Positions 1 to 64,000 of a stretch of DNA of 64,000 bases are shown piece by piece; positions within the stretch are counted from its first letter, which is position 1, and every line of letters starts with the position of its first letter. The notes under the pieces were generated by a model. It did not search any database, was not told the origin of the DNA, and saw nothing but the letters and a program-made list of their open reading frames with translations. The position numbers were made by a program, and so were the translations under genes. Source of the stretch: Bacillota bacterium (GTDB taxonomy: Bacteria > Bacillota_E > Sulfobacillia > Sulfobacillales > JAIMBI01); NCBI GenBank assembly GCA_021828405.1, contig JAKARZ010000005.1, positions 13,305 through 77,304 on the forward strand, given 5' to 3'.

Positions 1-99
1 GGGAGCGGGTTTCGCGGCGTCTCGCCTGGGTCCCGAGCCCCCGCTGTCGCAGTGACCCGCCATGAGGGGCGGACAGGCGCTGCCATTGCCGCCAATGCT

Positions 100-1059
100 T
101 CAGTGGCTCACAAACGCGATATCTCCCCACGAAAGCCCGATCACCTGAATGGGTGCCGAGCTGCCCGACGGGGGATCGATGACGGCAACGTTGAACAGCG
201 TCGTCGCGGCTTCGGTGCTATACGACCCGGGAGCCACAAACCCGCTGTAGCCGCTGTTGGCCGCAATCGTGAAATGATAGCCGGAGGACGCCGTGTACGT
301 GACATGGCCCTCCACGGCGAAGAATATGACCGCACCGCCGCCCTTCAACCGGAACGCATAGGTCGCATAGGCGGCAGGCACCGCCCCGGACGCGACCGTC
401 TGATGTTGCCCCGGTTTCAGGGACGCCCAGAGCTCAGTTGTGAACGGACCCGGCGCAAACGTGGCGGCATCGGTGGCGGGGGCTCCCTCAGACGCATCAG
501 CCAGGTCGACCGCATAGCGGGACGCGATGGTGTTCGGCGCGAGCTTCAAGTGCGTGTAGCCGGAAGGCGGCAACAGCACCGCGTAGCCAGCGGCATTTAC
601 CTGCGGCGTGATGGGTGGCGCCCCCTTGGCGACTTCGGGGGAGTATACCTGCATCCAAGATCCCCCGCTCTTGACGAAGATCATGTACACCCCATGCGTC
701 ATGGCTTCGAACACGCTCGCGTGCTCGGGCACCATCACGGTAACCGGCTGGGTTGAGAGATGGGCAGGAGGCTTGGGGGCCGCGAAGTTGGCCGATTTGT
801 CGAATTTCCAGGCGAAGTCGTCGATGAGGACCTGTGGCGCCACCTCCAGCGTGTCCTGGACGGCAGTGTTCCAGGTGGCTTGACCCCCCCACTCCTTCTC
901 CATGTACGTGTGGACAAGCTGTATGGCCTGCGGGCGCTCTAACCCGGTCACCACCACCTTCTGTGGCCGCGCCGCAGACGTGGAGCCTCCACATCCAGCG
1001 ACGAGGAGCAGGGCCACCAAACAGCCTCCGACGGCCGCCCCAACCGTCCTCCGTCTCAC
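100..1059 (-). CDS. Secreted lipoprotein of unknown function
   Basis: A signal peptide with a lipobox (hydrophobic core, then LLVAGC) begins about 10 residues after the chosen start, so the protein should be exported and lipid-anchored. I chose the GTG at 1059 rather than the in-frame GTG at 1089 because an AGAGGTGA Shine-Dalgarno sequence sits directly before it. The mature part (about 295 residues) has no domain I recognise. It is rich in beta-type and Ala/Gly/Pro stretches. The gene lies alone downstream of galU with a 424-bp gap, so it is probably a separate unit. Function unknown. Confidence 0.75.
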   Translation of the reverse strand: MRRRTVGAAVGGCLVALLLVAGCGGSTSAARPQKVVVTGLERPQAIQLVHTYMEKEWGGQATWNTAVQDTLEVAPQVLIDDFAWKFDKSANFAAPKPPAHLSTQPVTVMVPEHASVFEAMTHGVYMIFVKSGGSWMQVYSPEVAKGAPPITPQVNAAGYAVLLPPSGYTHLKLAPNTIASRYAVDLADASEGAPATDAATFAPGPFTTELWASLKPGQHQTVASGAVPAAYATYAFRLKGGGAVIFFAVEGHVTYTASSGYHFTIAANSGYSGFVAPGSYSTEAATTLFNVAVIDPPSGSSAPIQVIGLSWGDIAFVSH

Positions 1060-1483
1060 CGGTTCACCTCTTGAAGGATTTCTTGGCACAATGTTCTGGT
1101 GTTTGTCTCACCCTGTCAAATGCTCGCGTTGATTTGAAGCCAAGAATTCAGTCCTCCTCCGCGAGTTGCGCCGCAACACACGCGGGCCGGTGGAACCGCC
1201 GCCTAGCCGGAAGTCATGCCGCAAGGCGAGTGGAGTGGAGGCTCCCCGAGCCTCGCAGAGATGGACGCGCAGCAAGGCTCGACGCAAGTGGGTGCGTCCC
1301 TCGGGCCAACTTCCGCGCTCGCCGGGCGAACCGGCCATCGAGGTCGTGTCCGCATAAGCACCCTGTTCTGCACCGGGCCAAGGCGGGAACGTCGGCCGGT
1401 TGTGCCGCAGTCCTCTTCCCTGGGGCGCCGAGCCAGCTGGCCGCCCTTTCGGTGTGAGGCAGCTCGGCGGGGGAGGCCGAGCA
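1060..1483. other. Intergenic region, no gene seen
   Basis: The 424 bp between galU and the lipoprotein gene hold no convincing open frame. All frames are arginine/proline-rich shadows. I see no strong terminator. A short T-box-like string at 1187-1200 was considered and rejected. The promoter of the lipoprotein gene should lie here but no clear -35/-10 pair stands out. Confidence 0.5.
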
Positions 1484-2383
1484 TTAGAATCTGCCGCTAC
1501 TGGCAAGATCTGAAAGATAATGCTTGAGGTCGGGAGCAAAATCGGGACGGTAGAGCCCATACGAGATGACGGCCTTGATGTACCCAAGCTTATCCCCCAC
1601 GTCAAACCGCTCCCCCTCGTACGCCACGGCGGTGAGCCGGCCCGCCTTCGCCATGGCGCGCAGCCCGTCGGTCAGCTGAATCTCCCCGCCGGCGCCGGGG
1701 CCGAGGTGCTCCAGTACGTCAAACATGTCGGAGTCCAGGAGATAGCGGCCCATGACCGCCCAGGCCACGTCACCTGATACCTGCGAAACGGCCGGCTTCT
1801 CCACGATGTCGGCCACGGTGAAGGCCGGGCCAACCTTCTCGCCCACAGGCGTCACGATGCCGTAGCGAAACGCCTCAGCGCGGGCGACGGGCATCACGGC
1901 CACCACCGACCGCCCCGGCACCCAGTGGTCCTCCAGTTGCGCCAGGATGGGCCGCGGCCCCAGCATGACATCGTCGGGCAGCATGACGGCAAAGGGTTCG
2001 TCCCCAACGTGATGGCGGGCCATGAGCACCGCATGGCCGAGCCCCTTGGGCTCGGGCTGCCGGGTATAGTGCATGACGGCCCCGGCCCCGGTCGACCGCA
2101 CCGCCTCAAGCGCCGCCGTCTTGCCCCGCGCCGCCAAGAGCGCCTCCAGGTCGGGCTGGCGGTCAAAGTGGTCGGCCAAGAGCTCCTTGCCCCGGCTCAC
2201 TATCACCAGCACGTCATCCATGCCGCTCTGCACCGCATCATCCACGGCCAGTTGAATCACCGGCACGTCGATAAGGGGCAGCAATTCTTTCGGCAGCGCC
2301 TTGGTGGCCGGCAGGAGCCGGGTGCCCATGCCAGCGGCGGGAATCACGGCCTTCCGAATGCGCGGTCCATCGGGTCTTGTCAT
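1484..2383 (-). CDS. galU: UTP-glucose-1-phosphate uridylyltransferase
   Basis: The enzyme makes UDP-glucose from UTP and glucose-1-phosphate for cell-envelope polysaccharides. The N-terminus carries the nucleotide-binding signature of the family (PAAGMGTRLLPATKALPKE, about residues 15-33), followed by the dimerisation and sugar-binding region (EIQLTD near residue 240). Length 299 residues is normal. Its ATG overlaps the stop of manC by 4 bp, so the two are translated together. Well supported. Confidence 0.96.
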   Translation of the reverse strand: MTRPDGPRIRKAVIPAAGMGTRLLPATKALPKELLPLIDVPVIQLAVDDAVQSGMDDVLVIVSRGKELLADHFDRQPDLEALLAARGKTAALEAVRSTGAGAVMHYTRQPEPKGLGHAVLMARHHVGDEPFAVMLPDDVMLGPRPILAQLEDHWVPGRSVVAVMPVARAEAFRYGIVTPVGEKVGPAFTVADIVEKPAVSQVSGDVAWAVMGRYLLDSDMFDVLEHLGPGAGGEIQLTDGLRAMAKAGRLTAVAYEGERFDVGDKLGYIKAVISYGLYRPDFAPDLKHYLSDLASSGRF

Positions 2384-3408
2384 GTCAATCGCGCCCCTTC
2401 TTCGGTCTCCTGCAGCTGGTGAACCATCGCCCGGACCGCCTGGGACTCCTCGGGTGGCAGAATGAGCACGGCGTCGGGCGTGCGCACCACCACCAGGTGC
2501 GACAGCGCGATACCCGCGATCAAGGGTCCCTCGTCGCCAATCACGGTAACGTCCTCCACGCGGTCCCAGACCACGCGCTCGGGGGCGCGACCCGCCAGCA
2601 GCCGCGCCACCGCCTGAAAGCTCCCCACATCGTCCCAGCCCACATCTAAGGGCAGCATGTCCACGGCCGTGGCATGCTCCATAATGCCCACGTCAAACGA
2701 CACGGGGTCCAGGGCGGCAAACCGTGCGTCAAAGCCCTCCGAGGCGCCGCCGACTGCCGCCAGCGTCTCGGGCAGCCACCGGCTGAACGCCCTCCACACC
2801 TGTTCCATCGGCAGAATGAACATGCCGGCATTCCAGTAGTAGCGACCGGAAGCCACCATGGCGCCGGCCAGCTCGCGGCTCGGCTTTTCCACAAAGGCGG
2901 TCACCGGCACGCCGCCCGCCGCCGTCGGGGCGTGGGCCGATGTGTCTGCTTCTATGTACCCAAATCCGGTTTCGGGCCGCGTCGGGCGCACACCCAGCAG
3001 CGTCATACGCTGGCGGCGCTGGGAGGAAGCCATCGCCGCCGACAGCACGTCCCGAAACCCGGCGGGGTCTCCCACGGCATGGTCGGACGGCAGCACTACC
3101 AAGAGGGCATCGGGGTCCCGCGCACGAATGGCCGCCGCCGCCCACGCGATGGAGGCCGCCGTGTTGCGGCCGACGGGCTCGCCCAGCACCCATGTGCCCG
3201 GCAATTGCTCCTCCACCAGCGCCGTGTACGCCCGGCCCGTCACCACCACCGTGTGCGCCCCGTCGATAAACGGCGCCACCCGGTCTGCCGTCTCCTGCAG
3301 CAGCGTCCGCGGGCCCAGCAGTCGCAAGAACTGCTTGGGCCGCGCGGTGCGCGACAGGGGCCAGAATCGCTCGCCCCGCCCGCCGGCCAAAATCACGAGC
3401 CAGTTCAC
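2380..3408 (-). CDS. manC: Mannose-1-phosphate guanylyltransferase
   Basis: Forms GDP-mannose from GTP and mannose-1-phosphate. The start shows the pyrophosphorylase motif LAGGRGERFWPLSR followed by KQFL (residues 7-26), then PSDH near residue 107 and FVEKP near 172, all typical of the GDP-mannose branch. At 342 residues it is the single-domain form without the phosphomannose-isomerase half seen in longer ManC/AlgA proteins. It is first in a two-gene unit with galU (4-bp overlap), pointing to nucleotide-sugar supply for exopolysaccharide or glycan synthesis. No glycosyltransferase genes adjoin except the dead fragment near 10.3 kb. Confidence 0.93.
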   Translation of the reverse strand: MNWLVILAGGRGERFWPLSRTARPKQFLRLLGPRTLLQETADRVAPFIDGAHTVVVTGRAYTALVEEQLPGTWVLGEPVGRNTAASIAWAAAAIRARDPDALLVVLPSDHAVGDPAGFRDVLSAAMASSQRRQRMTLLGVRPTRPETGFGYIEADTSAHAPTAAGGVPVTAFVEKPSRELAGAMVASGRYYWNAGMFILPMEQVWRAFSRWLPETLAAVGGASEGFDARFAALDPVSFDVGIMEHATAVDMLPLDVGWDDVGSFQAVARLLAGRAPERVVWDRVEDVTVIGDEGPLIAGIALSHLVVVRTPDAVLILPPEESQAVRAMVHQLQETEEGARLT

Positions 3409-3470
3409 TCGGTCGGCGCACTCCGTCGCGGCACGCCCATCCCCCCTCAGTCCTCAATTTCAGCGATCGC

Positions 3471-4253
3471 CTAGGGTGGCGGCATGGACCCCTTTCGCCA
3501 GTAGCCATCAAAAAGGCGGCCCCCATATGGCGCCAGCGCTTCGTCCACGAGTCCGATGAGCGGCAGCACGTCGCCCTCTCGCGCCTGCGCCGCCGCCGCC
3601 GCCAGGCGGCGGGCGCCTTCCGCATCCCGATCCTCGAGCCGGCGATAGAGCCACTTGCCAGCCCCCGTCCAGCACCGGGCGGCTCTCAGCGAGAACTCCG
3701 CCAGCAGCAGGAACAGGCGGTCCGCCGTGCACACGCGCTCCCCGTCCGGCCCATGCACGAACCCCAGCCCCTCCAGGTCCTCCGCCAGATCCGTCAGGAA
3801 GTATCGATAGTCGTCCACTTGTTCGGCGGAGAGGGCGGGCGGCCCGCCGGCCAAGAGCGCGCGGGCCTCGGATCGCAGGGTCTGAAGCTCCTCGCGCCGA
3901 TCGACCAGTACCCAACCCTCCGCGCAGAGGGTGGGGAGAATCGGCGTACCACTCGCGCAGTCAGCGCAAGCGTAGGCCCGGTATGACTCAGCGGTGTGCA
4001 CGAACGCCTCCACGCGAAGTCCCTCGAACACCGACGCGGATCGATAGGGCGCACCGGTGTCGTCGGTGAGCACCAGCACATCGGCGTCCGACGTCGGTGT
4101 GCCGGCGCCCCGCATGAGGCTCCCCCCAAGCACCACCGCCCAGGCGTCGGGAAAGGCGGACTGGACGAGGCGCCTCATCTTGGACGCCACCTCCTCCGCC
4201 GTGAGGACCGGCGGTGGTGTCTGGTCCGATGCATACCCGTGGTCTTTGTTCAT
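3471..4253 (-). CDS. Nucleotidyltransferase-domain protein
   Basis: The N-terminal third has the NTase fold signature: GGSLMRGAG, then TSDADVLVL (about residues 44-63), supplying the GS and DxD metal-binding residues of the polymerase-beta superfamily. The rest is helical, as in kanamycin-nucleotidyltransferase-like proteins. The substrate cannot be told from sequence; an aminoglycoside or small-molecule target is possible but unproven. A perfect TATAAT lies 7 bp before the ATG and no Shine-Dalgarno is present, suggesting a leaderless mRNA. The gap to manC is 62 bp. Confidence 0.75.
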   Translation of the reverse strand: MNKDHGYASDQTPPPVLTAEEVASKMRRLVQSAFPDAWAVVLGGSLMRGAGTPTSDADVLVLTDDTGAPYRSASVFEGLRVEAFVHTAESYRAYACADCASGTPILPTLCAEGWVLVDRREELQTLRSEARALLAGGPPALSAEQVDDYRYFLTDLAEDLEGLGFVHGPDGERVCTADRLFLLLAEFSLRAARCWTGAGKWLYRRLEDRDAEGARRLAAAAAQAREGDVLPLIGLVDEALAPYGGRLFDGYWRKGSMPPP

Positions 4254-4260
4254 CGAGATA

Positions 4261-4266
4261 ATTATA
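4261..4266 (-). promoter_or_regulatory. -10 box of the nucleotidyltransferase gene (leaderless)
   Basis: A perfect TATAAT on the minus strand ends 7 bp before the ATG at 4253. Transcription would start at or next to the A of the ATG. The -35 region is weak. No ribosome-binding sequence fits in the gap. Confidence 0.6.
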
Positions 4267-4300
4267 AAGTAACCCGAGGTACCAAGATTTTGGCGCTGCG

Positions 4301-5368
4301 CTACCGCGGAGGGGAACCCCGACGACGCCCCGGCCAGGCTGTAGGGTTCACCAAGTCGTGCGGGCGCTGTCCGGCCAGCGCCATCAACAGGTTGTCCACC
4401 GCCCGCTCGGCCATGGCGGCCCGCGTTTCCACGGTGGCCGACCCGATGTGGGGGGTCGCGAGCACGCGGGGGTGGGACGCCAGCGGATGCCGTCCGTTCA
4501 CGGGCTCGCGGTCAAACACGTCCAACGCAGCCCCGGCCAGCCGCCCGCCGTTGAGCGCCGCGAGCAACGCGTCCTCATCCACCAATCCCCCGCGGGCGGT
4601 GTTCACCAAGAACGCCCCTGGCTTCATCGCGGCCAAAAAACGTTCATCCACCATGCGGCGCGTGTCTGGGGTGAGTGGCACGTGCAGCGTCACAACATCC
4701 GCGGCCGCCAAAAACGCTGCGCGCTCGAGCCGGGGGTACCGACCCTGTCCCCGGGACCCCAGCGCCACCACGGCCATGCCAAACGCCGCCGCTCTCGCGG
4801 CGACCTCCTGCCCGATGCGACCCAGCCCCACCACACCCAGCGTTTTGCCGCCGAGCCCGCGACCCAGGAATCCCGTCGGAGACCAATAGCGCCACTCATC
4901 ATCCAGCAGCGCCTGGCGCGCGGGCACCACGCCCCGCACCAAGGCCAAAAGGACCGCCCAGGTGAGCTCGGCGGTTGCCTCCGTCAGCACGTCGGGCGTG
5001 TTGGTCACCGCGATGCCCAGGCGGGAGGCGGCAGCTACGTCGATGTTGTCGTAGCCCACGGCCAGGTTGGCCACCACGCGGAGTCGGCGACTGTGCTCCA
5101 GGGCGGCGGACGACACGGGGTCCCCCAGCAGGCATAACAGCCCGTCTTGGCTGGCAAGCTCGCTCATGAGGTTTTCCACCGGGATGGGATACGGACCCGG
5201 CCACACCGAGAGGTCCGTCCGCTCCGCCAGCCGCGTGAGTGCCCGCCAGTCCACGGGGTGCGTCAGCAACACGCGCATCCCCGGCTGGCGGCGGTCACGG
5301 GGCAACGCGGCGCCTTCCGCTGGGAAGGCGGCCGGGCTCGCGCCCATCCCCGTCGTGCTCTCTGTCAT
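4301..5368 (-). CDS. D-2-hydroxyacid dehydrogenase (glyoxylate/hydroxypyruvate reductase type)
   Basis: NAD(P)-dependent reductase of 2-keto acids. After a roughly 30-residue leader it shows the catalytic-domain start MRVLLTHP, the substrate loop NLAVGYDNID, the Rossmann motif GVVGLGRIGQEVAAR and the signature VNTARGGLVDEDAL. Catalytic Arg (TARGG), Glu (DREPVN) and His (TPHIGSAT) are all present. The ATG at 5368 was chosen because TATAAT lies just upstream, but a later ATG before RVLLTHP, preceded by CCGGGG, is an alternative. It lies beside the glycolate oxidase genes, so glyoxylate/glycerate interconversion is a reasonable role (inference). Confidence 0.88.
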   Translation of the reverse strand: MTESTTGMGASPAAFPAEGAALPRDRRQPGMRVLLTHPVDWRALTRLAERTDLSVWPGPYPIPVENLMSELASQDGLLCLLGDPVSSAALEHSRRLRVVANLAVGYDNIDVAAASRLGIAVTNTPDVLTEATAELTWAVLLALVRGVVPARQALLDDEWRYWSPTGFLGRGLGGKTLGVVGLGRIGQEVAARAAAFGMAVVALGSRGQGRYPRLERAAFLAAADVVTLHVPLTPDTRRMVDERFLAAMKPGAFLVNTARGGLVDEDALLAALNGGRLAGAALDVFDREPVNGRHPLASHPRVLATPHIGSATVETRAAMAERAVDNLLMALAGQRPHDLVNPTAWPGRRRGSPPR

Positions 5369-5374
5369 GACGCC

Positions 5375-5380
5375 ATTATA
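5375..5380 (-). promoter_or_regulatory. -10 box of the 2-hydroxyacid dehydrogenase gene (leaderless)
   Basis: A perfect TATAAT on the minus strand sits 6 bp before the ATG at 5368. A -35 box is not obvious at 16-18 bp. If used, the mRNA begins at the start codon. Confidence 0.55.
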
Positions 5381-5436
5381 GGCATGCCGACCGCGCCGCC
5401 GCTGGCCAAGTCGGCAGCCACCGCGCCACACGGCCG

Positions 5437-6807
5437 TTAGGCAAAAATTTTCCCGGGGTTTAAGAGCGACGCCGGGTCAAACGCGGCTTTGACGGCCTGC
5501 TGGAAAGCCATCTCCGGCGCCGTCAGCTGACGCGCGAGGTCCGCACGCTTCTCCACCCCGATGCCGTGCTCGCCGGAGACAGTGCCGCCGAGCGCCAGGC
5601 AGACATCCAGCACCTCATGTCCCGCCACCTGGACGCGCTCCACCTCGCCGGCGTCGCGCCCGTCGTACAGCAACAGCGGATGCAGGTTCCCGTCCCCGGC
5701 GTGAAAGACGTTCGCAATGCGGATGTCGCGCTGGCGGCCGACGTGCTCGATGGCGCGCAGCGCCTCGGGCAGCCGAGACCGGGGAATCACGCCGTCCTGG
5801 ACATAGTAGTTGCGCGAGATGAGGCCCATCGCCCCAAACGCGGTTTTCCGGTTGGCCCACCACAGGGTGCGCTCCGCCTCCGAGGTGGCCCGCTTGAGGT
5901 CCGTCACCCCATGCCTGGCGGCGATCGCCTGAACGCGGGCCGCATCCTCCTCCACCTGCTCGGTCAGCCCATCCACCTCGACGAGCAGCACGGCGCCCAA
6001 GTCGACTGGATAGCCCACCCGGTACTGCCCACGCTCGACCGCGGACACGGCCATCCGATCCATCATCTCAAGCGCCGCCGGGACGATGCCAGCCGCGATT
6101 ACGTCAGACACGGTTTCACTCGCATCATCCACCGCCGCAAACACCGCCATGACCGTGGCGTGGGCTTCCGCCAACCGCTCCAGACGAACCCATGCCCGCG
6201 TGATGACGCCGAGCGTCCCCTCGGACCCCACCAGCAGGGACAGCGCGTCCAGTCCCGCCGTGTCGCCGGACAGGGAGCCCACACGGCTCTGACGGCCATC
6301 GGCCCACACCACGTCGGCCATCAGGACGTGGTTGAGCGTCACGCCGTAGCGGAGACAGTGGGGGCCCCCGGCATTTTCCCCGATGTTGCCGCCGACGGTG
6401 CAGGCCTGCTGGGACGAGGGATCGGGGCGATACGTCAGGCCGGCGGGCGCCGCGGCCCGGCTCACCCATGCGTTGACCACGCCCGGCTCCACCTCGGCCA
6501 CGCCTTCGACGGGGTCTATTCGCAGGATCCGATTCAGACGGCTCAAGTGCATCACCACACCGCCGGCGACCGGCGTCGACCCGCCCGAAAGGCTGGTGCC
6601 GCCACCGCGCGTCACCAGCGGCACCCGGTGCCGCGCCAGAACCCGCACCACCCCGGCCACCTCATCGGCGCTGTCGGGCCACACCACGGCCAGCGGCCGT
6701 ACCGCCGCCAACGTGTAGGCATCCTGCGCATAGGCATCCAATAAGGCCGCGTGGGTCCGCACGGACCCCGGCCCCACCACCCGGCGCAGATCCTCTAGCA
6801 GTCCCAT
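5437..6807 (-). CDS. glcD: Glycolate oxidase subunit GlcD (FAD-linked)
   Basis: FAD-binding oxidoreductase subunit oxidising glycolate (or D-lactate) to the 2-keto acid. The PCMH-type FAD domain shows TRGGGTSLSGG (about residues 70-80), VGGNIGENAGGPH and GSEGTLGVIT. The C-terminal FAD-oxidase domain has HAGDGNLHP and SGEHGIGVEKR, carrying the conserved active-site histidines. The ATG at 6807 is preceded by GGGAGGGATCGC. Length 456 residues is usual. It is third in the glcE-glcF-glcD unit, 16 bp after glcF. Confidence 0.94.
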   Translation of the reverse strand: MGLLEDLRRVVGPGSVRTHAALLDAYAQDAYTLAAVRPLAVVWPDSADEVAGVVRVLARHRVPLVTRGGGTSLSGGSTPVAGGVVMHLSRLNRILRIDPVEGVAEVEPGVVNAWVSRAAAPAGLTYRPDPSSQQACTVGGNIGENAGGPHCLRYGVTLNHVLMADVVWADGRQSRVGSLSGDTAGLDALSLLVGSEGTLGVITRAWVRLERLAEAHATVMAVFAAVDDASETVSDVIAAGIVPAALEMMDRMAVSAVERGQYRVGYPVDLGAVLLVEVDGLTEQVEEDAARVQAIAARHGVTDLKRATSEAERTLWWANRKTAFGAMGLISRNYYVQDGVIPRSRLPEALRAIEHVGRQRDIRIANVFHAGDGNLHPLLLYDGRDAGEVERVQVAGHEVLDVCLALGGTVSGEHGIGVEKRADLARQLTAPEMAFQQAVKAAFDPASLLNPGKIFA

Positions 6808-6823
6808 GCGATCCCTCCCGCCA

Positions 6824-8074
6824 TCAAAGCACGCCGGCGTCGTGCGCCGCGTCCCACACGAGGTCCACCCAGTGGGCCACCGGCGTGGCCCGCCCGGCCT
6901 CCCGAAGCCCCGCCTGGATCTGAAGCAGGCAGCCCGGGTTGGACGTGGCCACCACGTCGGCGGCCAGGGGGACGCTCCCGACCTTTCGACGCTGGAGGGC
7001 TTCGGCCATCCCCGGATGCGTGAGGTTGTACAGCCCCGCGGAGCCGCAGCATACGTCGGCGTCTGGCATGTCCACCAGCTCATAGCCCGCCCACCGCAGC
7101 AGGTCCCGCACCTCCTGGCGAATGCCCTGGGCATGGGCCAGATGGCAGGCGTCGTGGACGGTGGCCACCTGCGGGCGCGGCGGCAGCGGCGGGCGCTGGC
7201 CGAGCGTCAGCAGTTCGACCACATCGCGCACGGTCTCGCGGAATCGCTGCGCCGACTCCCCTGCGGAGGATTCGCCGCCCAGGAGGTGGTCATATTCCTT
7301 CAGCGCCGCCCCACACCCGGCCGCCGTCACCGCCACCCACTCGGCCCCGGCGGCGGCAAACCCGGACACATTGCGGCGCGCCCAGACCCGGGCCTGCCCC
7401 AGATCCCCCACGTGTGTATGCAAGGCCCCGCAGCACACCTGGTCGGGCGCCGCCACCACCCGGAACCCGCTGAGCCGCAGCAGGTCCGCCGCGTGGGAGG
7501 CGGTCGCCTGGTACACACTGTCCATGACACACCCGTAGAACAGTGCCACGCTTGGGCCTTCGCCGCCGAGGCGCACGCGCTCGTGGGCCAACTGCCGCCC
7601 CGCCGGCTGGGGTAGTCCCGCGCTCAGGCGCGCCGCCGCGCCGAAGGTCCCCCCCCTCCGCGCCGCCGCTTGGAGGACTCCGCGCCCCGCCGGCCGACCG
7701 GCCCAGCGCGCCAGACGCTGAAAGCGGAGGAGACCGGACTCGGCTCCGAAGTAGCGGGCCCCCTGCCTGGCGGCGAGAGGGCGGCGCATGTGGCCCGCCT
7801 CAACGGCCCGTGCCCGAAACGCCTCCACCGCATGTCCCACCGGGACATGGGCGGGGCACACTTCCTCACAGGCACGGCAGTCGAGGCAGCTGTCGATGGC
7901 CCGGACAGCGCCAGGGTCCCCCGGGCCCCCCGCCTCCATGGCGGCCCACACTTGGTTCAACAGCAGCACCCGCCCCCGGGGCGACTCGCTCTCGTCCCCC
8001 GTCACCAGATACGTTGGGCAGGTGGGCAGACACAGTCCGCAATGCACGCAGGCCCCGGTATCTACTGGGCCCAT
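6824..8074 (-). CDS. glcF: Glycolate oxidase iron-sulfur subunit GlcF
   Basis: Electron-transfer subunit. The N-terminus has two 4Fe-4S motifs: CVHCGLCLPTCPTY (residues 9-22) and CLDCRACEEVCPAHVP (near 63-78). The C-terminal half has two CCG domains, visible as QVCCGALH and DVCCGSAGLY with paired upstream cysteines (YGCV and DACH). Start ATG 8074, one base after the glcE stop and behind CGGAGG. Length 416 residues. Acts with GlcD and GlcE at the membrane to pass electrons to quinone (family knowledge). Confidence 0.93.
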   Translation of the reverse strand: MGPVDTGACVHCGLCLPTCPTYLVTGDESESPRGRVLLLNQVWAAMEAGGPGDPGAVRAIDSCLDCRACEEVCPAHVPVGHAVEAFRARAVEAGHMRRPLAARQGARYFGAESGLLRFQRLARWAGRPAGRGVLQAAARRGGTFGAAARLSAGLPQPAGRQLAHERVRLGGEGPSVALFYGCVMDSVYQATASHAADLLRLSGFRVVAAPDQVCCGALHTHVGDLGQARVWARRNVSGFAAAGAEWVAVTAAGCGAALKEYDHLLGGESSAGESAQRFRETVRDVVELLTLGQRPPLPPRPQVATVHDACHLAHAQGIRQEVRDLLRWAGYELVDMPDADVCCGSAGLYNLTHPGMAEALQRRKVGSVPLAADVVATSNPGCLLQIQAGLREAGRATPVAHWVDLVWDAAHDAGVL

Positions 8075-8075
8075 G

Positions 8076-9182
8076 CTATGCCTCCGTTTCTCGCGGCCAA
8101 GTCGGCAGGATCCCGTGCGGATCCACCGCCTCCTTGAGGCGCTGCCATTTGTCGGCGTCCGCGCCCGGTACGCCGGGGCTTGGCGCGGGGCCGTCCCAGG
8201 ACCGGAACGCACCACCGTGACTGGCCACGAGGTCGGCCACCCCCTGACCCGCTCCACCGGGCTCGGCGCCGTAGCCCCACACCATCCCGCTCTGCAGCTC
8301 AGCGCGGGCTGTCCCGCCCTGGCGCGACAGTTCCTCCAGCACCCGTCGCTGCCCCTCACGAGGCAGCCGCGCCTGCCAGGCCACCCGGTCTTCGAAGGGC
8401 CGATGCAGCCTCACGTCAAGCCCGGCGCCGAGTTGGGCTCCTAATGTGCGCCGCAGGCGGTCCATCGCCGGGTCACCGCCGTGCGCGATGCCCATCAGCT
8501 CCCAGCCGGACGGCTGGATGGTCAGCAGAAGCGCCGCTAGAGCTGGAGTGGTTGGGATACCGTCGCGCCATCGGCGCGTTTCCTCCCATACCCGCGGAGT
8601 GAGGGGGCCGCCGTCGGCACACGCCAAGGTGGCCGTCGCGCGCGGCAGGGCCGCCAACTTCCAGGTGATGGTCAGCACAATGCCGAAGGTGCCCCGGGTG
8701 GCCCAGTAGAGCTGCCACAGGTTGTAGCCCGCCACGTTTTTGACGACCGGCGCCCCCACCCGGACTACCCCAAATGCGGGCACCGCCACGGTCATTGACA
8801 AAATTCGGTCGCGGATGGGCGAATAGCCCCCGGACCAAACCCCGTTCACGCCTGCGGACACGATCCCGCCCAAGGTATCGGGCGCGCCGTCCGGGACCCC
8901 TACCGGAAGCCACTGTCCCTCCGCGGCAAGCTCTTGGTTAAGGTTCTCCCACGACAACCCCGCGTCGACTTCGACGGTCAGGTCAGGAGCGGACCAGCGG
9001 CGCACGGCCTGGAATCGTGTGGATGGCCAAGACGTGACCGGCCGCGTACCCCCCTCTGCGGGGAGGCGCTGGCGGAGCCCGGCTCCCACCGGCACGACAC
9101 ACGCGCCCATTCTGGCCGCCCCGGCAAGTGCCTCAAGCGCCGCGGCACCAGACTCGTCAATGTCAGCGGGCTCGTGTGTCAT
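8076..9182 (-). CDS. glcE: Glycolate oxidase FAD-binding subunit GlcE
   Basis: Second FAD-binding subunit, shorter than GlcD. FAD-domain features are LGGIVSAGVNGVWSGG (about residues 126-141), followed by PVVKNVAGYNL and the TRGTFGIVLT motif. The end DPHGILPTWP resembles the usual FDPxGILNPG. The ATG at 9182 has GGGAGGGTGTGGG just upstream and replaces an earlier in-frame start that would run into the CRISPR-like repeats. 368 residues. First gene of the unit; no clear promoter was found between it and the repeat array. Confidence 0.88.
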   Translation of the reverse strand: MTHEPADIDESGAAALEALAGAARMGACVVPVGAGLRQRLPAEGGTRPVTSWPSTRFQAVRRWSAPDLTVEVDAGLSWENLNQELAAEGQWLPVGVPDGAPDTLGGIVSAGVNGVWSGGYSPIRDRILSMTVAVPAFGVVRVGAPVVKNVAGYNLWQLYWATRGTFGIVLTITWKLAALPRATATLACADGGPLTPRVWEETRRWRDGIPTTPALAALLLTIQPSGWELMGIAHGGDPAMDRLRRTLGAQLGAGLDVRLHRPFEDRVAWQARLPREGQRRVLEELSRQGGTARAELQSGMVWGYGAEPGGAGQGVADLVASHGGAFRSWDGPAPSPGVPGADADKWQRLKEAVDPHGILPTWPRETEA

Positions 9183-9215
9183 CCCACACCCTCCCTGAAT
9201 ACCAATTGTGAGAGA

Positions 9216-9360
9216 CGGGTCACCCCCACGCGTGTGGGGACGCCGGCATCGTAACCATATTACGATACCGGCGGTCCGGTTCATCCCCACGCGCGTGGGG
9301 ACGGCGCGACTGGAACTGAAAGCCCCGCCGCTGTCGACGGTTCACCCCACGCGGTCAGGG
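9216..9360 (-). CRISPR. Degenerate three-repeat CRISPR-like array, type I-E-like repeat
   Basis: Three related repeats start at 9216, 9277 and 9338, exactly 61 bp apart, the spacing of about 28-29 bp repeats with 32-33 bp spacers. The clearest copy (9277-9302) reads CGGTTCATCCCCACGCGCGT plus GGGGAC. Reverse-complemented, it resembles type I-E repeats, with a CCCC-GGGG hairpin and an ATGAACCG end. The first copy has three changes and the third has lost two bases and the second stem arm. No cas genes lie in the window. The first spacer is itself an inverted repeat. Orientation is inferred from the repeat end. With only three imperfect copies it could be a relic. Confidence 0.6.
9242..9272. repeat. 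Inverted repeat occupying the first spacer
   Basis: The arms GCCGGCATCGTAA (9242-9254) and TTACGATACCGGC (9260-9272) pair with one mismatch around a 5-base loop. It fills nearly the whole space between the first two CRISPR-like repeats, which is unusual for a spacer. It lies 34 bp upstream of glcE on the other strand, so it could also be an operator or hairpin unrelated to CRISPR. Confidence 0.7.
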
Positions 9361-9394
9361 CATCCGTCACCGCCCCCACTGGCCCTTCTCCTGC

Positions 9395-9422
9395 TTGCAT
9401 CCGGCACCGGTTATGCTACATT
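9395..9422 (+). promoter_or_regulatory. Promoter of vapBC (leaderless antitoxin)
   Basis: TTGCAT (9395-9400) and TACATT (9417-9422) are separated by 16 bp, with a TGC extended -10 element in front of TACATT. The ATG of the antitoxin follows after 7 bp, so the transcript should start at or near the start codon. Confidence 0.55.
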
Positions 9423-9429
9423 GCTGTAC

Positions 9430-9699
9430 ATGAAGACCGTAGGCGTGGCGCAACTGCGCCAGAATCTGAGCCAGTACCTGGAGCGCGTAGGGCGCGGAGA
9501 GCGTCTGTTGGTTACGGATCGCAATCGACCGGTGGCCGAGTTGGGGCCGCCCCCGCCGACTGGCCATGCGTTGGACCGGCTCATTGCCGAGGGGCGCGCG
9601 ACGCGGCCCCTGCGACGGGTGCTGCCCGATCCCTTGGACGGACCGGGCGATCCCTATGCGCTTAGCCGGGCGCTGGACGAGGTGCGGCAAGAACGGTGA
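9430..9699 (+). CDS. vapB: VapB-type antitoxin, Phd/YefM family
   Basis: A 89-residue antitoxin with the Phd/YefM N-terminus (VGVAQLRQNLSQYLERV, then VTDRNRPVAEL), which dimerises and binds its own promoter. The C-terminal part should wrap the toxin. The ATG at 9430 gives the family's usual N-terminus. There is no Shine-Dalgarno, and a -10 box lies 7 bp upstream. The last codons overlap the toxin start by 4 bp, typical of co-translated toxin-antitoxin pairs. Confidence 0.88.
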   Translation: MKTVGVAQLRQNLSQYLERVGRGERLLVTDRNRPVAELGPPPPTGHALDRLIAEGRATRPLRRVLPDPLDGPGDPYALSRALDEVRQER

Positions 9700-10145
9700 G
9701 CGACGGCCTCTATTATTTGGACACCTCGGCGCTGGTGAAGCTGGTCCGCCGCGAACCCGAGACGCCTTCCCTGGTGCTTTTCATGCAAGGCGCCGAGTGG
9801 GTTTCCTCGGAGCTGACGCTGGTGGAGTTGCCCCGAGCCGTGCGGCGTGCCGCCGCTTTTGACTCGTCGCTCGCCTTGGCCGCCTTGCTGGACCGGGCCA
9901 ACGATGTGTTGGCCGCAATCGCCCTGGTGCCGGTCACCACGGCGCTCCTGCAGGCCGCTGGCGCGGTGCCAGAGCCTCGGTTGCGCTCCTTGGATGCCGT
10001 GCACGTGGCATCGGCGCTGGACATTGCTCCCATTACCCCACTGGACGGGTTTATCAGTTACGACCTACGCCAGGCCGCGGCGGCGCGACTGTGCGGGTTG
10101 CGCACTTTTGCGCCGGGTACCGACCCGCCGCCCGTGATCCCGTGA
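9696..10145 (+). CDS. vapC: VapC-type PIN-domain ribonuclease toxin
   Basis: PIN-domain toxin of 149 residues, expected to cut RNA (often tRNA) when released from its antitoxin. The acidic catalytic set is visible: YLDTSALVK (Asp near residue 9), ELTLVELPRA (Glu near 39-45), LRSLDAVHVASA (Asp near 100) and YDLRQAA (Asp near 122). The GTG start overlaps vapB by 4 bp. The pair is intact although the DNA on both sides is decayed. Confidence 0.9.
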   Translation: MSDGLYYLDTSALVKLVRREPETPSLVLFMQGAEWVSSELTLVELPRAVRRAAAFDSSLALAALLDRANDVLAAIALVPVTTALLQAAGAVPEPRLRSLDAVHVASALDIAPITPLDGFISYDLRQAAAARLCGLRTFAPGTDPPPVIP

Positions 10146-10157
10146 GACGACAGCACC

Positions 10158-10492
10158 TCAGGCAGGATCCGGCGCGGGAGCACCGGGTCGCCGGCCCCTC
10201 GGAGCCCACCCTGGGGATGCAGATGCCGCGCTCCGTACGCCGTGTAGGAGTCGAGACTCTCGGCGGCTCGCTGGGCCGCCGTGCGAAAGTTCTGCCCCCC
10301 AGACAGCTTCCACGGCCTCCACTAACGCCGCGACGGTGTACGCCGATGCCACCAATCCGGCGCCCGTTTCACGTGCGCGATCCGCGAGAGCCCCAAACGG
10401 CGACACCACCGCCGGCAGACCGGCTAGTCACGCTTCGGACAACGTGAAGGTTTCGGCGTAGGCCGAGGGCAGGATCGCCGCAAGGGATTAAC
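10158..10492 (-). pseudogene. C-terminal fragment of a GT-B glycosyltransferase
   Basis: Reading the minus strand gives ILPSAYAETFTLSEA, a stop, then LAGLPAVVSPFGALADRA and a helical tail. This matches the donor-sugar site of family 1 glycosyltransferases (the SxAETF...SEALAAGLPVV pattern). An in-frame TGA at 10428-10430 interrupts it, and the N-terminal two thirds are missing (stop just before 10492). It may be a leftover of a polysaccharide gene group that included galU-manC (inference). Confidence 0.65.
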
Positions 10493-10507
10493 TGCCACCA
10501 AGTCACT

Positions 10508-10516
10508 AGTATAACA
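10508..10516 (-). promoter_or_regulatory. Extended -10 element downstream of hisIE
   Basis: On the minus strand TGT then TATACT makes an ideal extended -10 element about 17 bp past the hisIE stop, pointing into the dead glycosyltransferase fragment. No good -35 is present. It could be the orphan promoter of the lost gene. Confidence 0.35.
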
Positions 10517-10532
10517 GGGCACAAGCGCCCGC

Positions 10533-11171
10533 CTAGCTCTGGACGTCGACACGGGGGTTGGGGCCCGCCTCAGTCGGTTCAGGTGCCCGTTGGCGGCGCG
10601 ATAACTCCCAAGCCACATCGTCCAAGTCCACTCTGGCCACGTGCAGGGCAAGCCACAGGTGGTAGATGAGATCGGCGGCCTCAGCGCGAATCGGCCCTGG
10701 GTCCCCATTTTTAGCCGCCACCAGAAACTCCGCCGATTCCTCGCCCACTTTGCGCAACACACGATCCAATCCCTGGGCCGCGAGCTGGCGGGTGTAGGAC
10801 GCCTCGTCGCTCGTTCCCGTGAGCCGCTCGCGCTGCACGGCGAACAGCCGGCCCAGCATGGCGGCAGACGGATCCACGTCGCCAAAACAGCTGGTGCGTC
10901 CCGTGTGGCACGCACCCTTGGGCGCGTGCACCTGGTACAGCAGTGCATCCTGGTCGCAGTCCCACGCCATCCGCACGAACTCTAGACGCTGCCCGGACGT
11001 GGCTCCCTTGTCCCAAAGCGCATTGCGGGATCGGCTCCAAAAGTGAGCCCGCCCGGTCGCCTGGGTGGCGGCGATGGCTTCCTCATTGGTCCAGGCGAGC
11101 ATGAGCACCGCCCCGCTGTCGATGTCCTGCACCACCACGGGCAGCAATCCTGCGGGTTCTGTCTCAGACAC
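10533..11171 (-). CDS. hisIE: Bifunctional phosphoribosyl-AMP cyclohydrolase / phosphoribosyl-ATP pyrophosphatase
   Basis: Catalyses steps 2 and 3 of histidine synthesis. The HisI half (residues 1-110) shows WSRSRNALWDKGATSG, DCDQDALL and CHTGRTSCF with the zinc and magnesium ligands. The HisE half (about 115-205) shows VLRKVGEESAEF and EAADLIYHLWLAL. The fusion is common in Firmicutes. It is the last gene of the his operon and overlaps hisF by 8 bp. Confidence 0.95.
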   Translation of the reverse strand: MSETEPAGLLPVVVQDIDSGAVLMLAWTNEEAIAATQATGRAHFWSRSRNALWDKGATSGQRLEFVRMAWDCDQDALLYQVHAPKGACHTGRTSCFGDVDPSAAMLGRLFAVQRERLTGTSDEASYTRQLAAQGLDRVLRKVGEESAEFLVAAKNGDPGPIRAEAADLIYHLWLALHVARVDLDDVAWELSRRQRAPEPTEAGPNPRVDVQS

Positions 11172-11919
11172 GCACCGGCACCCCCCGCTCGTTCAATTGC
11201 TGCTTTAACGCGGTGAGGGTAGTTTCTCCGCGGTGGAGGACGCCCGCCACCAGCGCCCCGGTCACGCCCGGCACCGCAAGCGCGGCGGCCAGATGCCCGG
11301 CCGTGCGCCCCCCGCCCGATGCGATCACAGGCAGGCGGGCGGCCACCCCAGCGCTGGCCAGTGCCTCAAGGTCATAGCCTTCGCCCGTGCCGTCCCGGTC
11401 GATAGACGTCAACAGCACCTCCCCGGCCCCCAGCGCGGCCACCTGCACCACCCAGTCCGAAAGCATCCAGCGGGTCCGGGTGCGGCCACCGTCCGCGTAC
11501 ACGCGGTGCGTGTCCGCTTCGCGCCGGACATCTATCGCCACCACCACCGCCTGGCTGCCCGCCTCGTCAGCTATTTGGCTCACTAGGCTGGGCGTGGCCA
11601 GTGCGGCCGAGTTGATCGACACCTTGTCCGCGCCGGCGGCGAGCACGGAAAGCGCCGTCGCCCGGTCGTGAATGCCGCCTCCCACCGTAAGCGGAATCGC
11701 CAGCCGCCGCGCCGTGCGTTCAACCACGGCCAGGCTGGGGCCACGGTGCTCCGCGCCAGCGGTGATATCCAGCAGCACCAGTTCATCCGCCCCCTGATCT
11801 TCATATTGACGCGCTAGGTCCTCAGGTCGGCCGAGGGAGATCAGCTCCTGGAACCGGACCCCCTTCACCACGCGGTCGGCCGCCACGTCCAGGCACGCGA
11901 TGAGCCGCGGCCTCAGCAC
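11164..11919 (-). CDS. hisF: Imidazole glycerol phosphate synthase cyclase subunit
   Basis: TIM-barrel cyclase making IGP and AICAR with ammonia from HisH. Visible motifs: RLIACLDVAADRVVKGVRF (catalytic Asp in CLDV), TVGGGI, DKVSINSAA, and the second catalytic Asp in TSIDRDGTGEGYD. I start at the GTG at 11919, which overlaps the end of hisA by 7 bp; the longer upstream frame is the hisA shadow. 251 residues, normal. Confidence 0.95.
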   Translation of the reverse strand: MLRPRLIACLDVAADRVVKGVRFQELISLGRPEDLARQYEDQGADELVLLDITAGAEHRGPSLAVVERTARRLAIPLTVGGGIHDRATALSVLAAGADKVSINSAALATPSLVSQIADEAGSQAVVVAIDVRREADTHRVYADGGRTRTRWMLSDWVVQVAALGAGEVLLTSIDRDGTGEGYDLEALASAGVAARLPVIASGGGRTAGHLAAALAVPGVTGALVAGVLHRGETTLTALKQQLNERGVPVRV

Positions 11920-12626
11920 TGCAGCACCGCCGCCACCGCCTCGGCCCCGAGCGATCCGTCGTACAGGGCGCGGCCCACGATGGCGCCCACCGCCCCGAGC
12001 CGCCGGAGGGCGTCGACATCCTGGGCACCGCGAATGCCTCCGGCCGCCGTGACCTGAAATCCCTCGGCCATCCAGTCGGCCATAAGCTCTAGGTCCGGAC
12101 CGCGCCCGGTGCCGTCCCGGTCCACGGCCGTGACGGTGACCGCGCGCCAGCCCAATGCACGGAGCCGGCGGGCCACCCCGGCGCGCGTCAAGGTGGCGTC
12201 GGTTCGCCAGCCGTGGGTGGCCAGCGTCCCGTGGCGCCAATCGAGGCTCACCGCCACCCGCGCTGTCCCCACCTCGCGCGCCAAAGCACCCAAGAGGTTC
12301 CTGTCTGCCACGGCCGATCCCACCACCACGCGGCGCACCCCCGCATCCAGCCACCGCCGCGCGGCGTCAATGCTGCGCACACCGCCCCCCACCTGCACCG
12401 GCACGCCGAGCGCCGTGATCCGCTGAACCTGACCGACCGACACTCCCGCTCGTCCCAACGCGGCGGACAAATCCACCACATGCAACGCGCGCGCGCCCGC
12501 GTCCACAAACGCGTGCGCTTGGGCCACCGGGTCATCGCGATACACGGTCACTTGGTTGGCGTCACCCTGGGTGAGGCGCACCACCCGTCCATCCAGGACG
12601 TCAATCGCCGGGATTACGCTGAACAC
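11913..12626 (-). CDS. hisA: ProFAR isomerase
   Basis: Isomerises ProFAR to PRFAR. The half-barrel repeats are clear: VIPAIDVLDGRVVRL (catalytic Asp in AIDV), QVGGGVRS, VVVGSA, VDRDGTGRGPD and TAAGGIR. 237 residues. The usual TDI before RDGT reads TAV here, a small departure. GTG start, overlapping the end of hisH by 13 bp. Confidence 0.94.
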   Translation of the reverse strand: MFSVIPAIDVLDGRVVRLTQGDANQVTVYRDDPVAQAHAFVDAGARALHVVDLSAALGRAGVSVGQVQRITALGVPVQVGGGVRSIDAARRWLDAGVRRVVVGSAVADRNLLGALAREVGTARVAVSLDWRHGTLATHGWRTDATLTRAGVARRLRALGWRAVTVTAVDRDGTGRGPDLELMADWMAEGFQVTAAGGIRGAQDVDALRRLGAVGAIVGRALYDGSLGAEAVAAVLQC

Positions 12627-13225
12627 CGCGCCACCTGCTGGGCAAAACCCGCCAGCACGCGCCGTCCGTAAGCGCCGCTCCGCTCAGGGTGGAACTGCAC
12701 CCCGGCCACCAGCCCCCGCTGCACCGCGCTCACAAACCTCCCGTGATAGTCGGTGACCGCCGTCGCCACCAGCTGATCCCGGGGTCTCACGGCAAACGCG
12801 TGGCAGAAATACGCGTCACCGGCCCCGGCCTCCCGCATCCAGCCCGCAGCCGCCGTGGGCCGAACCTGGTTCCACCCCACGTGCGGCAGGGGGGCGGAGC
12901 CCACCTCCAGGCGCACCACGGTCCCCGGCAGCACCGCGAGGCCCTTCCCCCCCTCTTCCGACGACTCAAACAACAACTGCATGCCGAGGCAAATGCCCAA
13001 GAGCGGCACCGCACCCACGCGGTCCCACAGCGCCAGGTCCATGCCGGACCGGCGCAGTTCACGCGCTGCCGCCGCAAAGTGGCCGACGCCCGGCAGCACC
13101 ACTCCGTCGGCCCGCGCCACCACCTCCGGATCCTCCGTGACCGCCACGTCGAGACCGAGCCGCTCCAGCGCCCACACCACGGACTGCAGGTTGCCCCGCT
13201 TCAAGTTCACCACTGCCACCGTCAC
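12614..13225 (-). CDS. hisH: Imidazole glycerol phosphate synthase glutaminase subunit
   Basis: Class I glutamine amidotransferase that feeds ammonia to HisF. The catalytic cysteine lies in GICLGMQLLFE (near residue 80), the oxyanion-type loop PGVGHF near 45, and the His-Glu pair in GVQFHPERSG near 182. 203 residues. Starts 6 bp after hisB ends. Confidence 0.95.
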   Translation of the reverse strand: MTVAVVNLKRGNLQSVVWALERLGLDVAVTEDPEVVARADGVVLPGVGHFAAAARELRRSGMDLALWDRVGAVPLLGICLGMQLLFESSEEGGKGLAVLPGTVVRLEVGSAPLPHVGWNQVRPTAAAGWMREAGAGDAYFCHAFAVRPRDQLVATAVTDYHGRFVSAVQRGLVAGVQFHPERSGAYGRRVLAGFAQQVARCSA

Positions 13226-13231
13226 GACGCA

Positions 13232-13873
13232 TCACCTCTCCATCCGTCCCGTGGTCTCCGACGCTGCCTCTGGCGATTCCTCGGGGACGTCCAACATTCC
13301 CTTGGTGCTCAGTAGGCCGGGACGCCTGGCGGTGGCCATCCGGAGCGCCAGTCCCAGCGCCTTGAAGGCCGCCTCCCACTGGTGGTGCCGGTTTCTGCCC
13401 GCCCGCACCTGCACGTGCACCGTAAACTGCCCTCCGCGCGCCAGCGCCGGCCAAAATTCCTCCAGCACCTCGCCCTCCAACCCGTTGACGGGACCCGCGG
13501 GCATGTCAGTGAGCCAGCTTCCGGTGCGGCCCGACAGGTCCACAGCCGCCTCCACCCGGGCCTCGTCCATGGGCACGATGGCCCAACCGTACCGCGCAAC
13601 GTCCCGATAGCCGGGCCAGCGGGTCAGAATCGTGCGGCCCAGCACCAGCCCGGTGTCTTCCACCAGGTGGTGGGGATCGACCGCGACGTCGCCCGACGCC
13701 TCCACCATCACAGGAACGCCCCAGGTGGTCATGCAGGCATCCAGCAGGTGGCCAAAGAACGGCACAGGCACCGTGATGCCGGACGCGCCGCCCAGCTCCA
13801 CCTCCACGCGGGTTTCGCGCGTGATGCGCGTCACCCGCGTGGCGGAATGCCCCGTCTTCGTCGGCTCCGTCAT
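13232..13873 (-). CDS. hisB: Imidazoleglycerol-phosphate dehydratase
   Basis: Single-domain dehydratase, 213 residues. The manganese-binding motifs are FFGHLLD, DPHHLVEDTG and NRHHQWEAAFKALG. The usual LDHML and arHG elements read FGHLL and TTWG, so one conserved His after the first helix is absent, although the predicted metal-ligand His (26 residues before the HH pair) is kept. No histidinol-phosphatase domain is fused, so that step needs another gene. The start overlaps hisD by 4 bp. Confidence 0.92.
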   Translation of the reverse strand: MTEPTKTGHSATRVTRITRETRVEVELGGASGITVPVPFFGHLLDACMTTWGVPVMVEASGDVAVDPHHLVEDTGLVLGRTILTRWPGYRDVARYGWAIVPMDEARVEAAVDLSGRTGSWLTDMPAGPVNGLEGEVLEEFWPALARGGQFTVHVQVRAGRNRHHQWEAAFKALGLALRMATARRPGLLSTKGMLDVPEESPEAASETTGRMER

Positions 13874-15153
13874 CGGGCGACCCCCTTGGCTGGATGCCGG
13901 GTCGATGCCGCAGAGGATTCAGAGCTTCCTGCCCACGTTGCAGCAAACGCGCGGAGCGCCTGGCGGTGGTGCTCCAATCCCTCGGCGGCGGCCAGCAGGG
14001 CGGCGGCGTCCGCCAGCCGTTGCGAATTTCCCACCCGGCGCGTCTCGGTGCGCCGGCGCAGGAAATCCTCCACGCCCAAGACAGACTGCCGCCGGGCGCG
14101 ACCGCCCGTAGGCAGCACGTGGTTGGGCCCGGCCACGTAATCGCCCAGGGGACTGGGGCAGTCAATAAATGTGGCCCCTGCGTTGGTGAGCTCCGCGGCA
14201 TGGGCGGCCGCCGGCCCCCAAAGTTCCAGATGCTCCGGTGCCAAGGCATTGACGAAGCCCACCGCCTCGGCAGCCGTCTCCACCACCACGGCCCCCACCC
14301 CTGGCCGGGCGACCAACTCGGGAGACAGGGCGGACGCGAGGCGGCCCACCTCGGCCAGCCATGCTGCATCCCGGCTCACGACCAGCGCCACGCTCGCGGA
14401 GTCGTGCTCCGCCTGGGCCAGCAGATCCTGCGCCACCTGGGCCGCCGACGCCGGCGGCTCCCCCCACACCACCACCTCCGATGGACCGTTCAGCCCGTCG
14501 ATCCGGATGCGGTCTGCCACCTGGCGTTTGGCCTCGGTGACGTACACGTTGCCCGGCCCCACCAGGGCGTCCACCGGCAACACGCTCTCGGTGCCGAAGG
14601 CGGCGGCCGCCACTGCCTGGGCCCCTCCAATGGCGTGCACCTCCCTGATGCCAAGCCAAACGGCGGCGGCCAGTGTCACGGGGTCAGGCTCGCCATCCGC
14701 CTGCGGGGGCGTCAGCACGACAATGTCGCGGACGCCCGCCACCTGGGCCGGAATCACGCCCATCAGGAGGCTGGACGCCAAGGGAAATTGGCCGGCGGGC
14801 ACATACACTGCCACGCGCCCCAGCGGCTCCCACACGGTGCGCACCGTAAGTCCACCGTCAGTGAGCCCGTCGCGACCGACGGGCCGGGACCACGCGGAAA
14901 ACGCCCGGATACGTTCGCCCGCCAGGGCCAGCGCCTCGGCCAGCGCCAGCGGCAGGGCGGGCGCGTCGGTCCACGCCACGCGCGACGTGGGACGGTCCAC
15001 CCCGTCCAGACGACGCGTCCACCCTCTCACCGCCGCATCACCGCCCTCGCGCACGTTGGCGAGGATCTGGGCCACGACCCCGGTCACCGCGGGGGTGTCT
15101 ACTCCCCGCGTGCGCGTCAACCACTCGTCCGTGCTACGACACACCCACGGCAC
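13870..15153 (-). CDS. hisD: Histidinol dehydrogenase
   Basis: Last enzyme of the pathway, oxidising histidinol to histidine with NAD. Typical blocks include VYVPAGQFPLASSLLM, GGAQAVAAAAFGTESV, VGPGNVYVTEAKRQV and LAPEHLELW, with zinc ligands in AEHDS and in the C-terminal region near DYVAGPNHVLPTGG. The GTG at 15153 gives 427 residues, the family length, and overlaps hisG by 20 bp; the longer frame upstream is hisG shadow. Confidence 0.95.
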   Translation of the reverse strand: MPWVCRSTDEWLTRTRGVDTPAVTGVVAQILANVREGGDAAVRGWTRRLDGVDRPTSRVAWTDAPALPLALAEALALAGERIRAFSAWSRPVGRDGLTDGGLTVRTVWEPLGRVAVYVPAGQFPLASSLLMGVIPAQVAGVRDIVVLTPPQADGEPDPVTLAAAVWLGIREVHAIGGAQAVAAAAFGTESVLPVDALVGPGNVYVTEAKRQVADRIRIDGLNGPSEVVVWGEPPASAAQVAQDLLAQAEHDSASVALVVSRDAAWLAEVGRLASALSPELVARPGVGAVVVETAAEAVGFVNALAPEHLELWGPAAAHAAELTNAGATFIDCPSPLGDYVAGPNHVLPTGGRARRQSVLGVEDFLRRRTETRRVGNSQRLADAAALLAAAEGLEHHRQALRAFAATWAGSSESSAASTRHPAKGVAR

Positions 15154-15754
15154 GCGGCTCCATCCCCCTCTCTGGCATCGCCTCCTGAATCCACCGCTGG
15201 ATGGCACGGGCGCTCTTGGCCGACGCTGCCAGCGTTGCCGTCGACCGCATGACCGTCTCGAGCGGCACCAGCCCGTTGGCTGCCAAGGTCGCGCCCGTTT
15301 CCACCACATCCACGACGGCGTCGGCCAAGCCGAGCCAGGGCGCGGCTTCCACCGCACCACTCATCGTCACCACCTCGCCCGACAGGCCGCAGGCGTCCAT
15401 CCAGCGCCTCGTCGTTCGGGGATAGCGGGTGGCCACCCGCCAGGGCCGGTCCCCCGACAGCACCGTGTCGGGCGGGGCCGCCGCCACCAAGCGGCAGGCA
15501 CCGAAGTCCAGCGGCCGCACGACGACGAGGGGCAATCCGGCCTCCTCCAGCACGTCGCGCCCCACGATGGCGGCATCCACGACGCCGGCGGCGAGCAGCG
15601 ACGGCATGTCGCGGCCGCGCACTTCCACCGCGTCCACGCTGCCCGCCTGCGTCCACAGTTGCCGGCCCGCCGGCGCGGCCAGGGCCAGCCCCGCCTGCTG
15701 CAGCCAGGTCCAAGAGGGATCGTTCAGTCGTCCGCGTGGCACCGCGATTCGCAT
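15134..15754 (-). CDS. hisG: ATP phosphoribosyltransferase, short form
   Basis: First and committed enzyme. It starts MRIAVPRGRL and carries the PRPP loop VVDVVETGATLAANGL near residue 155. At 206 residues it is the short form, which lacks the C-terminal histidine-binding domain and normally needs the HisZ subunit. No hisZ is seen in this window. First gene of the operon. ATG at 15754 behind AGAAGGAGAG, with a strong promoter and a palindrome just upstream. Confidence 0.94.
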   Translation of the reverse strand: MRIAVPRGRLNDPSWTWLQQAGLALAAPAGRQLWTQAGSVDAVEVRGRDMPSLLAAGVVDAAIVGRDVLEEAGLPLVVVRPLDFGACRLVAAAPPDTVLSGDRPWRVATRYPRTTRRWMDACGLSGEVVTMSGAVEAAPWLGLADAVVDVVETGATLAANGLVPLETVMRSTATLAASAKSARAIQRWIQEAMPERGMEPRAVGVS

Positions 15755-15776
15755 GGCACACTCTCCTTCTGCATCG

Positions 15777-15817
15777 CTCTACTGCAGTAGAGTATCAGGA
15801 CACGAATCCGCCGTCAA
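15777..15817 (-). promoter_or_regulatory. his operon promoter with overlapping palindromic operator
   Basis: On the minus strand TTGACG (15812-15817) and TACTCT (15789-15794) are 17 bp apart, with TGA as an extended -10. A perfect 16-bp palindrome, CTCTACTGCAGTAGAG (15777-15792), starts inside the -10 box and covers the expected start point near 15782. That is the classic position for a repressor. The YerC/TrpR-like gene 1.5 kb away is the obvious candidate regulator (inference). Confidence 0.75.
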
Positions 15818-15829
15818 GAGCGTCAGTGC

Positions 15830-17260
15830 ATGTCAACCCCATTGATGCGCGCAACTGCGCCGCCGCTGCCCACGCTCGTGCGCACGGGCCTGCCGGTCGT
15901 GCTGCCCACCTGGCTTCCCACCACCGGCATCTGGGGACAGACGTTTAGCCCCACCGAGGTTGGCGGGATGTGCCCATGACGTTCCTGCGCTGGAGTGGTC
16001 AGGGATCGACCGACGGAACCCAACTGGACCCGGGGTACTCGATCGGGGTGGGCCTCACCCTTAAAGCGCGCTGCGGTGCCTGCCACGCTCCAGTCCCAGC
16101 AGACCGAGTCGACGGATGGGCGCCATTCGCCCCCCGCCGGCGTCACGGTGCCGTATGTGCCCCATCCGATCCGATTCGTGGGCCGGCCCGTTCACCTGGG
16201 GCCGCTCGCCGTATACCTGACGGCGTAGGTGTCCGAGGGGACCCTGCGCAGTTGGCTCCGGCTGCCCTTCCGGTACGGTCGCTACGTCGTCAGGGTGCAC
16301 GACTCCCACCTGAATCCTAAGGTGGCGCTTCAGATTGCCGCCAGCTTTGTCCGGGTGAAGGTGCCGCAGCACCTCACCCTCGCTCATGGGCACACGGCCG
16401 AGCAGCTGACGGCACTGGGTGGCACCGGATCGCTCGCTGGCCCCACCCAACATCCGGGCACCGCGTGGGGTTATCGCGACCGCATCACGACCGTGCCGAC
16501 TGAAAGCCCGTCAAGACCAATCCGCCGCCGCCCCCCGTGCCCACTCGCCTCCCGACGGCCCTACCCCTGCTCCCGCCGACGCTCGCCAACCTGATCGACG
16601 AGCCTCAGCGCCTGCCGCTCGGGACCGGTGAGCCCACGTCCGCCCGGTTCAATCTATTTAACGCGGCGGCACCGGTTCTCGTGCCGACGACACTGCCAGC
16701 AAGCCTGGACTCCATGCCCGATGCCGCTCCGCTGGAGTGGAAAACCCCGGGTGGGTACGACCTGGGCTTCCTACCGCCAGGCACACGCGCCGGGGGGAAT
16801 CGCCTGGGCATGGAATCCAGCGGGTCCCCATCCGACCCACCCCATGCGTCAGATCGTGGATGGACAGGAGGTCCTGCTCCGTCGGAACCGCAGAACCTTC
16901 ACGGCGGCGGTGGGTCCTGGTGCCACGGCCGGGAGCTTCTCCGTCCCCATCTCTCGCGCCGCGCTGCTCTGGGAGACCCAAATCGTGTTCCACCCGCTCG
17001 TGGTAGTGGAAAGCGGCCCGGCGGCACCAGCCAGCGTGTGGCAGGGGCGCTGGGGGTGGGGGCGCCTCACGGTGCAGGGACACACAGTGCGGACTAGGTT
17101 CCAATACGCCAGGCACACCTACGCGGTGACGGTCCGAGGTTGGCGCCCGGCAGGACGCTGGGCGCTGGTCATCGCGCGCCGCCTCGCCGCACTCCAAAGG
17201 CGCGCTCGGGCGATTTCCCTGCTTTGCACCGGCGCGCCGTTTCCCGCACAGCCGTGCTGA
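15830..17260 (+). pseudogene. Decayed gene of unknown function between hisG and the regulator
   Basis: Coding-like stretches occur in alternating plus-strand frames: 15830-15975, about 15970-16065, 16070-16500 (with an in-frame TAG at 16226-16228), 16537-16800 and 16830-17260. Joined, they would give a protein of about 470 residues with proline-rich, beta-type segments such as VTVPYVPHPIRFVGRPVHLG and RYGRYVVRVHDSHLNPKVAL. At least four frame changes plus one stop make it non-functional. I recognise no family. It divides hisC and its regulator from hisG. Confidence 0.5.
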
Positions 17261-17264
17261 GCAG

Positions 17265-17555
17265 TCACGAGGTTTTAGGGGGGACCGCCGCCATGCGGTC
17301 CAGCACCAATCGGTAGCCGCCCGCCCCCCGATACAGGCAGCGGCGCACGCGGCTCACGGTAGTGGACGACGCGCCGGTTTCCGCCTGAATCGCCTCGTAG
17401 GTTTGGCCACGGTCCAAGCGGCACGCGATATCGAGCCGCAAGACAAGCTCGTCCTGTTCGTGCGGCGTGAGCCAGTCCTCCAGCAATTGCCCCAGCTCCA
17501 TCGGATTCTGGACGGTGGACAGCGCCCGGTACAGCAGATCCAGGTCATCGGCCAC
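17265..17555 (-). CDS. YerC/TrpR-like transcriptional regulator
   Basis: About 96 residues with the TrpR fold: paired N-terminal helices (LYRALSTVQNPMELGQLLED), then EQDELVLRLDIACRL and a helix-turn-helix with YEAIQAETGASSTTVSRV. The YerC/YecD branch lacks the tryptophan operon link and has been proposed to control histidine genes. The GTG at 17555 behind GAGAGGGAGG is preferred over an upstream in-frame ATG. It overlaps hisC by 11 bp and is therefore co-expressed with a his gene. Confidence 0.85.
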   Translation of the reverse strand: MADDLDLLYRALSTVQNPMELGQLLEDWLTPHEQDELVLRLDIACRLDRGQTYEAIQAETGASSTTVSRVRRCLYRGAGGYRLVLDRMAAVPPKTS

Positions 17556-18666
17556 CGGCCAACCCTCCCTCTCGGTCTCCGCTTGGTGGCGCATCACGCC
17601 ATCCGGCCACCTCGTCCAGCGCCGCGAGCAGCAGGTTCTCCTGCACCGGCGTCCCTACGGTGATACGCAGATGGTCGGGCACCCCAAAGCTCCCACCCCA
17701 CCGCACCAGGATGCCCCGGGCAGAAAGCTCCGCAAGCCACGCCTCGGCGTCACCGCTCGGGGGCGCGGCCCAGGCGAAGTTGGCCTGGCTGGGATTGACC
17801 GACCAGCCCCGGGCGACCAGGGCCTCTTCCAGGCGCCTCCGCCCGACATGCACCGCCGTCACCACCTGGCGGCGGTAAGGTTCATCCAGCACGGCGGCCC
17901 GGCCCACCACCAGGGCCGGGGCCGACACCGGAAACGGTTCGCGCACGCGGCCCACGGCATCGACAACGGCGGGGGCCGCCAGCATGGCCCCCACCCTGAG
18001 CCCCGCGAGCCCATAGGCTTTGGAGAGTGTGCGCAAGAGGACCACGTTGGCGTGGACGGCGAGCAGACGGGTTGTCTCGGGCTCCGGGAGTGCGAAGTCG
18101 CGGTAGGCCTCGTCCAGCACCATAAGCCCGTCATTCCCGAGTGCCGCCAGCACCTCCGCAATCACGGCCGCCGGCGCCAGATCGCCGGTGGGATTGTTGG
18201 GGGTGCACAGAAACACCAACCGCGGGTGGTGACCGGCCACCCAGTCGGGCAGCGCGGCCCAGTTGACGTGGTGGCCGCTACCCGGCAGCGCGGCCACCTC
18301 GGCGCCCATCAAGGACGCTCCCTGCGAGTACAGCGAAAAGGTGGGGTGCACCGTGGCCACCCGGTCGCCGGGCCGAAGGTACGTCTCGGCCAGGCACTTG
18401 ATGAGATGGCCACTGCCGGTGCCCAGCAGTATGGCCGACGACGACACGCCCCACTGGGCCTCCAGCGCCTCTTTGAGGATCCCTCCCGCCATGTCGGGAT
18501 AGGTGGCGCCGCCATCCCACCGCCGCCATGCTTCCACGGCCAACGGCGAGGGCCCCCAGGCGCTCTCGTTGGCGGCCAGGTTCTGCACCGCCTCGGCGGG
18601 CACATGTCCGGGGCGACCCGGGCGATAGATGGGGAGCCCCTGCACCTCGGGACGCGGCTCAATCAC
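17545..18666 (-). CDS. hisC: Histidinol-phosphate aminotransferase
   Basis: Class I/II PLP aminotransferase of 373 residues. Key elements are LAANESAWGPSP, the TPNNPTG loop near residue 160, DEAYRDF near 190 and the PLP lysine in RTLSKAYGLAGLRVG near 218. GTG start behind AGGAGGAG. It reads in the same direction as the his operon but is separated from hisG by the regulator and a dead gene. The HisC assignment rests on context and the C-terminal RITVGT motif; related aromatic aminotransferases are possible. Confidence 0.88.
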   Translation of the reverse strand: MIEPRPEVQGLPIYRPGRPGHVPAEAVQNLAANESAWGPSPLAVEAWRRWDGGATYPDMAGGILKEALEAQWGVSSSAILLGTGSGHLIKCLAETYLRPGDRVATVHPTFSLYSQGASLMGAEVAALPGSGHHVNWAALPDWVAGHHPRLVFLCTPNNPTGDLAPAAVIAEVLAALGNDGLMVLDEAYRDFALPEPETTRLLAVHANVVLLRTLSKAYGLAGLRVGAMLAAPAVVDAVGRVREPFPVSAPALVVGRAAVLDEPYRRQVVTAVHVGRRRLEEALVARGWSVNPSQANFAWAAPPSGDAEAWLAELSARGILVRWGGSFGVPDHLRITVGTPVQENLLLAALDEVAGWRDAPPSGDREGGLAGGR

Positions 18667-19082
18667 GTGGGACTCCTCCTCGCACTAGCCGCCCATCGCG
18701 ACACATGACTCAGTATCCCATCCGACGAGGGCGCCGCCAAGTCAGTGATCCGGATGGGCACGGTAACGTCAAGGTCTCAGTTGCTTTGCAGCGGAGACGA
18801 GAACGTGAAGTGCTGCACGAAGCGAGGAGGAACCGCCCACGACCGCCGCGTGGGACCGCCGCGTGGGACCGCCTCGCCCGGCCTCCCCCATCGGGGCGTC
18901 TGGGCAGCAGGGTACGACCCCGGGCGGCGCCCGGGTCGGTGACCGGTATAGCCGGGGCCGGGCGCGCTAGACGCCGAGTCGCGCGTCTGCCATGTGGTCC
19001 GAGTGGCGATGGAGGTCGTTCACCACCCGTTCGGTGGAGGAGGCTCCGCACGATGTGGCGCAAGCTCGCCATGATTCGGCGC
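18667..19082. other. Intergenic region with a small tandem repeat
   Basis: No credible gene. A 13-bp unit, GACCGCCGCGTGG, is repeated 2.5 times at 18841-18873. Frames on both strands are low-complexity Arg/Pro/Gly shadows. The region ends at the tail of the dehydratase pseudogene. Confidence 0.5.
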
Positions 19083-19760
19083 CTATGCCCCGGCCGGATT
19101 GGTGAGCGGTCCTCGTCGTCCACCCCGTCGCGTTGTGAGCAGCACCGCCGTCGACGCGCCCGCGCTCACCCGACCGGTGAGCAACACGGCCACGCCCACG
19201 ACCGCCCCTTCCACGACTAAGCGGTAGTGCTCCAGCAAAAAGACAGCGCCTCGACAATCCCCTCTTCGCTCACCTCAACGCGGTCGCCCACCCCGTCGCG
19301 TACCAGGACCAGCGTGAATGGGTTGTCGCCGCCGACCCCGCCCAGTAGGCTGTCGGCCCAAGTGAGGGCCTCGGGCGCATCGGCGGGACGCCCGGCCCGC
19401 ACGCTCGCCGCCATGCTCTGCGCGCATGCCGAGCCCCTGCACGACGCGCGCCCCGCGATGGACCACCACCCGGCCGTCCCCTGCCCCGCAATGACGTCGG
19501 GGTCGTCAAAGGGGGACACCACCAGGAGCCCCTCGGCCGCCGCCGCCCCGTGGCAGCAGCGCGCGGCGTCTTCCTGGGCGTCCTCGTTCACCGTCACCAA
19601 CGGCCCCCACTACTTCAACTGGGCGATTTTCACCCTGGGCACGGTGCTCGGCCCAAACACGCACGCCGGTACGCCCAGACGGCTCGCCATATACGCCACG
19701 GCCGTGCCGGATTGCCCGTGGAAAACCCAGCTTCTTGGTCTATCTCTAACTCCACCCGGG
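19083..19760 (-). pseudogene. Threonine-dehydratase-type PLP enzyme, truncated and broken
   Basis: Minus-strand pieces match the IlvA/hydroxyaspartate-ammonia-lyase family in order: GFSTGN, then GTAVAYMASRLGVPACVFG (after a frameshift), VTVNEDAQEDA, VVSPFDDPDVIAGQGT, GGVGGDNPFTLVL, VEVSEEGIVEALSF and LLEHYRLVVEGA (after another frameshift near 19232). An in-frame TAG at 19610-19612 replaces the usual Tyr. The N-terminal part with the PLP lysine is missing. It ends at TAG 19083. It abuts a truncated PucR gene that runs the other way. Confidence 0.75.
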
Positions 19761-19767
19761 GGAGCCG

Positions 19768-20270
19768 GTGCAGGTGGCCCGCGACTTTTTTGACGACTTC
19801 GACCAGCGGCTTCGGGACGTGAGCTCCCGCGTGGTGCTTTCCTGGGGCATCGGCTTGGCCGACCACCCGGGGAATCGGTTTCACCACGCGTACCGACAGG
19901 CGCACGAGGCGCTGAACATCGGCTACGGGCTCGCGGGGCCCGCCACCGTACACCTACTTCAGCAACATGCGAATCTACCGGATCCTGCTGCACGTCGCCC
20001 GAGCTCTGGGCAGCTCGACGCCTCGATGACAAGCGTCATGGCGAGTTGGTGCCCACCCTGGACACGTTCATTCGTACGCGGGGCCACGTGAGCGAAACGG
20101 CCCACCTGCTGAACCTGCACCGCCAGTCGCTCGGTTACCACCTTTCGCAAATCGAACGGCTGATGGGCCGCACGCTGGACGAGCCCCGAAACCTCGTTTC
20201 GGTCCTCGTTCGCGCCGCACATTCGCAAGCTGCAGACCGCGGCCCTGGACCTCGACCCCGAGGAGTGATC
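19768..20270 (+). pseudogene. PucR/CdaR-family regulator, C-terminal remnant
   Basis: The central degenerate-cyclase-like region (DFDQRLRDVSSRVVLSWGIG, then HAYRQAHEALNIGYGLAG) is followed, in two other frames, by YFSNMRIYRILLHVARALG and by the C-terminal helix-turn-helix TRGHVSETAHLLNLHRQSLG YHLSQIERL. Two frameshifts and loss of the N-terminal sensor domain make it dead. PucR regulators often sit divergent from the catabolic genes they control, which fits the dehydratase remnant next door. Confidence 0.75.
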
Positions 20271-20283
20271 GCGGACGCCGAGC

Positions 20284-20580
20284 TCAGTCCGCCAGCACCG
20301 TGTGCATCTCGACCTGATGGGGCGTGGCAAACATGTCGGCCGGCGCGCGCTGGCCGTGCGCTTCACGGAATACCGCGCTGGCCGTCCAGGCCCGAAAGCT
20401 GGCTTCATCCTCCCAATGGGTCATGACCACGTAGGGAGCGCCCTCCGTGACGGGGCAGAGCACCTCGCTGCGTACGAACCCCGGCGCCCGATCCACCAAG
20501 TGCACCCGCCCGCGGAAGCGGGCCTCAAACTCTGCCTCCTTGCCGGCCGCCACGAAAATCCGATTGGCCACCACCACCAT
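20284..20580 (-). CDS. Antibiotic-biosynthesis-monooxygenase-fold protein (heme-degrading HmoB/IsdG-like)
   Basis: A 98-residue ferredoxin-like ABM domain. The three residues that define IsdG-type heme monooxygenases are in place: Asn in VVANRIFV, Trp in THWEDEASFRAW and His in FREAHGQ. I start at ATG 20580, which has GGCGGAGGGACG just upstream, instead of an earlier in-frame start at 20622. It is divergent from the winged-helix gene at 20651, with 70 bp between starts. Heme breakdown is likely but other quinol-type substrates remain possible. Confidence 0.78.
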   Translation of the reverse strand: MVVVANRIFVAAGKEAEFEARFRGRVHLVDRAPGFVRSEVLCPVTEGAPYVVMTHWEDEASFRAWTASAVFREAHGQRAPADMFATPHQVEMHTVLAD

Positions 20581-20614
20581 GTACGTCCCTCCGCCCTGCA
20601 GAGAATCCACCGTC

Positions 20615-20644
20615 TTGGCCATCGTAGCAAGGCAATGCTATACT
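20615..20644 (+). promoter_or_regulatory. Promoter of the winged-helix gene (leaderless)
   Basis: TTGGCC (20615-20620) and TATACT (20639-20644) are 18 bp apart, with a TGC extended -10. The ATG at 20651 follows after only 6 bp, so the transcript likely starts at the start codon. Confidence 0.65.
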
Positions 20645-20650
20645 GTCATC

Positions 20651-21763
20651 ATGGAACGCATGCAGGATCCGCACGCAAGCGGGTGGCCCGCCGTGTCGCC
20701 GGTGGAGACGCTCTCCCTGGCTGAGCCGTGTGTGGTGTGGTTGCGCCCCTCCTGGCCTCTGATGGTGGTGGGCGGACTGGTGGTGGCTGACGCGGCTCCC
20801 CACGCGGGTTCCGTGGCCCTCGGGGACATCGCGGGCTGGTCCGCGCTGCGGGCGCTGCTGTTGCACGGCGTCGCACTGCGCGACCGCTTGGCGCTCCTGC
20901 CCAGTGCCGACTTGGACCGGGCCCATACACCCCGGGAGCTCTTGCGCGTGATCGAGCGGCAGGGGGAGCGCTGGTGGCAGAGCCTCTTGATCCGGGGGGC
21001 CCGGCAAGGTTGGCGGCACCGCGAGGCGCACGCCCCGGCGGCTGAGCGGGCGGCGCTCGCCGCCGCCTGGACCGCGGCCGGTGCGTGGCGCGCCCAGGTG
21101 CTCCTGCAGGCCACCCTCTGGCCCGTGGCCGCCGCGGAGGTGGCCGCGCTGGTGGACAGCCCCGCTGAATGCCTCGAGGTCTTAGAGACGGTAGTGGGAC
21201 GGGTGGGCCAGTTTGTTGATGACCGGGCTCCGCGCCTGCCGCGCGCCGAACGCCGCACGTATGCCGATGCCGAGCACGCCTTCCGACACCTCGTAGGTCG
21301 GTCCCTGGGACCGGGCACCGAGAGCCGCGGAGTGCGTGACGTCACGGCCGTCCCCACGCCCGGCCTGGCCGGCGCCATTCCGATTGCCCGCTCGGGCCAG
21401 CGCTGGACGGTGTGGATTCCGCTGGACGTTTCGAACGCGGAAAGCCCCCCCGACGTCCATCGCACCCTGGCCCTGCTGGGGGACCCCTTAAACCAGCAGG
21501 TGGTGGAGCAGTTGGCCGGCGGGCCCTCTTATGCCCAGGCCCTGGCACCGACGCTCAACACGCACGCCTCCACGCTGTCCCGCCATCTCACCGCGCTCGC
21601 GGATGCGGGCATTGTGCGCGTCCGGCCGGAAGGCCACCGCGTGTGGTACCATCTGCACGCGCCCACCCTTCAGGCCGTGGAAAATTGGGCCACCCAGGTC
21701 CGCACGGCGGTTGCGGCAGCTGCTCCCGGACGCGATGGGTCCGGCCCATCCCCCCGTCCTTAG
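20651..21763 (+). CDS. ArsR-type winged-helix protein with long N-terminal domain
   Basis: 370 residues. The last 95 or so form an ArsR-like winged helix: LALLGDPLNQQVVEQLAGG, then NTHASTLSRHLTALADAGIV and RPEGHRVWYHLH. The N-terminal 270 residues are mostly helical, Ala/Arg-rich and not recognised; a similar layout (unknown domain plus C-terminal HTH) occurs in Firmicute DUF-type regulators. The ATG at 20651 is chosen because a strong promoter ends 6 bp before it; the longer upstream frame crosses that promoter. It may control itself and the divergent ABM monooxygenase. Confidence 0.78.
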   Translation: MERMQDPHASGWPAVSPVETLSLAEPCVVWLRPSWPLMVVGGLVVADAAPHAGSVALGDIAGWSALRALLLHGVALRDRLALLPSADLDRAHTPRELLRVIERQGERWWQSLLIRGARQGWRHREAHAPAAERAALAAAWTAAGAWRAQVLLQATLWPVAAAEVAALVDSPAECLEVLETVVGRVGQFVDDRAPRLPRAERRTYADAEHAFRHLVGRSLGPGTESRGVRDVTAVPTPGLAGAIPIARSGQRWTVWIPLDVSNAESPPDVHRTLALLGDPLNQQVVEQLAGGPSYAQALAPTLNTHASTLSRHLTALADAGIVRVRPEGHRVWYHLHAPTLQAVENWATQVRTAVAAAAPGRDGSGPSPRP

Positions 21764-21861
21764 GCCGCGGAGCCTCAACGCTCCCCATGCCGGCCGGGCG
21801 CGTGGGTGACCGCAACTCTCAGACCTGAGCTGGGCGCCCGGTGGCTTGAGAGGGGAGTGCG

Positions 21862-22743
21862 GTGGTGGTCCCAAGCGTCGGTGAGGATGCGTCGGTGCGC
21901 GCCGTGGTTCTCGGGACAGCCCAGGATGGGGGACGTCCCCAGGTTGGTTGCCACTGTGTGCACTGCGCGTCGGCTCGCCGCGACCCGGCCTTGGCCGAGG
22001 GGCCGAGCGCGCTGGCGGTGGTGGATGATGTGCGCCGCCAGATTTGGTTGGTGGATGTGACCCCGGCCTTCCCCCAGCAGTTCGACTGGCTGGAGGCCCA
22101 CCTCGGATCCCCCTATGCGCTCGCGGGGGCCCTCGTGACGCATGCCCACATCGGCCATTATCTGGGCCTGGCACACCTGGGCCGGGAAGTCATGGGGGCG
22201 CACGGCGTACCCGTCTACGTCAGTCCGGCCATGGCGCGCTTTCTGGCATCCCATGCGCCGTGGTCGCAGCTCGTGCAGTTGGGCAACATCCGACTGGAGA
22301 CCGTGGTTCCCGATACCCCCCGCAGGCTGGCGCCCGGCCTGTCCGCCACCCTGATCCCTGTCCCCCACCGCAATGAGCACGCCGACACCATGGCCGTCGT
22401 GCTGGAGGGGCCGACGCGCCGCCTCCTGTATCTGCCCGATATCGACCGCTGGGATCCCTGGGCCGACACGCTGGCCCGTGTCCTACCGTCCGTCGACATC
22501 GCGCTCCTGGACGGCACCTTTTACGACGCCGACGAGCTCCCGGGCCGCAACCGCCTGGAGATTCCCCATCCCCCGGTGGTGGAGACACGGGAGCGGCTTC
22601 GCGGCCTTCCCCCATTGGGCCGGACCGCGGTCTATGTCACCCACCTCAACCATTCCAATCGGCTATGGGACCCGGTGTCCCGAGACGGCCTGGCCACCCA
22701 GGGACTCGGGGTGGCGAGGCGGGGAGATGAGCACGTCTTGTGA
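21862..22743 (+). CDS. PqqB-like metallo-beta-lactamase-fold protein
   Basis: 293 residues. PqqB-type start GTAQDGGRPQVGCHCVHC, whose cysteines form the usual CxCxxC zinc site, then VTHAHIGHYLGL (the family's HxHxxH variant), LYLPDIDRWD and LLDGTFYDADE. The fold and motifs match PqqB and its non-PQQ relatives. No pqqA, C, D or E is present in the window, so a role in PQQ formation is not supported. GTG start at 21862 behind AGAGGGGAG; GTG 21895 is an alternative. Confidence 0.82.
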   Translation: MVVPSVGEDASVRAVVLGTAQDGGRPQVGCHCVHCASARRDPALAEGPSALAVVDDVRRQIWLVDVTPAFPQQFDWLEAHLGSPYALAGALVTHAHIGHYLGLAHLGREVMGAHGVPVYVSPAMARFLASHAPWSQLVQLGNIRLETVVPDTPRRLAPGLSATLIPVPHRNEHADTMAVVLEGPTRRLLYLPDIDRWDPWADTLARVLPSVDIALLDGTFYDADELPGRNRLEIPHPPVVETRERLRGLPPLGRTAVYVTHLNHSNRLWDPVSRDGLATQGLGVARRGDEHVL

Positions 22744-22783
22744 GTGCCGAGCCTCCGCGCCCCGTCCGCGATCGCAGGTTGGC

Positions 22784-22789
22784 TATAAT
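22784..22789 (+). promoter_or_regulatory. -10 box of the phoU-deoC-transporter unit
   Basis: A perfect TATAAT lies 37 bp before the GTG of phoU. Here a normal leader with GGAAGGGGAG (22810-22819) follows, in contrast to the leaderless genes elsewhere in the window. No good -35 is visible. Confidence 0.5.
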
Positions 22790-22826
22790 CGATTGAGACG
22801 CCCTGACCAGGAAGGGGAGTGGTTCA

Positions 22827-23588
22827 GTGGCGCTGGTTGATGCCTATGCGGAGGCGATCCGCCGATTGGATGAGCAGGCCGCCACCATGGGCCGGGCGGC
22901 CTCTGCCATGCTGAGCCAGGCGCTCATGGCGCTGGCCCAGCGCAACCAGGATTTGGCGCGCCAGGTGCTGGCAACGGACGACGACATCGATGCCAAGGAT
23001 GCCACCATGGAGCGCGACGTGTTGGAGCTCATCAGCCTCTTGCCGCCCCGGCAGAATGACCTGCGCCGACTTGCGTCCCTGCTGCGCGTCGCCCGCGACT
23101 TGGAGCGGGTGGCCGACTACGCGTGCGACATTGCCGAAGTGGTCCTGGAGTTGGGACCGGCTGCGGACGGCGTCAACATCCGCGAGTTGAGCACGCTGGG
23201 CGACGAGGTGCTGACCATGTTGGCCGATGCCCTCACTGCGCTCGACACCGGCGACAGCGCCTTAGCCCGGGCGGTCAACCGCGCCGATGACGCGGTGGAT
23301 GCGGGCTACGCGCGCATCCACCAGGACCTCGTGGCCCTGATGGAGCAGCACCCGCATCAAATTCGGGAGGCCAACCAGCTGGTGCTGGTGGCCCGGTACC
23401 TGGAGCGGGTCGCGGATCACGCCGTCAATGTGGCGGAGATGACCGTGTTCACGGTCGAGGGGCGGCGCCGTCCGTTTCATCACGGCGGCGACCCGGCGTC
23501 ACCCCGCGCCCCCGCCAATCCCATGGGGCATCCTGTGGACCCCGAGTCGAATCCCACGACCCCCCCAGGAAAGGACGGTGGCCCATGA
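22827..23588 (+). CDS. phoU: PhoU-family phosphate regulator
   Basis: Two PhoU three-helix repeats, each with a metal-binding E/DxxxD pattern: LATDDDIDAKDATMERD then LRVARDLERVADYA in the first, and VNRADDAVDAGYARI then VARYLERVADHAVNVAEM in the second. The C-terminal 40 residues are a proline/histidine-rich tail not usual in PhoU. There is no pst operon nearby. It begins an operon with deoC (4-bp overlap) and a Na/Pi cotransporter, which itself ends in a PhoU-like domain. Confidence 0.9.
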   Translation: MALVDAYAEAIRRLDEQAATMGRAASAMLSQALMALAQRNQDLARQVLATDDDIDAKDATMERDVLELISLLPPRQNDLRRLASLLRVARDLERVADYACDIAEVVLELGPAADGVNIRELSTLGDEVLTMLADALTALDTGDSALARAVNRADDAVDAGYARIHQDLVALMEQHPHQIREANQLVLVARYLERVADHAVNVAEMTVFTVEGRRRPFHHGGDPASPRAPANPMGHPVDPESNPTTPPGKDGGP

Positions 23589-24250
23589 CTCCGCTCACCC
23601 GCCGCGAGGCGGCGCAACTCATCGATCATACGCTGCTGGATCCCCGCGCCCGACCGGACGACATTCGAGCTCTGGTGGCCGAGGCCACAGAACTCGGCGT
23701 GTACGCGGTCTGTGTCAACAGCACCATGACCCCCGTTGCCCGCCAAGCTTTGGGCCCAAGTCCTGTGCAACTTGCCGTCACGGTTGGCTTTCCCTTGGGC
23801 GCCATGGATCCCGCCGCCAAGGCCGACGAGGCGCGCCGTGCTCGGGACGCCGGGGCCGATGAGCTTGACATGGTGATGGCACAAGGGTGGTTTCGGGCCG
23901 GCGATGACCCGTATGTGCTCGACGACATGCGCGGGGTGATCGCCGCTGCCGGGGGCCTGCCCGTCAAAGTCATCCTGGAGACGGGATGGCTCAACCAGGC
24001 GGAGGCCACACACGCGGCCCAGCTCGCACGCGCCGCGGGCGCCGCCATGGTAAAGACGTCCACCAGCTTCGGCGCGCCCGGGGCCACCCCCGAGGCGGTC
24101 CGCTGGCTCGCCGCCGCCGTGGCTCCTGAGCTCGGAGTCAAGGCGGCCGGGGGCATTCGCACCCCCGAGGCGTTCGTGGCCATGGTGGCGGCGGGCGCGA
24201 CGCGCATCGGAATGAGCGCCACCCGCGCGGTGCTAGAAGCCTGGTCCTAA
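23585..24250 (+). CDS. deoC: Deoxyribose-phosphate aldolase
   Basis: Class I aldolase splitting deoxyribose-5-phosphate into glyceraldehyde-3-phosphate and acetaldehyde. Motifs: LIDHTLLDP, VCVNS, TVGFPLG, the catalytic lysine region VKVILETGWL with AAMVKTSTSFG, and the second lysine in GVKAAGGIRT. 221 residues. Its ATG overlaps the phoU stop by 4 bp and it stops 5 bp before the transporter. A deoC gene between phosphate genes is unusual. Confidence 0.94.
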   Translation: MTPLTRREAAQLIDHTLLDPRARPDDIRALVAEATELGVYAVCVNSTMTPVARQALGPSPVQLAVTVGFPLGAMDPAAKADEARRARDAGADELDMVMAQGWFRAGDDPYVLDDMRGVIAAAGGLPVKVILETGWLNQAEATHAAQLARAAGAAMVKTSTSFGAPGATPEAVRWLAAAVAPELGVKAAGGIRTPEAFVAMVAAGATRIGMSATRAVLEAWS

Positions 24251-24254
24251 CCGC

Positions 24255-25838
24255 ATGACCATCTGGCTCGCGCTCGTGGGGGGCGTTGCGCTTTTCGCGT
24301 ACGGCCTCTCGCTGACCGCGAGTGGCCTAGCGGCTCTGACGCGCGGCCCCCTGGTCGAAGCGATGCTGGCTCGCACCCAACGCCGCGCCGCGGCTGCGGC
24401 GTTAGGGACCGGCGCCACCCTGCTGGCGGGGTCGTCCAGCGCGATCACGGTGCTGTCCGTTGGGCTGGTGGGCGCTGGTCTGATGGAATTGCCCCAAGCC
24501 CTAGCCGTGATGCTGGGCGCCGCAGTCGGCACCACGCTCACGATTCAGTTGGTGTCGCTGGATGTGGTTCGCTTTGCCCCGCTGCTGCTGGTGCTGGGCG
24601 TGGCCCTGACCCTTTGGGAGCGCCGTCGCCGGGTTCAGGGGTCCGGTGCGCTGGTCTTAGGCTTCGGACTCCTGTTTTACGCGGTCTCTGTCATGACCAC
24701 CATGGCTCAGCGCATCGTCGACATCCCCGGCGCCCTGCCGTTCCTGGCGCACTGGGCCGCGATGCCGGTAATGCCGCTGGCCGCCGCATTTGTGCTGACT
24801 GCGCTGGTGCAAAACTCGGCGACCACGATTGCCCTCGCACTGTCCTTCTCCCTCCACGGCGCCATTCCGCCGGAAGCCGCACTTCTCATGGTGCTGGGCG
24901 CCAACCTAGGATCGCCGGCCGCCTCGGTGTACGCGGCACTGGCGGGCGGCGGCGCGGCCCGACGGGCGGCCACCGGCTACGTCATCATGAAGGCCGTAGC
25001 GGTGGGGGTGGCGCTGCTGCTGCTCCATCCCCTCATGGGCCTGCTGGCCGCCATCGATCCCAGTCCGGGGAGGTTGGTGGCCAATGCGCACACGCTGTTC
25101 AACCTGGGCATGGCGGTGGTGTTTCTCCCGCTGACCGGTCCCGTGGCTCAGTTGGTGGGCCGCCTGATTCCCCCGCCCGCCACCGCGTCCGGTCCGTCCG
25201 CTCCCGCCCTGGATCCGGGTCTTCTGCCGTGGCCAGCCGAGGCACTGGCCGCCAGCGCCCGCGAAGTGGCCCGCCTGGCGGAGGTAGCGGCCCAGATGGT
25301 GCGGACCCTGCCCGTGTTGTTGGCCACGCTGGAGGCCCCGCCGCGGGAGTTTCTCGACCAGGAAGAGACTGTGGACCTTCTGCACCAGGCGGTTCACAGC
25401 TATCTGTCGCGCCTTTCAGACGCTCGGCTGACCGATGAAGAGCGGGACCGCAAGCTGCGCATCCTGGCGGTGGCCAATCAGTTGGAGCATGTGGGCGATA
25501 CAGTCGAAAAACTGGCCGGCACGGCGGAAAAGCTGGGGCGCCGGGGATACCAGTGGCCACCGGCCCTCCGGCGGGCGGTCGACGCGTACGTGACGCACGG
25601 CGTGGCCTGGTTTGACGAAGCGGCGCGGGCCGTCGCGGCCACCAGCGACGAGGTGGCGCGGCGGGTGGTGTTCCACTACCCCGAGTTAGCACACGAAGAA
25701 GCGGCGCTGCGGCGCCAGGCGTTCCAGGTCACCGGCGACGTGCCGGGCCGCAGCACGCTGTTGGAACTGTTGGATGACCTCGCGGTGCTGTCGCAGCGCA
25801 CTGCCGCCTTGGGACGGGCGCTGCTGGGCTTCCAGTAG
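24255..25838 (+). CDS. Na/Pi cotransporter II-related protein with PhoU-like C-terminus
   Basis: 527 residues. The membrane half has 8-9 segments and the two QSSS-like repeats of the PNaS family: GTGATLLAGSSSAITVLSVG (near residues 55-74) and LTALVQNSATTIALALSFSL (near 180). The last 200 residues are helical and PhoU-like (LRILAVANQLEHVGDTVEKL). It probably takes up or exports phosphate and is likely tuned by its own tail or by PhoU. Last gene of the phoU-deoC unit. Confidence 0.88.
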   Translation: MTIWLALVGGVALFAYGLSLTASGLAALTRGPLVEAMLARTQRRAAAAALGTGATLLAGSSSAITVLSVGLVGAGLMELPQALAVMLGAAVGTTLTIQLVSLDVVRFAPLLLVLGVALTLWERRRRVQGSGALVLGFGLLFYAVSVMTTMAQRIVDIPGALPFLAHWAAMPVMPLAAAFVLTALVQNSATTIALALSFSLHGAIPPEAALLMVLGANLGSPAASVYAALAGGGAARRAATGYVIMKAVAVGVALLLLHPLMGLLAAIDPSPGRLVANAHTLFNLGMAVVFLPLTGPVAQLVGRLIPPPATASGPSAPALDPGLLPWPAEALAASAREVARLAEVAAQMVRTLPVLLATLEAPPREFLDQEETVDLLHQAVHSYLSRLSDARLTDEERDRKLRILAVANQLEHVGDTVEKLAGTAEKLGRRGYQWPPALRRAVDAYVTHGVAWFDEAARAVAATSDEVARRVVFHYPELAHEEAALRRQAFQVTGDVPGRSTLLELLDDLAVLSQRTAALGRALLGFQ

Positions 25839-26435
25839 ACTGACCCGGCGGCCTGGAGGCCACCGCCCGCGGGAGTGGACGGACTGGCAGGTCAAATATC
25901 GGAAGTCGGCCCGCACGACAGGAGGCGACGCCGTGCGCTGGCGGGAGGGCGGTCCTTCACGAGGGGGCGTGCTCCGGGGCCAGCAACATCCACACCATAT
26001 CCCCCTGGGACGACGTTGCGACCGCCGCGCCGGCGACGTACGGACACGCTCTTGCAGGACAGCCCCGCCGCACGACGCGGCCTAAGCCGCGGTCACCCGG
26101 GAAACGACCTACCTTCGGGATCACGACACCCGGCTCTACGATCCGACCTATCGGGCGGAGGACTCCCCTTCGGGTCTGGCCAAGTGGAAAGCGCCTGCAC
26201 GGTGTGCCTCAACAACGCTTGGCCCAAGCGGGCAGGCGGTGGCCACCCTGCGCGTCCGTCACCGGGTGGGGGACGCGGGATCCGCTCTGGGCGACGGGCA
26301 TCCCGGGGACCGCGGCATAACACAAAAGTGAGGTACACCCACCCGGCGCTCGTCCCTTGACAATTCTCTTTGTGATCCATTGGGCATGTGCAAATGTATT
26401 GGGCATTGGTTCAACCCGGCTCCAAGGGAGCGATC
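25839..26435. other. Intergenic region, mostly non-coding
   Basis: About 600 bp without a convincing gene. A plus-strand piece near 26110-26330 reads YLRDHDTRLYDPTYRAEDSP and may be a gene remnant, but I recognise no family. TTGACA at 26357-26362 could be a -35 box for the MFS gene, though no good -10 follows at 16-18 bp. Confidence 0.4.
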
Positions 26436-27620
26436 GTGTGCGCCCCCACGCTGTTGAGACGTTGGCCGTACTCAGGGCTTTATGGCGCGACGGCCGTGGT
26501 CTATGCCGCCACCGCCATGTTCCGCATCGAGCTGGTGTGGGTGCTGCTGCAGGCCACGGGGTCCGCAATGGGCGTCGCCCTGGGACTCGTGGCCATGGAG
26601 TTGCCCCTGTTCGTCGTGGGCATCTTGGGCCCCGAGCGGCTGGGACGCGCCCACCGGCGCATAGCGGTGCTGCCCCTCTAGATGGGGGCGGTGCTGCTGC
26701 TGGCCGCCCTAGGCCTGCACGTGACCGCCGGGGCGGTGCTCCTTCTGGTGGTGCTGGCGCTGTTGCAGGGCTGGTGGGACGGCCTCTTGATTCCCCTCCT
26801 GCAGTCACGTCTCATGAACTATCCCGATGACGCGCCCCGCACCCACCGGTCCGCGGACTTTGAGGTGGCGTCGCGGGTCGGCATGATTGCCGGGCCGGTG
26901 GTGGCTGGGGTGCTGTTGGCTGGCCCCGGTCGCACCGTCGCACTGGGGGCCGCTGGGGTCCTCATGATGGCGGCGGCCGGGCTCCTGGCCAACAATCCCC
27001 TGGTGAGGGTACCTGCCAAGTCCACCGCGGTGGGATCATCCTCCGCCGTGACCGACTTGGCGGGCAGCATTGCGGCGGTCCGCGCCCGGCCCTGGCTCTC
27101 CCTGGCACTAGGGGTGCGCGGAGTGTCGAATTTTCTCTGGCCCGCCTTCACCATTGGGATCCCGCTCTTGGTGCTGAGTCCCTGGCATGCGGGGGCGGCG
27201 GGGTACGGCGTGCTGCGAGCGCTGTGGGGTGCCTCCACGGTGGGGGCGACCCTGCTGCTCACCACCCCAGCCATCCTGGGCCGACTCCGATCCGCGTACT
27301 TTGTGTCCTGGGCCGTGTCGGGTCTCGGCTTCTTGACCCTGGCCGCCTCACCCGCATATGGCTGGGCCATTGGCGCGACTCTGATGGGTGGCATGGGCAG
27401 CCCGTTGGTGCATGTGGCGTTGGACAGCGAGATTGGCGAGCACATCCCGCCCGCTCAGCAGGGCCACGTGTTTGCGCTGCAGCGCCTGGTCATGTCGGCC
27501 CTCACCCTCATCGGCCTCGCGGTGCTGGGACAGGTGGTGGCGGTGCTGGGGGCGGCGGCGCTGGGACTCGTGTGGCACCCTCGTCAGCGCGCCGTCCGCG
27601 ACGCAACCAGGGCGGCTTAG
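26436..27620 (+). pseudogene. MFS permease interrupted by an in-frame TAG
   Basis: Twelve-helix-type transporter of about 394 residues, close to the MFS norm. The reading frame continues on both sides of a TAG at 26679-26681: upstream ends RRIAVLPL and downstream resumes MGAVLLLAALGLHV, in the middle of a helix. Everything else stays open, so one C-to-T change of CAG (Gln) explains it. Start GTG 26436 behind AAGGGAGCGATC. Translation could restart at the ATG right after the stop, but that would lose the first helices. Substrate unknown. Confidence 0.75.
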
Positions 27621-27955
27621 GGCCCCCCGGTCCGGTGCAGCCAAACCGTCAGCGTTCGCGGGAAGGCGGAGCCCGAAGGAGCATAGACGAGGTTCACCGA
27701 CACGGTACCCATGCCCCGCTGCCATCCTGCCTGGATTCCCTCCCACAGGACCCAGGACACCCGGGTCACCGGGCGTCCGCTTCGAATATGCCGGTACGCT
27801 TGGTACAGGGCATCCTGCACCACCTCCTCGGCCGCCTGCCGGTCGTCCACCAGCGAGACGGCGAGCCCCAGCAGCGCCACGCCATGTTCAGCCGCCAGCC
27901 GCTCGACCGCCTGCTCGGCTGCCGGATCCGGATCGTGGCCCCCCGGTCTGTCCAC
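27617..27955 (-). CDS. Small protein with sigma-70 region-2-like helix
   Basis: 112 residues. The middle part (LLGLAVSLVDDRQAAEEVVQ, then DALYQAYRHI) looks like region 2 of an ECF sigma factor. The DNA-binding region 4 is absent, and the tail (TVSVNLVYAPSG onwards) is beta-like and unfamiliar. GTG start with AGGAGAGG just upstream, so it looks translated. It overlaps the end of the MFS gene by 4 bp, tail to tail. Could be a degraded sigma factor or an accessory protein. Confidence 0.55.
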   Translation of the reverse strand: MDRPGGHDPDPAAEQAVERLAAEHGVALLGLAVSLVDDRQAAEEVVQDALYQAYRHIRSGRPVTRVSWVLWEGIQAGWQRGMGTVSVNLVYAPSGSAFPRTLTVWLHRTGGP

Positions 27956-29300
27956 TTGCCACCTCTCCTACATATCAAAGGGGATTCGGGCGCCAAAGGT
28001 TCAGTCGCTCCCCCACTTCGTGGGCTCCTCCGTTCGCGGTCAGGCGTGGCGCGGAGAGCGTCAGGGGAGCGGTGCTTTGACTATACTGACGACCATGAAA
28101 AACGGCCACGGCTGGTCACCATCCCCGGACGAGACCGCCAGCCAGATCCAGACCCACGCAACGGCCTGCCCCGTCTTCGGCGTCTCAGGGTACGGCGATG
28201 CCGGCAAGTAACATGTCCGGCGCATCGATCACGGAGGCGGCCGGCAATTCTGCGGACGTCTCGCCGTCGGGGACCCCACCATGTGAATCCGAACCGCCAG
28301 CGGCTAAAACGGCCCATCCCAAATCGGGTTCACGAAATGGAATCCACATGGTGGAAAGGCGGGATTGGACAGCCTGTCGCCTGAACCCGCTGAGGCGCAC
28401 ACGGACGGTGCCACCGGTAAAACAGACAGGCCCCGACGTGCTGTCGCGGCACACTGGCAGACGATGAGAAAGCAGCAGTCCCCGACCTTGAAGACTCCGC
28501 AGGTGCGGCCGAGTATGGGATCGTCCCCGGGCGGCGGCGGCCGGAGGCCGTCGACCACCTGCCGGACCTGTTCGCGGACCCGGCGGCGGCGGCCCGCCAG
28601 GTCGAGCGGGTGTCTCTCCTACCGTCCCCGTCCCCTCGCCGCCCGCGACCGTGGCTTGGTGTCCCCGAATCGACGAGCACGACGCGGCACTCCCGTTTTT
28701 GGGACTCGCGGCAACTGCCCGTGGTCGTGCGACAGGAGGACCATAGGGTGAATCGGCCGCGAATCCAACGCGCAATGCCGACGATGGGAAACCCGGGCCT
28801 CGCCCCGGAGGGGGCCCTGGGGTATCCCGACGTGTGGCAGGGGTGCGGCCACGTAGCCCAATCATGGGTGGGGCCTCGATATTCCCGATATCCGCCTGCG
28901 CGGCCTGCAGCTCTCCGGGAAGCCGTGGCGGCCTCGTCTCCCTATAGATGGGGAGGTCGGAGCGGTCGGAGCCCCTCTCGTTCCCGTTTAAGTAGCAGGC
29001 GGCCGCTCAAGCTCTGGCGCAGGCCCAGCCCTACCCAGCGCGCCTCACGGCGGCTTGGGTGGCGAACAGCGGGGTTGGGCGCATCGGGCGTTCGCCACAT
29101 TTTCTCCGCACGCTTGTGTCGGAGGGTGAAGTACGAGAAGGTGTCCTTGAATGACCAGCGCCCCCCGGGAAACCCCCGCCGGGCCTCGCCCCTGACATTG
29201 TCCAATACCTGGCGGCCGCACCAAGCACTCCCGGCGAGGAGGCAGAGCGGAACTACGATAGGTCGATCGGTGGTCGTGACGACCGGGCCCACTTTAAAGC
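27956..29300. other. Poorly coding region of about 1.3 kb
   Basis: No gene could be assigned. A TATACT at 28082-28087 stands 7 bp before an ATG at 28095 that opens only a 38-codon frame (to 28211, ending YGDAGK), perhaps the start of a lost gene. Around 28480-28890 the plus strand has two frames with coding-like stretches (for example PEAVDHLPDLFADPAAAARQ) that I cannot match. A minus-strand stretch near 29140-29200 (GGRWSFKDTFSYF) hints at a transposase tail, weakly. Confidence 0.4.
28082..28087 (+). promoter_or_regulatory. -10 box before an orphan start codon
   Basis: TATACT lies 7 bp before the ATG at 28095, the same leaderless geometry as at 4.2, 5.4, 9.4 and 20.6 kb. The frame that follows is only 38 codons, so the gene it served may have been lost. 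Confidence 0.4.
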
Positions 29301-29333
29301 AAGCGCGAAGAAAGCGCGAAGAAAGCGCGAAGG
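29301..29333. repeat. 11-bp tandem repeat, three copies, before the arginase-family gene
   Basis: The unit AAGCGCGAAGA is repeated three times (29301-29311, 29312-29322, 29323-29333 with one change). It leads straight into the AGGAAGGAG ribosome-binding site of the next gene. Confidence 0.8.
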
Positions 29334-29348
29334 AAGGAGAATGTGACG

Positions 29349-30224
29349 ATGAAGGTGCAGATCGTAGCCGTGCCGTACGCGAATGACATTGCCAAGTGGG
29401 GCTACGCCCAGGGTCCCCAGTTTCACCTCCAGCACGGGCTCATCGACACCCTAAAGCAGCACGGGCTCACGGTGCTGGATCCGGTGTACGCGAGTCTTCC
29501 CATCCCCGAACGCACGCGAGATGTGGTGACTAATCTCGGGCGGCTGAACCAGTCGGAGTCCGACCTCGTGAGCGCGGCATTGCAAGACCCGGAGACGGTC
29601 GTGCTGGCCCTCCAGGGCGACTGCACGCATGCACCCGGGGTTGCTGGCGGCATCTACCGGACCTTCGGCGGTGTGGGCATGGTGTGGTACGACGCCCACG
29701 GCGATATCAACACGATGGCCACAACTCAGACGGGGCTCTGGGGCGGCATGCCGTTTGCCGTCACGCTTGGCTGGGATCTTGACGACTGGCGCGAGGCGAC
29801 CGGGCAGCAGGAACCGATTCCCGCTCGGGCAGCAGCGCTCTTCGGCACAAGCGACCTCGACCAAGCAGAGATGGCCGCCATCGCACGTGAGGGCCTAATG
29901 CACCTCGACGCGCGTGCGCTAAACCGGGAGTCGACGCATGCCACGCTTGCCCCGCACCGGGACGCGGCGCCGGCCTGGTATCTGCACATCGACATGGACG
30001 TGGCAGGCCCGGAGGTACCGGGCGTCAACACGCACGCCCCCTACTGGCCGTCGCGCGCGGATCTCATCGACTCCTGCCAGGCGACCGCCGCCACAGTGCC
30101 GGTGGTGGCTTTTTCGATTGCCGCGGTTAACCCGAACGGGGATCCCGAGGGATACTCGGCACGGCTCGGGCGCGACCTTGCCGTCGCAATCCTGGACGGC
30201 ATCACAGAGCAGCGCGGGATCTAA
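29349..30224 (+). CDS. Arginase/ureohydrolase-family protein with altered metal ligand
   Basis: 293 residues of the arginase fold. Metal-binding motifs are WYDAHGDINT (the DAHxD motif, near residue 116) and LHIDMDVAGPEVPGVN (the DxD motif, near 215). The first motif, usually GGDHS, reads LQGDCTHAPG, so the metal-binding His is replaced by Cys, as in some non-arginase members. The true substrate is therefore uncertain (arginine, agmatine or another guanidino or formimino compound). ATG 29349 behind AGGAAGGAG; a GTG six bases earlier is possible. 25 bp before the amidinotransferase gene, surely one operon. Confidence 0.82.
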   Translation: MKVQIVAVPYANDIAKWGYAQGPQFHLQHGLIDTLKQHGLTVLDPVYASLPIPERTRDVVTNLGRLNQSESDLVSAALQDPETVVLALQGDCTHAPGVAGGIYRTFGGVGMVWYDAHGDINTMATTQTGLWGGMPFAVTLGWDLDDWREATGQQEPIPARAAALFGTSDLDQAEMAAIAREGLMHLDARALNRESTHATLAPHRDAAPAWYLHIDMDVAGPEVPGVNTHAPYWPSRADLIDSCQATAATVPVVAFSIAAVNPNGDPEGYSARLGRDLAVAILDGITEQRGI

Positions 30225-30249
30225 CCGCACCGACGAAAGGGGACGGACC

Positions 30250-31194
30250 ATGCATGTGTTCGGGGATCGGTGGCTTGCGGACGAACGCCCGTTTGCCGAA
30301 AACCAGGACGAACTCTGGGGAGACTTCTACTGTGACTCGGAGGTCGGGGTACTGCGCTCGGTGCTGATGCACCGACCGGGCCCCGAGCTTGATCTCATCA
30401 CCCCCGCTACCTATCAGGACTGGCTGTTTGACGCCCCGGTTGACGCCGGCCGATTCCGCGAGCAGTTCGACCGGTTGGTGGAGATCTACCGGGAACACGG
30501 TGTCACGGTCCACCTCATGGAAGGCCAGCGACACGACCGTCCGAACGCCGTCTACATGCGCGATCTGTACACCATGACGCCGGAGGGTGCGCTTCTCGCG
30601 CGGCCGGCGACGGTCCAGCGACGGGGGGAGGAGCGGGCCGTGGCCCGCAATCTTCTCCGGCTCGGCGTACCCGTCTTAAAGACCGTGAACGGTCATGGGT
30701 ACTACGAGGGGTCGAATGTCATGTGGATGGACCGGCGAACCTGCCTCATTGGCACGTCCAGCCGCACCAACCCGGATGGCGCCCGCCAGGTAATAGAGGA
30801 ACTCCGCACGCTCGGTGTGGAAACCATCATCCCCATTCAATGCCCCTACGGACAGATTCACATCGACGGGTTTTTGAGCGCGGTCGACTATCACGTGCTC
30901 GTCATCTCCCCGTGGCTCGTCACCTGGGACCTGCGGCGCACCCTGCTGGACCGGGGCTTCACCCTCATCGAGGACACAAACCTCGACGAAGTGGGGCGTC
31001 TCGGCACCAACTTCGTCGCGCTCGGGCCGCGCCGGGTCGTGATGCCGGCGGGATTCCCCGAGTCGCAGACACTCCTCGAAAAGAACCGGGTCGACGTCAT
31101 CACGATCCCGTTTGACGAGGTGCTCCGGGGCGGGGGCGCGGTGCACTGCATGACAGGTTTCATCAAACGGGATCCCATGGGCCCTGCGGACTGA
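30250..31194 (+). CDS. Amidinotransferase/DDAH-family guanidino-modifying enzyme
   Basis: 314 residues of the penta-alpha/beta-propeller family (arginine deiminase, DDAH, amidinotransferase). Visible elements: LMHRPGPELD, NAVYMRDLYTM (the xMRD motif), EGSNVMWMD, the catalytic His-Asp region QIHIDGFLSAVD and the nucleophilic Cys in GGGAVHCMTG near residue 302. ATG 30250 behind AAAGGGGACGG. Together with the arginase-like partner it suggests breakdown of arginine or another guanidino compound. Whether it hydrolyses or transfers the amidino group cannot be told. Confidence 0.85.
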   Translation: MHVFGDRWLADERPFAENQDELWGDFYCDSEVGVLRSVLMHRPGPELDLITPATYQDWLFDAPVDAGRFREQFDRLVEIYREHGVTVHLMEGQRHDRPNAVYMRDLYTMTPEGALLARPATVQRRGEERAVARNLLRLGVPVLKTVNGHGYYEGSNVMWMDRRTCLIGTSSRTNPDGARQVIEELRTLGVETIIPIQCPYGQIHIDGFLSAVDYHVLVISPWLVTWDLRRTLLDRGFTLIEDTNLDEVGRLGTNFVALGPRRVVMPAGFPESQTLLEKNRVDVITIPFDEVLRGGGAVHCMTGFIKRDPMGPAD

Positions 31195-31355
31195 CGAACG
31201 CTGAGGAACCCCGTCACAAGAGTTAACCCCAAAGCAAAGGAAATGAATCGGTGGGTGACGAAGAATCCTGACCGCTTAATGCGGAAAGGGGTTCGTCCCG
31301 AGGCATTAACGGATGGGCACGGCGGCCGCAGGAATTCGGGCCCGGTGGAGGGCCA

Positions 31356-32492
31356 TGAGTGGGGAATACAACGAACGGACCCGGCGCCTGGCCGCCACCG
31401 CTGAGGCGAGGCGCTAGGGCGTGGCGGGATCGCGGTCGTGGCGGAGGTCACCGGGCTCGACCGCGCGACGATTTGCTGCAGCCTCGTCGACTGGGCCCAT
31501 CCCGACCGGTTGTCCCCGCGGGGCGGCAACGACGGCCCGACGGGGGCGCAAGGCGTGACGACCAACGACCTGAGGCTTGCGGCCGCCTTGCTCGCCCCGG
31601 TCAAGCCGACGACCCGGGGCGACCCTGAATCGCTGGTGCGGTAGACGTGCCAGAGCGGCCCTCAGCTGGCCGCGGCCCTGCGACAGCAAGCCACCCGGTG
31701 AGCCCCTCCACCGTGGGCGCCTGCGGCACGCGGCCGCCTTCCGTCTCCAACCCCCGGCAAGATGATGGAATGCCGAGCCCCGCATCCCAACCGCGATGCC
31801 CAGTTCCACGCCAGCGCGGCCCGCACGGCCGCGAACCCGTGATCTCGGTGGACGCCACGAAAAAGGCGTGGATTGGGCCGTTCAAAACCGGCGGCCAGGC
31901 GTGGCAACCCGTGGCCCCGCCCGAGCGGGTGCCGGTGTACGACTTCCCCCGTCTCGCGGAGAGCAGGCCACCCCGGATCGCCTTGATGACCTGAACCGCC
32001 ACGCGGGCGGGGTAACCGTCGGGAGCGACCACGACACGGCCCCGTGCGCCGTCGCGTCCATCCGGCGCTGGGGGACCGACCGAGCCGGCCCCAATATCCC
32101 GGGAAGACGACCGTGACCATCGTGGCCGACGGCGGCGGCCGCCACGGCTACCGCGTGGGCCTGTGGAAGGCGGAGCATAGCGCTTGGCGACGGACCTGGC
32201 CCTGACGATCCCGGTCCGTCACCTCCCCCCGGCAGCAGCCAGGGGAACACGATCCGGCCCCGGTTATTCAGCGTGCTCAGCCGCGACTGCCGCGCCGCCC
32301 GCTGACCCGCTTCGAAACCTTGGTCCCGTGCATCGCCAGCGCCACCACGACCACCGGTCTGACCGTCCATGCGGAGTACGACCAGGGCTCCGATCCGACC
32401 GGGACCGTCGTGACGGACGAAGCCTTCCACGCGCTCCCTGTCACGCGGGAGCCTTTCATGGCGAACTATACCATTACGCCATGATGACATGA
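31356..32492 (+). pseudogene. ISAzo13-family transposase, heavily degraded
   Basis: Pieces in all three plus frames follow the order of ISAzo13-type DDE transposases: YNERTRRLAATAEA, IAVVAEVTGLDRATI, TRGDPESLVR, then EPVISVDATKKAWIGPFK with GGQAWQP, VGSDHDTAPCAVASIRRW, VADGGGRHGYRVGLWKAE, and the terminal AFHGELYHY. There are at least four frameshifts and several stops. Element ends were not found. It separates the arginase/amidinotransferase pair from the giant surface protein. Confidence 0.75.
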
Positions 32493-32513
32493 TTATGACG
32501 GGGTTCCGAAGAC

Positions 32514-32551
32514 TGGGGACGGAACTCCTGTCAGCCAGGGATCCGTCCCCA
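32514..32551. terminator. Hairpin downstream of the surface-protein gene
   Basis: A perfect 10-bp stem, TGGGGACGGA (32514-32523) with TCCGTCCCCA (32542-32551), has an inner CCTG/CAGG pairing in its 18-base loop. It lies 12 bp after the stop of the minus-strand surface-protein gene. No T-run follows, so it may be a terminator, an mRNA stabiliser or the end of the neighbouring mobile element. Confidence 0.5.
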
Positions 32552-32562
32552 CTTCCGACTGC

Positions 32563-35500
32563 TTACGGCTGGTGCGTGATGAACCGGTAGTACACCCCAT
32601 TGACGATCACCCACAACGTGAAGGTCTCAGGCGTAATGGAGGTGCTCCATCCACTGCTGCTGGATTTCTCGGCTATTTCGATATACACCGAATCTGCGGA
32701 CGAGGTGTTGTTGTCGCTGATCCACTGACCATCGTAGCTGTACAAAAGAGAGACCGTGCTCGAAGTTGGCCCCGCAAATGTAAAGCCGGCATACGCGTAG
32801 CTAGGGCTTCCGCTAACTACCGACGTGCCAATGTCGATATACCAGTTGGGCCACGGCTCCTCCCAGTTGTACTGATTGATCGGGTTAGGCCAGACGGCCA
32901 CCTCGCTAAACCCAGGGGCGGTACCGCTCATCGTGTCAAAGACAGTGTTAAGGGCCGGTGTTTCGACCCAGTAGACGCCCCCCGAATAGGTCGCAAAGTC
33001 GGTCCACTGTGAGGCATATTGCGCGGTCGTTATGCCACTCAGTTCAGGATAGATCTCGATTGTACCCGACCCGCTGGAATTCCCCGCTCCTTTCTCATAG
33101 GCCGCGTTTGGCGACAGCCAGTTCGAGGTGGTCACCATCATGCTGGAGGAGATCGAGCCGCTGGTAGCCGCCGACACCAGCGCGGTGATGAAGGCCTCCC
33201 CGTTTAGGACGCTGTCCACCGCACTTGCTGAGGTCGTTACAATGAAATCGTTGGAGGGCACCATTTGCGCACCGACGGAGCCGGACCCGATCGTCACCGT
33301 CAGGGCCACCGTGCCGCTGCCGGTCACCACCGCGGCGCTGGGGATCAAGGTCCCGCCGGTCACCGTGCTGTCCAGCACGGTAAACGCGCCGGGCGTCGCC
33401 ACCGTAGCGGAGGCCAGGGCCGCCCCATAGGTGTCGTAGTTGAGGTCGATGACCATTGAACCGTTGGTGCTGGTCGTAGCTCCCGTGAACGATGCCATGA
33501 CGCCCGCCGTTGCAACCGCCTGGTCGGCCAAGTCGAGGCCGAGCGATGGCAACGACACCTTCGCCGGCGCGCTGCTCACCATCCACACATTGGCCGACGA
33601 CTGGCCCGGCTTGATGTCCACCACCATCGACGACGAACTCACCCCACCATTTGCGGCCTGCCAGTACTCGCCGCCCGGCAACACGGGCAGCTCCACCGCT
33701 AACGGCGTGGTGCCCGTCACGTCAATGGGGTCGCCTCCCGCGTCCACGTTCACGACCTGCAGTTCCACCGGCGTGTTCGCCGGCAGCGGGATCTCGTTGA
33801 CACTGCTCACGTGCTGCCCGTTGTACTCGATCCACGGTGTCGTGATGGGCGTGCCTGGCACCACGGTGATCTGGAAGCTCGCCGACGGCATGGCCGCGTT
33901 GGACACGTCCGTCACGGTGACGGTGGCCGTGCCGGCCATCCCTGCGTACAAGCCACCGGCGAAGCCACCCGTGACCCCCTGTACCGCCGTTACCGTGCCG
34001 CTGCTGGGTGGAGAGATGATTTCGCTGCCCGACGCGGCTGCGCCCGCCCCGAAGCTCACCACCCCGGAGTTGCTGGACTGGAACAGAATCTCGTCGTAGG
34101 TGTTACCCGACGCGACGGCGCCCAGCGCATTCTCCAGCGTGGCCGTGAGACTGTCCAGCGGCGTCCCCGCCGTGACCCGCGTCTGCTCGCCACCAAGCGA
34201 GAGGGTGGTGGCGTAGTTCGACGGCGATACCACCGTGTAGACGGCCCCGTCTTCCTCCATCTTCGCCGCGCCCGAACTGGCCACCTGGAACGTCGCGCCG
34301 ACGGTGGCGCTGCTCAGCACCTGCATGGGAATCGACGCAATGCCCTGGCTGTTGGTAAACGCCTCATAGGTGTCCCCTGCCTGGTTCGCCCCGTTCGGCA
34401 AGGCCGCCACCCCGCCGTCCACCAGCGTGAACCAGATGGGCTGGCCCGCTTCCGGCACGGCATGGCCGTACTGGTCGGTCAGCTGCGCCGACACCATCGC
34501 GGTCTCGCCCGCGGTGACGGTCGCGCTCTGGAGCGCGTGGGAGTCGTCGAAGATCGCGGTGAACCGAGGCAAAGACTCGGTGTACCCGGGCTCGGGTGCA
34601 GCAAACGTCCACATGGTGGTGCCCGCCAGTGCTGGGGTGAGGGCCGTGTCCGCCACCTTGATGGTCACAGGCTCTCCGTCCCCATGGGCGAACGTGTAGA
34701 CCCCAAACTCGAATTGTCCGTTGGTGGTGGACACGGCACTCAAGTTGCTCGGGGCCGGACCGAACTTCACCGCACCGAAGACCATGCCGGAGCCGGTCGC
34801 GGACACCGTGCTGTAGCCCAAGATCGCGTTCGGATTGCTGGTGGAGGAGTTGTCCGTCACGACAAAGGTGGCGGCCGCCCCCAACCCTAGCGAGATCGTG
34901 TTGCCGCTCGCGTCCACGACGTCCGCCGCATACACCGTTGTGCCCGAGACCGTGGCCACAGGCCGCACCGTCACCGCCGCCGGTACCCCTACCTCCACCA
35001 CCGGGATGCTGATAGACGCGGCATTGAGCGGCGTGACCGTGGGATCCTCACTCTGCGCCGTCACCGTGATCGTGCCGTTGGACCCGTTCTCGCTGTACAC
35101 CGTCACCGGGACCTGGAACGTGCCGGACGCCACTTCGATCGTCGCCGTCGTCTGGCTGCTCGACGCCGAGAAGCTCGCACGTGCCGTGCCGCTCAGCGTC
35201 AGGTTCACGTACTGGCCATTCGCCGTGGTGTACGGGGCCCCGGTGCTGTCTTTCAACTGCACCCACACCGTCGTGCTGCTCTGCGCGTTGCTCTCGAGGT
35301 TCGGCAGCGTCGACTGCAACCCCAGGCTGTTGTCACTCGGCGCCGTGGTCATCACCGTGGCGCTGCCGTAGGTCACGTTGGCCACTTGTGATTGCGTCGC
35401 GACGCCTCCTGCCCCAGAGGTGCTGGAGACAAGGTTGTCGGTCGCAAAATCGTACGTGTAGTTCCCATCAATACTTGGTGCGCTTATCGCAACGCTCCCC

Positions 35501-36462
35501 ACCCCGTCCGTCAGGGTGATGAGGCCACTGGTGGACGGCGACTCACAAGGCAAGACCAGAAAGCACTGGAAATGGCTGCTCGAGGCACCAAACAAGCCTC
35601 CGTTGCCCTGAGGATTCGTCTCGAACACCCAAACCGTGCCGCTGAAGTTCGCCACCGTGTCGCCGTGGCTGTCTTCCACCGTCGCCGTCAGCAGGTCGGT
35701 CGCACTGCCGTTGGCCATCAGCGTCGGTGAAGCAGGGCTCAGCACCACCTGCGCCGCGGTACCGTATGCCGTGGCCGACCCCACGCTGCTGATAAGCGCC
35801 CCCTCGGGGTTGTTAGCTGCCAAAGGACTTTTCGCGTATGCGACGAACCGGTAAGAGCCTTCCTGGCTCGGCGTGAAGGTGAACGAGTTCCCGCTCGCAT
35901 ATGCCCCGCTCTGACTCCACGTCCCGCTCGGGCTCTCCACCCAGAATTGATATAGCGGATCAAAGATATTGGTAGCGGTGGCGGTGAGCGTGACGGATGC
36001 GCCCAACTGGACCCCTGCTGACGGCGCGGAACTCAACACCGTCACGCTGGAGTCCACAAACACCCCATCCGGCAACGTGGTCGCGGCCATACTCCAATCG
36101 CCCGCCGAGACCTGGGCTTGGTTCAATACATCCACGGTGACCAGATAGTCCCCCGCGGAGGGGGTTGACAAGGTGAAAGTGTTGCTGGCGGAGTAGTTTT
36201 GCCCGTCTACCCAGGTGCCGTTGGGCATCTCCACCCAAAACTGATACTCTGTCGTCGCGTTGGCACTGGTAGCGCTGGCCGTGAAGGTGGCCGACCCATT
36301 TAACGTCGACGTCGTCGGTCCCGTCAGGCTCACGGCTCCCACGGTCGACGGTTGTTGGGCAAACACGGCCGTCGCGGGCAAGATCGACATCCACGCCAAC
36401 GAGGAAGCCATGGTGAGCCCCTTCACCATCTTATGCCGACGGTCATGTTTCATCGTAACCAC
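32563..36462 (-). CDS. Giant secreted Ig-like repeat surface protein
   Basis: 1299 residues with a signal peptide (MKHDRRHKMVKGLTMASS, then a hydrophobic stretch ending AVFAQ). Residues about 45-225 hold two copies of a domain beginning YQFWVE and containing GTW and aromatic-rich loops. Then come several bacterial Ig-like (Big_1-type) domains with phrases such as LTATVEDSHGDTVANFSG and VSAQLTDQYGHAVPEAG, and a Trp/Tyr-rich C-terminal domain. No sortase motif or SLH domain is seen. Composition (Ser/Thr/Val/Ala, few charges) fits an S-layer or adhesin-type protein of an acid- or heat-tolerant Firmicute. GTG start behind AAAGGGGG; ATG 9 bases later is an alternative. Confidence 0.8.
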   Translation of the reverse strand: MVTMKHDRRHKMVKGLTMASSLAWMSILPATAVFAQQPSTVGAVSLTGPTTSTLNGSATFTASATSANATTEYQFWVEMPNGTWVDGQNYSASNTFTLSTPSAGDYLVTVDVLNQAQVSAGDWSMAATTLPDGVFVDSSVTVLSSAPSAGVQLGASVTLTATATNIFDPLYQFWVESPSGTWSQSGAYASGNSFTFTPSQEGSYRFVAYAKSPLAANNPEGALISSVGSATAYGTAAQVVLSPASPTLMANGSATDLLTATVEDSHGDTVANFSGTVWVFETNPQGNGGLFGASSSHFQCFLVLPCESPSTSGLITLTDGVGSVAISAPSIDGNYTYDFATDNLVSSTSGAGGVATQSQVANVTYGSATVMTTAPSDNSLGLQSTLPNLESNAQSSTTVWVQLKDSTGAPYTTANGQYVNLTLSGTARASFSASSSQTTATIEVASGTFQVPVTVYSENGSNGTITVTAQSEDPTVTPLNAASISIPVVEVGVPAAVTVRPVATVSGTTVYAADVVDASGNTISLGLGAAATFVVTDNSSTSNPNAILGYSTVSATGSGMVFGAVKFGPAPSNLSAVSTTNGQFEFGVYTFAHGDGEPVTIKVADTALTPALAGTTMWTFAAPEPGYTESLPRFTAIFDDSHALQSATVTAGETAMVSAQLTDQYGHAVPEAGQPIWFTLVDGGVAALPNGANQAGDTYEAFTNSQGIASIPMQVLSSATVGATFQVASSGAAKMEEDGAVYTVVSPSNYATTLSLGGEQTRVTAGTPLDSLTATLENALGAVASGNTYDEILFQSSNSGVVSFGAGAAASGSEIISPPSSGTVTAVQGVTGGFAGGLYAGMAGTATVTVTDVSNAAMPSASFQITVVPGTPITTPWIEYNGQHVSSVNEIPLPANTPVELQVVNVDAGGDPIDVTGTTPLAVELPVLPGGEYWQAANGGVSSSSMVVDIKPGQSSANVWMVSSAPAKVSLPSLGLDLADQAVATAGVMASFTGATTSTNGSMVIDLNYDTYGAALASATVATPGAFTVLDSTVTGGTLIPSAAVVTGSGTVALTVTIGSGSVGAQMVPSNDFIVTTSASAVDSVLNGEAFITALVSAATSGSISSSMMVTTSNWLSPNAAYEKGAGNSSGSGTIEIYPELSGITTAQYASQWTDFATYSGGVYWVETPALNTVFDTMSGTAPGFSEVAVWPNPINQYNWEEPWPNWYIDIGTSVVSGSPSYAYAGFTFAGPTSSTVSLLYSYDGQWISDNNTSSADSVYIEIAEKSSSSGWSTSITPETFTLWVIVNGVYYRFITHQP

Positions 36463-37013
36463 TGTCTACTGTCCCCCTTTATACGAATACGCTACTGGAA
36501 AGTCAGAAACTGTATCACGCACCACCGCGCCTATGTGACACCTGGGGAATAAATATGTGACCATCAGGTAGTGAAATTGAGTTTAGTGCTGAATATTTGG
36601 CACCGATGCGGCTCGGACTCCCCGTCAACTCTGACTCCACGGGCCCGTGCTTCCCGGAAGATTCATGAGCCGCAAACGCCAACGGGCGGGATCCGTCACC
36701 CTAGGAGCCCCGCTATCGAGGCTCGGCCAACCGCTTGCCGCCCCTCGCATCCCGTTGCTGACACGGATCTAGCTACCATCGATGCCGAAGGTAGTACGAG
36801 AAGCGGAAGTACGACATGGTCTCGAGTCGGCCCTGCGGACCTTTTGCGCGAAAAACCCTTCCGTCCGGGCCATTAACGCATGGTCCATAAGATCGTATGG
36901 TAGGTTTTGCGGAGACTCACTGGGATCGAGGCGTATCTGCCGCAGCTCTGGCTGTCACTAGTACAACGTGGCTTCCATGCGTCCCGCCCGCACGATTTGG
37001 GCTCGCTTAAGTC
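36463..37013. other. Intergenic region upstream of the surface protein
   Basis: About 550 bp, visibly richer in A and T just upstream of the surface-protein gene (36480-36600), where its promoter should be. No gene is seen. The rest is low-quality coding in any frame and is probably mobile-element debris. Confidence 0.45.
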
Positions 37014-37410
37014 TTAAGAGGGAGACAGCCCAAGCCAGGAAGTGGCACAGATCGTCTCGGAGCAGTCAAGGGACCCCATAATGACGCGCAGGGGGGCGAA
37101 GGCGTTCGATGCCGAAATCCCAACCTCGAGGAAGTCAAACTGCCGTTCGACGCTCGTCTGAGCTTTGTACTTCCAGAGCAAGACGGCGTCATAGTGGATA
37201 CGCCAACGCGCTGGACTATGAATAGAGGGCATCCAGGGTGACCTCCGCGAAGATCGGCTAGGCCGTGCCCGTGTCCGTGAGGTGCACCGACACGCAGACG
37301 GCCTGGACCCGGGCGAGAGAAGGCACACGGCCCGGCAGAATGCGTTGACGGATGGCCACGTACGGCTGCAAGCCCAACCGGTCCCACTGTTTAGCGGTGT
37401 ATAGTCTCAC
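37014..37410 (-). pseudogene. DDE transposase C-terminal remnant (IS1634-like)
   Basis: Minus-strand frames contain LLWKYKAQTSVERQFDFLE, which matches the YKxQxxVExxFxFLK motif that carries the last catalytic Glu of IS1634/IS4-type transposases, and upstream TAKQWDRLGLQPYVAIRQRI. Stops and frameshifts break it up, and only the last part of the gene remains. Confidence 0.5.
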
Positions 37411-37973
37411 GTTTTTTCGCACCGGTAGTCATCAGGGTCATGACAGCGGCAGGGCCAACGGATGAGGTGCGCAGTTGGCCAGGAGACGCAACAGCTGTTG
37501 TTCGACGAGCCCGGTCCCTTAGCGGTGCCGGCCCATCAGAGCATTGGCGAGCAGAGGCCCCGTGGGACATTGTTAGGGAAGGTATGATTTTGGAGGGTCG
37601 GAACGCCCCATGCGCGCCTCGCGGGCCCTTGCCAGCCGGACCGCGGCCACTCCGGGGCCCAGGGCCTCGCCTCCTGAGCCCCCGATGAGGGGCCATTTCA
37701 CGATTTGTGCACAGTGCGGGCCCGCTGGGTTGCCTGCACCGCCACCATTCGTGCTTGCTCCAGCACCTTCCGTACCCCACAGTACCGAGCGATCCGATCG
37801 CCGGGTCTACCGTGGGGATGACCCGGTCTGGCGCGACCCGCTGCGCGATCCGCACGCCCCCGTCCGGGTCGGGCTCCGTGTCCTGCTCCGAAAAACCGGG
37901 GGGGAAACGACGCGCAGCCCACGCCGCAGCAGGCCCGGGCCCGCCGGGCGCGTGCGGCACCTCCGCGAACCGG
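37411..37973. other. Non-coding debris between transposase remnants
   Basis: About 560 bp with no recognisable gene on either strand. Frames are Arg/Pro/Gly-rich shadows. It lies between two transposase remnants, so it is likely mobile-element-associated. Confidence 0.4.
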
Positions 37974-39142
37974 TTACGAGGCCGGGGTGAGCGTGACCTC
38001 GTCCCCCAGGGTTTCCAAGCGTTTCACGGCTTGGCGCCGCACCCGGTCTTGGTCCCGCCGGTCAAAGTAGTCCCCCCCGAGATCCGCGTAGGGGGTCTGG
38101 CGGGCGTCCACGGCGAGGGTGTGCGCCACGATGACGGCCGCGCGTTTCGTCCCCTTGGTGCGCACCATCCGGCGATACTGGGCCCCCACGTAGGTCGCTT
38201 TCGTGCGGCCCGCCGCGTGCGCTGCGTCCACCAGCGTCGCGCCGAGCGCGCGGTTCGGGGATGGTGCGGCCGGAGAAGCGTTTGCCGGCGCTCTCATGGT
38301 TCCCGGGAGCCAGGCCGATCCCCTTTGTCAGCGCGGCGGCACTCCGAAAGGCCTCCACCGTCGGGCCCCCCGCCGCCAGGATGGTTTCCGCCACCCGGGT
38401 CTTCACCCCCGGGAGGCTCTCCAGGAGCTCCCGGGGGGCCGCCAAAGGGGCCAGGCGGGTCGCCACCTCCGCATCCAAGGCCTGGATCTGGGTGTCCAAG
38501 GCGTCCATGTGCCGGAGCTGTTCTTGCAAGAAGAAGCGCTGGTGCGCCCATCTGTCCCGTGAGGGCCGCCACCAGTTCGGTGGTCGAGGCGCGCACGCGC
38601 TCATCCGCCAACGCCGCAAGGATCCGAGACCCAGAGACCCCCCGCACATCGCTTACGACCGACGCGAGCTTAATGTTGGCCCCCTCCAACACCTTATTGG
38701 ATCCGGTTGGGTCGCGCGCCCGTTCCTCGATGACGCTCTTGCGGTAGCGGGTCAGCTCCCGCAGTTCTCGTTGGGCCCGGTCCGGAATGAAACTCGGGCG
38801 CAGGAGCCCATGGGGTAAGAGATCCGCGATCCACTCGGCGTCCTTCACGTCGGTCTTGCGGCCCGGCACCGCCTGGATGTGCGCTGGGTTGACGAGCCAG
38901 GTGGTGAAACGGCTCTCCAGTAGGTTGAAGACGGGCTTCCCGTAGCTCCCGGTGGACTCCATCGCTACATGCGTCACCTGGTGCTCGGTCAACCAGGTCT
39001 GCAACGCCAGCAACGCCGGGGTGGTGGTGCCAAACGTCTCCACGGTGCGGAGGCGGTCGCGGCCTTGGCGGACCAAGACACAGGCGACCACGGTCTTCTT
39101 GTGGACATCGAGCCCGGCGCACCGGGCAAAGACGACCTCCAT
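37974..39142 (-). pseudogene. IS110-family transposase with two frameshifts
   Basis: The N-terminal DEDD domain is intact: [32 protein letters not shown] and [16 protein letters not shown]. Near 38560 the frame shifts to FFLQEQLRHMDALDTQIQAL and the helix-hairpin-helix LLESLPGVKTRVAETILAAG. Near 38290 it shifts again to VDAAHAAGRTKATYVGAQYR and the usual tail. The complete product would be about 390 residues. A recent loss, because the protein-level match is still good throughout. Confidence 0.85.
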
Positions 39143-39957
39143 CCGGTTCCCTTCTTTCCTTCTCGCTCGCTACTCACGTGAAGGCCGTAGACGGCGTCCG
39201 ACGCCATAAGGTTGGATTCTGCTCCGCGTGCTCGCCCCGAGGGGCCGCAACAAGACGAGATACCCACGGCGCTCCGGGTCAAACTGTGTCGCGGCCTCGC
39301 AAGACCACAGAGATACCGACCTCCTCACGGGAGCGCCGCGCCTCCTTCGCCATCGACGACCCAGAGCCTGTTTTTCATGGGGCGGGGTGCAGCTCAGCCG
39401 CATGGGGAACTGTGTCGTCACCGTGGCCCACGGCGCCACTGCCTGCCGGTGTACTCCGCCTGACCGGCCGCACTGTCCGCCACTAATATCTCCAGTTGCG
39501 CCGCGCGGGCCGCCGGGTCCGCCGTGGCCGGTCCGGCGCGGGGATCCCGTCCACCGCCCCTTGCCGCAACACGGCCGCGATCGCCCGCCGGATGAGGGTC
39601 GGCGCGCCGCCGCCCCCGTCAGCATCTGCCGCAACAGCGCCCGGTCGGTGTCGGGGGCCAACACCCGCCACCGATACTCGCACAGCGTCGAGCGCTTTAT
39701 CTGAATGTCGGGACTGCGGCTGAAGCCGGTCAGCGTAGAACGCCGCCTCCACCGCCTCGCCGTCCGACCAGCCCGGACGGCGCTCCAGCAGGAGCTACGG
39801 AATCACGACCACCGACGACCTGGCGCCCACCACCCGGGCGGTAGCGAGGGGGGAGACGGCCCAGACTGAGCTGCCACTTGGCCAAAGGCGGGCCTTCCGC
39901 TATCGTAGGCGGGAACTGCTGTGACCCAGGCCCCATTGACGGAAGGAGCGTGACGCC
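39143..39957. other. Degraded region between IS110 and the thioesterase
   Basis: About 815 bp. Minus-strand frames between 39480 and 39780 have coding-like stretches (for example KRSTLCEYRWRVLAPDTDR and GEAVEAAFYADRLQ), possibly another transposase, but I cannot assign a family. The last 100 bp before 39958 hold the ribosome-binding site of the thioesterase gene. Confidence 0.4.
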
Positions 39958-40416
39958 ATCGACAGGGCCCCGTTTCCGCATAGGCTCACCGTGCGCGTGC
40001 GGTTTGCCGAAACCGATGCCAACCAGCATGTGAGCCAGGTGAGCTACCTGATTTACTTTGAGGAAGCGCGCACTGCGCTCATGGCCGAGCATGTGCCCAC
40101 GTTTGAGTGGTTCACCGGCGAGCACACGGTGGTGCTAGTGCGCCAGTGGATCGACTATCTGGCACCGGCCCACTTTCCCGACCAGTTGGATATCTGGTCC
40201 AGCGGTGTGGCGCTGGGCACCAGCTCCGTTCGCCTCGCGCATGTCATCACGCGGGACGACCCCGCCGGGACGACGCGCATTGCCCAGGGGGAATCCACCA
40301 TGGTGCTCGTGGATGGGGCAACGGGCGCCAGCAAGCCCTGGCCCGATGCGGTCCGCGCCCACTGGAGCGCCCTGATGCGGCCCGAGTTGGCGCCGGCCTT
40401 TGACCGAAAGCGCTAA
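39958..40416 (+). CDS. Acyl-CoA thioesterase, 4HBT hot-dog fold
   Basis: The 4HBT core is clear: VRFAETDANQHVSQVSYLIY followed by FEEARTAL, with the catalytic Asp in the first block. The frame with a good Shine-Dalgarno (GGAAGGAG, 39941-39948) leads to an ATC codon at 39958, giving a natural N-terminus (DRAPFPHRLTVRVRF). The only standard start is the GTG at 39991, which has no ribosome-binding site and would cut into the first strand. So either ATC is used, or an ATG has been mutated. 152 residues from ATC. Confidence 0.75.
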   Translation: MDRAPFPHRLTVRVRFAETDANQHVSQVSYLIYFEEARTALMAEHVPTFEWFTGEHTVVLVRQWIDYLAPAHFPDQLDIWSSGVALGTSSVRLAHVITRDDPAGTTRIAQGESTMVLVDGATGASKPWPDAVRAHWSALMRPELAPAFDRKR

Positions 40417-40754
40417 GTCGGCCGCCACAGGAGCCAGACCCCCAGCACAATCACGGCACTTCCGGCCAGGCGCGTCCAGCTCCACGGCTCACGCAGCGCC
40501 ACCACGCCCACGAGGACGATGAGGACGTAGGACAGGCTGAGCGTCGGATAGGCGACCGCTAGCGGCAGCCGCTTCAGCAGCAGCAGCCAGGTCACGAGGC
40601 TCACGACGTACGCGGCCAGCCCCAGCAGGATCTCCGGGTTGGTGATAACGGCCACCCACTGGGACAGCGCCAGCGTCACTTTGCCGGTGCCCGCCTTCAG
40701 GAGGTATTGGCCCGCCACGTTCAGCCCGATGGTGATGGTGAACAGCACGGGCAT
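40413..40754 (-). CDS. Small four-helix DMT/EamA-type transporter
   Basis: About 113 residues with four membrane segments: VLFTITIGLNVAGQYLLKAG, LLGLAAYVVSLVTWLLLL, SLSYVLIVLVGVVAL and LAGSAVIVLGVWLLW. Size and pattern fit the SMR/ArnE-like branch, with YPTLSLSYVLI typical of it. I chose ATG 40754; a GTG 12 bases earlier is possible, and no clear Shine-Dalgarno helps. It overlaps the end of the thioesterase gene by 4 bp, tail to tail. Substrate unknown. Confidence 0.7.
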   Translation of the reverse strand: MPVLFTITIGLNVAGQYLLKAGTGKVTLALSQWVAVITNPEILLGLAAYVVSLVTWLLLLKRLPLAVAYPTLSLSYVLIVLVGVVALREPWSWTRLAGSAVIVLGVWLLWRPT

Positions 40755-41215
40755 CGAGCCGATCACGAGGAGCCGCCGTCTCGCCGCCGGTCGCGCAAAT
40801 CTTTGGGCCCAGAGCCCGTTTGTATTAGAATCGTCACTGGCCACCTCCCGCATTCCACGGACGGGGCTCGTGTCTTTCTGTCGGTCATGCGCACGACGAT
40901 CGAGGCGGCCCGCCCGCTGAGACCAAACGCCAGGGGGCGGTGTGCCGTTGCGCCGCTCCGGTGCACACGCGGCCGACATCCCGCCGAACGGGGGTGGGCG
41001 CGGCACGCATCAATCCCTGCCCGCCGGACGTCGCAACGCGCGGTGCTCGTCCGACCGGGGGGGTAGGGGGCCATCCGGTCCCCGCGAAATGGGAACAAGC
41101 GGCGGCTGTCCGGTGGGCCGCCCCGTTGCTAGCGTCAATGTGTGGGCCCGGGACAGGCGTCGGCGAGGGAAGATCGGGGAAACGTCGGAGAATCGTCCAG
41201 GGAGGATGAGTAGCG
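40755..41215. other. Intergenic region between divergent genes
   Basis: About 460 bp between the small transporter and the alcohol dehydrogenase, which point away from each other. No gene is seen. TAATAC on the minus strand near 40825 could be a -10 box for the transporter. A GGGAGG at 41200-41205 serves the dehydrogenase. Confidence 0.4.
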
Positions 41216-42325
41216 CTGAGAACCGAGACAATCGAGGCGGTCGTCATTGCGGACTATGAACAAACCCCCCAGGTGGAGTGGGTCGAACTGGAGGAGCCGG
41301 GCCCCGGTGAGGTGCGCGTCTCCATTCGCGCGGCGGGTGTGTGTCACAGTGATTGGCATGCCGTGACCGGCACCCTGCCGTTGCCCATGCCCATGGTGTT
41401 GGGCCACGAGGCTAGCGGCACGGTCACCCAAGTCGGCCCGGACGTCGAGCGGGTGGCGGTGGGGGATCGGGTGGTGGTCACGTGGGTGCCCGTCTGCGGG
41501 CGCTGCTTTTGGTGCCTGAACGGCGCCCCCGAACTGTGTGAGACCGCCAACCGGGGAGCGGTGGACGGCACGAACGCGGACGGGCATACCCCGCTCCGCT
41601 GGCGCGGGGAGCCCCTGCACCGATTTTCCTGGAGCGGCACGCTAGCCACGGCCGCCGTGGTCCCGGAGTCCGGGGTGGTACGCATCGGGTCGGATATGCC
41701 CTGGACCGAAGCGGCGCTGCTGGGCTGTGCGGTGCAAACCGGTGTGGGGGCGGCGTTGCGCGCACCCATTGTCCCAGGCGACACGGTGGCGGTGTTAGGG
41801 CTTGGCGGTGTGGGGCTAAACGTCGTTCAAGGGTCCCGGATTGCCGGCGCCGCGAGGATCATCGGGGTAGACCCCGTCGGCTGGAAGCGCGATCTGGCGC
41901 GCGAGCTTGGGGCCACCGACACGGTGGACGCCGCCGAAGACGTCCTCACCGCGCTCTTGGACCTGACCGACGGGCGCGGCGTGGATGTGGCTTTTGAGGC
42001 CGTGGGCCAGGTGCCCCTGATGGCGCTCGCGTTCAACGCGGTCCGCCGCGGCGGCACCGCGGTCATGGTGGGCGTGCCTGAGCCCAATGCGGAGCTGTCA
42101 CTGAATGCGTTTGCGTTTCCCTCCCAGGAGAAAACCCTGACCGGATCCTGGCTGGGTGGGTCGCACCCCGCGCGCGACATCCCGCGCCTGGAGGCGCTGT
42201 GGCGGTCCGGGCAGCTGAAACTGGCGCCGCTCATCTCCAAGACGTATGCGCTCCGGGAGGTTTCGGAAGCTTTGCATGACCTCCTGACCGGCCGCGTCGC
42301 GCGGCCTGTGGTACTGTTCCCGTAG
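41216..42325 (+). CDS. Zinc-dependent alcohol dehydrogenase (MDR)
   Basis: 369 residues. Catalytic zinc ligands: Cys in GVCHSDWHA, HE in LGHEASG and the later Cys in the region ALLGCAVQTG. Structural zinc cysteines lie in PVCGRCFWCLNGAPELC. NAD-binding motif VLGLGGVGLNVVQG. The natural N-terminus (TIEAVVIADYEQTPQVEW) is open upstream of the first GTG (41273) and has no ATG; a CTG at 41216 follows GGGAGG by 10 bp and is the likely start. It opens a catabolic-looking run with a lipid-binding-like protein and an aldehyde dehydrogenase. Confidence 0.85.
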   Translation: MRTETIEAVVIADYEQTPQVEWVELEEPGPGEVRVSIRAAGVCHSDWHAVTGTLPLPMPMVLGHEASGTVTQVGPDVERVAVGDRVVVTWVPVCGRCFWCLNGAPELCETANRGAVDGTNADGHTPLRWRGEPLHRFSWSGTLATAAVVPESGVVRIGSDMPWTEAALLGCAVQTGVGAALRAPIVPGDTVAVLGLGGVGLNVVQGSRIAGAARIIGVDPVGWKRDLARELGATDTVDAAEDVLTALLDLTDGRGVDVAFEAVGQVPLMALAFNAVRRGGTAVMVGVPEPNAELSLNAFAFPSQEKTLTGSWLGGSHPARDIPRLEALWRSGQLKLAPLISKTYALREVSEALHDLLTGRVARPVVLFP

Positions 42326-42386
42326 CCCGAGGCGCCTGCCGACACGTGCGCCGACAAGTTGCCCAGGGAAGTGGGGGAAGAATGAC

Positions 42387-42854
42387 ATGACGATCTTTGC
42401 GGATGCTGATGCTCTGTACAATATTCTCGGAGGATTCTTTTCGGACCGCGTCCGCTGGACGGACGAGGCCCACCTGATTCATCAGGTGGGTGGTCCCATC
42501 GCATTTATTTTCGAGCGCCCGAACGCGCAAATCTGCTGGGTGCCAGAGACCCCGGGGACGCCTTCGGAGTCAGGTGGGACGGCGGAGGCGCCTTTTCGAC
42601 TGGTGTTCGGTCCGGAGGGTCCCAAGCCGCTCTTGACTTTTCGTCAGGACGGCGACACAGCCCACCGCTTCTGGCTCGGCCTCCTCGATCTCCAACAGGC
42701 GCTCGCGCGGCAGCAGGTGCGCGCCCAGGGCCCCCTGTCGCGCGCCATGAAGCTGCTTCCGCATCTCGACGCCATCTACCCGCTGTACCCAGAATATTTG
42801 AAAAGCCAGGGCCACGGCGATTTGCTCCCGGCGGCGGCGGGGTCAAACCGGTGA
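42387..42854 (+). CDS. SCP2-like lipid-binding protein (tentative)
   Basis: 155 residues. The layout resembles the sterol-carrier-protein-2 fold: an N-terminal helix (ADALYNILGGFFSD), a beta-sheet with FRLVFGPEGPKPLLTF, a middle helix region (GLLDLQQALARQQV) and LSRAMKLLPHLDAIYPLY. Such proteins bind acyl or aromatic CoA-like ligands. ATG 42387 behind GGGGGAAG. Overlaps the aldehyde dehydrogenase by 4 bp, so the two are co-translated. Family call is tentative. Confidence 0.55.
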   Translation: MTIFADADALYNILGGFFSDRVRWTDEAHLIHQVGGPIAFIFERPNAQICWVPETPGTPSESGGTAEAPFRLVFGPEGPKPLLTFRQDGDTAHRFWLGLLDLQQALARQQVRAQGPLSRAMKLLPHLDAIYPLYPEYLKSQGHGDLLPAAAGSNR

Positions 42855-44329
42855 TCCCCGTGTGGGTGCCGGATGGGCCTTGGATCGACGGGCAGCGCCA
42901 CGACGGCGCCGCCTCACCTCTTGACGTCGAGTCGCCGTCCCAGGGGGCAGTGTTTGCCACCATCGGCGCGTCCGGCACCCCCGATGTGGGGCGTGCGGTC
43001 GCATCCGCCCAAGCCGCGTTTCAAGACAGACGCTGGCGTGGCATCCCGGTCCTGGAGCGCCAGCGCGTGCTTGGCCGGGCCGCGGAAGCCCTTCGGGCCC
43101 ACGACGGCGAACTGGCCACCCTCATCGCGAACGAGATGGGGATGCCGGAGACGGCGGCGCGCTACGTGGAAGTGCCCTACGCGGCTGGCGTGCTGGACTA
43201 CTATGCGGGGCTGGTGGCCAGCGTGGGCGGGGAAACCCTGCCCGTGGACATCCCGGGTGTGGAGCCGGCGTTTCACGTCTTCACCACCCGCCGGCCCGTG
43301 GAAGTGGCCGCCCTCATCACGCCGTGGAATTTTCCGCTCCTGCTTCCCGTGTGGAAGGTGGCTGCGGCACTCGCCGCCGGGACGGCGGTGGTGTTGAAGC
43401 CAGCGCCGGAAGCCCCGCTGACCTCTCTGGCGCTGGTGTCCCTGCTTGAATCGGCCGGGGTGCCCCCCGGGGTGGTCAACGTGTTGCCGGGCGGTGACCG
43501 GGTGGGCGCTGAGCTGTGCGCCCACCCGGGCGTGCGGCACATTTCGTTCACCGGATCCACGGCGGTGGGGCGCGAGGTCGCGGCCCAGGCGGGCCAGGGG
43601 CTAAAGCGCGTGCAATTGGAGCTGGGCGGCAAGTCGCCCGCGCTGGTGTTTGCCGATGCCGACCTGGAGAACGCCGTCAGCCAGTGTCTGTTTGGCGTGT
43701 ACTTCAACAGCGGTCAGGTGTGTCAGGCGGCCAGTCGGGTGCTCGTTCACCAAAGCCAGTACGACGCCTTCCTGGAGCAGTTCACGGCGCGGGCCGATGC
43801 CCTCAGGGTGGGCGCCGCCACGGACCCCGACGCTGACTTGGGCCCCGTCGTACGAGAGAATCAGCTGTCGGTGATCCAGGGCCATGTGGACCGCGCGCTG
43901 GCTGGCGGAGCCCGGTGTCTCATGGGCGGCCACGCGCTGCCAGGCCCGGGATACTTTTACGCGCCCACTGTGCTGGCCGACGTGTCGGCAGAGTTGTCCG
44001 CGTTCCAGGAGGAGCTGTTTGGCCCGGTCGCCGTCGTGACCCCCTTCGCAACCGACGCGGAGGCGGTGGCACTCGCCAACGCGACCCCGTACGGCTTGGC
44101 GGCGGCCGTCTTCACCAGCAACCTGCGCCGCGCCCTCAGCATCAGTGGAGAGCTCGCGGCCGGTACGGTGTGGGTCAACACGTCTCAGATGCAAAGTCCC
44201 ACGGTGCCGTTCGGGGGCATGAAGGCGAGCGGGCTCGGCCGCGAGCTGGGCCGCGCGGGGTTGGAGGAATTCCTCGACACCCAGGCCACGTGGGTCGATC
44301 TCCACGAGGCGCCCCCCACGTACTTTTGA
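42851..44329 (+). CDS. NAD(P)-dependent aldehyde dehydrogenase
   Basis: 492 residues. Family motifs in order: ALITPWNFPLLLPVWK, ALAAGTAVVLKPAPEAP, FTGSTAVGREVA, the general-base Glu in LELGGKSPALVFADAD and the nucleophilic Cys in FNSGQVCQAASRVLV. The C-terminus has EEFLDTQATWVDL. GTG start overlapping the previous gene by 4 bp. It probably oxidises the aldehyde made by the upstream alcohol dehydrogenase; the substrate cannot be named. Confidence 0.94.
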   Translation: MIPVWVPDGPWIDGQRHDGAASPLDVESPSQGAVFATIGASGTPDVGRAVASAQAAFQDRRWRGIPVLERQRVLGRAAEALRAHDGELATLIANEMGMPETAARYVEVPYAAGVLDYYAGLVASVGGETLPVDIPGVEPAFHVFTTRRPVEVAALITPWNFPLLLPVWKVAAALAAGTAVVLKPAPEAPLTSLALVSLLESAGVPPGVVNVLPGGDRVGAELCAHPGVRHISFTGSTAVGREVAAQAGQGLKRVQLELGGKSPALVFADADLENAVSQCLFGVYFNSGQVCQAASRVLVHQSQYDAFLEQFTARADALRVGAATDPDADLGPVVRENQLSVIQGHVDRALAGGARCLMGGHALPGPGYFYAPTVLADVSAELSAFQEELFGPVAVVTPFATDAEAVALANATPYGLAAAVFTSNLRRALSISGELAAGTVWVNTSQMQSPTVPFGGMKASGLGRELGRAGLEEFLDTQATWVDLHEAPPTYF

Positions 44330-44362
44330 GGCGCCGCACCGCGGCAGGGAGGACGATGGCGA

Positions 44363-45109
44363 ATGGTGAGAGCCTGGCTGCTGGATTTGGACGGCACGCT
44401 GCTGGACCTTGACGGCGATGCCTTCTTGGAGGCGTACCTCGAGGAAGTTGCCCAATGGATGGCGCCGATCGTGGACCCGGCCCGCTTCACCGAAGCGCTC
44501 TGGTCGGCGGCCATCCCCGTCATGGTGAACCGCACGGGCCATCCAGGCCGCTCGAACAGCGACATGCTGTGGGCGGCACTGGCCGACGCACTCCAGACGC
44601 CGGCGGCAACCCTGTGGCAGCGGTTCGAGGAGTTTGTCCAAGGAGACCTTACGCGCATCTATCCCGGCGGGTCGCCGATGCCCGGGGCCCACGACCTGGT
44701 GGCGGTCGGGCGGGCGCGCGGGATGAAACTTGCGGTGGCCACGATGCCCATCTACCCTCGGCCGGTCATCGACGAGCGGCTCAGGCGCGCGGGTCTGTTG
44801 GACGTGCCCTGGGACCTCGTGGCGACCGATGCCATGGAATCCGTGAAGCCACAGCCCGCCTACTACCAAGAGATCGCCGACCGGCTCCAGGTGGCGCCGA
44901 CCGAGTGCCTGATGGTGGGCGACGATTACTTCCGCGACATGGCTGCTCGGAAGGTGGGCATGGCTACCGCGTATGTGGGCCCGCCCCTAGTCGGGGTGGA
45001 CACAGGGCCCTCTGGCACGCTCACCGACTGGGTCCGTGTACTGGGGGGGGATGGGCGAGGTCCCACCTGTGCGGAAGGTGCCATGAACAGCGGCTTGAGC
45101 GGCGGGTAA
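44363..45109 (+). CDS. HAD-superfamily hydrolase
   Basis: 248 residues. Motif I LLDLDGTLLDLDGD, motif II threonine in AVATMPIYPRP, motif III lysine in SVKPQPAYYQ and motif IV MVGDDYFRDMAAR. The cap inserted after motif I is helical (subclass C1). It resembles phosphoglycolate-phosphatase-like enzymes, though the substrate is open. Start ATG 44363 with GGGAGG about 10 bp upstream; 33 bp after the aldehyde dehydrogenase. Confidence 0.85.
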   Translation: MVRAWLLDLDGTLLDLDGDAFLEAYLEEVAQWMAPIVDPARFTEALWSAAIPVMVNRTGHPGRSNSDMLWAALADALQTPAATLWQRFEEFVQGDLTRIYPGGSPMPGAHDLVAVGRARGMKLAVATMPIYPRPVIDERLRRAGLLDVPWDLVATDAMESVKPQPAYYQEIADRLQVAPTECLMVGDDYFRDMAARKVGMATAYVGPPLVGVDTGPSGTLTDWVRVLGGDGRGPTCAEGAMNSGLSGG

Positions 45110-45140
45110 GACAGCCAGGACGTTCGCCACGTCCAGGCCC

Positions 45141-45162
45141 CAAGCAGATCACAAGCAGATCA
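45141..45162. repeat. 11-bp tandem repeat before the aldolase gene
   Basis: CAAGCAGATCA is present twice in tandem (45141-45151, 45152-45162), and a partial third copy, CAAG, merges into the AAGGAGG ribosome-binding site. Same unit length as the repeats at 29.3, 54.3 and 63.1 kb. Confidence 0.75.
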
Positions 45163-45177
45163 CAAGGAGGCAGTGCG

Positions 45178-46263
45178 ATGCGTTTTGGCTTTGACTGGGG
45201 CGACGACGCCTCGGAGTGGATGACGGGGATGCGCACAGGCCTGGCGCGGACCCTTACCCGGCACGGGCACACCCTTTCACCCACGCTGGTCGGGGCGGAC
45301 CTGGTGTTTCATCAAGTGGACCCCGAGCGTCCCCGACCGTTTCGGCGCCAGTACCAGGCTACGTTCGTCGTGGCCGTGGTGGAGGGGCAGCCCCTCCCGG
45401 CGACGGACCGCTTGAAGACGCTCTACCATGTGCTGATCCGGTCCATCTCCAACTTGCTCCTGTATGGCGGACCTGCCGCCGCCGGGCGCGCACAGGTCGC
45501 ACTAGTTACCCCGGAACTGGGCAACTACACTGTCGACGGCGCGGCGGGCGACGCATGGTTCGAGGCGGTGTACGAGCGGGTCGCGCCCTTGGCCGAGTCC
45601 CATCTGGTGATCAACAACGTGTTTGACGAGGACCTGCCCGACGAGCTCGCAGAGGGCACCGAGGTCACTCGGCAGATGGCCGAAGCAGCCCGCACGCTGG
45701 ACCAATGGCAGTTGTTTCCTACCCCCTTTCCGATGGCCGAATTTCTCCCGCCCGAGGACATGCGGCAGATGCGCCACCTGTTTGGCATCGGCGGCCTCTC
45801 CTACGGCAATCTGAGCGCCCGCCACGACGCTGAGCGCTTCTGGATGTCCGCCAGCGGCGTGGACAAGGGCAAGGTGGGCGTCGTAAGCCGGGACATCCTC
45901 CTGGTCAAAACGTACGACCCCGTCGCCAACGCCATGCGCATTTCGGTGCGGCCCGGCTCCGACCCGCTCCGAGTGTCGGTGGATGCCGTCGAACACTGGG
46001 GCATTTACCGCCGACACCCCGGGATTGGTGCTCTGATTCACATCCATGCGTGGGTGGACGGCGTCGTCAGCACCACCGTCAACTACCCCTGCGGGACAAT
46101 TGAGATGGGTCAGGCGATGTCCGACCTCCTGGACCAGGATCCGCATCCCGAGTCAACCATCATCGGACTGAAGAACCACGGCATCACGGCGACCGGCCCC
46201 AATTTTCCCGACATCTTGGCCCGGCTGGCGGATCGGGTCCGCCCCACCGTTCCGATGCAGTAA
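45178..46263 (+). CDS. Class II aldolase/adducin-family protein with N-terminal extension
   Basis: 361 residues. The C-terminal half (about 185-360) is the aldolase fold: GLSYGNLSARHD, FWMSASGVDKG, ALIHIHAWVDGVV (the HxH zinc site) and LKNHGITATGPN. The first 175 residues are an extra domain with no match I recognise. ATG 45178 behind AAGGAGG. Related enzymes are sugar-phosphate aldolases or decarboxylases. Context with an aldehyde dehydrogenase and HAD phosphatase suggests sugar-acid or aldehyde breakdown (inference). Confidence 0.82.
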   Translation: MRFGFDWGDDASEWMTGMRTGLARTLTRHGHTLSPTLVGADLVFHQVDPERPRPFRRQYQATFVVAVVEGQPLPATDRLKTLYHVLIRSISNLLLYGGPAAAGRAQVALVTPELGNYTVDGAAGDAWFEAVYERVAPLAESHLVINNVFDEDLPDELAEGTEVTRQMAEAARTLDQWQLFPTPFPMAEFLPPEDMRQMRHLFGIGGLSYGNLSARHDAERFWMSASGVDKGKVGVVSRDILLVKTYDPVANAMRISVRPGSDPLRVSVDAVEHWGIYRRHPGIGALIHIHAWVDGVVSTTVNYPCGTIEMGQAMSDLLDQDPHPESTIIGLKNHGITATGPNFPDILARLADRVRPTVPMQ

Positions 46264-46331
46264 ACTGAACGCAGAGCCGTCCGTGGTGACTCGATGGCAA
46301 CTCTGAGGGCGACTCTAAGGAGAGAGCTTCG

Positions 46332-47369
46332 ATGTCCTCCGCGCCGATGGTGCCGTTGCAGCGCGTGGTGTGGGAGGTGGGCGCGGGTCCCAGGGTCCGC
46401 TCCACCTCCCCCACGCTGACGCTTCGCGAGGCGCGGCGCGTGGTGCGTTGCATGGCCCGCTCGCCCGAGCGTCCCACGGTGGTGCTGTCCGGCGTCGATC
46501 CGCTGGCGCCGCCGGGCCGGGGCATCCCCGTCGCGGGATTGGTGGAGGTGCTCGTGGCCTACCGCTTCCCCACCGGGGTGGCCCTTCACCCCTTAGCAGC
46601 CTGCACCACCCGTGCCCCGGGGATTTGGGCCGCCATGGGGGTGCAGCACGTCGTGTTGCACATCGACACCGCGCTGGACAGCCCACTGCCTGACGCCCCC
46701 GGGGTGCGCCGTACGGACGGTGCCACACTGGTGTACGCGCGGGCCGTGGTGGACGCCGGGATGCAGCTCCATATCACCACGCGCGTGACCGCGCTGACCG
46801 CGCCTGACCTGATCGCCATCAGCGCACTGCTCCCGTCGCTGCACGTGTCAGCGTGGGAGGTGTCCTTCGTGGTGCCTACGGCCGCCGTCGCCCGATCCGA
46901 GTCGCTCCGGGCAGCGCGCCAGGAGCGGGTGCTGGCCTGGCTGACCCGCTACGCGGCCAGCGCCCCGTTTCCGGTCACCACCGAGGGGGCGCCGCACTTT
47001 ATTCGCCATACTCATCCCCATCCGGAGCACAGGACCCTGGTGCCCGTACTGCGCGACGCCCAGGGCATGCTCTACATCACGGCCGGCGGCGACGTGTGGC
47101 CGGGGCCGGACCTGCCGCTCAGTGCGGGCAATGTGCGCCAGCACTCCCCGCAGGTCCTCTACCGATCGACGCCCTTGTTCAAAAACCTGCGGAACGCCTC
47201 TCAGTTGGGGGGGCGTTGCGGGTGGTGTGCGTGGAGTCGGGTATGCGGGGGATCGCGGGCCCGCGCCTATGCGCTCACCGGAGACGCTTTGGCCCAGGAT
47301 CCCCACTGCGCCCCCGTCATGGTGCCGGCGGCGCCTCAGTCTCGGCGGCAATCGCAAACGCCAACTTGA
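46332..47369 (+). CDS. Radical-SAM/SPASM-like protein lacking the SAM-cluster cysteines
   Basis: 345 residues. The C-terminus matches SPASM-type radical SAM proteins of the AhbD/NirJ-like or TIGR04053 kind: LGGRCGWCAWSRVCGGS, then RARAYALTGDALAQDPHC. The N-terminus aligns with VWEV (usual xWEVTxxC) and VLSGVDPL (usual LTGGDPL), but the CxxxCxxC loop between them is missing: the sequence goes VWEVGAGPRVRSTSPTLTLR with no Cys and about 12 residues fewer. A normal radical cluster could not form. The frame is open throughout, so this is not a frameshift. It overlaps the convergent dehydrogenase by 53 bp. Confidence 0.75.
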   Translation: MSSAPMVPLQRVVWEVGAGPRVRSTSPTLTLREARRVVRCMARSPERPTVVLSGVDPLAPPGRGIPVAGLVEVLVAYRFPTGVALHPLAACTTRAPGIWAAMGVQHVVLHIDTALDSPLPDAPGVRRTDGATLVYARAVVDAGMQLHITTRVTALTAPDLIAISALLPSLHVSAWEVSFVVPTAAVARSESLRAARQERVLAWLTRYAASAPFPVTTEGAPHFIRHTHPHPEHRTLVPVLRDAQGMLYITAGGDVWPGPDLPLSAGNVRQHSPQVLYRSTPLFKNLRNASQLGGRCGWCAWSRVCGGSRARAYALTGDALAQDPHCAPVMVPAAPQSRRQSQTPT

Positions 47370-48525
47370 TCGACCCGCCGCGGTGGTGCACCAGGGTCCG
47401 AAACGCCGTGCGATACTGCTCCAGCCGGTAGGCATGCGTCACCAGCGCGTCTAGCGCGGGGGCGTCTGCCAGTCGGGCTACGGCCACCGGCAGATGGTTG
47501 ACGCCGCCGACGTGGTAGCCGTACGTCCCCACCACCGTGAGGTTACGGGTCCACAGCGGCGAGAAGTCCGCGGACGGGCGCGCCAGAGCCCCCAGCACCA
47601 GCACCTGCCCTCCGGGCCGGCACAGAGCCAGTGCCTCGCCCATGGTTTCGGGGGTCCCCACCGTATCGACCACCACGTCGGACCCCCAGGGATGCAGGGC
47701 GGGCGCCCCCCACATCGGGGGCGCCAGGGGTTGGCCCGCCAGCACCGCCCGCTCTCGGACGCCGCCGCCCACCAGGCGGTGGGCGCCCAGCGCCCGAGCC
47801 ATGTTTCCCTGGTGCCGGTGGCGCACCTGCACCACCACTTCCACCAGGTTCATGCTCGACAGGGCCCAGGTCGTCAGCAGCCCCACTGTTCCGGCGCCCA
47901 GCACCAGCACCGTCTGCACGTCCTGCCAGCGAAGACGAGCCAGGCCAGCCAGCACAATCGCCAGCGGCTCGGTCAGCACGGCGCGCCGGAGCGGCAGGCG
48001 GTCCGGCACCGGAATCAGCTGGGCCGCCGGCGCCCACATGCGCGTCGCCCAGCCGCCGGGCAGTTGTCCATGGAAGCCCAGCAGGAGACCTGGACCCAGT
48101 CCCACATCCGCCCGCCGCTCGCAGCCATCGTCCGCGTGTGCGGCACACGCGCGGCACAACGGCAAGCCCCGCGCGCGGCAGCCCAGCGAGGGATCCACCA
48201 CCACCGCCTCATGCGTGTCGAGCCGCCTCGCCACGACCTCATGCCCCAGCACGGCCGGGAACTGCGTCAACGGCGCCAAATACGGAGACGACCTCCCCGT
48301 GACGATGCCAATGTCTGACCCGCAGATGCCACTCCACACGGGTTCCAGAGCCACCCAATCCCCATCGGGGGGTAATTGCGGGGGCGGCAGCGCCTCCAGG
48401 CGGAGCGCGCCCAGTCCTAGGGCCATCGCCGACCCGGGTGCCAAGCGCTGCGCGGCAATCCGCGCGGGATTCAGATGGTAGCGCAGACCCTGGTACGAAC
48501 CGTCCGACCGAACCGACGTGCTCAC
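47317..48525 (-). CDS. Zinc-type MDR alcohol dehydrogenase-like protein
   Basis: 402 residues. Motifs: SGICGSDIGIV (catalytic Cys), VLGHEVVARRLD (HE pair), a Cys-rich structural zinc lobe (LPLCRACAAHADDGC) and LVLGAGTVGLLTTWAL. The NAD-binding half is otherwise normal. The N-terminal 40 residues (GSYQGLRYHLNPARIAAQRL) are longer than usual. GTG start behind GAGGAAGG. It overlaps the hydrolase gene by 4 bp, making a two-gene unit that converges on the radical-SAM-like gene. Confidence 0.85.
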   Translation of the reverse strand: MSTSVRSDGSYQGLRYHLNPARIAAQRLAPGSAMALGLGALRLEALPPPQLPPDGDWVALEPVWSGICGSDIGIVTGRSSPYLAPLTQFPAVLGHEVVARRLDTHEAVVVDPSLGCRARGLPLCRACAAHADDGCERRADVGLGPGLLLGFHGQLPGGWATRMWAPAAQLIPVPDRLPLRRAVLTEPLAIVLAGLARLRWQDVQTVLVLGAGTVGLLTTWALSSMNLVEVVVQVRHRHQGNMARALGAHRLVGGGVRERAVLAGQPLAPPMWGAPALHPWGSDVVVDTVGTPETMGEALALCRPGGQVLVLGALARPSADFSPLWTRNLTVVGTYGYHVGGVNHLPVAVARLADAPALDALVTHAYRLEQYRTAFRTLVHHRGGSIKLAFAIAAETEAPPAP

Positions 48526-49397
48526 AACCTTCCTCCCTCGCGAGCGGCGCGTCCCGGCGAGCGCCGCAAGACGGTCGCATCCAGCCAGCCCAGCAACTCC
48601 TCCGCCAGGCTCCCCGACAGGTCGGCCACCAGGCTGTGCTGGGGCGCGGCCAGTGTCCTGAGCGTGATGCCGGGCCGCTTCGCCAGCAGCTGCTCGGCCA
48701 CCCGGTTGTCGCAGACGCCGTCGCCTGCGGAGAGCAGTGCCAGCATGGGCGAGGCCACGCTCACGGGTGCCGCGGCCGCTTGGTCGACGGCCGCCAGCAG
48801 GCAGGCGAGAAAGCCCAACGTGTAGTGGCGGGAGGCCTGTCGGTCCCGCTCGATGAGGTGGCCGATGTACGGATCCGCCGAAATGCCATCATAGCCCAGC
48901 GGCCTCAGCGGCCGGATGCGCGAGAGTGCGGGCCCGGCATGGGCAAGCCACCAGCGTGCGGTGGGACCCACCGTGAAGGTGAGCCCCAGGGCCGGGGACA
49001 GCAGAATGGATCCCGAAGGTGCGACCACCTCGGTCTGCAGGGCCAGATATGCCACCAGCCCCCCATAGCTTTCGCCGCCCAGTAGCAGCGGCGTGCCGCG
49101 CGCAACCTTGCGCTGCATCTCGAGGTACGCGTCGGACAGGTCCTCCACGTGATCTCGCCAATGCGCGAGATGGCCCGGCACGCCGCTCGACCGGCCGTGG
49201 CCCCGCAGGTCCGGCATCCACACGGCAATGCCTTGGCTCGCCAGATCCGACGCCAGCGGCAGGTAGTACTCGGAGTGCACCATCGAGGCATGCACCATTA
49301 GCAGGTGCGCCCGCACCGGCCCCGGTTCGGGGCTGACCCTCCGGATGAAGAGACGGGGAGCGCCAGCCCGCTCGGCAAAGAGCCCTTCTATTTTCAT
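48522..49397 (-). CDS. Alpha/beta hydrolase, lysophospholipase-like
   Basis: 291 residues. Oxyanion and nucleophile motifs: LMVHASMVHSEYY, PDLRGHGRSSG, nucleophile Ser in LLGGESYGG (near residue 110), acid in LLSAGDGVCDN and His in APQHSLVADL. This monoacylglycerol-lipase/lysophospholipase-like pattern is common. ATG 49397 lacks a strong ribosome-binding site. First in the unit with the MDR dehydrogenase. Confidence 0.85.
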   Translation of the reverse strand: MKIEGLFAERAGAPRLFIRRVSPEPGPVRAHLLMVHASMVHSEYYLPLASDLASQGIAVWMPDLRGHGRSSGVPGHLAHWRDHVEDLSDAYLEMQRKVARGTPLLLGGESYGGLVAYLALQTEVVAPSGSILLSPALGLTFTVGPTARWWLAHAGPALSRIRPLRPLGYDGISADPYIGHLIERDRQASRHYTLGFLACLLAAVDQAAAAPVSVASPMLALLSAGDGVCDNRVAEQLLAKRPGITLRTLAAPQHSLVADLSGSLAEELLGWLDATVLRRSPGRAAREGGRL

Positions 49398-49479
49398 CGG
49401 CGCCTGCCGTGCTGATTCCTTGGCCGCACCCCAATCCCCCCTACGCGCGCCGGGTCATGCGACGACACCCATAGCTTTT

Positions 49480-49485
49480 ATTATG
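49480..49485 (-). promoter_or_regulatory. Possible -10 box of the hydrolase-dehydrogenase unit
   Basis: CATAAT on the minus strand, in a short A/T-rich patch about 80 bp before the hydrolase ATG. No convincing -35 was seen. Confidence 0.3.
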
Positions 49486-49564
49486 CCTCATCGCGTCGGC
49501 GCACACTAGAGCCCAATGCCCACGGGCTTTGGCCCCTTGGACCACCCGAGGCGGCCGCGACAGC

Positions 49565-49593
49565 TTCGCTCCCGCCCTCGGGAATGGTATACT
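49565..49593 (+). promoter_or_regulatory. Promoter of leuS
   Basis: TATACT at 49588-49593 with TGG in front makes an extended -10, and TTCGCT 17 bp upstream is a weak -35. The leader to the ATG at 49732 is about 130 bases. I did not see the T-box antiterminator consensus in it. Confidence 0.55.
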
Positions 49594-49731
49594 GCCGGTC
49601 AACCCGGATGACACGATGCGTGGCGCCTGCGGCTTGGCCGCGGGTCGTTCGGCGTTATGTCATCCTCCCCCAGCGGGCCCAGAATGCATGCACGCGGCAA
49701 GAAAGACGGGAAGACGGCAAGGAGGATGCGC

Positions 49732-52188
<2,457 letters not shown>

Positions 52189-53066
52189 GGCCGGGCAATG
52201 GGGGTGAGCCGCAGGCTTCCGGTACGACGCACACCGGGCTCGCCAGGCTGGGCGTATAGAAATGCCCGGCGCAGCATCGGCGAGCGGCGCGGTGCATCGT
52301 CCATCAAGACGGCGGCGGCGGCCACACGCACACCAGGGCCGGACCCCGCAGGTGCCACCGCCAGGCTGCAGCGTCGGAGATTCGCCCGGTGACGTGACCG
52401 ACGAAAGGTGGCCCTTTCCGGTCGGACACGAGACAGCCCGCTGCCCTGAGGGGCGCCAGCCAGGAAACCAGGTCGCACGTCGCTTGTTCATCGTCCTCTG
52501 CCCGCCCGTGCGCGGCCGGGACGCTCACCCGTTTGGAAACGTGGCGTGGCAAGCACAACGAGAACCACCCTCCGGTGTCCGCACCATGATTCGGCGTGGC
52601 GGGAAGTGGCTTCCGCGTGACCCCGACAACACCGGTGCTGCACGAACGCACGGCCTACCCCTGCGAGTCACAACCCCCGTGGGCGAGCCGTTAAGGTCGC
52701 CAGCTCCACTGTCAGGAGGAGTGGGACCGGTCGCCAAACTGGAGGCCCTACTTTTTAGTATCTGCGCCCTCATTGTCGCCGGAAAAACCGAGCACGGGGC
52801 ATTGCGCGAGTCGTAAGTGAAGTGACACGGGCAGGACTGTCCCTTGGCCGGCGCGGTGCTGAATGGCCGACCGGGCGGGTGCCAGTTCCCCGTGGGGTGA
52901 ATCGCATCGGAGGTGTGCTACGAAGACGACGCGGCGAACCCACCCGCCACCAAGTCACGAGCCCTCACGCCAAGCCGTTCGGCCCTGCTCCGTCTGTACG
53001 GGGTGCGCCCCCTTCTCTCCTCGTGGTCCCACGAGCGAAGGGCGATGTCGAACGGCGATAGATAAC
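52189..53066. other. Region after leuS without a recognised gene
   Basis: About 880 bp. Several overlapping frames exist on both strands (the longest, 52262-52816, is Arg/Pro/Gly-rich with no motif). They look like GC-rich shadows. A coding remnant cannot be excluded near 52430-52800. The tRNA gene begins at the far end. Confidence 0.45.
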
Positions 53067-53152
53067 TGGTGCCGGGTGTGGGGTTCGAACCCACACGGGA
53101 AAACCCCATTCGATTTTAAGTCGAACGCGTCTGCCTGTTCCGCCAACCCGGC
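53067..53152 (-). tRNA. tRNA-Leu (anticodon UAA)
   Basis: Acceptor stem GCCGGGT pairs with ACCCGGC (discriminator A), followed by an encoded CCA. Anticodon stem TTCGA/TCGAA encloses the loop CTTAAAA, giving anticodon UAA. A long variable arm (TGGGGTTTTCCCG) marks a class II tRNA, and the T-loop TTCGAAC is intact. The gene lies next to the S1-domain protein and near leuS. Confidence 0.95.
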
Positions 53153-53156
53153 CGGG

Positions 53157-53600
53157 TCAGGACCCTCGACCGCCTCGCTTGCTGTCGTTGCTCTTGCGCA
53201 GATCCGACAGGCGCGATTCGCTGTCCTTCATGAAGCGGGACAATTTATCTTCGAAGCTGGGCGCTCCGCCCCGACCGCCGCCGCTGCGCGGCCGCCGACC
53301 GCCGCCGCCACCGCTGCGGGGACCGGGCGCCGCATTGGGATTTGCCTGTCGGATCGACAGAGCGACCTTGCCGCGGTCATCCATTGACAGCACCTTGACC
53401 CGCACCGGGTCCTGCTCGTGCAGAAAATCGTTGATGTCCCGCACATAGGTGTCGGCCACCTCCGAAATGTGCACCAGACCCGTCTTGCCGTTTGGCAACG
53501 CCACGAAGGCACCAAAATGGGTGATGCCCGTGACGGTTCCTTCAACCACCTGACCAACCTCTACCGTTGCACCCGTTGCACCGGGGGCCATAGACGACAT
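53157..53600 (-). CDS. yabR: YabR-like S1-domain RNA-binding protein
   Basis: 147 residues. An S1 domain fills residues 13-85 (VGQVVEGTVTGITHFGAFVA, then HISEVADTYVRDIND and VLSMDDRGKVALSIRQ). The tail is a Gly/Arg-rich, RGG-like segment (GGGGGRRPRSGGGRGG) followed by a helical end (FEDKLSRFMKDSESRL). S1 proteins of this kind sit at the end of the yab cluster after divIC. Start ATG 53600; a second ATG 9 bases later is possible. Confidence 0.9.
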   Translation of the reverse strand: MSSMAPGATGATVEVGQVVEGTVTGITHFGAFVALPNGKTGLVHISEVADTYVRDINDFLHEQDPVRVKVLSMDDRGKVALSIRQANPNAAPGPRSGGGGGRRPRSGGGRGGAPSFEDKLSRFMKDSESRLSDLRKSNDSKRGGRGS

Positions 53601-53710
53601 GTGTGCGATGTGCCCTCCACTCTCTCGTGCGCTTCAACTTCCTAGTCGACGTCCATCCGCATTATAGAGGGTGCACCAAAATCCCGTCAACCGCAGGATG
53701 GCAGTTTGTG

Positions 53711-54007
53711 CTAGTTGTTGAACCAGAGGGGGTTGGCGATTTTTTCTCGCCCCGTCAGAATCAGCTTGAGCTGGGTTGGGTTTTTCAGCGCCTGGACTTC
53801 CTGCCGGAGCATCCCGGACTGCTCCTGCACCACCGCAATGTGCTGAGCCAGCGCTTCCGCCTCGTGGCGCAGCGCCAAGTAATGCCACGCAGAGATGCCG
53901 GCCGTCGCGGCCATGTCCACGGCCACCCCCCACAGCACCAGGCGACCCCACCGCACGCGCCACCGCCGGGCCCCCGCAACTTCCCTAGCCGTTGTCGCCG
54001 GGCTCAC
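53711..54007 (-). CDS. divIC: DivIC/FtsB-like septum-formation protein
   Basis: About 98 residues with a short cytoplasmic part, one membrane segment (LVLWGVAVDMAATAGISAW), a coiled coil (LRHEAEALAQHIAVVQEQSG onward) and the end NPTQLKLILTGREKIANPLWF, which resembles the conserved ARxxxxxxxPGE-type end only loosely. The GTG at 54007 behind GAGGAAGG overlaps the upstream HTH gene by 23 bp. Position between yabQ and yabR is the normal one for divIC. Confidence 0.72.
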   Translation of the reverse strand: MSPATTAREVAGARRWRVRWGRLVLWGVAVDMAATAGISAWHYLALRHEAEALAQHIAVVQEQSGMLRQEVQALKNPTQLKLILTGREKIANPLWFNN

Positions 54008-54305
54008 CACCTTCCTCACCGCCCTCGACGTTGTCCCCGTCGTCTTCCAGGTCTCCGTAAACGCCCAGCGGATCTCCCGCAATCACCAACACGACTTGGT
54101 ACCCCTTGGCGCGCGCCCGATTGTACAGCGTAGCCACCGTCCCGGGCTTTAGGTGGAGACGCCGGGCCACCGCGTCGTTCCCGAGACCGGTCTCTTTCAG
54201 TGCCACCACCTGCCGCTCCCGCGGCGACAGGCGTTCGAGGCCCCGTATCTCGAGCTGCACGATCTCCCCCCGGATATCCACAACCTGTGTACAACCTGTG
54301 TACAA
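53985..54305 (-). CDS. Small helix-turn-helix protein in the yab cluster
   Basis: 106 residues. The centre is an HTH of the sigma-70 region 4/LuxR kind: RLSPRERQVVALKETGLGND, then AVARRLHLKPGTVATLYNRA. The C-terminal 35 residues are acidic and glycine-rich (VYGDLEDDGDNVEGGEEG). No such gene stands between yabQ and divIC in the standard cluster. It has two GTG starts (54305 and 54281) lying inside an 11-bp tandem repeat. The target is unknown. Confidence 0.65.
   Translation of the reverse strand: MYTGCTQVVDIRGEIVQLEIRGLERLSPRERQVVALKETGLGNDAVARRLHLKPGTVATLYNRARAKGYQVVLVIAGDPLGVYGDLEDDGDNVEGGEEGGEPGDNG
54281..54302. repeat. 11-bp tandem repeat over the start of the HTH gene
   Basis: CAACCTGTGTA occurs twice in tandem (54281-54291, 54292-54302); on the coding strand TTGTACACAGG is repeated. 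Because 11 is not a multiple of 3, gain or loss of a copy would change which GTG is in frame. Confidence 0.75.
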
Positions 54306-54357
54306 CGTTTATACGTTTGGGACGTAGGGGCAGTGTAGCGGCGCCGGACCCTCCCTG

Positions 54358-54777
54358 TCAATTGCGTGCGGCCCTTTTCGGCAGACGCCAACGTGGCCAG
54401 GGACAAAGTCGAAATCCGTCCGTGCGAGCCGCCCACCTGCCAAAGCGTCGCAATTGGCGAGCCACCCAGCGGGCCGCCGCCGCCACCAAGGGAGCCCCCA
54501 GGGCTGACCACCCCAAGAGGCCGAGCAACAAACCCGTGACGGCCCACAGCCGTACGGTGCCCCAGGAGGCCAGCAGCAAACCCGCCGCCACCGGTAGGGT
54601 GGCGGTCAGCACAAACACGATGTCCACCACCGGCGACAGCCAGCGAGGGAATCGCCATTCGGCACGGAGGGATCCATACACGGTGATGAGGAGGCCCAGC
54701 ACGACCCCGGTCAGCACCATCACGCTCGCGGCCCACAGCACCGCCGCGGTTGGCATCAGCGCCAGAGGCGGTGCCAC
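54358..54777 (-). CDS. yabQ: YabQ, spore cortex biosynthesis membrane protein
   Basis: 139 residues with four membrane segments (including VLTGVVLGLLITVYGSLRAE and LLGLLGWSALGAPLVAAAAR). The LITVYGSLR element at the end of the first helices is typical of YabQ. It overlaps the end of yabP by 22 bp. YabQ is needed for the spore cortex in Bacillus and locates to the forespore membranes (family knowledge). Confidence 0.85.
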   Translation of the reverse strand: MAPPLALMPTAAVLWAASVMVLTGVVLGLLITVYGSLRAEWRFPRWLSPVVDIVFVLTATLPVAAGLLLASWGTVRLWAVTGLLLGLLGWSALGAPLVAAAARWVARQLRRFGRWAARTDGFRLCPWPRWRLPKRAARN

Positions 54778-55064
54778 AGGCTCGCATCGTGGGCGTGGGG
54801 TCGCCGACGACTGTACTGAAGCCCGTCGACGTCTCCATCGGCGACGAAGCGGCTCGACTCAAGGTCGACCTGCTGAATCCGCAGCGCATGCCCCGTGATG
54901 GTGAGGGTGCCGAGCTCGGTGGATAGCACAATCGTGTCCTCGGTGAAGGCATCGACATGGGTGACGCCAACAATCTCCAGATGTCGCCGCGCATCCAGCG
55001 TCACCCCGTGAGCCGGTGAGACGCTGGGCTGACCGGCAGGAACCGGCTTGGTGACTTGGGACAT
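54756..55064 (-). CDS. yabP: YabP, sporulation protein
   Basis: About 102 residues. The YabP/YqfC fold is recognisable: LDARRHLEIVGVTHVDAFTE followed by LSTELGTLTITGHALRIQQV and GDVDGLQYS. ATG 55064 is preferred over an upstream ATG because GGGAGG lies 7 bp before it. Works with YabQ in spore formation. Confidence 0.9.
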   Translation of the reverse strand: MSQVTKPVPAGQPSVSPAHGVTLDARRHLEIVGVTHVDAFTEDTIVLSTELGTLTITGHALRIQQVDLESSRFVADGDVDGLQYSRRRPHAHDASLWHRLWR

Positions 55065-55161
55065 CGGCCGTCCTCCCATCTCGGCGGCCCCGGCGGGCCG
55101 GTGGGACTGTCCAGACACCTTCGTGCCTTGGCACCTTATGACGCCGGTCCAGGCGATATGC

Positions 55162-55422
55162 TCAGTCGTCGGCCGGGGGAGCAGAGATCACCTCGTAAAG
55201 GTCCGCGGCCTGGGCCGCCGGCACCACATCGCGCACGGCGCGAACGACGATCGTAAGCGAGCCCCGTGGCAGGTCCAGCTCCACCCGATCCCCCACCGCC
55301 ACGAGCGTCGATGGCTTGGCGGGGCGGTCGTTGACGCGGCAACGCCCTTCGTCTGCCACCGACTTCGCCACGCTGCGCCGACGGATGAGCCGACTCACCT
55401 TGAGAAATTTATCCAACCGCAT
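55162..55422 (-). CDS. rqcP: S4-domain RNA-binding protein RqcP
   Basis: 86 residues. The start MRLDKFLKVSRLIRRRSVAK is the S4 domain of the RqcP/YabO family, followed by NDRPAKPSTLVAVGDRVELD. RqcP assists RqcH in adding alanine tails to stalled nascent chains (family knowledge). It sits between hup and yabP, as in other Firmicutes. Confidence 0.92.
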   Translation of the reverse strand: MRLDKFLKVSRLIRRRSVAKSVADEGRCRVNDRPAKPSTLVAVGDRVELDLPRGSLTIVVRAVRDVVPAAQAADLYEVISAPPADD

Positions 55423-55509
55423 GACGTCCCCCCGTTGGCGGATCAGAGGGGAGCCAGGCTTGCGCCTGGCTCCGATGGGACATACGCCTCGTTGCTTGGC
55501 GCCGCGTCG

Positions 55510-55785
55510 CTACTTCGCGATGTTGTCTTTAAGCGACTTGCCTGCCTTGAAGGCGGGAACGCGGCTGGCCGCCAACTGCAGGGTGTCGCCGGTGCGCGGG
55601 TTGCGCCCACTGCGGGCGGCCCGCTCCCGGACTTGAAAAGTGCCAAAACCGACGAGGGAAACCTTGTCACCCTTGGTCAATGCGCCTTCGATCGACTCAA
55701 CCACGGCATTGACAGCCTTTTCGGCGTCCCGCTTGGTGAGTCCCGAGCGCTCAGCCACCTCGGCCACCAGTTCCGCCTTGTTCAA
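55510..55785 (-). CDS. hup: HU DNA-binding protein (TTG start)
   Basis: 91 residues. HU family: [20 protein letters not shown], the DNA-binding arm region [18 protein letters not shown] and the end [15 protein letters not shown] start at TTG 55785, which lies 6 bp after GAGGAGG, in preference to the GTG seven codons upstream that this Shine-Dalgarno would not serve. It stands where mazG is found in Bacillus or where hup follows mazG in Clostridia. Confidence 0.94.
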
Positions 55786-56142
55786 TCCGAACCCTCCTCG
55801 ATTCACGGTTAATGCGCATCGGATCGCATCCCAGCTACGGAGCGAAAGCTTGACCCGGATTCAAATCATATCCGGAATCCGCGTCGGGACGTGCTTGGAA
55901 CCCTCGGAGTCTTTGCCGGCCCCTCCGTGGCGCTTGGTCGGCAGCCCCTCGCTCGCCACTATTCGGCAGTATACCCGGGATTCCTTTTCCCATAAGCCTT
56001 TTAGGCTTAATTTCCGGCTTATCCCGGTACATCCTGATGCGACACTGACCAACCATCCCCACAGCGCCCGCGCGAAACTGACGGTCGCGTTCACATCGTG
56101 TCCCCGCGGCATCCTATCACGGGCGTGTTGGGGATCAAAATT
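55786..56142. other. Leader region of the hup gene
   Basis: 357 bp, relatively A/T-rich for this window, with no gene. A minus-strand TATACT at 55969-55974 is the best -10, with a weak TTATGG 16 bp upstream. This leaves a leader of about 175 bases. A small stem (AAGCC/GGCTT around TTTTA) lies just upstream near 55995-56010. Confidence 0.45.
55969..55974 (-). promoter_or_regulatory. -10 box of the hup gene
   Basis: TATACT on the minus strand, about 185 bp before the TTG start of hup. The -35 (TTATGG) is weak. Confidence 0.4.
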
Positions 56143-57684
56143 CTACGGCGGTTCTTGCCAAAAGCGGCGCCAGAACCGCTGGCCGCCGAGTGGGACCACC
56201 ACGGCGGCGTAGGCCATCACTCCCCACACGATGGCCAACAGCGTAGGGACGGTGGGGGCAGCTGGCCCCAGCACGGTCAGACCCTCGGTCAGGTCGTGCA
56301 CCGGGCTGAGATACAGGCGCACGGCGGCGACGACGGCGAACGTCCCCGTCACCGGGGCGACCCAGGCGCGGGCCAGAGGGGCCGGGCGGCCCACTTGGCG
56401 GCACCACGCGCGCCAATTCAGCCCCACAGCCAGGAGGGCGGCGACGACGGTGGCGGCCGCAGCCCCCTCAATGCCGTAGCGAGGCACCAGCCCCCAGTCC
56501 AGCGCCGCCTTGACGGCCACTGACCCCAGCAGGTTTGCGACCGGGATCCATCCGTGCCCGGCCGCCTGCAGCGCATTGGCCAGCAGCTGCTGCACGGTCA
56601 GAGCTACCGCGGCCACACACAAGATCGCCAGGGCCAGCGCGGCACCGGGATTGCCATACAGCAGCGTGGTCAGCGGGCGTGCCAGCACGAAGAGCCCGCC
56701 AGCCACCGGCAGGCCCACCAGCCAAATGGCGCCCAGCGCGGCCCCCACGCGCTCCACGGCGCGGTGCCGGTCGCCCGCGGCGACGGCCGCCGCCACTGAC
56801 GGCACGACACTGAGACCGAGGGCCGCCCCCAGAACCAGGGTAAGGTTTAAAAGCGGCATCGCCTCCCCGGCCAGGCGCCCATACGCGGCCGTCGCCGCGG
56901 TGACGGTGTAGCCAACGGACAGCAGGCGGCCCGGCACGATCACGGCGTCGGTCAGCAGAAGCACAGGAAACAGCAGGGCGGTCATGGCCATCGGCATGGC
57001 CATGACCACCAGGCGGCCAAGTTGCCTCCAAGGAACTGGCCGCCGGGGCCAGAGCGGCCCGAGCTGGCGCCGGGCCCGCGCCAGGTACCACACCCCCACG
57101 GCCGCGCCGATGGGCGCACCCCCGACCGCACCCGCGACAGCCGCCGACAACCCGTGCGACAAAAGTATCATCGCAAGCGGAAACATCACCAGCACGCGCA
57201 CGCTCTGCTCCAAGATCTGCGAGATGGCGGTGGGCCGCATACGCTGCCGACCCTGGAAATAGCCGCGCCAGCCGGCCTCCAGGGCGACCAGCGCCAGAGC
57301 CGGGGACAGCGCCAGCATCGGTAGCGCGGCGCGGGGCTCGTGAAAGACGACGCGCGCCAGCCAGCCGGAGGCCAGCGCCATTCCGACTGCCAAGCTCACT
57401 CCCAGCGCGCCCATCCCCACCAGCACCCAGTCGGCGAGGCGGTCAGCGTCCTCACCGCGGCCGACGGCGCGCCACTCGGCCGTGAGCTTGGACAGCGCCA
57501 GCGGGATGCCGGCCACCGACAGCGTAAGCACCACCGCGTACAGAGGGTAGGCCATTTGAAAGAGCCCGACGCCCGCGTCCCCCAACACGCGGGGCAGGAA
57601 GACGCGATAGACCGCGCCCAGCAGCTTGGACACCAGCGACCCCACCGCGAGCCAAGCCGCCCCGCGCAAGAATGATCGCCCCAC
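56143..57684 (-). CDS. spoVB: SpoVB-like polysaccharide/lipid flippase
   Basis: 513 residues of the MATE/MurJ superfamily with about 14 membrane segments. The N-terminus FLRGAAWLAVGSLVSKLLGA with RVFLPRVLGDAGVGLFQMAY is typical of SpoVB and its relatives, which move lipid II-type precursors for spore cortex. Other marks are YFQGRQRMRPTAISQILEQ and LLANALQAAGHG. ATG 57684. Its position between hup and (further on) spoVT matches spoVB in the yab cluster. Confidence 0.88.
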   Translation of the reverse strand: MGRSFLRGAAWLAVGSLVSKLLGAVYRVFLPRVLGDAGVGLFQMAYPLYAVVLTLSVAGIPLALSKLTAEWRAVGRGEDADRLADWVLVGMGALGVSLAVGMALASGWLARVVFHEPRAALPMLALSPALALVALEAGWRGYFQGRQRMRPTAISQILEQSVRVLVMFPLAMILLSHGLSAAVAGAVGGAPIGAAVGVWYLARARRQLGPLWPRRPVPWRQLGRLVVMAMPMAMTALLFPVLLLTDAVIVPGRLLSVGYTVTAATAAYGRLAGEAMPLLNLTLVLGAALGLSVVPSVAAAVAAGDRHRAVERVGAALGAIWLVGLPVAGGLFVLARPLTTLLYGNPGAALALAILCVAAVALTVQQLLANALQAAGHGWIPVANLLGSVAVKAALDWGLVPRYGIEGAAAATVVAALLAVGLNWRAWCRQVGRPAPLARAWVAPVTGTFAVVAAVRLYLSPVHDLTEGLTVLGPAAPTVPTLLAIVWGVMAYAAVVVPLGGQRFWRRFWQEPP

Positions 57685-57759
57685 GCCGATCCCCCCAGCC
57701 TGTCTCGATGAGCCTATGGCGCGGGTCGAGCGCGTACGACGGGGTCGCAGGGTCCCTAG

Positions 57760-58202
57760 ACACCGCGCTGCCGTGAGCCCTCGCGACGGAAGGGGTGGCG
57801 GGGCGGGATAGGGAGGGCGGCTGGGTGGACGGCGTGGCGCAACGCGGCGACTGCCCTGCCTGGCATCTCATCATCGCGCGGGGCACGGGCGACCTGGGGG
57901 TATACTCGGCCTCCCCAAGGGCCGACGCCGGTGTCGCCGATCAGACCCTGTCGGCCACACGCCAAGTGACCGCCTCCGAGGATGTCCGCAACGTTCAATC
58001 GGCGGCGGACCATGCGCACCCCCAGGGTGCGCGTGCCACCGGCCTGCTTTGGAATCCCCCCCCCCGCCTTGACCGGCGGCGGGAGGTAACAGGCCGAGGC
58101 CATGCGGTTCGAGTTCATCTCGAACCCGATCATCGTGCGGGGGCCAGGATCCGGGATCGACGATGTACGGGGCAGAGCTACAGTGCTGTCTCCGTTCGCC
58201 AT
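57760..58202 (-). pseudogene. Group II intron reverse-transcriptase-like fragment (tentative)
   Basis: The minus-strand stretch NRMASACYLPPPVKA then GIPKQAGGTRTLGV (about 58017-58124) closely resembles the start of group II intron reverse transcriptases (SGSYxPPPVKxVxIPKxxGGxRTLGVPT). The rest of the frame and the neighbouring frames do not give the palm-domain motifs clearly, so only a short decayed piece is present. The rest of 57685-58395 shows no other gene. Confidence 0.4.
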
Positions 58203-58395
58203 CCGGACGGAGGAAGCCCCCGGATTTCACACGGGAGGTGGAGGACCGCTGCTGACTCGGCCCTTCGACGTCGCGCCCTGCCTCGTTGCCCTGCTGCCCA
58301 ACGCGCTCCGGCACGCTTGGCGACGTGATTGCCCGTCCCTAGCGACGTTGGCCGGCCGTATGCGACTCGCATGGCCGTTGCTCGCCTAGACAGCG

Positions 58396-59756
58396 TCATC
58401 CGGAGACCGTCTCGCCCACCACCTGCCAGGTCGCACCCCCGTCGTGGGTCACCAGGAGGGGACCGTAGCCGGTGCCCGTCATCGGCCCAGTGATGGCCCA
58501 TCCGTCCTGAGCGTTGACGAAATCCAGCGCCCGAATTCCCATGCCGGCCCGCATCACCTGGCGGAGTGTCCCGGTAGCGGGGATACGTGTCCACGTCCGG
58601 CCGCCATCGGACGTTGCCAGCAGTTCGCCCTGGACGGGCGTCCCTGCATAGGAGTTTTCTTGGTACCCAGCCCAGACAAATGTCGTGTCGGCGCTTGCCA
58701 CGTCGACGGCACCCACCGGGGCGTCAAACACCACCGTCGTCCGCCGCCAGCTGTGGCCGCCATCTCGGCTGGTGTAGAGGGCAAACTGCAACGAGGCAAT
58801 GAGCCCGGTCGATCGCACGGCAACCGGCAGCACCAGTGTGCCACCAAACGCCTGTGGGGGAGTTACCACGCTTGTCTGACTCGGGATGTCGCCCGGGAGC
58901 GCGACGGTCTGCCACGAGGTCCCACCGGACTGGGTCCGGACAAGCTCACTCGGCGCCGTCGACGCCACGGGCCCCACCATCCACCCTGAGCTGGACGATT
59001 GAAAGCGCACGACGCCTCCGAACGGCAGGTAGCCCGTACCCGACGATGCCACCAGCCGCCACACTTGGCCGCCATCCGACGTCTCATATAGCGTGCCCGG
59101 CTCCGAACCCATGCCGTGCATCGGTTGCAGCACCACCCACCCCTGCAGGGCGTCAAGGAAGGAGATGGAGCGCACCGTGACCGGCCCCATCGAAAACGGG
59201 TTGGTCACGATGGACCCACGCGCCCACGTCCGCCCGCCGTTCGCCGTGACGTTCACAACCACCTCCTGGGTGGCCGGCGCCTCGGACACAACCCAGGCGA
59301 CGCCATGATCTATGCCAAACACGTCCGGCGTCCCCCCAGTCTCGGCGGACGTGGCAAACCCCTTGGGAAGCATGGTGCGCCATTGCGCGCCGCCGTCTTG
59401 GGTGGCATAGAGGCCGTGCGGCCCGCCGCGAGGTCGGCGTGGGTCGACGTCATTGCGACGGCTGTAAAGGGCAGGGTGAGGAACCCCGGCGAGGACGCCG
59501 GCAGCGTCTGGCGCGTCTTCTTGCCGGGCGGTGAGGACGAAGCGCCCAGGGGCCCCGGCCCCCGAGCTATGTGCCACAGGGGGACGGCCGCCATCCATCC
59601 GCGGTGCCCGCGGCCCGCGCGCTCCGCGTGGCCGCGAGTTTCCCGGTTCCAGCGGGCCCGGTCGAACGGCCCCACCTTCTCATCAAAGCGAGGCGGTCCG
59701 TCCCAAACAAACCACTCTTTCGGTTCGCGCTCGTCATGCTTGGGCGTGCGGTCCAC
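58396..59756 (-). pseudogene. BNR/YCF48-type repeat protein with a frameshift
   Basis: From about 59420 down, one open frame holds BNR-type repeats with the usual DGG-W signature: ATQDGGAQWRTM, TANGGRTWARG, ETSDGGQVWRLV, TSRDGGHSWRRT, ATSDGGRTWTRI and THDGGATWQVV. The first 110 residues, starting at GTG 59756 (DRTPKHDEREPKEWFVW), lie in another frame, so a single shift near 59420 breaks the gene. It directly follows the dead ECF sigma gene, a known pairing for secreted or membrane regulators. Confidence 0.7.
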
Positions 59757-59759
59757 TGC

Positions 59760-60230
59760 TCATCCCTCCCCACCTGACTCCTGCCCCGGCTCCGCACCTG
59801 ACGCGCCGGATGCTGAGGGCGCTTTGAACCAGGAGAGGCAAAGCACGCACGCGCCGGATGCAGCCGCAGGCGGACGGCATTGGGCGAAATCCGCAGCGCG
59901 TCGGCAACCTGCTGAATCGACAAAGAACAGCCACAGCACCTCGCGGTCTCCAGTTCTTCCTGCACCGCCAGCCGACGGTCCAAATCGTCCGCCGCCGGGT
60001 CGGGAGGCGCTGCTCATCGGCGAAACGCCGGCGCAACATGTCCCGGGCGATGTTGCGGGTGACCACGTACAGCCAGCCCACGCGAACTTTATCGTGGCCG
60101 GCGCACCGCCGCGGAGAAACGCCTCCTGAACGGCGTCCTGAGCCAAGTCCCGGTCCAACAGGTACGAGGAGGCGAACGCCACGAGTCGGTTGCCGTGGCC
60201 GTCCATCCAGCCGCCGAGCCACTCGTCGGC
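59760..60230 (-). pseudogene. ECF sigma factor with frameshifts
   Basis: Three minus-strand frames give the parts of an ECF sigma factor in order: region 2 (NRLVAFASSYLLDRDLAQDA, then VQEAFLR, 60114-60230), the linker VGWLYVVTRNIARDMLRRRF (59983-60096) and region 4 (LSIQQVADALRISPNAVRLR, below 59983). Frame changes lie near 60100 and 59985, and probably a third near the end, where QESGGEG and a stop precede the BNR gene. It is no longer functional. Confidence 0.75.
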
Positions 60231-60502
60231 TGCCGTCCCGGGGCGATGGCACCATGCGCACGAGAACTCCCCCCACCCCAATAACGCACCAGGCTGGCAA
60301 AAGAATTTCGGGCCCGGGCGCCATACAGGAGAGGCGTGCTCGGTCCGCCGCGCCGCCCTAGGTGCTGCGGACGCACCAAGTCCGCCACGAAGATCGGCAG
60401 CGCCAGCGGGCTGCCTGTGGTGGTCCAAGTTCTTCCCGCCCGTTAAGGTGCACAGCAGGTGGGGGCTGGTCCCCCCAGCATTCGCCAACCCTTGGGCGAC
60501 AG

Positions 60503-60834
60503 TCAAGCAGTGCCGATAGTGATGGCGGACACGGCGTGGACATCCCCGACGATGGTGACGGCGGCACGCGCCGCAGTTGAGGGGTGTCGTACCCCGGTAA
60601 TGTGGATGCCGCCCGGGATGAGGCCACGGGCCCCGGCGTCGGCCATGTCCTGCACATTCATGACCAGCGTGTCGGGGTGTTCTTGAATCTGGCGGTGCGG
60701 CCGTGCTTGTCGTTTTGGTGTACCCGCGCCAGCAGCACCTCCAAGAAACATAGTTGTCCCTGAAAACGTTCTCGGATACAGATCCAGGAAACCCTCAGCG
60801 GTGTGGGATCTTCATCCTCTAATCGTACCCTCAT
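60503..60834 (-). pseudogene. Broken hypothetical gene
   Basis: A minus-strand ATG at 60834 opens RVRLEDEDPTPLRVSWICIR and continues coding-like to about 60680, where a one-base shift moves to EHPDTLVMNVQDMADAGARG and a stop at 60503. The join would give about 109 residues. I recognise no family. TATTAT lies roughly 15 bp before the ATG. The flanks 60240-60500 hold nothing clear. Confidence 0.35.
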
Positions 60835-60889
60835 ACCTACATGCCTATAATACGTAAACCACAAGTAATGGATCTACTAAAGCCCTTTT

Positions 60890-61281
60890 GGAGCAAGACA
60901 TGGTCCGCTCTCCCCCCTTGGCGTGTCGGGTGCCTGCCTGCCTAGACGCCCCGGCCGTCTTGCCCCGTTCGCGAAACACGTCTCGGCTACGCGGTCGATG
61001 GACAAGAGACGTCTGGCCTGGGCTGGTCCCCGGGCTCGCTCACCAAGGGAAGTCGCGCCCTCCGCAACCGGTTCTTCTTGTCCGCCCCAGTCCGACGCTC
61101 ACCCTCTCGCGGCGATGCGTGTAGAAAGCCGCGGCGTGGACAGGCTCCACGCAGGTGGATATGCTCGACACGGCCCATCGAAGCGAGGTGCGGCACGCGC
61201 GCCGCGAAGGGGGAACGTCCCATCGAAGGCAATGCCAGCGGCCACCCGGGCGAGGAAAGCTCGCCCCCGTCCCGCTTTCTC
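60890..61281. other. Intergenic region, nothing seen
   Basis: About 390 bp before the NUDIX gene. Frames on both strands are basic and proline-rich without motifs. No strong promoter was seen. Confidence 0.4.
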
Positions 61282-61716
61282 ATGGCGGCCACGGTGCATG
61301 TGATTTTTGAGCAGGGGGCCGATATTCTCCTGCTGCGCCGATGGCAGACGGGATGGGGCGATGGGTGGTACAGCCTGCCCGCCGGCCACTTGGACGGGGG
61401 CGAGTCGGTGCGGCAGGCCGCCGCGCGTGAGGCTTACGAAGAGTGTGGGGTCAACGTTTCGGCCACGGCCGATGCGCTTGAGTTGGTGGGCGTGATGCAC
61501 CGCCGGTCGGACCGGGAGCAGATCGACTTCTTCTTCCACGCCCGCCATTGGTCGGGCCAGCCGTACAACCGCGAGCCGCACAAGTGTGACCACCTGGCGT
61601 GGTTTCCGCGCTCCGAGCTTCCGGCCCGCACCGTGCCGTACGTGCGCCGGGCGCTCGGGCAAGGGGCTGGCCCCTGGCTTCTTGAGCACGGGTGGGGGCC
61701 AGACGAGCCGGCCTGA
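61282..61716 (+). CDS. NUDIX hydrolase
   Basis: 144 residues. The NUDIX box GHLDGGESVRQAAAREAYEE followed by CGV fits the Gx5Ex7REUxEExGU consensus exactly. The sequence before it (LLLRRWQTGWGDGWYSLPAG) and after it (DFFFHARHWSGQP) fits the MutT/NTP-pyrophosphohydrolase type. ATG 61282 is chosen by homology; its ribosome-binding site is weak. Converges with hemL with a 1-bp gap. Substrate unknown. Confidence 0.88.
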   Translation: MAATVHVIFEQGADILLLRRWQTGWGDGWYSLPAGHLDGGESVRQAAAREAYEECGVNVSATADALELVGVMHRRSDREQIDFFFHARHWSGQPYNREPHKCDHLAWFPRSELPARTVPYVRRALGQGAGPWLLEHGWGPDEPA

Positions 61717-61717
61717 C

Positions 61718-63037
61718 CTAGCCCGGCGCGGCCGCCGCCGCGGCCAGCCCGCTCTCCGTGGCCGCCAGGGTCCGCTCGATATCCTGCGCAGTGTGCGCGG
61801 CCGACACAAACCAGCACTCAAGCGCGCTCGGGGCAAGATAGATCCCGCGAGCCAGCACATGATGGTAAAACGCGTGGAACTGCGGCGCACTGGCTGCCGA
61901 GGCGCCGTCGGCGTCGTGCACGGGGTTACCGGTGAAAAACAGGGTGAACATGCCGCCCTTGCGGTTGATGACCACGGGTACCCCCTGCCGCCGGGCCTGC
62001 TGGCGCAAGCCCTCTTCCAGGATGGCCGCAAGCTCCGCCATGCGCGGGTAGGGGTCCGTCTCCTCCAGTACAGACAAGGTCGCCAGACCGGCGGCGGCGG
62101 CCAGCGGGTTGCCGGCATGGGTACCCGCCTGATACACCCGCCCCTCTGGGGCCACCAGGGCCTTCAAGTTTTCGCGGCCGCCGTAGGCTCCGGCCGCCAG
62201 GCCCCCGCCGATGATTTTGCCCAGGCAGTAGAGGTCCGGCTCAATCGCGGCTTCCTGTTCCACCGCACCCCAGCGAAAGCGAAAGGCGGTGATCACCTCG
62301 TCGAAAATCAGGAGGGCGCCCACGCGGTCAGCCAGACGGCGAAGTTCACTCAAGTACCCGGGCTGGGGCAACAGCGTGCCGCTGTTGCCTACCACCGGCT
62401 CCACCAGGATGGCCGCGACCTGGCGCCCGCGCTCGTCCAGGCAGCGCGCCACGGCACCGGGGTCGTTGTAGGGCAGCACCACCACCTCGTCCTGCACCGC
62501 CTGGGTCACGCCGAGGCTGGTCCCGACGCCCACCGTCGCTGCCCCAGATCCGGCCTTCACCAGCATGCCGTCGCTGTGTCCGTGATACAGCCCCTGAAAC
62601 TTGATCACCAGGGGACGTCCGGTCGCCCCCCGCGCCAGCCGGAGCGCCGACATGACCGCCTCGGTGCCGGTGGACACCATCCGGACCCACCGCATCGCCG
62701 GGATGGCGGCTTGAATCCGCTCGGCCCACTGAACCTCCAGCGGGTGGGTGGCTCCCAGCACCGTTCCCTGGGCCGCCTGGCGCGCGACGGCCGCCACGAC
62801 CGCGGGGTGGGCGTGGCCCAGCACCAGTGGCCCATAGGCCGCCTGGTAGTCGACGTAGCGACGCCCATCCGCATCCTCGATCCAGGCGCCCTCCCCCCGC
62901 ACCATGACGGGGGGCACACCGCCCCCCACGCCGTAAAACGACCGCGAGGGCGAACTCACGCCCCCAGGCATCACCCGCTGCGCGCGGAGCCACCAGTGGT
63001 CGGTACCCGGCGATGGTTGGGGCTCACGCTGGCCCAC
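61718..63037 (-). CDS. hemL: Glutamate-1-semialdehyde 2,1-aminomutase
   Basis: 439 residues. Makes 5-aminolevulinate for tetrapyrrole synthesis. Class III aminotransferase marks: SFYGVGGGVPPVMVRGEG, MVSTGTEAVMSALRLARG, LLIFDEVITAFRF and the PLP lysine in YCLGKIIGGGLAAGAYGG near residue 278. GTG start with AGAGAGGTGAGC upstream. No other hem gene is in the window. Confidence 0.95.
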   Translation of the reverse strand: MGQREPQPSPGTDHWWLRAQRVMPGGVSSPSRSFYGVGGGVPPVMVRGEGAWIEDADGRRYVDYQAAYGPLVLGHAHPAVVAAVARQAAQGTVLGATHPLEVQWAERIQAAIPAMRWVRMVSTGTEAVMSALRLARGATGRPLVIKFQGLYHGHSDGMLVKAGSGAATVGVGTSLGVTQAVQDEVVVLPYNDPGAVARCLDERGRQVAAILVEPVVGNSGTLLPQPGYLSELRRLADRVGALLIFDEVITAFRFRWGAVEQEAAIEPDLYCLGKIIGGGLAAGAYGGRENLKALVAPEGRVYQAGTHAGNPLAAAAGLATLSVLEETDPYPRMAELAAILEEGLRQQARRQGVPVVINRKGGMFTLFFTGNPVHDADGASAASAPQFHAFYHHVLARGIYLAPSALECWFVSAAHTAQDIERTLAATESGLAAAAAAPG

Positions 63038-63077
63038 GGACGCTCACCTCTCTCTGGGATCCAAGAATCTGGTACCC

Positions 63078-63106
63078 TGGTGCTACTCTGGTGCTACTCT
63101 GGTGCC
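63078..63106. repeat. 11-bp tandem repeat between hemL and the secreted-protein gene
   Basis: TGGTGCTACTC is repeated twice, with a partial third copy, in the gap between hemL and the divergent secreted-protein gene. Each unit contains TGCTACTCT, which resembles an extended -10 element on the plus strand. Confidence 0.75.
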
Positions 63107-63191
63107 GCACGGTGAGTGCGCGCCCCCGACCCGGCGGCCACCGGCCAGGGGGCTCGGCTACATGGTAGCGGATCGGCGCAGGGGGTGCGGC

Positions 63192-63788
63192 GTGGAACAG
63201 GGTTCTCGGGGCTGGCGCGCGGTGTCCACGCGCGCCGCTTCGATAGTGGCGGCCGCCGTGGCCCTGGGGATGCTGGGCGTCGGCGCCGCGGTGGCGTGGC
63301 AAGCCTTTCGGCCCGCCACCCCATTTCCCCGCTTGTCAGCGGTGGCCAGCCGTGGGCTGGTGTGGCAGTCACAACTGGGGGTGGCCGGCGACACGCCCCG
63401 GGCCCCCGGCCTAGTGCAGAGCGGAAGTCAGGCGGCCAACTTTGCCAAATATCTCACGGCGCGGGCGAGAGGGATACCCGGGCTCACGATGTTGTCGAGC
63501 AGCCTCATGTCGGTGTCGGTTGTCAGGGCGGCGTGGACCGCCGCGGGCGGCTACGAAGAATTTCGGGTGGTGGATCGGCGGTGGTTTTCCGTGGGGACGG
63601 CCGGCGCGCAGGTATCCCAATCCACCCGGGGCTTGGTGACCATCTATGTCCGGGAGGTGCGCCCCGGATCGCTCCGCGTGACCGGCCTCGCGTATCTGCC
63701 CGCCATCGTGAGTCCCGGCTCCCGCCGCGCGCCCTCGCTCTACCCTGATTACTTCACGTCAGACGGGAACAACCCCCTCGGGGGCTGA
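63192..63788 (+). CDS. Membrane-anchored secreted protein of unknown function
   Basis: 198 residues. One N-terminal membrane segment (AASIVAAAVALGMLGVGAAV, residues 15-34) acts as signal anchor. The rest is extracytoplasmic, with PFPRLSAVASRGLVWQSQLG and TIYVREVRPGSLRVTG. GTG 63192 has AGGGGGTG just upstream. It lies between hemL and spoVT, where a sporulation- or wall-related role is conceivable but not shown. Confidence 0.65.
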   Translation: MEQGSRGWRAVSTRAASIVAAAVALGMLGVGAAVAWQAFRPATPFPRLSAVASRGLVWQSQLGVAGDTPRAPGLVQSGSQAANFAKYLTARARGIPGLTMLSSSLMSVSVVRAAWTAAGGYEEFRVVDRRWFSVGTAGAQVSQSTRGLVTIYVREVRPGSLRVTGLAYLPAIVSPGSRRAPSLYPDYFTSDGNNPLGG

Positions 63789-63818
63789 CAGCCGGCCAAT
63801 GGCGGGCGCGCCCCCGCC

Positions 63819-64000
63819 CTACTGCTCCATTTGCTTGGCCAGAAATCCCGCCGCTGTTTCCGCCAGCTTCAGTTCCATTTCCGTCATGCGCCCGTCGGCT
63901 TCCCGGGTGCAGAGAATCACCGCGCCAATCGGGTCGCCCTCCGCGATGATGGGGCTTATCACCTCGGCGATAAACTTGTCATCGTCCTCGTCCCCCACCG
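63819..64000 (-). CDS. spoVT: SpoVT, C-terminal part (runs off the window)
   Basis: The last 60 residues of the GAF-like domain are present: PIIAEGDPIGAVILCTREAD and ELKLAETAAGFLAKQMEQ, a close match to the end of SpoVT. The N-terminal AbrB-type DNA-binding domain lies beyond the window edge. SpoVT is a forespore transcription factor and stands just before spoVB in the Bacillus yab cluster, which ties this end to the genes at 53-57.7 kb. Confidence 0.9.
   Translation of the reverse strand, partial: VGDEDDDKFIAEVISPIIAEGDPIGAVILCTREADGRMTEMELKLAETAAGFLAKQMEQ

Follow-up and report, generated by a model that had tools for sequence, protein, structure and literature searches.

The gene at 46332..47369 of the window (the whole 64,000-nucleotide stretch of DNA that was analysed) encodes a radical-SAM/SPASM-like protein that is conserved and under selection, and in which the SAM site is degenerate and the auxiliary-cluster motif is intact. 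The role of auxiliary clusters in SPASM/twitch radical SAM enzymes is still disputed, and a natural protein without the radical-cluster motif and without most of the invariant barrel positions separates the radical and the auxiliary roles. The best explanation, to which we give about an even chance, is that this is a duplicated, SAM-cluster-less and non-catalytic cluster-carrying partner in the neighbouring aldolase/dehydrogenase pathway.

An open reading frame without the radical-cluster loop

The features of the gene are as follows (evidence in brackets):
46317-46324, + strand: ribosome-binding-like site AAGGAGAG, ending seven bases 5' of the ATG (read in the sequence)
46332..47369, + strand: pseudo-radical-SAM/SPASM protein, 345 aa (NCBIfam, orthologues, dN/dS, AlphaFold)
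46380..46415, + strand: remnant loop at the place of CX3CX2C, residues 17-28 (alignments, three-frame translation)
46491..46505, + strand: GVDPL, residues 54-58, a degenerate GGDPL (alignment)
47217..47309, + strand: auxiliary-cluster motif C296, C299, C305 and C326, CX2CX5CX20C (present in 8/8 pseudo copies and 58/58 canonical rows)

The first-pass annotation had described a radical-SAM/SPASM-like protein without the radical-SAM cluster motif, and this was borne out by an open reading frame in which the CX3CX2C region is missing. In the alignment the protein was 11 residues shorter at this place than canonical copies, and W-E-V ran straight into a short loop rich in Gly, Pro and Arg where canonical relatives have W-E-[LIV]-T-R-A-C-x3-C-x2-C. 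Three-frame translation of 46350-46460 showed that CX3CX2C is encoded in none of the three forward frames, and thus no small frame change conceals the motif. A clean deletion of about 12 residues without a frameshift had been proposed; the intact frame stands, while the difference is 11 residues here and the length of the loop at the former CX3CX2C site differs among the orthologues. A frame change or an assembly error was ruled out by the frame translation together with orthologues from several records and sources. The GGD/E-type motif for SAM binding is also altered, reading GVD in the window protein; the family residue G66 was lost in seven of the eight pseudo copies described below, being replaced by V in each, and G65 was lost in the eighth.

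Orthologues and phylogeny

Four orthologue clusters came up in a protein search, with identities of 95, 83, 80 and 76%; a Radical_SAM domain was precomputed for none of them, and for the orthologue P0004 the Pfam Radical_SAM score was 14.3 against a cut-off of 29.5. A genome scan identified three MAGs labelled Bacillota (G001-G003), each carrying the same gene. The homologues lacking the same loop that the first-pass annotation had proposed to look for were thus found (76-95% identity), and neither a close homologue with the motif nor a frame change, either of which had been named as contrary evidence, turned up among them; the copies with CX3CX2C were separate paralogues at other loci of the same genomes. 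Copies are called motif-intact here when they carry CX3CX2C, and their activity is presumed. A further genome of the same order, G005, held a 48%-identical copy (identical to P0121) in the same gene order, with all three cysteines missing and a loop nearer to the canonical length.

In a tree of 74 rows, from which the loop columns were removed, the eight pseudo copies (the window, P0001-P0003, G001-G003 and G005) formed one clade with a support of 100/99 and a stem of 0.62, and CX3CX2C was absent from all eight. The clade joined the motif-intact copies of G001-G004, but this grouping had just 85/95 support, and the branch of the G005 pseudo copy was itself long. A motif-intact paralogue was present at another locus in all four genomes checked (G001, G002, G003 and G005). 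A single loss after duplication explains the tree best.

When the G005 copy was used as the query, 108 of 154 genomes of the class gave a match. The motif was read at 33 loci, 29 with CX3CX2C and 4 without it; many of the 36 motif-intact copies in the tree are the same genes as among these 33 loci. Twenty extra regions, mostly picked for late-starting matches, were also read: 12 gave 13 open reading frames with the C-terminal pattern, all 13 with CX3CX2C, and in the remaining 8 no open reading frame was found by that pattern. The figure of four genomes with the pseudo gene holds among the copies read. None of the 31 pattern matches in viral contigs encoded a relative.

The C-terminal auxiliary-cluster motif

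The NirJ-type single-cluster pattern CX2CX5CX20-21C was found in all eight pseudo copies. There are six cysteines in the whole window protein, two of which (C40 and C91) are unconserved even among the orthologues, leaving four that are conserved. A full SPASM domain has seven cysteines and two auxiliary clusters, and with only six cysteines such a set is impossible. The full SPASM-type cysteine set claimed earlier therefore has to be restated as a NirJ-type one-cluster set, although the four C-terminal cysteines themselves are indeed kept.

The same C-terminal CX2CX5CX20-21C motif has been reported for both NirJ and AhbC. In NirJ it is reported to bind a four-cysteine [4Fe-4S] cluster (PMC12505453), and we infer one such cluster on C296, C299, C305 and C326 of the window protein. 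Given that C326 aligned opposite Cys-341 of PqqE, which is described as an AuxII ligand (PMC10906245), the site that was kept is of the AuxII type.

Family scores

The best NCBIfam match was TIGR04053 with 171 bits, which is below the cut-off of 395, followed by AhbD (114 bits) and NirJ2 (75 bits); two motif-intact relatives, P0005 (371) and P0006 (388), also fell narrowly under the TIGR04053 cut-off. The window protein and TIGR04053 have near-equal length, the same order of secondary structure and a C-terminal CX2CX5CX20C with GGSRARA in common, whereas the window protein is without CX3CX2C and its GGD and other barrel motifs are degenerate. Unlike the NirJ, AhbC and AhbD enzymes (TIGR04051, TIGR04546 and TIGR04545), it occurs in nature without the radical-cluster motif, and these families gave at most 114 bits against cut-offs of at least 500. 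No Pfam family matched the window protein up to an E-value of 1.

Two NCBIfam families, TIGR04347 (named pseudo-SAM/SPASM protein) and TIGR04304 (GeoRSP SPASM protein), resemble it by name, and we take both to be pseudo-SAM families. The window protein belongs to neither (32.3 bits vs a cut-off of 525 and 36.5 bits vs 300, respectively). Pseudo-SAM/SPASM families have thus already been named by NCBI and, even with a protein far below both cut-offs, the kind itself is not new. A literature search found no paper with 'TIGR04053' and no title on a SPASM pseudoenzyme among the papers listed; matches to 'pseudo-SAM' were unspecific ('pseudo-sample') and could hide a true one.

Barrel decay and predicted fold

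A position was considered invariant when it was identical in at least 95% of the 58 motif-intact rows. All eight pseudo copies kept 7 of 40 invariants of the N-terminal barrel and 25 of 27 in the C-terminal part, which indicates that the damage is wider than the loop and that the protein is a pseudoenzyme with an intact auxiliary-cluster domain. The column contrast between the two parts was strong (Fisher's exact test, p = 5e-10), with positions and rows being treated as independent, which they are not. The window protein by itself retained 9/29 barrel invariants (cluster loop excluded) and 25/27 C-terminal ones. The earlier claim of a well-preserved remainder of the frame consequently applies to the C-terminal part and fails for the barrel. 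The G005 pseudo copy kept 20/29 barrel invariants and for this reason looks like an earlier stage.

The structure prediction that had been suggested as a check gave a retained overall fold (AlphaFold, pLDDT 90.6), in which a barrel of the radical SAM type is followed by the auxiliary domain. We infer from this model that the protein folds as a barrel plus an auxiliary domain.

Selection on the pseudo gene

Among the window, G001, G002 and G003 (six pairs) dN/dS for the pseudo gene was 0.16-0.29. For the pairs G001-G002, G001-G003 and G002-G003 the pseudo gene gave 0.157, 0.190 and 0.191, and the motif-intact paralogue 0.132, 0.151 and 0.205. When pooled by region, over six pairs of the pseudo gene and three pairs of the paralogue, dN/dS was alike in the barrel (0.28 and 0.26, respectively) and in the auxiliary domain (0.11 and 0.08), and the largest regional difference was seen in the former cluster loop (0.30 vs 0.11, from a small pool of loop sites). 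Relaxation relative to the paralogue is thus mainly in the former cluster loop. Given that constraint on the auxiliary-cluster domain is similar to that in the motif-intact paralogue, the gene offers a direct handle on the purpose of this domain.

In comparisons with G005, dN/dS was higher in the pseudo gene (0.44-0.65) than in the paralogue (0.26-0.31), indicating weaker constraint over the longer term. For the aldolase gene the values were 0.06-0.11 among the same four sequences, and the pseudo gene evolves faster than its neighbours. The last 17 residues of the pseudo protein, which overlap the convergent gene, were apparently unconstrained (dN/dS 1.28).

Gene neighbourhood

The genes around the pseudo gene are as follows:
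41273..42325, + strand: zinc-binding alcohol dehydrogenase, with which the run begins (Pfam, NCBIfam)
42387..42854, + strand: 155-aa conserved protein (no Pfam or NCBIfam match; synteny)
42851..44329, + strand: aldehyde dehydrogenase (Pfam; synteny)
44363..45109, + strand: HAD-family phosphatase (Pfam; synteny)
45178..46263, + strand: class II aldolase-domain protein of 361 aa whose N-terminus carries a long extension; 68 bp separate it from the pseudo-SAM gene downstream (Pfam Aldolase_II; synteny)
47317..48525, - strand: zinc-dependent dehydrogenase, convergent (Pfam ADH_N and ADH_zinc_N; synteny)

An operon-like run with aldolase and dehydrogenases had been suggested. This is correct for the aldolase, which lies upstream on the same strand, but not for the zinc dehydrogenase, which is convergent; an alpha/beta hydrolase gene follows beyond it. 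At their 3' ends (47317-47369) the pseudo-SAM gene and the zinc dehydrogenase gene on the opposite strand share 53 bp. The same 53-bp overlap was seen in L001, L002 and L003 and one of 21 bp in L037, the overlapped protein tail being unconstrained.

The pseudo gene was located between the aldolase and zinc dehydrogenase genes in all five loci (the window, L001, L002, L003 and L037). In G004 (L042) the two genes are adjacent without the pseudo gene, their frames lying about 25 bp apart. The motif-intact gene was found within 10 kb of a run gene or paaA in 16 of 35 genomes of the order, and within 500 bp in 11; the 35 are those with a motif-intact copy and wider flanks, from 40 of the 42 genomes with any match, and some flanks end at contig ends. 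The corresponding chance figure of 8e-15 assumes random gene placement. Four distant aldehyde dehydrogenase matches (40-42%) close to the G001, G002, G003 and G039 copies were not counted, and the linked aldolase in G029 is a distant one (47%). G001, G002, G003 and G005 are within the 35 genomes and none was scored as linked. Since the motif-intact gene is tied to the same gene set, the pseudo copy occupies a place where the motif-intact gene often sits.

Phenylacetyl-CoA epoxidase-like genes (paaA, paaC and paaD) were observed near the motif-intact gene and aldolase in L043, L049, L050 and L060, with paaB matched in L043 and L060 only, which hints at an aromatic or CoA-linked aldehyde pathway as the possible setting of the TIGR04053-type family. 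The 155-aa protein belongs to an unnamed conserved family; besides the window, ten loci of the order (L001, L002, L037, L043, L053, L054, L060, L068, L076 and L081) have its gene in the same position, flanked by those for the alcohol and the aldehyde dehydrogenase. In the aldolase-domain protein about 200 N-terminal residues precede the best-scoring aldolase stretch and are conserved across the genomes of the order. Over 41210-41272, upstream of the listed start, the alcohol dehydrogenase frame is open and similar to the beginning of the L001 protein; the gene therefore probably starts earlier than called. Further upstream, two overlapping minus-strand frames at 38062-39142 resembled a broken transposase by eye, presumably of the IS110 type.

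Proposed function and alternatives

For the cluster-carrying partner, the mechanism would start with duplication of the motif-intact paralogue and a single loss of the SAM-cleaving cluster, after which the product, with one [4Fe-4S] cluster on its four C-terminal cysteines, would serve the pathway of the adjoining aldolase and dehydrogenases as a partner without catalytic activity. By analogy, the cluster in the AuxII position would most likely exchange single electrons with the paralogue or a different redox partner; alternatively, the protein might dock the substrate of the paralogue. The first-pass proposal of a cluster-binding or scaffold protein that lost catalysis is favoured by the loss of the loop, the similar orthologues and the separate motif-intact paralogues.

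Laboratory variants without the radical cluster are reported still to hold the auxiliary cluster both for NirJ (PMC12505453) and for AhbD (PMC10452713). For PapB, the second auxiliary cluster (AC2) is reported to be implicated in intermolecular electron transfer and the enzyme to be able to activate an unrelated radical SAM enzyme (PMC10470005). Taken as analogies, these observations would point to a protein that carries a cluster and assists either the paralogue or the aldolase/dehydrogenase pathway, by electron relay or docking. PapB, unlike the window protein, is an active peptide-modifying enzyme, and the equivalence of AC2 with the AuxII position kept here is suggested by the naming. The cluster may be dispensable as a relay, since deletion of AuxII is described as having no impact on AhbD activity (PMC10452713). 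Given that the motif-intact paralogue lies outside the pseudo locus in G001, G002, G003 and G005, a physical partnership is a guess, and the run without a pseudo gene in G004 counts against the partner model.

It is also conceivable, though unlikely, that the protein is a tetrapyrrole- or substrate-binding carrier, whose non-catalytic barrel would still hold and deliver the family's substrate in a chaperone-like manner. AhbD and NirJ, the nearest characterised enzymes, act on haem-like tetrapyrroles, AhbD was the second-best family after TIGR04053, and the barrel is under selection (dN/dS 0.28) and predicted to be folded. AhbD variants without one or the other auxiliary cluster are reported still to bind iron-coproporphyrin (PMC10452713), so that binding is independent of those clusters. 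What argues against a carrier is that most barrel invariants are gone, R130, Q154, F185, G191 and R192 among them, and that the most conserved part is the auxiliary-cluster domain and not the barrel.

We likewise assign a low probability to a regulatory or structural subunit, which would pair with the paralogue, aldolase or dehydrogenase and set its stability or activity, the cluster having only a structural role or sensing redox state or oxygen. This is compatible with a scaffold that is folded, lacks catalytic residues and keeps a fixed position beside the aldolase, and from sequence alone such a subunit is indistinguishable from the relay proposed above; but the run is retained in G004 without the pseudo gene, and can thus exist without it.

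A new catalytic protein, in which the remaining cluster would do other redox or dehydration chemistry, is very improbable: the five closest sequences share invariant residues of their own, for example H86 and W256-P257-G258-P259, at which the G005 copy is different, but a four-cysteine cluster is without a free coordination site, an argument that has been made against substrate binding in NirJ (PMC12505453). Finally, a decaying pseudogene that is open by chance is disfavoured and hardly credible. Decay would fit the long stem branch (0.62), the faster divergence from G005 (48% identity, where five neighbouring genes have 62-78%), the loss of the loop and most barrel invariants and the dN/dS of up to 0.65 against G005. 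On the other side, none of the eight copies read has an interrupted frame, dN/dS between close copies stays well under 1 and resembles the value for the paralogue, and 25/27 C-terminal invariants are retained.

The same loss elsewhere in the family

Outside the pseudo clade, at least nine of 355 retrieved proteins have the N-terminal region but not CX3CX2C (P0047, P0089, P0103, P0239, P0250, P0256, P0257, P0335 and P0336), a minimum from a biased sample in which C-x3-C-x2-C was text-matched anywhere in the protein or in the first 140 residues and hits with neither the motif nor the N-terminus were excluded. The bias arises because the searches seed on shared words and so favour conserved stretches such as the C-terminal one. 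The four C-terminal cysteines were present in 9/9, together with 24-27 of the 27 C-terminal invariants, and eight of the nine had also lost at least two further barrel invariants (such as G65/G66, R130, F185 and R192), which speaks against plain sequencing error. In P0250, P0256, P0257 and P0047 a single cysteine is missing, and P0047, in which one further invariant is lost, is the least convincing. The close relatives of P0103 include proteins labelled Candidatus Angelobacter and Terriglobales, which we take to be Acidobacteriota. On the 74-row tree the motif state needs at least six changes, a count affected by the rows being hand-picked and including some chosen for motif absence.

One tentative reading, which we consider rather unlikely, is that TIGR04053-type proteins without the radical cluster arose several times, in the Bacillota clade described here and in several other lineages, and became dedicated carriers of electrons or docking subunits that serve their motif-intact paralogues. 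If true, these proteins would be natural counterparts of the auxiliary-only laboratory variants, and the auxiliary-cluster domain would have a job of its own. The same pattern recurs in further TIGR04053-type proteins, with the four C-terminal cysteines retained in every case read, and annotation from the C-terminal domain alone can mislabel such proteins as 'radical SAM enzymes' or 'haem synthases'. The converse, CX3CX2C present and the C-terminal pattern missing, was observed in two of P0239-P0355, the possibly cut-short P0292 (333 aa) and P0313 (332 aa).
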